A stretch of DNA of 16,342 bases from a bacterium. GTDB taxonomy: Bacteria; Zixibacteria; MSB-5A5; GN15; FEB-12. Made by a program: the position numbers and the translations under genes. The DNA is taken from positions 1-16,342 of the forward strand of contig DAOUUR010000009.1 of the NCBI GenBank assembly GCA_030668045.1, written 5' to 3'. This document shows positions 1-16,342 of this stretch, in pieces. The first letter of the stretch is position 1. The number at the start of each line of letters is the position of its first letter. The notes beneath the pieces were generated by a model. The model did no database searches, was not told the DNA's origin, and saw only the letters and a program-made list of their open reading frames with translations.

Positions 1-118
1 CTGGTGTTTCCATTGTGGCCGGACGGCATCGACTGCGGCTGAGATTGTCCATACCGACAGTTGTCATCGTCAAACAATGGTCTACTGTGCCGAAGTTGAA
101 ACTCCGATTGGAGCGTTC
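1..118. repeat. Terminal direct repeat, left copy (circular-assembly overlap)
   Basis: Bases 1-118 are identical to bases 16225-16342. A reading frame runs without a break from the right end into the left end, so this is best read as assembly redundancy of a circular molecule of 16,224 bp rather than a biological repeat. A linear genome with short terminal redundancy is the alternative, but the gene crossing the join argues against it. Confidence 0.9.
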
Positions 119-214
119 GACTGGTGTGGTAAGTGTGGTCAGCGTTGGCCTGCGTTGGGCTTTGAATCGGATTGCGAGTTTTGTCAGTATCCGTTGCGAA
201 GGGTCTATGCATGA
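2..214 (+). CDS. Zinc-ribbon protein, 3' part (gene crosses the circular join)
   Basis: This is the 3' part of a 75-residue protein whose start codon is at 16211. Joined across the circle it reads MPNNYWCFHC... and ends at TGA 212-214. It carries three Cys-x2-Cys pairs (C7/C10, C47/C50, C63/C66) plus C26-H27 and C34, a pattern typical of tandem zinc ribbons. No catalytic residues are visible. It sits in a string of small cysteine-rich proteins upstream of the methyltransferase and Rep genes. Zinc binding is inferred from the pattern; a nucleic-acid or protein contact role is a guess. A longer open frame at 15-287 on the same strand is a shadow in another frame. Confidence 0.75.
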   Translation, partial: WCFHCGRTASTAAEIVHTDSCHRQTMVYCAEVETPIGAFDWCGKCGQRWPALGFESDCEFCQYPLRRVYA

Positions 215-273
215 CCGTTTCGGGCCGGTTCTTTCTCTTTGCCGCTCCGAGCGGCCTTTACTTGTTATCATAG
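211..273 (+). CDS. Possible 20-residue hydrophobic peptide
   Basis: An ATG at 211 overlaps the TGA (212-214) of the zinc-ribbon gene in the ATGA arrangement common in this genome, with a GAAGG sequence about 9 nt upstream. The product is 20 residues, beginning MTVSGRFFLF and ending in a Leu-rich hydrophobic stretch, so it could be a tiny membrane peptide. An alternative overlapping start at 207 in another frame gives a 26-residue peptide ending at 287. The evidence is only position and coupling, so this may not be a real gene. Confidence 0.25.
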   Translation: MTVSGRFFLFAAPSGLYLLS

Positions 274-281
274 AAACAAGT
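241..281 (+). promoter_or_regulatory. Two adjacent hairpins before the 300-470 gene
   Basis: The first hairpin has a perfect 6-bp GC-rich stem (GCCGCT 241-246 with AGCGGC 250-255, loop CCG). The second has a 7-bp stem (ACTTGTT 260-266 with AACAAGT 275-281, 8-nt loop). They lie between two genes, just upstream of the AGAAAGG ribosome-binding site at 286-292. There is no T-run, so a partial terminator, processing site or translation control element are all possible. Confidence 0.35.
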
Positions 282-299
282 TCTTAGAAAGGTAACGAA

Positions 300-470
300 A
301 TGTATATAGAAAATATGACTCCGCTTCTTGTTCTAATGGGTATTCAGACTTGCATCCTGTTGGGGTTTACTGTCTTCCTGATTGTCAAATACTTCCGGGA
401 CCGTCGAAAAAGACGGAAAAAGAAGGACATGAATAATCGGATTGACAGGTTCTTGGATTCAGTACAATGA
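300..470 (+). CDS. Small single-pass membrane protein with basic tail
   Basis: This 56-residue protein begins MYIENMTPLL. Residues about 8-30 form one hydrophobic membrane segment, followed at once by a strongly basic cluster (residues 33-43, mostly Arg/Lys) and a short polar tail. By the positive-inside rule the C-terminus should be cytoplasmic. The start is supported by AGAAAGG at 286-292. The end overlaps the next gene by ATGA (467-470). I do not recognise a family. Size and layout resemble small phage membrane or coat-type proteins, but no motif confirms this. Confidence 0.65.
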   Translation: MYIENMTPLLVLMGIQTCILLGFTVFLIVKYFRDRRKRRKKKDMNNRIDRFLDSVQ

Positions 471-685
471 AATCAAGTTCACCCTACAGGCGAAAGGTCC
501 GGTGTGGCAACTGTGAATGGACAGGACGGCGTGTTTATTCACAGAGAACAGGATCGGGGAACCTTCAAAAATTCAAATACTGTCCGATCTGTAACAGTCA
601 TAACGTCTATTTTGTAACGCTAAGACGGGCAATGGATAAGCATTCTTGTATAGATCGTCTGTCTGAGCGACGGAGAATGATATGA
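467..685 (+). CDS. Small zinc-ribbon protein
   Basis: This 72-residue basic protein has two Cys-x2-Cys knuckles, C13-G-N-C16 and C39-P-I-C42, separated by 22 residues. That is the classic spacing of a zinc ribbon as found in transcription factors, ribosomal proteins and many phage proteins. The C-terminus is rich in Arg. It overlaps its upstream and downstream neighbours by ATGA, so it is probably translated as part of one coupled set leading to the methyltransferase. Nucleic-acid binding is plausible from the charge and ribbon fold; the specific target is unknown. Confidence 0.7.
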   Translation: MKSSSPYRRKVRCGNCEWTGRRVYSQRTGSGNLQKFKYCPICNSHNVYFVTLRRAMDKHSCIDRLSERRRMI

Positions 686-930
686 GAATCGGCCGGCTGC
701 ATATTGAGACCTTCGACCTGTTTGGTGATGATACTTTCTATCGCGACGCAATCAATGGAGACTACTACCAGCTGATCAAGGACATAGATTTCGCCGGTGG
801 TGATTGTTGGTGCCGTCGTTATCGTCAAATATGGCGTGGTTTGTGGTGGGGATGTGATCCGAAGGCTCTTGAACGTCGCAACTTCTATGACCTCAAGCCT
901 TTGTTATCTTATTGGACTACCGCTCCATGA
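682..930 (+). CDS. Hypothetical protein, Trp/Tyr-rich
   Basis: This 82-residue protein starts MRIGRLHIET and is rich in aromatic and acidic residues, with a C-W-C in the middle and a W-x3-WW cluster near residues 50-56. It is coupled on both sides: its ATG overlaps the zinc-ribbon stop (682-685) and its TGA overlaps the methyltransferase ATG (927-930). I do not recognise a family. The tight placement just before the methyltransferase suggests co-production, but no function can be read from it. Confidence 0.6.
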   Translation: MRIGRLHIETFDLFGDDTFYRDAINGDYYQLIKDIDFAGGDCWCRRYRQIWRGLWWGCDPKALERRNFYDLKPLLSYWTTAP

Positions 931-1598
931 TGCCTCTATTCCTACAAGATTACGTGAATACGATTGTTTGTGGTGATGCGATCGAGCGGTTGTCAGTTCT
1001 ACCGGAAGGATCGGTTGACGTTGTTATGACCGACCCGCCCTGGCCGGAAACGGCTGTCGACTTTGATATCGATCCGGCTGAGCTGCTCGTTATGTGGAAA
1101 GGCGCCTGTAGGGAAATTTGCCGTGTTACCGACCGAGTCCTGGTCATTCTTGGCTGTGACACGAATCCGAGTTTTCTTGCGCCGATAACACTGCCTTTCT
1201 TTCGAGTGATTTGGTTGCGCCGGATACCGCCTGTCTATCGCGGTTCTTTGTTGTACGGCTCCGACGTTGCCTATCTATTCGGCCACCGTCGACTGAACGG
1301 TGTCCATCGAGTCATCGGCGGTGAAATCAATTCCGGTATTCGTCCTCGCGGTGACAATCCTCATCCTTGTTTTCGCAATCTCAACCACATGCGAAAGCTG
1401 GTCGAATATCTATCAAAGCCGAATCAGTTAATACTTGATCCGTTTTGTGGATCTGGAACCACTTGCCAAGCTGCCAGGGATCTCGAGCGGCTGTACTACG
1501 GCATCGATGAAAATCCGACATATGTGGCCTATGCCATAAACCGATTGAAGGGAGTCCAGGGCAACAAGGATGTTGAACCGCGAACCGTTCCAAGGTGA
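927..1598 (+). CDS. DNA methyltransferase (beta-class, probably N6-adenine)
   Basis: A 223-residue S-adenosylmethionine-dependent DNA methyltransferase. Catalytic motif IV DPPW is at residues 36-39, ahead of the SAM-binding motif DPFCGSGTT at 171-179. This order, catalytic motif first, defines the beta class, and DPPW usually means adenine-N6 rather than cytosine-N4 (which favours SPPW). The GIDENPTYV segment after motif I fits the acidic SAM-ribose contact. The stretch between the two motifs holds a short target-recognition region. I chose ATG 927, coupled by ATGA to the previous gene, over an upstream TTG. No restriction endonuclease is adjacent, so it is an orphan enzyme, likely for protection from host restriction or for regulation. 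The 3' end may overlap the rep start by 29 nt. Confidence 0.88.
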   Translation: MMPLFLQDYVNTIVCGDAIERLSVLPEGSVDVVMTDPPWPETAVDFDIDPAELLVMWKGACREICRVTDRVLVILGCDTNPSFLAPITLPFFRVIWLRRIPPVYRGSLLYGSDVAYLFGHRRLNGVHRVIGGEINSGIRPRGDNPHPCFRNLNHMRKLVEYLSKPNQLILDPFCGSGTTCQAARDLERLYYGIDENPTYVAYAINRLKGVQGNKDVEPRTVPR

Positions 1599-2685
1599 TT
1601 TAGATATAGATTATGGAAAAGGCGCCGGCACACGTCCGGCACCGGAAACCTTTTCACTTCAAGACGATATGTCGGACACCGAACGGCATTATCTGGCTGA
1701 CTTGCTCGATGCTGATGTTCTTTCCGGTCATTTTGTTCGCAACATTAGTCGACAACTTGGAATCATTGATCGGTTCCGAAAGTGCGGACAACAGGGATCG
1801 TCGAGGCTATGTCCTGATTGTATGAACCGCTTTTACTCTCGATTCTACTGCAAGGCGCGACTCTGTGATCGATGTTCTCGTATTTATGGTCAACAGGTCT
1901 ACAAAAAAATCATGGAACTGATCAAGCCATGTTTCGCGAAGAGGAAAAAGGGCTGGACGATTGCCTTATTGACTCTATCGACATCGACCGGCAAGTATCG
2001 AGGCCGGTTTCCGACTCAGGACGATACGAAGATATTCAACCGGCACGTTGGGATTTTCTGTCGGTTGTTCTATGGTAAACACGCGGGGAGGTTTTCTCGA
2101 ACTGGCAAGGTGGTTGAGGATCGGAAACGCTGGCAAGGTGCCGGGACGATTGCCGTCAATGAGTTCGGCCAGGACAACAACAATCTCCATGCTCACGTTC
2201 TCGTATATGGTCCGTGGATTCGATGGGAAAAACTACTTGCCGCGTGGGTGCGGATAACTGGCGGCGACACCGGATGTCATATAGAGGCTATTCGTGATCC
2301 GGGCAAGGCCGCTCGGTACACTGCGAAGTATGTTACGAAAGCCCCTCGTTTTTTAGACTTCTACCGTGCTGTTGAGTTCTTGAAAGCTACAAAAGGAACC
2401 CGGCGTATACGAACGGGTGGTATCTTCTACAATCAAATCAAATTTGCCAAACGTGAACACTACCCGGATCAATGTCCTTTCTGCCTGGTCGATCTTTTAT
2501 ACGATGGAATTATGACAATCGGCGGTTCTGTGTTCGGTTTGAACCTTCACCACGTTCGGAAACATCCCGAGCTTTACAATACAGAGGCTTTAATTTCGAG
2601 GGTCCGAGATCTACCGGGCGGAGCTATACCTATTGGACTGCCACAAGCACCGCCAATATGGCAGGTGCAAACCACTGCGTCTTGA
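1570..2685 (+). CDS. rep: Rolling-circle replication initiator (HUH endonuclease)
   Basis: A 371-residue Rep protein. After an N-terminal region comes a cysteine cluster (C72, C81/C84, C94, C99/C102) that looks zinc-binding. The HUH core then appears in order: motif 1 (LLTLS, about 133-137), motif 2 with metal-binding H207-A-H209, and motif 3 with Y250-TAK-Y254-VTK. Two tyrosines four residues apart place it with superfamily I initiators such as phiX174 gpA and pC194-type Reps, which nick one strand, stay covalently attached and drive rolling-circle synthesis. A C-terminal C302-x2-C305...H327/H328...H332 set looks like a second zinc finger. ATG 1570 overlaps the methyltransferase end and lacks a well-spaced ribosome-binding site; ATG 1669 (residue 34) is an alternative start. 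The stop codon lies inside a likely nick site. Confidence 0.9.
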   Translation: MLNREPFQGDLDIDYGKGAGTRPAPETFSLQDDMSDTERHYLADLLDADVLSGHFVRNISRQLGIIDRFRKCGQQGSSRLCPDCMNRFYSRFYCKARLCDRCSRIYGQQVYKKIMELIKPCFAKRKKGWTIALLTLSTSTGKYRGRFPTQDDTKIFNRHVGIFCRLFYGKHAGRFSRTGKVVEDRKRWQGAGTIAVNEFGQDNNNLHAHVLVYGPWIRWEKLLAAWVRITGGDTGCHIEAIRDPGKAARYTAKYVTKAPRFLDFYRAVEFLKATKGTRRIRTGGIFYNQIKFAKREHYPDQCPFCLVDLLYDGIMTIGGSVFGLNLHHVRKHPELYNTEALISRVRDLPGGAIPIGLPQAPPIWQVQTTAS

Positions 2686-2690
2686 TATTG
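2679..2690 (+). other. Candidate double-strand origin nick site
   Basis: The sequence CTTGATATTG at 2681-2690 overlaps the rep stop codon. CTTG^ATA is the nick core known for phiX174 (ACTTG^ATATT) and for pC194/pUB110-type plasmids (TCTTG^ATA), whose initiators share the two-tyrosine motif seen here. Cleavage would fall between 2684 and 2685. A 111-nt non-coding region follows directly. The match is short, so assignment rests on the combination of site, enzyme type and position. Confidence 0.5.
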
Positions 2691-2796
2691 TAGACTAATT
2701 GCAACTAAGCGCGGGGCGTGTGCACTAATAGAGCAATGGGTTGCCACTGTGCAAAATACTGCTTGACAAATCGTAAAACGTGCAATTGATTGCGGT
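2686..2796. other. Intergenic origin/leader region with cruciform
   Basis: This 111-nt gap follows rep. It holds a nested inverted repeat: TGCAC 2721-2725 pairs with GTGCA 2749-2753, enclosing GCAA 2733-2736 paired with TTGC 2741-2744. Together with the nick-like site just upstream it is the best candidate for the replication origin. A TTGACA box occurs near its end (2763-2768). No gene is visible here. Confidence 0.4.
2763..2791 (+). promoter_or_regulatory. Weak candidate promoter before the 2797 gene
   Basis: A consensus -35 TTGACA is at 2763-2768, in the same CTTGACAAAT context as the better promoter at 10240. With a 17-nt spacer the -10 would be TTGATT (2786-2791), a poor match. If used, transcription would begin about at the ATG at 2797, giving an almost leaderless mRNA, which would fit the absence of a Shine-Dalgarno sequence there. 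Confidence 0.3.
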
Positions 2797-3846
2797 ATGA
2801 GACATACACTGGCGGAAATCCCCGGAGGTATCGCCGGGACCGACAGAACCGTTCAGGAGATTGCAAGGCTTGTCAGGTATGATCTTGAACGGCCACAACT
2901 GCGGCTCATGGCAAGCAGGCTGTTGAGGAACCATGCGATTAAATCCAAAGACTATACTGGTGAAGCTCGCGCGATTTTCGATTTCGTTTCGCGTCGTGTT
3001 CGGTATCAAAAAGACCCGCTCGATGTTGAAACTGTTCAAAGCCCTACCGCCACAATTGAAATTGGTGCTGGTGATTGTGATGATCATTGCGGTCTTGTTG
3101 CTGGTCTGGCTCTCGCTGTCGGAATACCTGCCCGGCTCCGAGTCGTTGGTTATTCAGAAGATCGACTTGTCCATATATTCCCAGAGTTGTTTGTCGACGG
3201 TCAATGGTTTCCTGCCGATACTACCGAACCCAAACGCGGCTTCGGTTGGAGGCCTCCTAAGTTTCCCGTCGAACGTGTTTACAATCTAAACGGTGAGGTG
3301 CGCGATATGTCAGGCGACGAATCAGTTCAAGTAACGAGAGGTGATGTGAAAAAAGCGGTCGAAATGGCTGTCGGTCAAACACTGTCAAGAAATTGGGAAG
3401 CCGGATTGATCAACCTTAATGATGTTCGTGGATATCTCAGAGTCATCCGCGAAGGCAACTTTCCAACAAAAAACGAACTGGCCATTGAACCAACCGAAAA
3501 AGCTATTCAGAAATTTGCCGACCACATTGTCGAACACAAGATAGGTTCTTTGAAGCCCGCCGGATCGTCAACAGAACTTGAAGGTCTTAGCGGTACTTGG
3601 GACGATCTCTTGAATGCCGGAAAGGAGTCGGTCAGGTATTATTTGAATACGAGTCAAACAACTCCCGGTGGTGGTGAAAGTGCTCCCTTGATCAGATTTT
3701 CGCCGACAATCACTATTCCTGAGCATCTTATTCAGGCGGAAGCAACGCCAGCTGTGGCCAGTGCGTTCGGAGCCGGTCTCGGCCGGGGAATGGTGCCGTT
3801 ACTCATTGCGGCTGGCTTGGCTTTGTTTCTAATTGTGAGAAAGTAG
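2797..3846 (+). CDS. Transglutaminase-fold protein with C-terminal membrane anchor
   Basis: A 349-residue protein. The transglutaminase-like (papain-fold) core covers about residues 50-145: Cys94 in GDCDDHC, His126 in VHIF and Asp141 in PADTT match the Cys-His-Asp triad in order and spacing. Members cleave or cross-link proteins via a thiol intermediate. The middle region (about 170-320) is unassigned. The last residues (about 331-349) form a hydrophobic anchor ending in IVRK. It opens a block of membrane proteins, so it may be a virion or assembly enzyme acting at a membrane (inference). The ATG lacks a clear ribosome-binding site; a later Met at residue 38 is possible but also has none. The same C-terminal anchor is nearly repeated in the next gene. 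Confidence 0.8.
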   Translation: MRHTLAEIPGGIAGTDRTVQEIARLVRYDLERPQLRLMASRLLRNHAIKSKDYTGEARAIFDFVSRRVRYQKDPLDVETVQSPTATIEIGAGDCDDHCGLVAGLALAVGIPARLRVVGYSEDRLVHIFPELFVDGQWFPADTTEPKRGFGWRPPKFPVERVYNLNGEVRDMSGDESVQVTRGDVKKAVEMAVGQTLSRNWEAGLINLNDVRGYLRVIREGNFPTKNELAIEPTEKAIQKFADHIVEHKIGSLKPAGSSTELEGLSGTWDDLLNAGKESVRYYLNTSQTTPGGGESAPLIRFSPTITIPEHLIQAEATPAVASAFGAGLGRGMVPLLIAAGLALFLIVRK

Positions 3847-3881
3847 GTAGTCGAATGTATGTACAAACAGGTTTAGGTTTT
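3802..3881 (+). repeat. Gene-junction repeat, copy A
   Basis: This segment covers the last codons of one gene, the stop and the first codons of the next. It resembles 4440-4520: the 45 nt up to and including the stop match at about 84%, and both next genes begin with Tyr-x-Gln-Thr-Gly. A 1-nt offset lies around the start codon. Confidence 0.7.
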
Positions 3882-4484
3882 GCTCTCCCCGCTGTTATTG
3901 GAGCCGGTAAAGTCGGTTACGGAATCTTTTCGTCCATATTAGGTACAAAGCCGCCTGAAAAAACGCTCCCGTGGCGATTCTCCACTCCCCCTGGTACTCC
4001 GCCCGGTTATTTTTACATAGTATACTTTGGTTCGAAGCGTGACACCGGAGGATGGACAGACTACTCTGGCGGTCCGGAATTGCATACGGTATGGGAAGGC
4101 TGGTTGGATGAATTATATAGTCCAAAAGGTTTCGATATCAGCGGTGGTCCCATTGACGGCGGATTGCGTAACTGGCGCGTTTTTGTGAAAGACAGGGTTG
4201 TACACATGGGTGACGACTTCGGCCGGGGCTGGGTCGAATCACGCGCTTTCCCTGAAAGGGAAATCCTTGATATTGTCGCTGCTGTAGAATCACGAGAGAA
4301 AACCGGTCCGTATGTCCCGAAAACTCAACAGGCTGCACAGGCTGCACAGGTTACACAAGTATCCCCGTATGTTCAAACGGCTCCCGTCGCGTCAACTGCC
4401 TCGATGTTCGATAGTGGTGTTGGTGGTACATGGCCTCTGCTCATTGCGGCTGGCCTGGCTCTAATGTTCATTGTGAGAAAGTAG
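3855..4484 (+). CDS. Tail-anchored protein, unknown function
   Basis: A 209-residue protein. The N-terminus MYVQTGLGFA is followed by a weakly hydrophobic Gly/Ala stretch (about 8-30). The globular middle (about 38-145) is rich in Trp, Tyr and Gly and contains a Pro-Gly turn repeat. A low-complexity Gln/Ala linker (about 158-170, partly a 9-nt tandem DNA repeat) leads to a C-terminal membrane segment at about 191-207 ending IVRK. The anchor is almost the same as in the preceding gene and the N-terminus resembles that of the following one, so these three genes share duplicated ends. It is likely a virion membrane or core component. I do not recognise a family. Confidence 0.65.
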   Translation: MYVQTGLGFALPAVIGAGKVGYGIFSSILGTKPPEKTLPWRFSTPPGTPPGYFYIVYFGSKRDTGGWTDYSGGPELHTVWEGWLDELYSPKGFDISGGPIDGGLRNWRVFVKDRVVHMGDDFGRGWVESRAFPEREILDIVAAVESREKTGPYVPKTQQAAQAAQVTQVSPYVQTAPVASTASMFDSGVGGTWPLLIAAGLALMFIVRK

Positions 4485-4520
4485 GTTGTCATGGGATATA
4501 TACAAACAGGTTCAGGTTTG
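4440..4520 (+). repeat. Gene-junction repeat, copy B
   Basis: This is the second copy of the gene-end/gene-start junction described at 3802-3881. The stop codons (3844-3846 and 4482-4484) sit at the same distance from the repeat start. The conserved parts are the anchor codons, the AGAAAGTAGGT around the stop and the ACAAACAGGT of the next N-terminus. Confidence 0.7.
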
Positions 4521-5354
4521 AAGGGTCTTGCTCGAGTTCGATACGAAAACGGAGATCGCTTCGTTGCACCGACAACTCAGCCGCTTTTGCCTCCGATAGC
4601 TCCGATTCCTGCAATCCAGCCTGCAGAGGCTCCCTCCATACCAAGTGGGTGGGTCGGCGGACCGGATACTGTTCCTTTCTTCTTAAGACCTATTCCGATA
4701 GCTCCGAGTTTCGAGGTTGATGATACTAAATTCGGTCCGGTGCCTATCCCGCCGACGATGCCGACCGAAATACGGTCCACGGCTGTCAGTGTGCCGGTTC
4801 CAGCTGCGGATTCCAAACTCGCCTTTGAACTGGCCGAGGCTCAAAAATGGGATTTCACGCATGCGAGATGGATGGCAATGGGTTCGGGTGCGAGGTGTCG
4901 GATTCGTTCTAAATATCCAGAGGGTTACAAACCAGTGACACCGAGCGGCACGACTATAGCGGCAGCTCGAGTCGATCTTATCGAAGGTCGCGACCCTCTA
5001 CGCTCGATGGAAAACTATTCGGGAGCCGGTGATCATGCTGGCGGAATTGAGATCCGCGAGCCGTTGCCGTCCGTTCCTTTGATCGCAACAAAGTCAGGAA
5101 TCACTTTTGACGATATAGTCTGGATCGATCCGACCAAAGTTCAAACGACTGCCGAGGCTGCCGGAGTTACTGCCGGAGAATTCGCGACGCCTGAATATAT
5201 CCGTTATGGTGTCCTTGCTTTTGCCGGATGGGTTCTCTACGATATGTTTTTTAAAAAGAAAAAGGCTGTGAAACGCCGTCGACCAGCTCGAGCCATGCGA
5301 CGGCAGTATCCTTATGCATCGCGCAAACGTCACATTCGGCAGGGTCAACAATAA
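4491..5354 (+). CDS. Pro-rich membrane protein with basic C-terminal tail
   Basis: A 287-residue protein. The N-terminus MGYIQTGSGL matches the start of the previous gene. Residues about 27-105 are Pro-rich and probably extended. A mixed region follows (about 105-230). A single membrane segment at about 237-254 is followed by a Lys run and a strongly Arg/Lys-rich tail to the end (255-284), which would face the cytoplasm or, in an enveloped or membrane-lined virion, the DNA. It ends one base into the next start (TAATG). The layout suggests a structural protein linking membrane and genome (inference). I do not recognise a family. Confidence 0.65.
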   Translation: MGYIQTGSGLKGLARVRYENGDRFVAPTTQPLLPPIAPIPAIQPAEAPSIPSGWVGGPDTVPFFLRPIPIAPSFEVDDTKFGPVPIPPTMPTEIRSTAVSVPVPAADSKLAFELAEAQKWDFTHARWMAMGSGARCRIRSKYPEGYKPVTPSGTTIAAARVDLIEGRDPLRSMENYSGAGDHAGGIEIREPLPSVPLIATKSGITFDDIVWIDPTKVQTTAEAAGVTAGEFATPEYIRYGVLAFAGWVLYDMFFKKKKAVKRRRPARAMRRQYPYASRKRHIRQGQQ

Positions 5355-5971
5355 TGATCGTTGTGACACCAAACAGGCTTGAGGGTATAGATCCTATCAC
5401 GGCAGGACTTGCAACGTCTGCCGTCTTGAATTATTGGGATCAACAGAAAATCAAAAGTTTAGTTCCCGACTTCCCGGATATATTTGATCGAGCCGTTGTT
5501 GACTTTGCCAAGTTCAAAGTTGGTGTCGAGGCCGGTCTGTTCACTACTGGCCAGCAAAACGAAATTATGAGCTGGTACAGGGAATTCCCGCAACTATGGG
5601 AAACGATTCGACCTAACTTTATCAAAACGCCGGACGGTCTCGAATTCGGCGGCAAGGTCGATGATTTTGTCGGTCGCATACGTGCCTATAAACCTTCGGG
5701 TCTTGGCCTTGTGCCTGTTGTTGTTGCTGGCGTTGTGATAGTCGGCGGCATTGCTGCCGGAATGTGGGCTGTGGTCTACATGCAAAAACAAGCGAACCTG
5801 TCAGAAATGATCGATCAGGTCACAGCTGGAAAACTACCGGCTGACGTTCTTGTCGAGGCTATCAAAGCCGAACAGTCGGGTGGTTTATTCGGCGGTTTCG
5901 GATCTGAAATAACAACAGTCCTTGCGTTGGTAATTGCTGCCTGGGCGGTTTATACGTTCACAAGGAAATAA
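5354..5971 (+). CDS. Two-pass membrane protein
   Basis: A 205-residue protein. An N-terminal soluble part (1-112) contains a helical Trp-rich segment; a long hydrophobic segment follows at about 117-143 (Val/Gly/Ala-rich), then a short amphipathic loop (145-176), a Gly-rich hinge and a second segment at about 185-202 ending TFTRK. The terminal Arg-Lys resembles the two tail-anchored proteins upstream. The start overlaps the previous stop, and the end overlaps the next start, both by TAATG. It is likely a virion or assembly membrane protein. No known family is recognised. Confidence 0.65.
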   Translation: MIVVTPNRLEGIDPITAGLATSAVLNYWDQQKIKSLVPDFPDIFDRAVVDFAKFKVGVEAGLFTTGQQNEIMSWYREFPQLWETIRPNFIKTPDGLEFGGKVDDFVGRIRAYKPSGLGLVPVVVAGVVIVGGIAAGMWAVVYMQKQANLSEMIDQVTAGKLPADVLVEAIKAEQSGGLFGGFGSEITTVLALVIAAWAVYTFTRK

Positions 5972-6444
5972 TGAGTGCGGAAAAAGATGCTATCCTTTAC
6001 GCTTTGGAATACGTTGGCCGGTTTCGGTCGGACGGTAGAAAAGTCTATCGTTTTACTGATCTGCTTACGAGCAACATTATCGAAGTCAATCGACTTTCGC
6101 AATTGCCGACTGCTGTTCTGTCGAATCGAGCGGACGGTTTTGTCGACCTTCTTGAACATAAGTCGCATGAGCAGGCCGTTGCCTTGTCTGAAAAGTTTCA
6201 TGGCCATTCGGCGCGGTTTGAAAGTGCGGTCGATATCGACTGGCCGAAAAGTCTTACGAAGATCGGCGTTTGCGCTCGCGTCGACTACATTGCCGACAAG
6301 TGGGATGATGGGGTTGTCCGATATTGGCATGAGTTCACCGGGCCTGTTATGCTGTTCGCCGATCCGGGCGTTCAGGCAGACGGAAATCGGGTGTTGGTGA
6401 TATACGGGAAAATAAAAATCGAGTCGGAAGGTATAACCGGCTAA
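5971..6444 (+). CDS. Hypothetical soluble protein
   Basis: A 157-residue protein without membrane segments or cysteine pairs (single Cys only). It is mixed alpha/beta by composition and ends in a beta-like stretch, VLVIYGKIKIESEGITG. The start is coupled to the previous gene through TAATG. It lies between a membrane protein and the very basic protein, inside the putative core block, so a structural or assembly role is reasonable. I do not recognise a family and see no catalytic motif. Confidence 0.6.
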   Translation: MSAEKDAILYALEYVGRFRSDGRKVYRFTDLLTSNIIEVNRLSQLPTAVLSNRADGFVDLLEHKSHEQAVALSEKFHGHSARFESAVDIDWPKSLTKIGVCARVDYIADKWDDGVVRYWHEFTGPVMLFADPGVQADGNRVLVIYGKIKIESEGITG

Positions 6445-6458
6445 ACATGGAGGTTGCT

Positions 6459-7151
6459 ATGGCAGTCGTCAGAATCGTTGAAAATCCACGTCGAAAGAGT
6501 CGCAAAAGAAGGCGTCCACTCTCGGCAAAACAAAGAGCTGCCGGTTTTGGCGGAAAGCGTACTATGTCGCGTCGCGGCCGTCCGAGTACAAAGCGCAGAA
6601 CCAAACGCCGGAAAAATCCACTCATGGCCAGTCTCGGCAATCCGCGCCAGCGCGCCTCAAGTCGCCGTCGCCCTCGATACACTGTGACCGGTGTGGCTCG
6701 GAGAAGGCGCAAAAATCCGAGAATCGGGCCGTTCAACATCGACATTATGTCGGCGGTCTACATAGGATCTGGAATCCTGTCGACTGAACTTGTGCCGCGT
6801 GTCGTCAAGAGGTTCTGGCCGGGATTGCCAACCACCGGACTCCCCGGCTATGGTGTCAAGGCGGCGGCCGCGCTTGGTGTCGGATACCTTGTCGGACGAT
6901 TCACGAATTCCCGGAACGGTGCTCTGGTGACTGCCGGTGGTTTGTCCATCATCTTTGTTGACCTCTTTCGTCAATATGCCTTGCCCAGGATTCCATATCT
7001 GAGCGGTCTGGCTAATGACGGCGGAACGGTGTCGGCTGCCGATCTCAAAGAGTTGTATGGCTATGTTGACGCTTCCGGGGTCGAAGGATATATCGATCAG
7101 CCAGCAAGTGGGTTCGGCGAATACGTCGCCAATCCGGCCGGAGTCTTTTGA
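6459..7151 (+). CDS. Highly basic protein with Asn-Pro repeats and hydrophobic segments
   Basis: A 230-residue protein. The first 90 residues are dominated by Arg/Lys, with repeated Asn-Pro units (ENP at 8-10, KNP at 52-54, GNP at 60-62, KNP at 85-87). This is a likely nucleic-acid condensing or packaging domain, comparable in charge to protamine-like virion proteins. Hydrophobic, Gly-rich segments follow at about 96-112, 131-148 and 154-172, then an acidic, Tyr/Gly-rich tail. I chose ATG 6459 because GGAGGT (6449-6454) is 5 nt upstream; ATG 6447 overlaps that site. The gene lies just before the likely major capsid protein, so it may bind genome to the inner shell or membrane (inference). Confidence 0.7.
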   Translation: MAVVRIVENPRRKSRKRRRPLSAKQRAAGFGGKRTMSRRGRPSTKRRTKRRKNPLMASLGNPRQRASSRRRPRYTVTGVARRRRKNPRIGPFNIDIMSAVYIGSGILSTELVPRVVKRFWPGLPTTGLPGYGVKAAAALGVGYLVGRFTNSRNGALVTAGGLSIIFVDLFRQYALPRIPYLSGLANDGGTVSAADLKELYGYVDASGVEGYIDQPASGFGEYVANPAGVF

Positions 7152-7184
7152 TCGAGTGAGGAAAACAATAAGAAGCTGATTAAC

Positions 7185-7198
7185 GGACGCGAACGTCC
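7185..7198 (+). promoter_or_regulatory. Small hairpin in the capsid-gene leader
   Basis: GGACG (7185-7189) and CGTCC (7194-7198) form a perfect 5-bp stem around CGAA. It lies a few bases upstream of the GGAG ribosome-binding site of the 7219 gene. It could stabilise the 5' end or affect translation. The rest of the 67-nt gap shows no further structure that I can see. Confidence 0.3.
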
Positions 7199-7218
7199 AC
7201 CCTATAGGAGTAGAAAAA

Positions 7219-7803
7219 ATGCCAGTCAAACCAGGAACTTCATTACTCTATACCCAGCCGATCTATGATTCAATCATATTGCCGATCGCTGCTGCCGGTG
7301 TCGCCATTGGGCAATTCTTTACGATACCTTTTGGGCAACTGATTGCTGCCGGTATCAATAAGACCTATCGGCACACGAATCTCAATCAGGCCTCGCAGTT
7401 GGAGCGTGGAAACGAAATCCAGATCGATAGTCTATCGATGATGTTTCCTCGAACCGCTGAGGCCGGAGCATACGCGACTATTGCCGATATTGACGCGGTT
7501 CGCGCCGGAAACATGCGACTACGGTTTGGAGGTGACACTGATTTTCTGACCGTGCCAATTGCAGCCATACCGAACGCCGGAATGGCTCCTGTCTATTCGA
7601 CTGATGCTGCCCTTGCAGCCGCAGTCAACTTTACGTTTGACAACGGTGCGTCGGTTACGCAAAATCGGTTCTTTCTCGGTCAAACGATTGTGCTCGGGTC
7701 CCAGGAGTCCGTCCGAGTCACTTTTGAGAATATGGATGCCATTGTTGCGCCGATCGAAGTCATATTCTTCTTGCACGGCGCAAGTATCCGTCCGGTCCGG
7801 TAG
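7219..7803 (+). CDS. Likely major capsid protein (beta-rich)
   Basis: A 194-residue protein without cysteines, with no membrane anchor or leader. Residues about 16-50 are hydrophobic and Ala/Gly-rich; the rest alternates in a pattern typical of beta-sandwich proteins. It ends IEVIFFLHGASIRPVR; similar ends occur in the two following proteins. A good GGAG ribosome-binding site precedes it, a leader gap separates it from the upstream genes, and three hairpins follow it, all features common for an abundant structural protein. Capsid identity is inferred from position, size and fold impression, not from a recognised homologue. If correct, it would be a single jelly-roll-sized subunit. Confidence 0.5.
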   Translation: MPVKPGTSLLYTQPIYDSIILPIAAAGVAIGQFFTIPFGQLIAAGINKTYRHTNLNQASQLERGNEIQIDSLSMMFPRTAEAGAYATIADIDAVRAGNMRLRFGGDTDFLTVPIAAIPNAGMAPVYSTDAALAAAVNFTFDNGASVTQNRFFLGQTIVLGSQESVRVTFENMDAIVAPIEVIFFLHGASIRPVR

Positions 7804-7817
7804 TCTTGAAAATATGA

Positions 7818-7887
7818 CTCGCGCGATGCGAGAATTGAGGCCTTCGGGCCTGAATAGTGGTGCCGGTCTATTTGACGATCGGCACCA
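7818..7887 (+). terminator. Three tandem hairpins after the likely capsid gene
   Basis: Hairpin 1: CTCGC 7818-7822 with GCGAG 7828-7832. Hairpin 2: AGGCC 7838-7842 with GGCCT 7847-7851 around a TTCG tetraloop, which is unusually stable in RNA. Hairpin 3: TGGTGCCG 7858-7865 with CGGCACCA 7880-7887, extendable by three pairs including one wobble. No T-run follows, so partial termination, mRNA 3'-end protection or processing are the likely roles, setting the ratio of capsid to minor proteins. Confidence 0.5.
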
Positions 7888-7908
7888 TGTAAAAAGGAAA
7901 AAAGAAAG

Positions 7909-8328
7909 ATGCCAATAGACAGACTTACGAGAGAAGAGAATTTCTTTTACACGACAGGATGGTCCGATGCAATGGCGGCTCCCGGTGCTGCTGTAAACAT
8001 GCAGCTTCTTGTAGGTGCCGACGCGCCTTTCAAGTGCTACTATGTCACGGTACACGTCCGACAGGGTGTTGAGGACTGCGAGTTGCTGGTCGCTAACTGG
8101 GCCGGTGATATTGTTTGGCGGGATAATGTGATCGGCAAGGATTTGATGAATCAAGCCATGCCGGTCGATGCGATTGCCGGGATCGGAAGTGACGTTTACA
8201 ACATGCCGCCTCCACGCATTTTTAATGTTTCGACTACTTTGACGTTCACGGTAACGTCAAATATCGCTACACGGACTCAGGTGTGCATCGTGTTGCACGG
8301 TGCCAAACTCAAACGACCGAGCGTCTAA
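7909..8328 (+). CDS. Small beta-rich protein, possible minor capsid protein
   Basis: A 139-residue protein with alternating hydrophobic residues and few helices. Its C-terminus, VCIVLHGAKLKRPSV, is strikingly like the end of the putative major capsid protein (a hydrophobic strand, then L-H-G-A and a basic R-P). This suggests a shared fold or assembly contact. A purine-rich ribosome-binding region (AAAAAGGAAAAAAGAAAG) lies upstream. It couples to the next gene by TAATG at 8326-8330. A minor capsid, vertex or shell role is inferred. Confidence 0.6.
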   Translation: MPIDRLTREENFFYTTGWSDAMAAPGAAVNMQLLVGADAPFKCYYVTVHVRQGVEDCELLVANWAGDIVWRDNVIGKDLMNQAMPVDAIAGIGSDVYNMPPPRIFNVSTTLTFTVTSNIATRTQVCIVLHGAKLKRPSV

Positions 8329-8918
8329 TGGGAGATAGGTACAGCAAATTTGCCCTTGAAAGGGAACCTATCTTTCCGTTCGGTCCCGATGTAGTGGTAC
8401 CGGTGTCTGATCGGTCGGCTGTGTCTCACGTCGCGGAGGCGGCAAAGGTCAAGGCGAACGTTAATGCCAACCTGACCGAGTTCGCTGGCAACGATAGCTC
8501 TTTTGTTCTGTACGGTCAGCCGGCCTTGTTGCGGTTCCCGGCTATCGGCGTTCCGCTTGTGGTCGCTACCTTCACGGTGCCGCCTGGCCGGACGTTACAG
8601 ATAGACCGAATCGATTGGTGGATATCCGAGCCGTTCTTATATGGCAACCAACAATTCGGTTGGCGTCCCGCTATCAATGGGGCGCAACTTCCGTTCTGGT
8701 CGTCACAGACTCCGGCAGCTCGGGCCGATTATATGATGCTGCCTTTGGCTCCATCGGTCGGAAACGAACCGCGTTTTTCGCCGGTGTTCTTATATGCCGA
8801 ATCGGTCTTGACTATCGAGATTGTCGAGCTGCTCGTTGGTGCCACTGACTTTAATGCGAATGTCTGGGTTGCCGCCTATTTGTATGGGACACTCAGGAAA
8901 CCAGTGGGAGGTGCCTAA
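8328..8918 (+). CDS. Beta-rich structural protein
   Basis: A 196-residue protein, start ATG 8328 coupled to the previous stop by TAATG; an upstream in-frame start at 8283 would overlap the previous gene heavily and is less likely. The N-terminal 50 residues are polar and possibly extended. The remainder has beta-strand patterning with the element TFTVPPGRTLQIDRI (about 77-91), typical of virion beta-sandwich proteins. It ends with a strand and YGTLRKPVGGA, again resembling the end signature of the two preceding proteins. Likely a capsid or spike component; no homologue recognised. Confidence 0.6.
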   Translation: MGDRYSKFALEREPIFPFGPDVVVPVSDRSAVSHVAEAAKVKANVNANLTEFAGNDSSFVLYGQPALLRFPAIGVPLVVATFTVPPGRTLQIDRIDWWISEPFLYGNQQFGWRPAINGAQLPFWSSQTPAARADYMMLPLAPSVGNEPRFSPVFLYAESVLTIEIVELLVGATDFNANVWVAAYLYGTLRKPVGGA

Positions 8919-9382
8919 TGAGTACAGTAAGAACAGCTCGGGACTTCGTGCCGGTTCCAAGTTCCTTTGTTGAGGTCGCTCCGGCGACTCTGGCTGGTAT
9001 ATTCAGTTGCTCTTTTGGAATTGCACCTCAGGGCGCTCAGTATATACGTCCGGGGGCATCGGCTCAACAAGACCTCTTGAATCCTGACGGTGCTGAATGG
9101 GTATTGTATACCCGGTCAGTTCTTTCATACCGGATCGAAGTCCACAGTATGCTTGCCGCCCGCGGGGGGGCTTCCCTAATTATCGATCTTGGTGATGGCC
9201 TATTGGTAGGTGCTCCATTGCAAACCGCATGGAAAACATTTCATCTGGTCGAGGGAGATGGAATAATATCGTCTGGCTCTGGAATTGAATTACCGGGCCT
9301 CTTAGCACGGTTTCGGATTCAAACAGCCAGTCCGAACGCTGGCCAGATTGTATCCGGGTCTATCATAATGAGGGGAGTTTGA
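8918..9382 (+). CDS. Beta-rich structural protein
   Basis: A 154-residue protein, coupled to its upstream neighbour by TAATG at 8916-8920. It is Gly/Ser/Ala-rich, with alternating hydrophobics and a single Cys near residue 31. The C-terminal strand SGSIIMRGV ends without the R-P seen in its neighbours. It is followed by only 1 nt before the next gene. Its place in the run of small beta-rich proteins supports a virion role; nothing more specific is visible. Confidence 0.55.
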   Translation: MSTVRTARDFVPVPSSFVEVAPATLAGIFSCSFGIAPQGAQYIRPGASAQQDLLNPDGAEWVLYTRSVLSYRIEVHSMLAARGGASLIIDLGDGLLVGAPLQTAWKTFHLVEGDGIISSGSGIELPGLLARFRIQTASPNAGQIVSGSIIMRGV

Positions 9383-9383
9383 T

Positions 9384-9809
9384 ATGTCGGAATATGGTTC
9401 ACCCGATCAACATTGGGCTTACTATGAGGATTTAGCAATAGGTGCAAACTTTGCGGCTCCCCCAGGTGGCAATTTCGCTGGCTTTAACCCGGAGCCGGGA
9501 AATGTGGCATCTGCCGATCACTTGGCTATCCAAGGCATGAGGTATTTCAGCATCGACGTGTTCACCGATGACCTTGTTGAAATTGATATTATGTTAGGGG
9601 CAACGAATTGGCCCAATGCCAATATCGCCACGATGACGACTCTGGTTTGTCCGGCTGTCTTACAGCACAACACGGTCTATGATTTAGTGCCGCCGTTCAA
9701 TCGGGACGGGTTCCTGATTATTACCGGTCATTTGATGCGCCTACAGGTTCGCAATGTGTCCGGCAATATCGTTTCGCCGTTCAATCTGGTCGCGAAGGTC
9801 TGGAACTAA
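9384..9809 (+). CDS. Beta-rich structural protein
   Basis: A 141-residue acidic protein with an N-terminal Gly/Pro-rich section, then strands FSIDVFTDDLVEIDIML and LIITGHLMRLQVRNVSG, typical of a beta-sandwich. A GGGGAG sequence (9372-9377) 6 nt upstream of ATG 9384 serves as ribosome-binding site inside the end of the previous gene. It is the last of the putative capsid series before the membrane protein at 9823. Function is inferred from position only. Confidence 0.55.
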   Translation: MSEYGSPDQHWAYYEDLAIGANFAAPPGGNFAGFNPEPGNVASADHLAIQGMRYFSIDVFTDDLVEIDIMLGATNWPNANIATMTTLVCPAVLQHNTVYDLVPPFNRDGFLIITGHLMRLQVRNVSGNIVSPFNLVAKVWN

Positions 9810-9822
9810 CAGAAAGGAAAAC

Positions 9823-10131
9823 ATGTTGGAATCGATTTTTACAAGTGTTGTCGGCTGGACCGGAATGGTTGGAAGTGTTATTCTGATGGTGGTCGGCTAT
9901 CTCGGGAGAAAATATCTCATTCCATATCTTCTGGTCGCAAAGCGTCGGGAATACGCTATCTGGATTGCCGCGATAGCTGACGAATTGACTGACGATCTCA
10001 AGGCCAGGTATCCCAACAATGGATGGGTGAATAATTTGGATGCTGCTATTGACAAATTGATGGATATCTGCGATATCTCAAAAGTTATTGCAAAACGCGC
10101 CGTCAATGCTGCCGTTGCTCGGAAAAAATAG
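9823..10131 (+). CDS. Holin-like small membrane protein
   Basis: A 102-residue protein. Residues about 8-38 contain one long or two short hydrophobic segments, followed by a charged, probably helical C-terminal half ending in Ala/Lys/Arg-rich repeats. This layout resembles LL-H-type phage holins, which have an N-terminal membrane segment and a helical cytosolic tail. A virion membrane protein is an alternative. The start at 9823 is supported by AGAAAGGA 11-18 nt upstream region; an earlier in-frame start at 9754 would overlap the preceding gene. A strong terminator follows directly. A cell-wall peptidase lies downstream but in a separate transcription unit. Confidence 0.5.
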   Translation: MLESIFTSVVGWTGMVGSVILMVVGYLGRKYLIPYLLVAKRREYAIWIAAIADELTDDLKARYPNNGWVNNLDAAIDKLMDICDISKVIAKRAVNAAVARKK

Positions 10132-10153
10132 CCAAAAAGTTCAACTGATTTGT

Positions 10154-10195
10154 AAGCCGTCGATGATTACTGACTTGATCATCGGCGGCTTTTTT
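10154..10195 (+). terminator. Intrinsic terminator
   Basis: A 14-bp stem pairs AAGCCGTCGATGAT (10154-10167) with ATCATCGGCGGCTT (10178-10191), with one T-G wobble and a 10-nt loop, and runs into six Ts (10190-10195). It ends the capsid/holin-like unit. This is the clearest rho-independent terminator in the genome. Confidence 0.85.
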
Positions 10196-10239
10196 GATCA
10201 GCTCTCTTTTGCCTGCCGTGCCGAAACGGAAAAAACTTC

Positions 10240-10267
10240 TTGACAAATTGAAAAATCCTGTTATAGT
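10240..10267 (+). promoter_or_regulatory. Sigma-70-type promoter
   Basis: A perfect -35 TTGACA (10240-10245) and -10 TATAGT (10262-10267) are 16 nt apart, the spacer being A-rich. The promoter lies between a terminator and the 10367 gene and points at it. The leader would be about 90 nt. This is the best promoter match seen in the window. Confidence 0.7.
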
Positions 10268-10312
10268 CGGGTTGCAATGGGTTTTTGTGATAGTCTTTGT
10301 TTATGCGCAATC

Positions 10313-10347
10313 GGAAGTGCGGTCGCTGACCTTTCGGCCGCACTTCC
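10313..10347 (+). promoter_or_regulatory. Strong leader hairpin upstream of the 10367 gene
   Basis: GGAAGTGCGGTCG (10313-10325) pairs with CGGCCGCACTTCC (10335-10347), 13 bp with one T-G wobble and a 9-nt loop. It is followed by ACTAAAAAC rather than a T-run, and the ribosome-binding site AGGT is about 10 nt further on. A 5' stabiliser, attenuator or translation control element is likely. The remaining bases of the 10132-10366 gap hold the terminator and promoter listed separately, and no gene. Confidence 0.55.
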
Positions 10348-10366
10348 ACTAAAAACAGGTCAATAG

Positions 10367-10948
10367 ATGCCAATTTTCGGATACAATGTTATCGGTTTGA
10401 ATGGTCAAGTCGGCTTAGGTGATACTTCCATGTATGGGAACTGGAATGTGGCGCGTGTTGCGTTGCGTGGTAGTCCTGTTCTTGGTGGAAATCTGGCCAC
10501 TGGTCATGTTTATATGTCGGGTGCACCACCGGGCGGTTGTGATGTATCTGGACAGATAGCTATTTATGACGCAACTCCCCCTGCCGTTCCCGCGAACTGG
10601 CCTCTATTCGCTACTTCTGCGCTATTTAACGTGCCTGTTACAGCTCTTCCTCAATGGTATGTAACGCCGATAGTCGGTGCTTTGGTTGCCGGAAACTCTT
10701 ACGCTGCCGCGGTACTTGGAAACAACACTGATGCATCGAATGCGGGTGTTTGGAAAACGACTATCGGGAATGAATATGCGTCCAAAAACTTCATTGCTCC
10801 GGGCGTGTTTCCGAATCCTTTAGGTGTTGGTGCTAACATGATTCACGAGTGGAGTCTATATATTACTTATGATCTGCCGGTCGATGATTCTGTTTCCCCG
10901 ACTGCGGCTTGTTGTTGTATGCCGCACTGCAATTCAAACATGAACTAA
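10367..10948 (+). CDS. Lectin-like beta-sandwich protein, candidate receptor-binding protein
   Basis: A 193-residue protein first in its transcription unit. It shows a beta-sandwich pattern with repeated Gly/Ala/Asn turns: GQIAIYDATPPAVP, then WPLFATSA, then LVAGNSYAAAVLG. This is the order of strands seen in many carbohydrate-binding or fibre-type domains, where a Tyr strand describes a value and 'aGxxY' closes the sheet. The C-terminus is odd: CCCMPHC near residues 183-189, a cysteine cluster that could bind metal or form disulfides. Its dedicated promoter suggests high or separately timed expression. Receptor binding is inference; another capsid decoration protein is possible. Confidence 0.5.
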   Translation: MPIFGYNVIGLNGQVGLGDTSMYGNWNVARVALRGSPVLGGNLATGHVYMSGAPPGGCDVSGQIAIYDATPPAVPANWPLFATSALFNVPVTALPQWYVTPIVGALVAGNSYAAAVLGNNTDASNAGVWKTTIGNEYASKNFIAPGVFPNPLGVGANMIHEWSLYITYDLPVDDSVSPTAACCCMPHCNSNMN

Positions 10949-10961
10949 GGAGATATCGAAA

Positions 10962-11405
10962 ATGCCGCTTACTGCAAACGCTGCTTTTACCGAAAGGCAC
11001 AAACTGATAACTACTGGTATAGTTTCCCCGGCAGCGGGATTATCCCTGTTTCATTCTTTGCCAGCCGGTCAAGTTTGGCAGATTGTTGCTGTTACCTTCG
11101 GTTTGACAACCTCAGCGGTTGTTGCTGATCGACGTGCATACGTCGCGGTGAGAAATGGGGGGAATATCAACCAGTGTTCTACATCTTCTTATGTTCAGCC
11201 CGCCAGCCAGGCATACAATTATTACTTTTCTTGTGGAATTGCTCCCTTAGATGCAACAGCGGATGTTGATCGTATATATGCACCTCTTGCTTGTGGCATG
11301 CAGTTGTATGACCAAGATCAATTTGTTATAATTATTGATCATATCGACCCGGCTGATGCAATAAGGGATATTTTAATCAGATACTACGGATGGAAAGAGG
11401 ATTAA
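10962..11405 (+). CDS. Beta-rich protein, paralogue of the next gene (copy 1)
   Basis: A 147-residue protein. It shares with the following gene its N-terminus LTANAAFTERH, a central TTS/D...DRR, the element FSCG[IV]AP[LV]DAT, LACG[MV]QL and the C-terminus Y.WKED. The two are therefore tandem duplicates. Alternating hydrophobics suggest a beta-sandwich. A GGAGAT ribosome-binding site lies about 10 nt upstream. It lies just after the lectin-like gene and before the peptidase, so it is a candidate decoration, spike or adhesin protein. No known family is recognised. Confidence 0.65.
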   Translation: MPLTANAAFTERHKLITTGIVSPAAGLSLFHSLPAGQVWQIVAVTFGLTTSAVVADRRAYVAVRNGGNINQCSTSSYVQPASQAYNYYFSCGIAPLDATADVDRIYAPLACGMQLYDQDQFVIIIDHIDPADAIRDILIRYYGWKED

Positions 11406-11406
11406 T

Positions 11407-11859
11407 ATGGTACTTACTGCAAACGCGGCTTTCACTGAAAGACACATGCTGGAATCTGTGGTTATTCCTGCTCCCGCTGCGGGTGTTCAAGCAATCTACA
11501 CGGTTCCAGGCAACATGGTTATACAAGTTGTCGGACTCTTCTTTTCTCTAACTACTGACGCGAATGTGTCTGATCGTCGAATGGTCATATTCGCATACCA
11601 GGACGCTGGGACCGGCTTTGTCCAATCGTCGGTTTCCTCTATTGTGCAAGCTGCGAGTTTGGCGTGGGACTATCATTTCAGTTGTGGTGTTGCTCCTGTC
11701 GACGCTACAGGCGACACGGTTCCATTTGTTTGTTCCCCTTTAGCTTGTGGTGTACAATTACAGGCCGGAGAGAGGTTGTATCTATACCCAATGGGAGTTC
11801 GGGCCGGGGATCAACTTTCGGCTTGTATAATGCGCTTCTACGAATGGAAAGAGGACTGA
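11407..11859 (+). CDS. Beta-rich protein, paralogue of the previous gene (copy 2)
   Basis: A 150-residue protein, clearly a duplicate of the upstream gene (same N-terminus, FSCG, LACG and WKED ends), separated by 1 nt. Copies differ mostly in the loops between conserved elements, as expected of diverging surface proteins. Both gene ends use GGAAAGAGGA, which acts as ribosome-binding site for the following start. It overlaps the peptidase gene by TGATG (11857-11861). Confidence 0.65.
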   Translation: MVLTANAAFTERHMLESVVIPAPAAGVQAIYTVPGNMVIQVVGLFFSLTTDANVSDRRMVIFAYQDAGTGFVQSSVSSIVQAASLAWDYHFSCGVAPVDATGDTVPFVCSPLACGVQLQAGERLYLYPMGVRAGDQLSACIMRFYEWKED

Positions 11860-12371
11860 TGCCGGTAGCTGTTCACACACCCGTCGACTGGTCAAGGATT
11901 CAATTCTATGAGCCGTCCGACTTCGACCATCCTGAAAAGTTAGACCACTCTGTCGTATATGGTCTTGATCGACTGGCCTTTGTGCTCGGAAAGAAAGCGA
12001 TTGTTCTGAGTGACTGGCGGCTCACGTCACAGTTTGCCGATAGTATGCACCCCTGGGGTCGGGCTGTCGACATAACCTATCCTGACCTTGATTCGATGGA
12101 CGTTTTGAACACTATTCGCAATCAGAAATTATTTGGTGGAATCGGCATGTACGTCAATGCGAAGGGTGTTGTCTCTTTTCATGTCGATACTCGGACGGAT
12201 CGTAGCCCTATATCTCCTGCGACATGGGGCGCTCAAAAGGGACCGAACGAAACTGAGTGGGTCTATACTACCCTACGATCCATAAGTGACTTTGTAGGAC
12301 CGGCAGCACTTCCCCTTAGTGTGATTGTTGTGATGCTGGTCGGCATATATTTGTATACTCGCAATTCGTAA
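11859..12371 (+). CDS. M15-family cell-wall peptidase with C-terminal membrane anchor
   Basis: A 170-residue protein of the M15 D-Ala-D-Ala carboxypeptidase/endolysin family. The zinc motif H64-P-W-G-R-A-V-D71 and the second histidine H108 in SFHVD match the family's HxxGxAxD...HxD arrangement. Such enzymes cut peptide crosslinks of peptidoglycan. Unlike the usual soluble endolysins it ends with a membrane segment (about 147-167) and a short RNS tail. This suggests attachment to a virion or cell membrane, hence a role in wall penetration at entry or in controlled lysis. ATG 11859 overlaps the previous stop, with GAGGAC upstream. A longer frame from 11664 is a shadow overlap. Confidence 0.85.
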   Translation: MPVAVHTPVDWSRIQFYEPSDFDHPEKLDHSVVYGLDRLAFVLGKKAIVLSDWRLTSQFADSMHPWGRAVDITYPDLDSMDVLNTIRNQKLFGGIGMYVNAKGVVSFHVDTRTDRSPISPATWGAQKGPNETEWVYTTLRSISDFVGPAALPLSVIVVMLVGIYLYTRNS

Positions 12372-12396
12372 ACCTCAATTTTTGGAGTTACTGCCG

Positions 12397-13584
12397 ATGA
12401 AAAAAAAGACGCCTGGTCGACCTGCCGCCGACAAGGGATCGGGTCGACGTAATACTGATAAAAAACCGCCTGTCGAAGAGGAAAAACCGGCTGTCGACTG
12501 GACTGACTACATGTTTAATGGCTATAATGCCGATCAGGACAAAGTCTCTCTTCACCGAAGATCTCCGAAAGAATATCAGGGTGTACGTTGTGCTGGTTGG
12601 TTGGACAACTTAGAACCCGGAATCGATGAGCATTACATTCGTGACAACTACGGCGGTGGTCTGTTTTTCTTGAATAAACGGAACCGTGCAAACGGGCAAA
12701 TCACGGCCACTTGCGCCTTTGAGATTCCCGGCTTTCCGAAGATTAGTTCGGCAGCTGATCCAAAGACGGTTGAGGAAGATCAGGGCGCGGGTGCGCCTGT
12801 GATGTTGAAAGTTGGCGGTTCGGAAGTGCCTTTCGATGGCAATCTTGGCCGGTTCGGTGACTTTGTTCTACTAATGAAATCTATAGAACATGCCTTTCCT
12901 CCCAAGCCGGACATCAATACTGCGTTGCTCGAATTGGCTTTGAAACGTGAACCGGCTCCAGATCCGCTCGAAATGATCCGAACTCTAAAAGAGGCTTCTA
13001 CCATGTTTGCCGGACAGTCTGAGGCCGGTTCTAATATGATCGATCTCATCAGAGACGCTATCGGCCAGGCCGGGCCGGTGATTCAAGCTATGATGTCTCC
13101 GGGTGTTCGACGTATTGCCAGAACCGCGCCGGGTGTTGTTCCGGGTAAAGAAACTGGAAAAGCGGCTGGATTGTTGCCGGTTGACACAGGGGGCGAAGCT
13201 GGTAACACTGTCGATATAACGCCGGAAAGCCGACAAACGGCAGACGGTGCTCAACCTATAAACGAAGAGGTTACTATGAGTCAGAGAGAGTTGATCTTGT
13301 CGGTCGCGTCGACAATTGTTCATTGTCGGAAGTTACAACCGCCGAAAGATGTTGCCGCGACTATTCGCATGGTCGATCTGATATTGCAACAAGACGATGC
13401 TGTCATTCGCAAACAACTGTCCGATAGTTATTCGGAAATCATTCTCGATATTTGCGAAACGCAACTTGCCGAAGAGTGGAATGATCCTGACAGCACTGTC
13501 AGCAATCGGGCGGAGTTCGGGGAGTTCTTTTCCGAGTTGTTTGTGGAATATGTTCGTGCGGACAGAACGGTCATGGTGCTATGA
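12397..13584 (+). CDS. Hypothetical protein with a Gly-Gly-Gly sheet motif
   Basis: A 395-residue protein. The N-terminal 30 residues are Lys/Pro/Glu-rich and probably disordered. Residues about 50-116 form a compact domain with HYIRDNYGGGLFFLNKR, then GQITATCAFEIPGFPKI, a Tyr-Gly-Gly-Gly beta arrangement I have seen only in uncharacterised phage proteins (recollection, not a family name). The centre (about 170-240) is helical and Ala/Met-rich, followed by a Gly/Pro linker, and the last 90 residues are helical and acidic. ATG 12397 with GGAG upstream is preferred over an upstream TTG at 12382. It overlaps the next gene by ATGA. An assembly or DNA-associated role is possible but unsupported. 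Confidence 0.6.
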   Translation: MKKKTPGRPAADKGSGRRNTDKKPPVEEEKPAVDWTDYMFNGYNADQDKVSLHRRSPKEYQGVRCAGWLDNLEPGIDEHYIRDNYGGGLFFLNKRNRANGQITATCAFEIPGFPKISSAADPKTVEEDQGAGAPVMLKVGGSEVPFDGNLGRFGDFVLLMKSIEHAFPPKPDINTALLELALKREPAPDPLEMIRTLKEASTMFAGQSEAGSNMIDLIRDAIGQAGPVIQAMMSPGVRRIARTAPGVVPGKETGKAAGLLPVDTGGEAGNTVDITPESRQTADGAQPINEEVTMSQRELILSVASTIVHCRKLQPPKDVAATIRMVDLILQQDDAVIRKQLSDSYSEIILDICETQLAEEWNDPDSTVSNRAEFGEFFSELFVEYVRADRTVMVL

Positions 13585-13943
13585 GTCCGATAATAACAGA
13601 AGTCGAAACCGACAAACCTGCATGGCCATGCTGTCCGCTTATGTCGGGATACCCGGTACAGGTTTCACCGCCAAACGGTAAAATCCTGCAACCGAACCAA
13701 GTAGCAATCGGGCCGATGTTGGTTCCTTGCGTCGGTGAAGATTGTCCGCTTTTTTACGATGAGCGGTGCTCTTTATATAAGGTTCAACATATCGATACTA
13801 TAGCAATTCACTTTGCGGACCTTGCGAACGCACTCAGAGATTTGAAGTTGATTCTTGAACCGCCGAAGGATTCACCGTCGCCATTGATGCGAGTTGCTAA
13901 TTCACTGGCGGAAATTGTCGAAAACATAAAAAAGAAAGGTTGA
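13581..13943 (+). CDS. Small cysteine-motif protein
   Basis: A 120-residue protein. Five cysteines cluster in the first half: C17-C18-P-L, then C50-V-G-E-D-C55 and C63. This could ligate zinc or an iron-sulfur cluster. The second half (about 68-118) is predicted helical and ends in Lys residues. It is coupled to the large upstream gene by ATGA and to the next by a AAAGAAAGG ribosome-binding site overlapping its end. I do not recognise a family. The arrangement right after the GGG-motif gene suggests the two act together. Confidence 0.6.
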   Translation: MSPIITEVETDKPAWPCCPLMSGYPVQVSPPNGKILQPNQVAIGPMLVPCVGEDCPLFYDERCSLYKVQHIDTIAIHFADLANALRDLKLILEPPKDSPSPLMRVANSLAEIVENIKKKG

Positions 13944-13948
13944 ACGCT

Positions 13949-14572
13949 ATGATTAGCTATTTGTTTACCCTCGATTTTCAGTTCAATCGCGAACTGTGCA
14001 ATCCCGATCCGACCTTAGACCCATTAATGACTCCCGAAGGAATAGCCAAATCTCACAGTGTAGACGGTTCTTCTGGGAATGTTGGCGTTAGTTGCCCCGA
14101 ATATGTTCGTGGCGAATTGAACCGGTGTGTTGCACGAACGACACATGAAGTCTCGGACGCTTCGGGCGATAGCGATCTGCAACTAATTGCCGATCAGCTT
14201 ATGGGCCTTTTCTTGCATCTACCGGGTTTCAATCTTGTCTCGTTGGACTACAAAAAGATCGATCCGAATGCCGAGATTGATGCCGCGCCGACAGTGGCCG
14301 GGCCGGATATTAAACAGTTCAAATTGCAATGTCGTTTCCGGTCGACGGTGCCTTTTCTCGAATTGCTGGCCGGATTCAAAGAACATATTGCAGACGGCAA
14401 TCTGGTCGGTAACGGCGCCAAGCCGCAAGAATATGTTGCCTTTGTCAATTTGGGTGCTGTTTCGGCTGACAGTCTTGAGGATGCTGTTGAGACTTTACTG
14501 GCCAGAGCGTTCACGACAGACGCGCAGAATTCGTCCGACTGTTTTCATTCGATCAAGACGACGTTGCTGTAG
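13949..14572 (+). CDS. Hypothetical protein, last gene of the second unit
   Basis: A 207-residue protein, mixed alpha/beta, with scattered cysteines but no paired motif. ATG 13949 follows AAAGAAAGG (13931-13939) by 9 nt; an earlier TTG at 13940 is less likely. It begins MISYLFTLDF, a hydrophobic start too short for a signal peptide. It is followed directly by a 13-bp hairpin that probably ends the unit. I recognise no family and see no catalytic motif. Confidence 0.6.
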   Translation: MISYLFTLDFQFNRELCNPDPTLDPLMTPEGIAKSHSVDGSSGNVGVSCPEYVRGELNRCVARTTHEVSDASGDSDLQLIADQLMGLFLHLPGFNLVSLDYKKIDPNAEIDAAPTVAGPDIKQFKLQCRFRSTVPFLELLAGFKEHIADGNLVGNGAKPQEYVAFVNLGAVSADSLEDAVETLLARAFTTDAQNSSDCFHSIKTTLL

Positions 14573-14576
14573 TCGC

Positions 14577-14610
14577 CTTGGGAGCCGTCTAAGTAACGAC
14601 GGCTCCCAAG
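14577..14610 (+). terminator. Perfect 13-bp hairpin after the 13949 gene
   Basis: CTTGGGAGCCGTC (14577-14589) pairs perfectly with GACGGCTCCCAAG (14598-14610) around an 8-nt loop. It starts 4 nt after the stop codon. No T-run follows, so it may be a rho-assisted or partial terminator, a 3' stabiliser, or a second-strand origin in a rolling-circle genome. A 6-bp hairpin (CTATCG 14653-14658 with CGATAG 14664-14669) lies further into the same gap. Confidence 0.6.
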
Positions 14611-14696
14611 CGTGTAAAGAGGTCTAAAGGTTCAAGGATCGTTAAGCGTGGCCTATCGCTGGACGATAGCAAGGCATTCAATGAAAGGTCGGAAAC

Positions 14697-14954
14697 ATGC
14701 GACAAAGTTACCTTCGTGAACAGTATCCCAAAGGGAAAATACGAACTGCCCTCAAAAATCACACTTGCAACGGCAACCCGGCCGGAAACGATCCGGGCTG
14801 TGGTGGTCGGATTGCCGAATTTGAGTCGTATTTTGATACGATGGTTCGGAATGAGTTTTTTCAAGCGAATAGGTTTTGCAAGCGGTGTGCTCAATTGACG
14901 CGCCAGACTCCCGACTTGTTCGATATAGCCGACAATCGGCAGGCCGTTGACTAA
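14697..14954 (+). CDS. Small zinc-finger protein
   Basis: An 85-residue protein with C24, C35 and C61-K-R-C64, plus a Gly-Gly-Arg-Ile turn after C35. The pattern (a first Cys group, a strand with aromatic residues, then Cys-x2-Cys near the C-terminus) resembles small treble-clef or zinc-ribbon proteins common in phages. ATGAAAGG upstream gives an AAAGG ribosome-binding site. It opens the cluster of small proteins that runs across the join to the methyltransferase. Zinc binding is inferred; function unknown. Confidence 0.65.
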   Translation: MRQSYLREQYPKGKIRTALKNHTCNGNPAGNDPGCGGRIAEFESYFDTMVRNEFFQANRFCKRCAQLTRQTPDLFDIADNRQAVD

Positions 14955-14974
14955 CTTCAAACCAAAGGACTTTT

Positions 14975-15058
14975 ATGTTATCAGGAATCCCAAACTTCTT
15001 GCGTTTCGATTCGGTGTGGGAACTTATTATGTACCTGATTCAGGGCTTCTGTCCGTAA
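14975..15058 (+). CDS. 27-residue peptide
   Basis: A short frame, MLSGIPNFLR to GFCP, preceded by AAAGGA (14963-14969) at suitable distance and fitting exactly in the gap between two genes. The second half is hydrophobic (WELIMYLIQG), so it may associate with a membrane. Its support is the ribosome-binding site and the fit; a chance frame cannot be excluded. Confidence 0.4.
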   Translation: MLSGIPNFLRFDSVWELIMYLIQGFCP

Positions 15059-15070
15059 GGGTGAACTTGG

Positions 15071-15907
15071 ATGGGTGAATATATCACAAACGGCGTTATT
15101 GTCCGCCTTCATTACCAAAAGGTCGGACAAAACAACAGTCGAAAAAAAGCCTCTGCGATAATTCTGGCTATTTTCTGTCTGGTTGTGATGCCGCTTGCGA
15201 TATATAATCAGGGAGATAGCGGTCTGAGGCCGTCACGTTTGATCTCATGGGTCGGTTCTCCCCCACCGACAAATGAGAGAGCAGACGCCGTTCCGCTATC
15301 TCTCTCTTCCAATTCAACAAATTTTCCCACCGGCTATGTTGGGAAAGTCCGGGTCGTGCCTGAGCATCGCGACCTGGGTTTGTCTCTCAAGGGACTTCCG
15401 GAGTTGTCTCTTAGTCATCTCACGGCTCCGGGAGTTTCCGATAATTTCGCGCCTGGCGATAGTGACTCCCCACTGTCAACCGATTGTGAATACGGGTTGG
15501 ATGATCCTGACCCTATGTGGAGATTCACGTCAAGAGGGCTGCCGGTCGGATATCGAAAAGGGGGAGTCTCTTTGCAGCTCGGCTTTAGACCTCCACAAAT
15601 TCGACTTGTCAATCCTCGTTGGCCTTCCGGTATCTATAATCTTTTCGATACTGTCAGAGTCGACGGCATATTGACTTGCTTGTCGAATGGCCGTCTGTCA
15701 ATCTCTTCTGTCCATGAGAGTCACCGGCGAATGGGCTTTGTGGAGTCTGTCAAGGGTGCTATCCGGCAGGGCCGTTGTGATCCTGCCCTCGATGCTGCCG
15801 GGCAACCAATATCTGTTCAATATCGATATTGCTGCCTATTTGTGCAGGGTGCTATCCCTTCTGTCATTGTCGGCGGTTCTGTAAACGCAAAAATCAAAGA
15901 GGAATGA
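15071..15907 (+). CDS. TonB-like membrane protein
   Basis: A 278-residue protein. Basic residues precede one membrane segment at about 27-45 (type II signal anchor). A Pro/Ser-rich periplasmic stretch follows (about 46-170). The C-terminal region (about 173-258) has the outline of a TonB C-terminal domain: PPQIRLVNP..P at the start, a strand with G-I-L, the turn NGR, a central V-x-E-S-H, GFVESVKGAI, then DPALDAAGQP and Y-x-Y...F. TonB links the inner-membrane proton motive force to outer-membrane receptors. Four cysteines and a longer spacer between strands differ from classic TonB. TonB on such a small circular viral genome is unexpected. A structural spike with a similar fold is the alternative. 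The end supplies the ribosome-binding site of the next gene. Confidence 0.5.
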   Translation: MGEYITNGVIVRLHYQKVGQNNSRKKASAIILAIFCLVVMPLAIYNQGDSGLRPSRLISWVGSPPPTNERADAVPLSLSSNSTNFPTGYVGKVRVVPEHRDLGLSLKGLPELSLSHLTAPGVSDNFAPGDSDSPLSTDCEYGLDDPDPMWRFTSRGLPVGYRKGGVSLQLGFRPPQIRLVNPRWPSGIYNLFDTVRVDGILTCLSNGRLSISSVHESHRRMGFVESVKGAIRQGRCDPALDAAGQPISVQYRYCCLFVQGAIPSVIVGGSVNAKIKEE

Positions 15908-15913
15908 TAGAAA

Positions 15914-16111
15914 ATGAGAATCGGAGTTGGTGAAGATGGACGTTCTATGCTGGTTTTGTATCCCGAAACCGAGGCGGAACGCCAAGCTATTAACGATACA
16001 TATAAAGCTTACGAGGTGACGGACAATCAGATTCTCTCGGCTCGGATAGAGGCCGGAGCGTCTGACAGTCTTTCTCTGATCGTCCACATAGGGAAAATTA
16101 AAGAGGAATGA
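15914..16111 (+). CDS. Small hypothetical protein
   Basis: A 65-residue protein beginning MRIGVGEDGR with a helical, Glu-rich middle (PETEAERQAI) and a beta-like end. It ends KIKEE, the same five residues as the preceding TonB-like protein, because both genes end with AAAGAGGAATGA, which contains the ribosome-binding site (AAAGAGGA) of the gene after it. No family recognised. Confidence 0.55.
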   Translation: MRIGVGEDGRSMLVLYPETEAERQAINDTYKAYEVTDNQILSARIEAGASDSLSLIVHIGKIKEE

Positions 16112-16221
16112 AAATGGCTATTGAAAAAGAAATCGAACTTGGAATGCTGGAAAAGCATGAAGGTGACATGTGTTTAAAGTGTGGTTGGGCCTTTTGGAAG
16201 GATTGTAAAGATGCCGAATAA
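16108..16221 (+). CDS. 37-residue cysteine-pair peptide
   Basis: ATG 16108 overlaps the previous stop by ATGA (alternative in-frame ATG 16114, with slightly better spacing from AAAGAGGA). The product has C22-L-K-C25 and C33 in an otherwise charged, partly helical peptide, so it may be half of a zinc knuckle. Its last codons overlap the start of the join-crossing zinc-ribbon gene (16211). Its tight coupling on both sides makes it more likely real than chance. Confidence 0.55.
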   Translation: MKMAIEKEIELGMLEKHEGDMCLKCGWAFWKDCKDAE

Positions 16222-16342
16222 TTACTGGTGTTTCCATTGTGGCCGGACGGCATCGACTGCGGCTGAGATTGTCCATACCGACAGTTGTCATCGTCAAACA
16301 ATGGTCTACTGTGCCGAAGTTGAAACTCCGATTGGAGCGTTC
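16211..16342 (+). CDS. Zinc-ribbon protein, 5' part (gene crosses the circular join)
   Basis: The start ATG lies 8 nt after a GGAAGGA Shine-Dalgarno sequence (16196-16202) and overlaps the end of the preceding small gene by 11 nt, which suggests translational coupling. The frame stays open to the window end and continues in bases 2-214 for a total of 75 residues. The first Cys-x2-Cys pair (C7, C10) is in this part. See the 3' part for the rest. Confidence 0.75.
   Translation, partial: MPNNYWCFHCGRTASTAAEIVHTDSCHRQTMVYCAEVETPIGAF
16225..16342. repeat. Terminal direct repeat, right copy (circular-assembly overlap)
   Basis: This is an exact copy of bases 1-118. Remove one copy when circularising. 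The gene that starts at 16211 continues through it and ends at base 214. Confidence 0.9.

What the first reader, a model, noticed from the sequence alone, without database searches (positions are those of the whole stretch)
15071..15907. TonB-like protein on a small viral genome
A signal-anchor, Pro-rich spacer and a C-terminal domain with the TonB outline are not a usual viral cargo. It might tap the host's energy-transduction machinery to alter TonB-dependent receptors (for example blocking superinfecting phages that use them or aiding DNA uptake), or be a fold reused as a virion spike.
Basis: partly seen in the sequence, partly recalled or inferred. Interest (0 to 1): 0.8.

Follow-up and report, generated by a model that had tools for sequence, protein, structure and literature searches.

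The report
Virus-carried TonB-domain membrane protein
A small virus found with uncultured Zixibacteria carries a relative of a host inner-membrane protein that ends in a TonB domain, the part bacteria use to pull open outer-membrane gates, so it may interfere with those gates during infection.

The parts
15071..15907 (+). TonB-domain protein gene (278 aa)
   Evidence: four virus-type relatives P0002, P0003, P0004 and P0006
15071..15148 (+). N-terminal cytoplasmic segment (aa 1-26), virus-type motif LHx(Q/H)KxGQxxS, counterpart of GxxxKxxYQxN in most orphans and YGxxELKxxYQRN in the chosen Zixibacteria TonBs
   Evidence: alignments and sequences; 7 of 26 positions invariant in the five virus-type proteins
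15149..15205 (+). transmembrane anchor (aa 27-45), N-in; no Ser-x3-His
15206..15580 (+). periplasmic spacer (aa 46-170), predicted disordered, mildly Pro-rich
   Evidence: pLDDT mostly under 50; composition
15323..15364 (+). conserved block 1 (aa 85-98, begins FPTGYVGKVRVV), shared with orphans
15473..15553 (+). conserved block 2 (aa 135-161, STDxxYGL...RGLPVG), counterpart of the orphans' FGLPxxEPYMP-like stretch
   Evidence: 11 of 27 positions invariant in the five virus-type proteins
15584..15853 (+). TonB C-terminal domain (aa 172-261): E195-203, E209-216, H223-233, E249-257
1..118 (.). terminal direct repeat, left copy (circular genome of about 16,224 bp)
16225..16342 (.). terminal direct repeat, right copy

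Best explanation
SHOWN: the gene encodes a protein with one membrane anchor and a TonB-type domain, related to an orphan TonB-like family of Zixibacteria chromosomes, on a small circular virus binned with that lineage. INFERRED: it came from a host gene and serves as a decoy. During infection it inserts N-in and reaches across the periplasm with its flexible spacer. Through the free edge of its last strand (249-257) it pairs with the TonB box, or an equivalent strand, of one or more host outer-membrane receptors, or it takes a seat at ExbBD. Either way it displaces energised host TonB, so TonB-dependent gates stay shut and superinfecting viruses, or progeny re-adsorbing to the cell, are kept out. 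Identity steps: about 0.95 likely. Decoy mechanism: about 0.35.
For: Fold and homology; an orphan profile holding no virus-type sequence hits the window protein at E 7.8e-26 (one-sequence database). Possible targets exist: the bin has 7 TonB-dependent-receptor plug matches and 4 matches to the MotA/TolQ/ExbB family. Conservation among the five virus-type proteins sits in the N-terminal segment, block 2 and the TonB domain while the spacer drifts (mean pairwise identity 0.48, 0.64 and 0.57 against 0.20 and 0.28), as expected of a protein with contacts at both ends. A TolB peptide binds TolA by beta-strand pairing, in a complex described as similar to TonB bound to a TonB box (passages of PMC7391070). 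tonB mutants resist phage T1 (passages of PMC11658791). A phage protein, Cor, inactivates the receptor FhuA (passage of PMC11436027).
Against: No binding or phenotype evidence exists. It is not shown that viruses of this phylum enter through TonB-dependent receptors. The orphan family has its own unknown function, which the virus may simply reuse. The conserved N-terminus is as compatible with a working, energised TonB as with a decoy. Direction of gene transfer and time of expression are unknown.
Confidence: 0.35

Rival explanations
1. It keeps the (unknown) task of the chromosomal orphan family, an envelope-spanning adaptor or sensor with a TonB domain, and the virus uses that task to tune host physiology.
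For: The virus-type clade has the chromosomal L012 as sister (support 99/98, long branch). Blocks 1 and 2 are shared with orphans and, by eye, are not part of the chosen TonBs.
Against: The CxxC after the last strand, in 11 of 14 orphans, is missing in 5 of 5 virus-type proteins, so the task may have shifted; but two intact chromosomal orphans of G009 (L012, L014) lack it too.
Confidence: 0.25
2. It is a working, energised accessory TonB: it couples to host ExbBD and drives one chosen receptor, feeding the infected cell.
For: Full TonB layout with conserved N-terminus and C-terminal domain. The chosen TonBs of the phylum also lack Ser-x3-His (0 of 19). One marine megaphage paper proposes a SusC receptor as uptake cargo (passages of PMC9723777).
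Against: The GxxxELKxxYQRN-like segment of TonBs and most orphans is rewritten in the virus-type proteins. Pfam found no receptor in any of 27 listed window ORFs.
Confidence: 0.15
3. It weakens the envelope at lysis by competing in Ton/Tol links, standing in for a spanin.
For: No holin or spanin was recognised among 27 listed ORFs by Pfam or 26 of the 27 by PHROGs; only an M15-like peptidase at 11859-12371. TolA domain III is the nearest fold after TonB. Tailless phage PM2 uses unusual lysis proteins (passages of PMC9502842 and PMC1950889).
Against: Small lysis proteins are often missed by profiles. No link of this protein to Tol was found.
Confidence: 0.15
4. It is a virion component (membrane or spike protein) that reuses the TonB fold.
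For: The genome is allied to Salisaeta icosahedral phage 1 through its transglutaminase; such virions contain a membrane (recalled) and may carry membrane proteins.
Against: None of 11 held IMG/VR stretches (parts of contigs, mostly) nor Salisaeta icosahedral phage 1 has a counterpart by profile. The non-viral relatives are chromosomal. The related contig L042 ends before this region, so it says nothing.
Confidence: 0.08

Closest known systems
TonB energy transducer (Pfam TonB_C, PF03544; PDB 6i97, 1u07, 2gsk)
   Same: N-in anchor, extended periplasmic spacer, C-terminal domain fold and strand order; N-terminal segment with a partial likeness to that of Zixibacteria TonBs.
   Different: No Pfam TonB_C hit on the window protein itself. 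No Ser-x3-His, as in the chosen local TonBs. Extra conserved blocks 1 and 2; virus-borne.
Orphan TonB-like family of Zixibacteria chromosomes (14 aligned here; unnamed; NCBI calls one, P0008, 'hypothetical protein')
   Same: N-terminal segment, anchor, blocks 1 and 2, TonB domain; hhalign 99.5%, E 9e-23.
   Different: The virus-type proteins lack the CxxC after the last strand (0 of 5 against 11 of 14) and have their own N-terminal variant.
TolA domain III
   Same: Related fold: ranks 15, 17 and 25; ranks 15 and 16.
   Different: Lower Z (3.2 to 5.0) than the best TonB domains (up to 11.2).
Phage receptor-blocking exclusion proteins such as Cor of phi80 and N15 (passage of PMC11436027)
   Same: Proposed outcome: a TonB-dependent receptor is made unavailable to other phages.
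   Different: No sequence or fold comparison was made; a TonB-domain mechanism would differ.

Membership tests
TonB_C domain superfamily | C-terminal domain of TonB fold and strand order | tested here: met
   (virus-type sequences only)
TonB_C domain superfamily | Sequence homology by profile | tested here: met
   Through the orphan family: and 62 (12 of 12 PDB hits at E up to 10 are TonB or TolA, 3 of them at E up to 0.001). Direct comparison of the five virus-type sequences was not significant (1.3%).
Pfam PF03544 TonB_C | Curated score on the window protein | tested here: not met
   No hit at E up to 10. One of four virus-type members at E 0.1; 7 of 10 members of a mixed alignment at E up to 10, best 9.5e-5.
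TonB energy transducer | Ser-x3-His in the transmembrane segment (SHLS motif; passages of PMC12215075) | tested here: not met
   0 of 5 virus-type proteins; also 0 of 14 orphans and 0 of 19 chosen Zixibacteria TonBs, so not decisive in this phylum
TonB energy transducer | Coupling to ExbB/ExbD | not testable with these tools
   No interaction data; MotA/TolQ/ExbB-family matches are present in the bin
TonB energy transducer | Binding of TonB boxes of outer-membrane receptors | not testable with these tools
   Receptor plugs are present in the bin; binding not computed
TonB energy transducer | Proline-rich, charged, extended spacer | tested here: inconclusive
   Pro within the local TonB range, Glu/Lys at its low end
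Zixibacteria orphan TonB-like family | N-terminal segment, anchor, blocks 1 and 2, TonB domain | tested here: met
Zixibacteria orphan TonB-like family | CxxC after the last strand (majority feature) | tested here: not met
   0 of 5 virus-type, 11 of 14 orphans; hence described as a side branch related to the family rather than a plain member

The most novel reading that the evidence does not exclude
A virus has turned a host orphan TonB into a device that plugs into the envelope's proton-driven ExbBD motor and redirects its pull to shut, or selectively open, chosen outer-membrane receptors. This would be viral control of the Ton motor itself rather than of a single receptor.
Probability: 0.15. 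Interest if true: 0.85.

Novelty: new variant of a known kind. Interest (0 to 1): 0.6.

Why it matters
The tonB gene was found through phage resistance (passages of PMC11658791), and phages are known to exploit the Ton system from outside. A virus that carries its own TonB-domain protein could control that system from inside the infected cell. The work also brings out a TonB-like family with a frequent CxxC in an uncultured phylum, and offers a concrete, cheap test in laboratory E. coli with TonB-dependent and TonB-independent phages.

Tried and rejected
No homologue of the protein was found in IMG/VR by single sequence or by alignment, in phage records by tblastn, or in the first genome-contig scan. 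Rep, g12382 and g7219 found no relative in IMG/VR either. PADLOC gave nothing for the protein.

Weak Pfam hits of the window protein to acetyltransferases (E 0.02) were dropped: below cut-off, and at odds with the fold.

The BFVD structure search with the full model gave 158 matches at E up to 10, none at 0.001. The disordered spacer dominates the listed alignments, so it says nothing for or against viral TonB domains.

Provirus origin of the chromosomal relatives: tblastn of 27 window ORFs on seven fetched regions found only the TonB-like gene, in two of them (L012, L014). L012 sits among genes that I read by eye as purM, a methyltransferase, cysE and cysK.

An ordinary TonB query found 6 phage records: four contigs of 'Acinetobacter phage MD-2021a' with an annotated TonB and two unannotated 'UNVERIFIED' faecal scaffolds. 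I treat them as doubtful; contamination is my inference. An orphan query found none.

Papers: in the listings of searches (titles and starts of abstracts) I saw no phage-encoded TonB; most subscription papers are not held. That excess TonB domain in the periplasm inhibits TonB function is recalled only; searches did not retrieve it. PMC9022066 was searched for six terms without a hit. PMC12013270 and PMC12494485 held nothing on the point.

The contigs that hold P0002, P0003, P0004 and P0006 could not be fetched, so a conserved neighbourhood is unknown, and it is not certain that P0004 (36-kb contig) and P0006 (10-kb contig) are viral; 'virus-type' means these five sequences (the four and the window's own).

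Rows dropped before counts: L034, an orphan-like second protein of G028, was not put among the 14 orphans; L028, among the 14, ends before the CxxC position; P0008 was left out of the tree as a copy of L015.

Full report
What was claimed and what is there. The ORF is there as stated. The window is contig C297 of a 3.03-Mb bin and carries a 118-bp direct terminal repeat, so it is read as a circular genome of about 16.2 kb.

The genome is viral. Its transglutaminase (2797-3846) is 24% identical, over residues 16-220, to gp34 of Salisaeta icosahedral phage 1 (E 1e-7), annotated there as a structural protein, and it finds 11 IMG/VR contigs. Four of those (L107, L111, L113, L114) also match g6447, g7219, g7909 or g12382. 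A partial relative in another bin of the same bacterial family, L042, is hit by 15 of the 19 window ORFs from Rep to g13581, in the same order, two of them at one place; the contig ends there. In the phylum, the transglutaminase profile hits 2 of 132 genomes at E up to 1e-20, the window's own and G073 of the same family. Host phylum: of two same-family genomes found in named records, one is titled Candidatus Zixiibacteriota (L053; its contig length is within 100 bp of G063's) and the other only 'bacterium'; P0008, on a contig of the length of G028's, is named candidate division Zixibacteria. Host assignment rests on binning plus the same-family relatives.

Relatives. A protein search at E up to 10 found four sequences including the window's own: P0002 (73%), P0003 (53%) and P0004 (35%); a profile search added P0006. 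P0002 and P0003 lie on 14.5- and 14.7-kb contigs. In 61 genomes of the lineage 6 had a match at E up to 0.001, the own one included. With the wider profile 14 of 54 genomes of the family matched at E up to 1e-6: the own one, 10 with orphan-type proteins (G004, G005, G009, G014, G028, G030, G063, G067, G069, G077) and 3 (G019, G065, G074) with other TonB-domain proteins matched through the C-terminal domain only (sequences). In 132 genomes of the phylum 49 matched; five of those places overlap PF03544 hits, so the profile reaches ordinary TonB-domain proteins. The orphans share the N-terminal segment, one membrane segment, two conserved blocks and the C-terminal domain.

TonB homology. The profile of four virus-type sequences hit two PDB sequences at E up to 10, both TonB, at E 0.13 and 0.15 in register; the single sequence hit none of TonB. 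With 14 sequences it hit 12, all TonB or TolA, best E 4.8e-5, three at or below 0.001. hhalign gave virus-type to orphans 99.5% and orphans to 19 TonBs 99.0%; column shuffles, 30 for each of four comparisons, gave at most 1.0%. Leaving out L012, L013 and L014 keeps both links (99.1% and 98.7%). The direct virus-type-to-TonB comparison is not significant (1.3%, or 0.7% with L012 added). The 19 TonBs were chosen from 30 loci, read, for carrying an N-terminal ELK/EMK/AMK segment; the 11 others (short, truncated, fused or otherwise built) were dropped.

Descent. In a 23-row tree the five virus-type proteins are one clade (96/93) with chromosomal L012 as sister (99/98). L012 is a long branch (2.44), five rows were flagged as long, 8 of 20 inner branches are open, and the root is by midpoint, so the direction of transfer is not shown.

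Motor contact. The Ser-x3-His motif that contacts ExbB in E. coli (passages of PMC12215075) is absent from 5 of 5 virus-type, 14 of 14 orphan and 19 of 19 TonB sequences. The bin's TolA-like L002, about 1 kb from an ExbB-family match on C340, does carry S-x3-H by eye. That they are real transducers is supported in G009, where two TonB_C matches lie within 3 kb of an ExbB-family match.

How it probably works. Mean pairwise identity among the five is 0.67 in the tail, 0.64 in block 2, 0.57 in the TonB domain, 0.53 in block 1, 0.48 in the N-terminus, 0.42 in the anchor and 0.20 and 0.28 in the spacer. Part of the tail's conservation may come from a ribosome-binding site of the next gene that overlaps its last codons. 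A protein anchored at one end and with a strand-pairing domain at the other fits a competitor for TonB partners. Receptors (7 plug matches) and ExbB-family proteins (4) are in the bin. Everything beyond fold, anchor and kinship is inference.

Verdict. A real and unusual feature: a TonB-domain protein on a small virus, related to a chromosomal TonB-like family without a name in the libraries searched. Identity is secure, function is open.

Noticed in passing
2797-3846: Transglutaminase-like protein related to structural protein gp34 of Salisaeta icosahedral phage 1 and to 11 IMG/VR contigs; suggests a loosely defined group of related viruses.
   Followed up: partly
1570-2685: Rep-like protein with weak matches to REP_ORF2-G2P and an IS91-type zinc-binding domain (below Pfam cut-offs); relatives in 5 of 98 genomes including the window's own, some on contigs without other window genes.
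   Followed up: partly
15881-15917 and 16085-16117: Two neighbouring genes both end in KIKEE-stop written AAAGAGGAATGA, which looks like a ribosome-binding site for the next gene overlapping the stop.
   Followed up: no
L013, L015, L016, L017, L018, L024, L025, L026, L027, L033 and P0007: Orphan TonB-like proteins with a CxxC just after the last strand (11 of 14); an unnamed envelope family of Zixibacteria.
   Followed up: partly
L031 and G043:C16: Proteins with two or more TonB domains in one frame (L031 by eye; G043:C16).
   Followed up: no
10962-11859: Two tandem related genes (70% DNA identity over 80 nt) in the run of small unidentified genes.
   Followed up: no
3795-3852 and 4433-4490: Two adjacent genes end in nearly the same membrane tail (LLIAAGLAL..IVRK), 81% DNA identity.
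   Followed up: no
912-1598: DNA methyltransferase.
   Followed up: no
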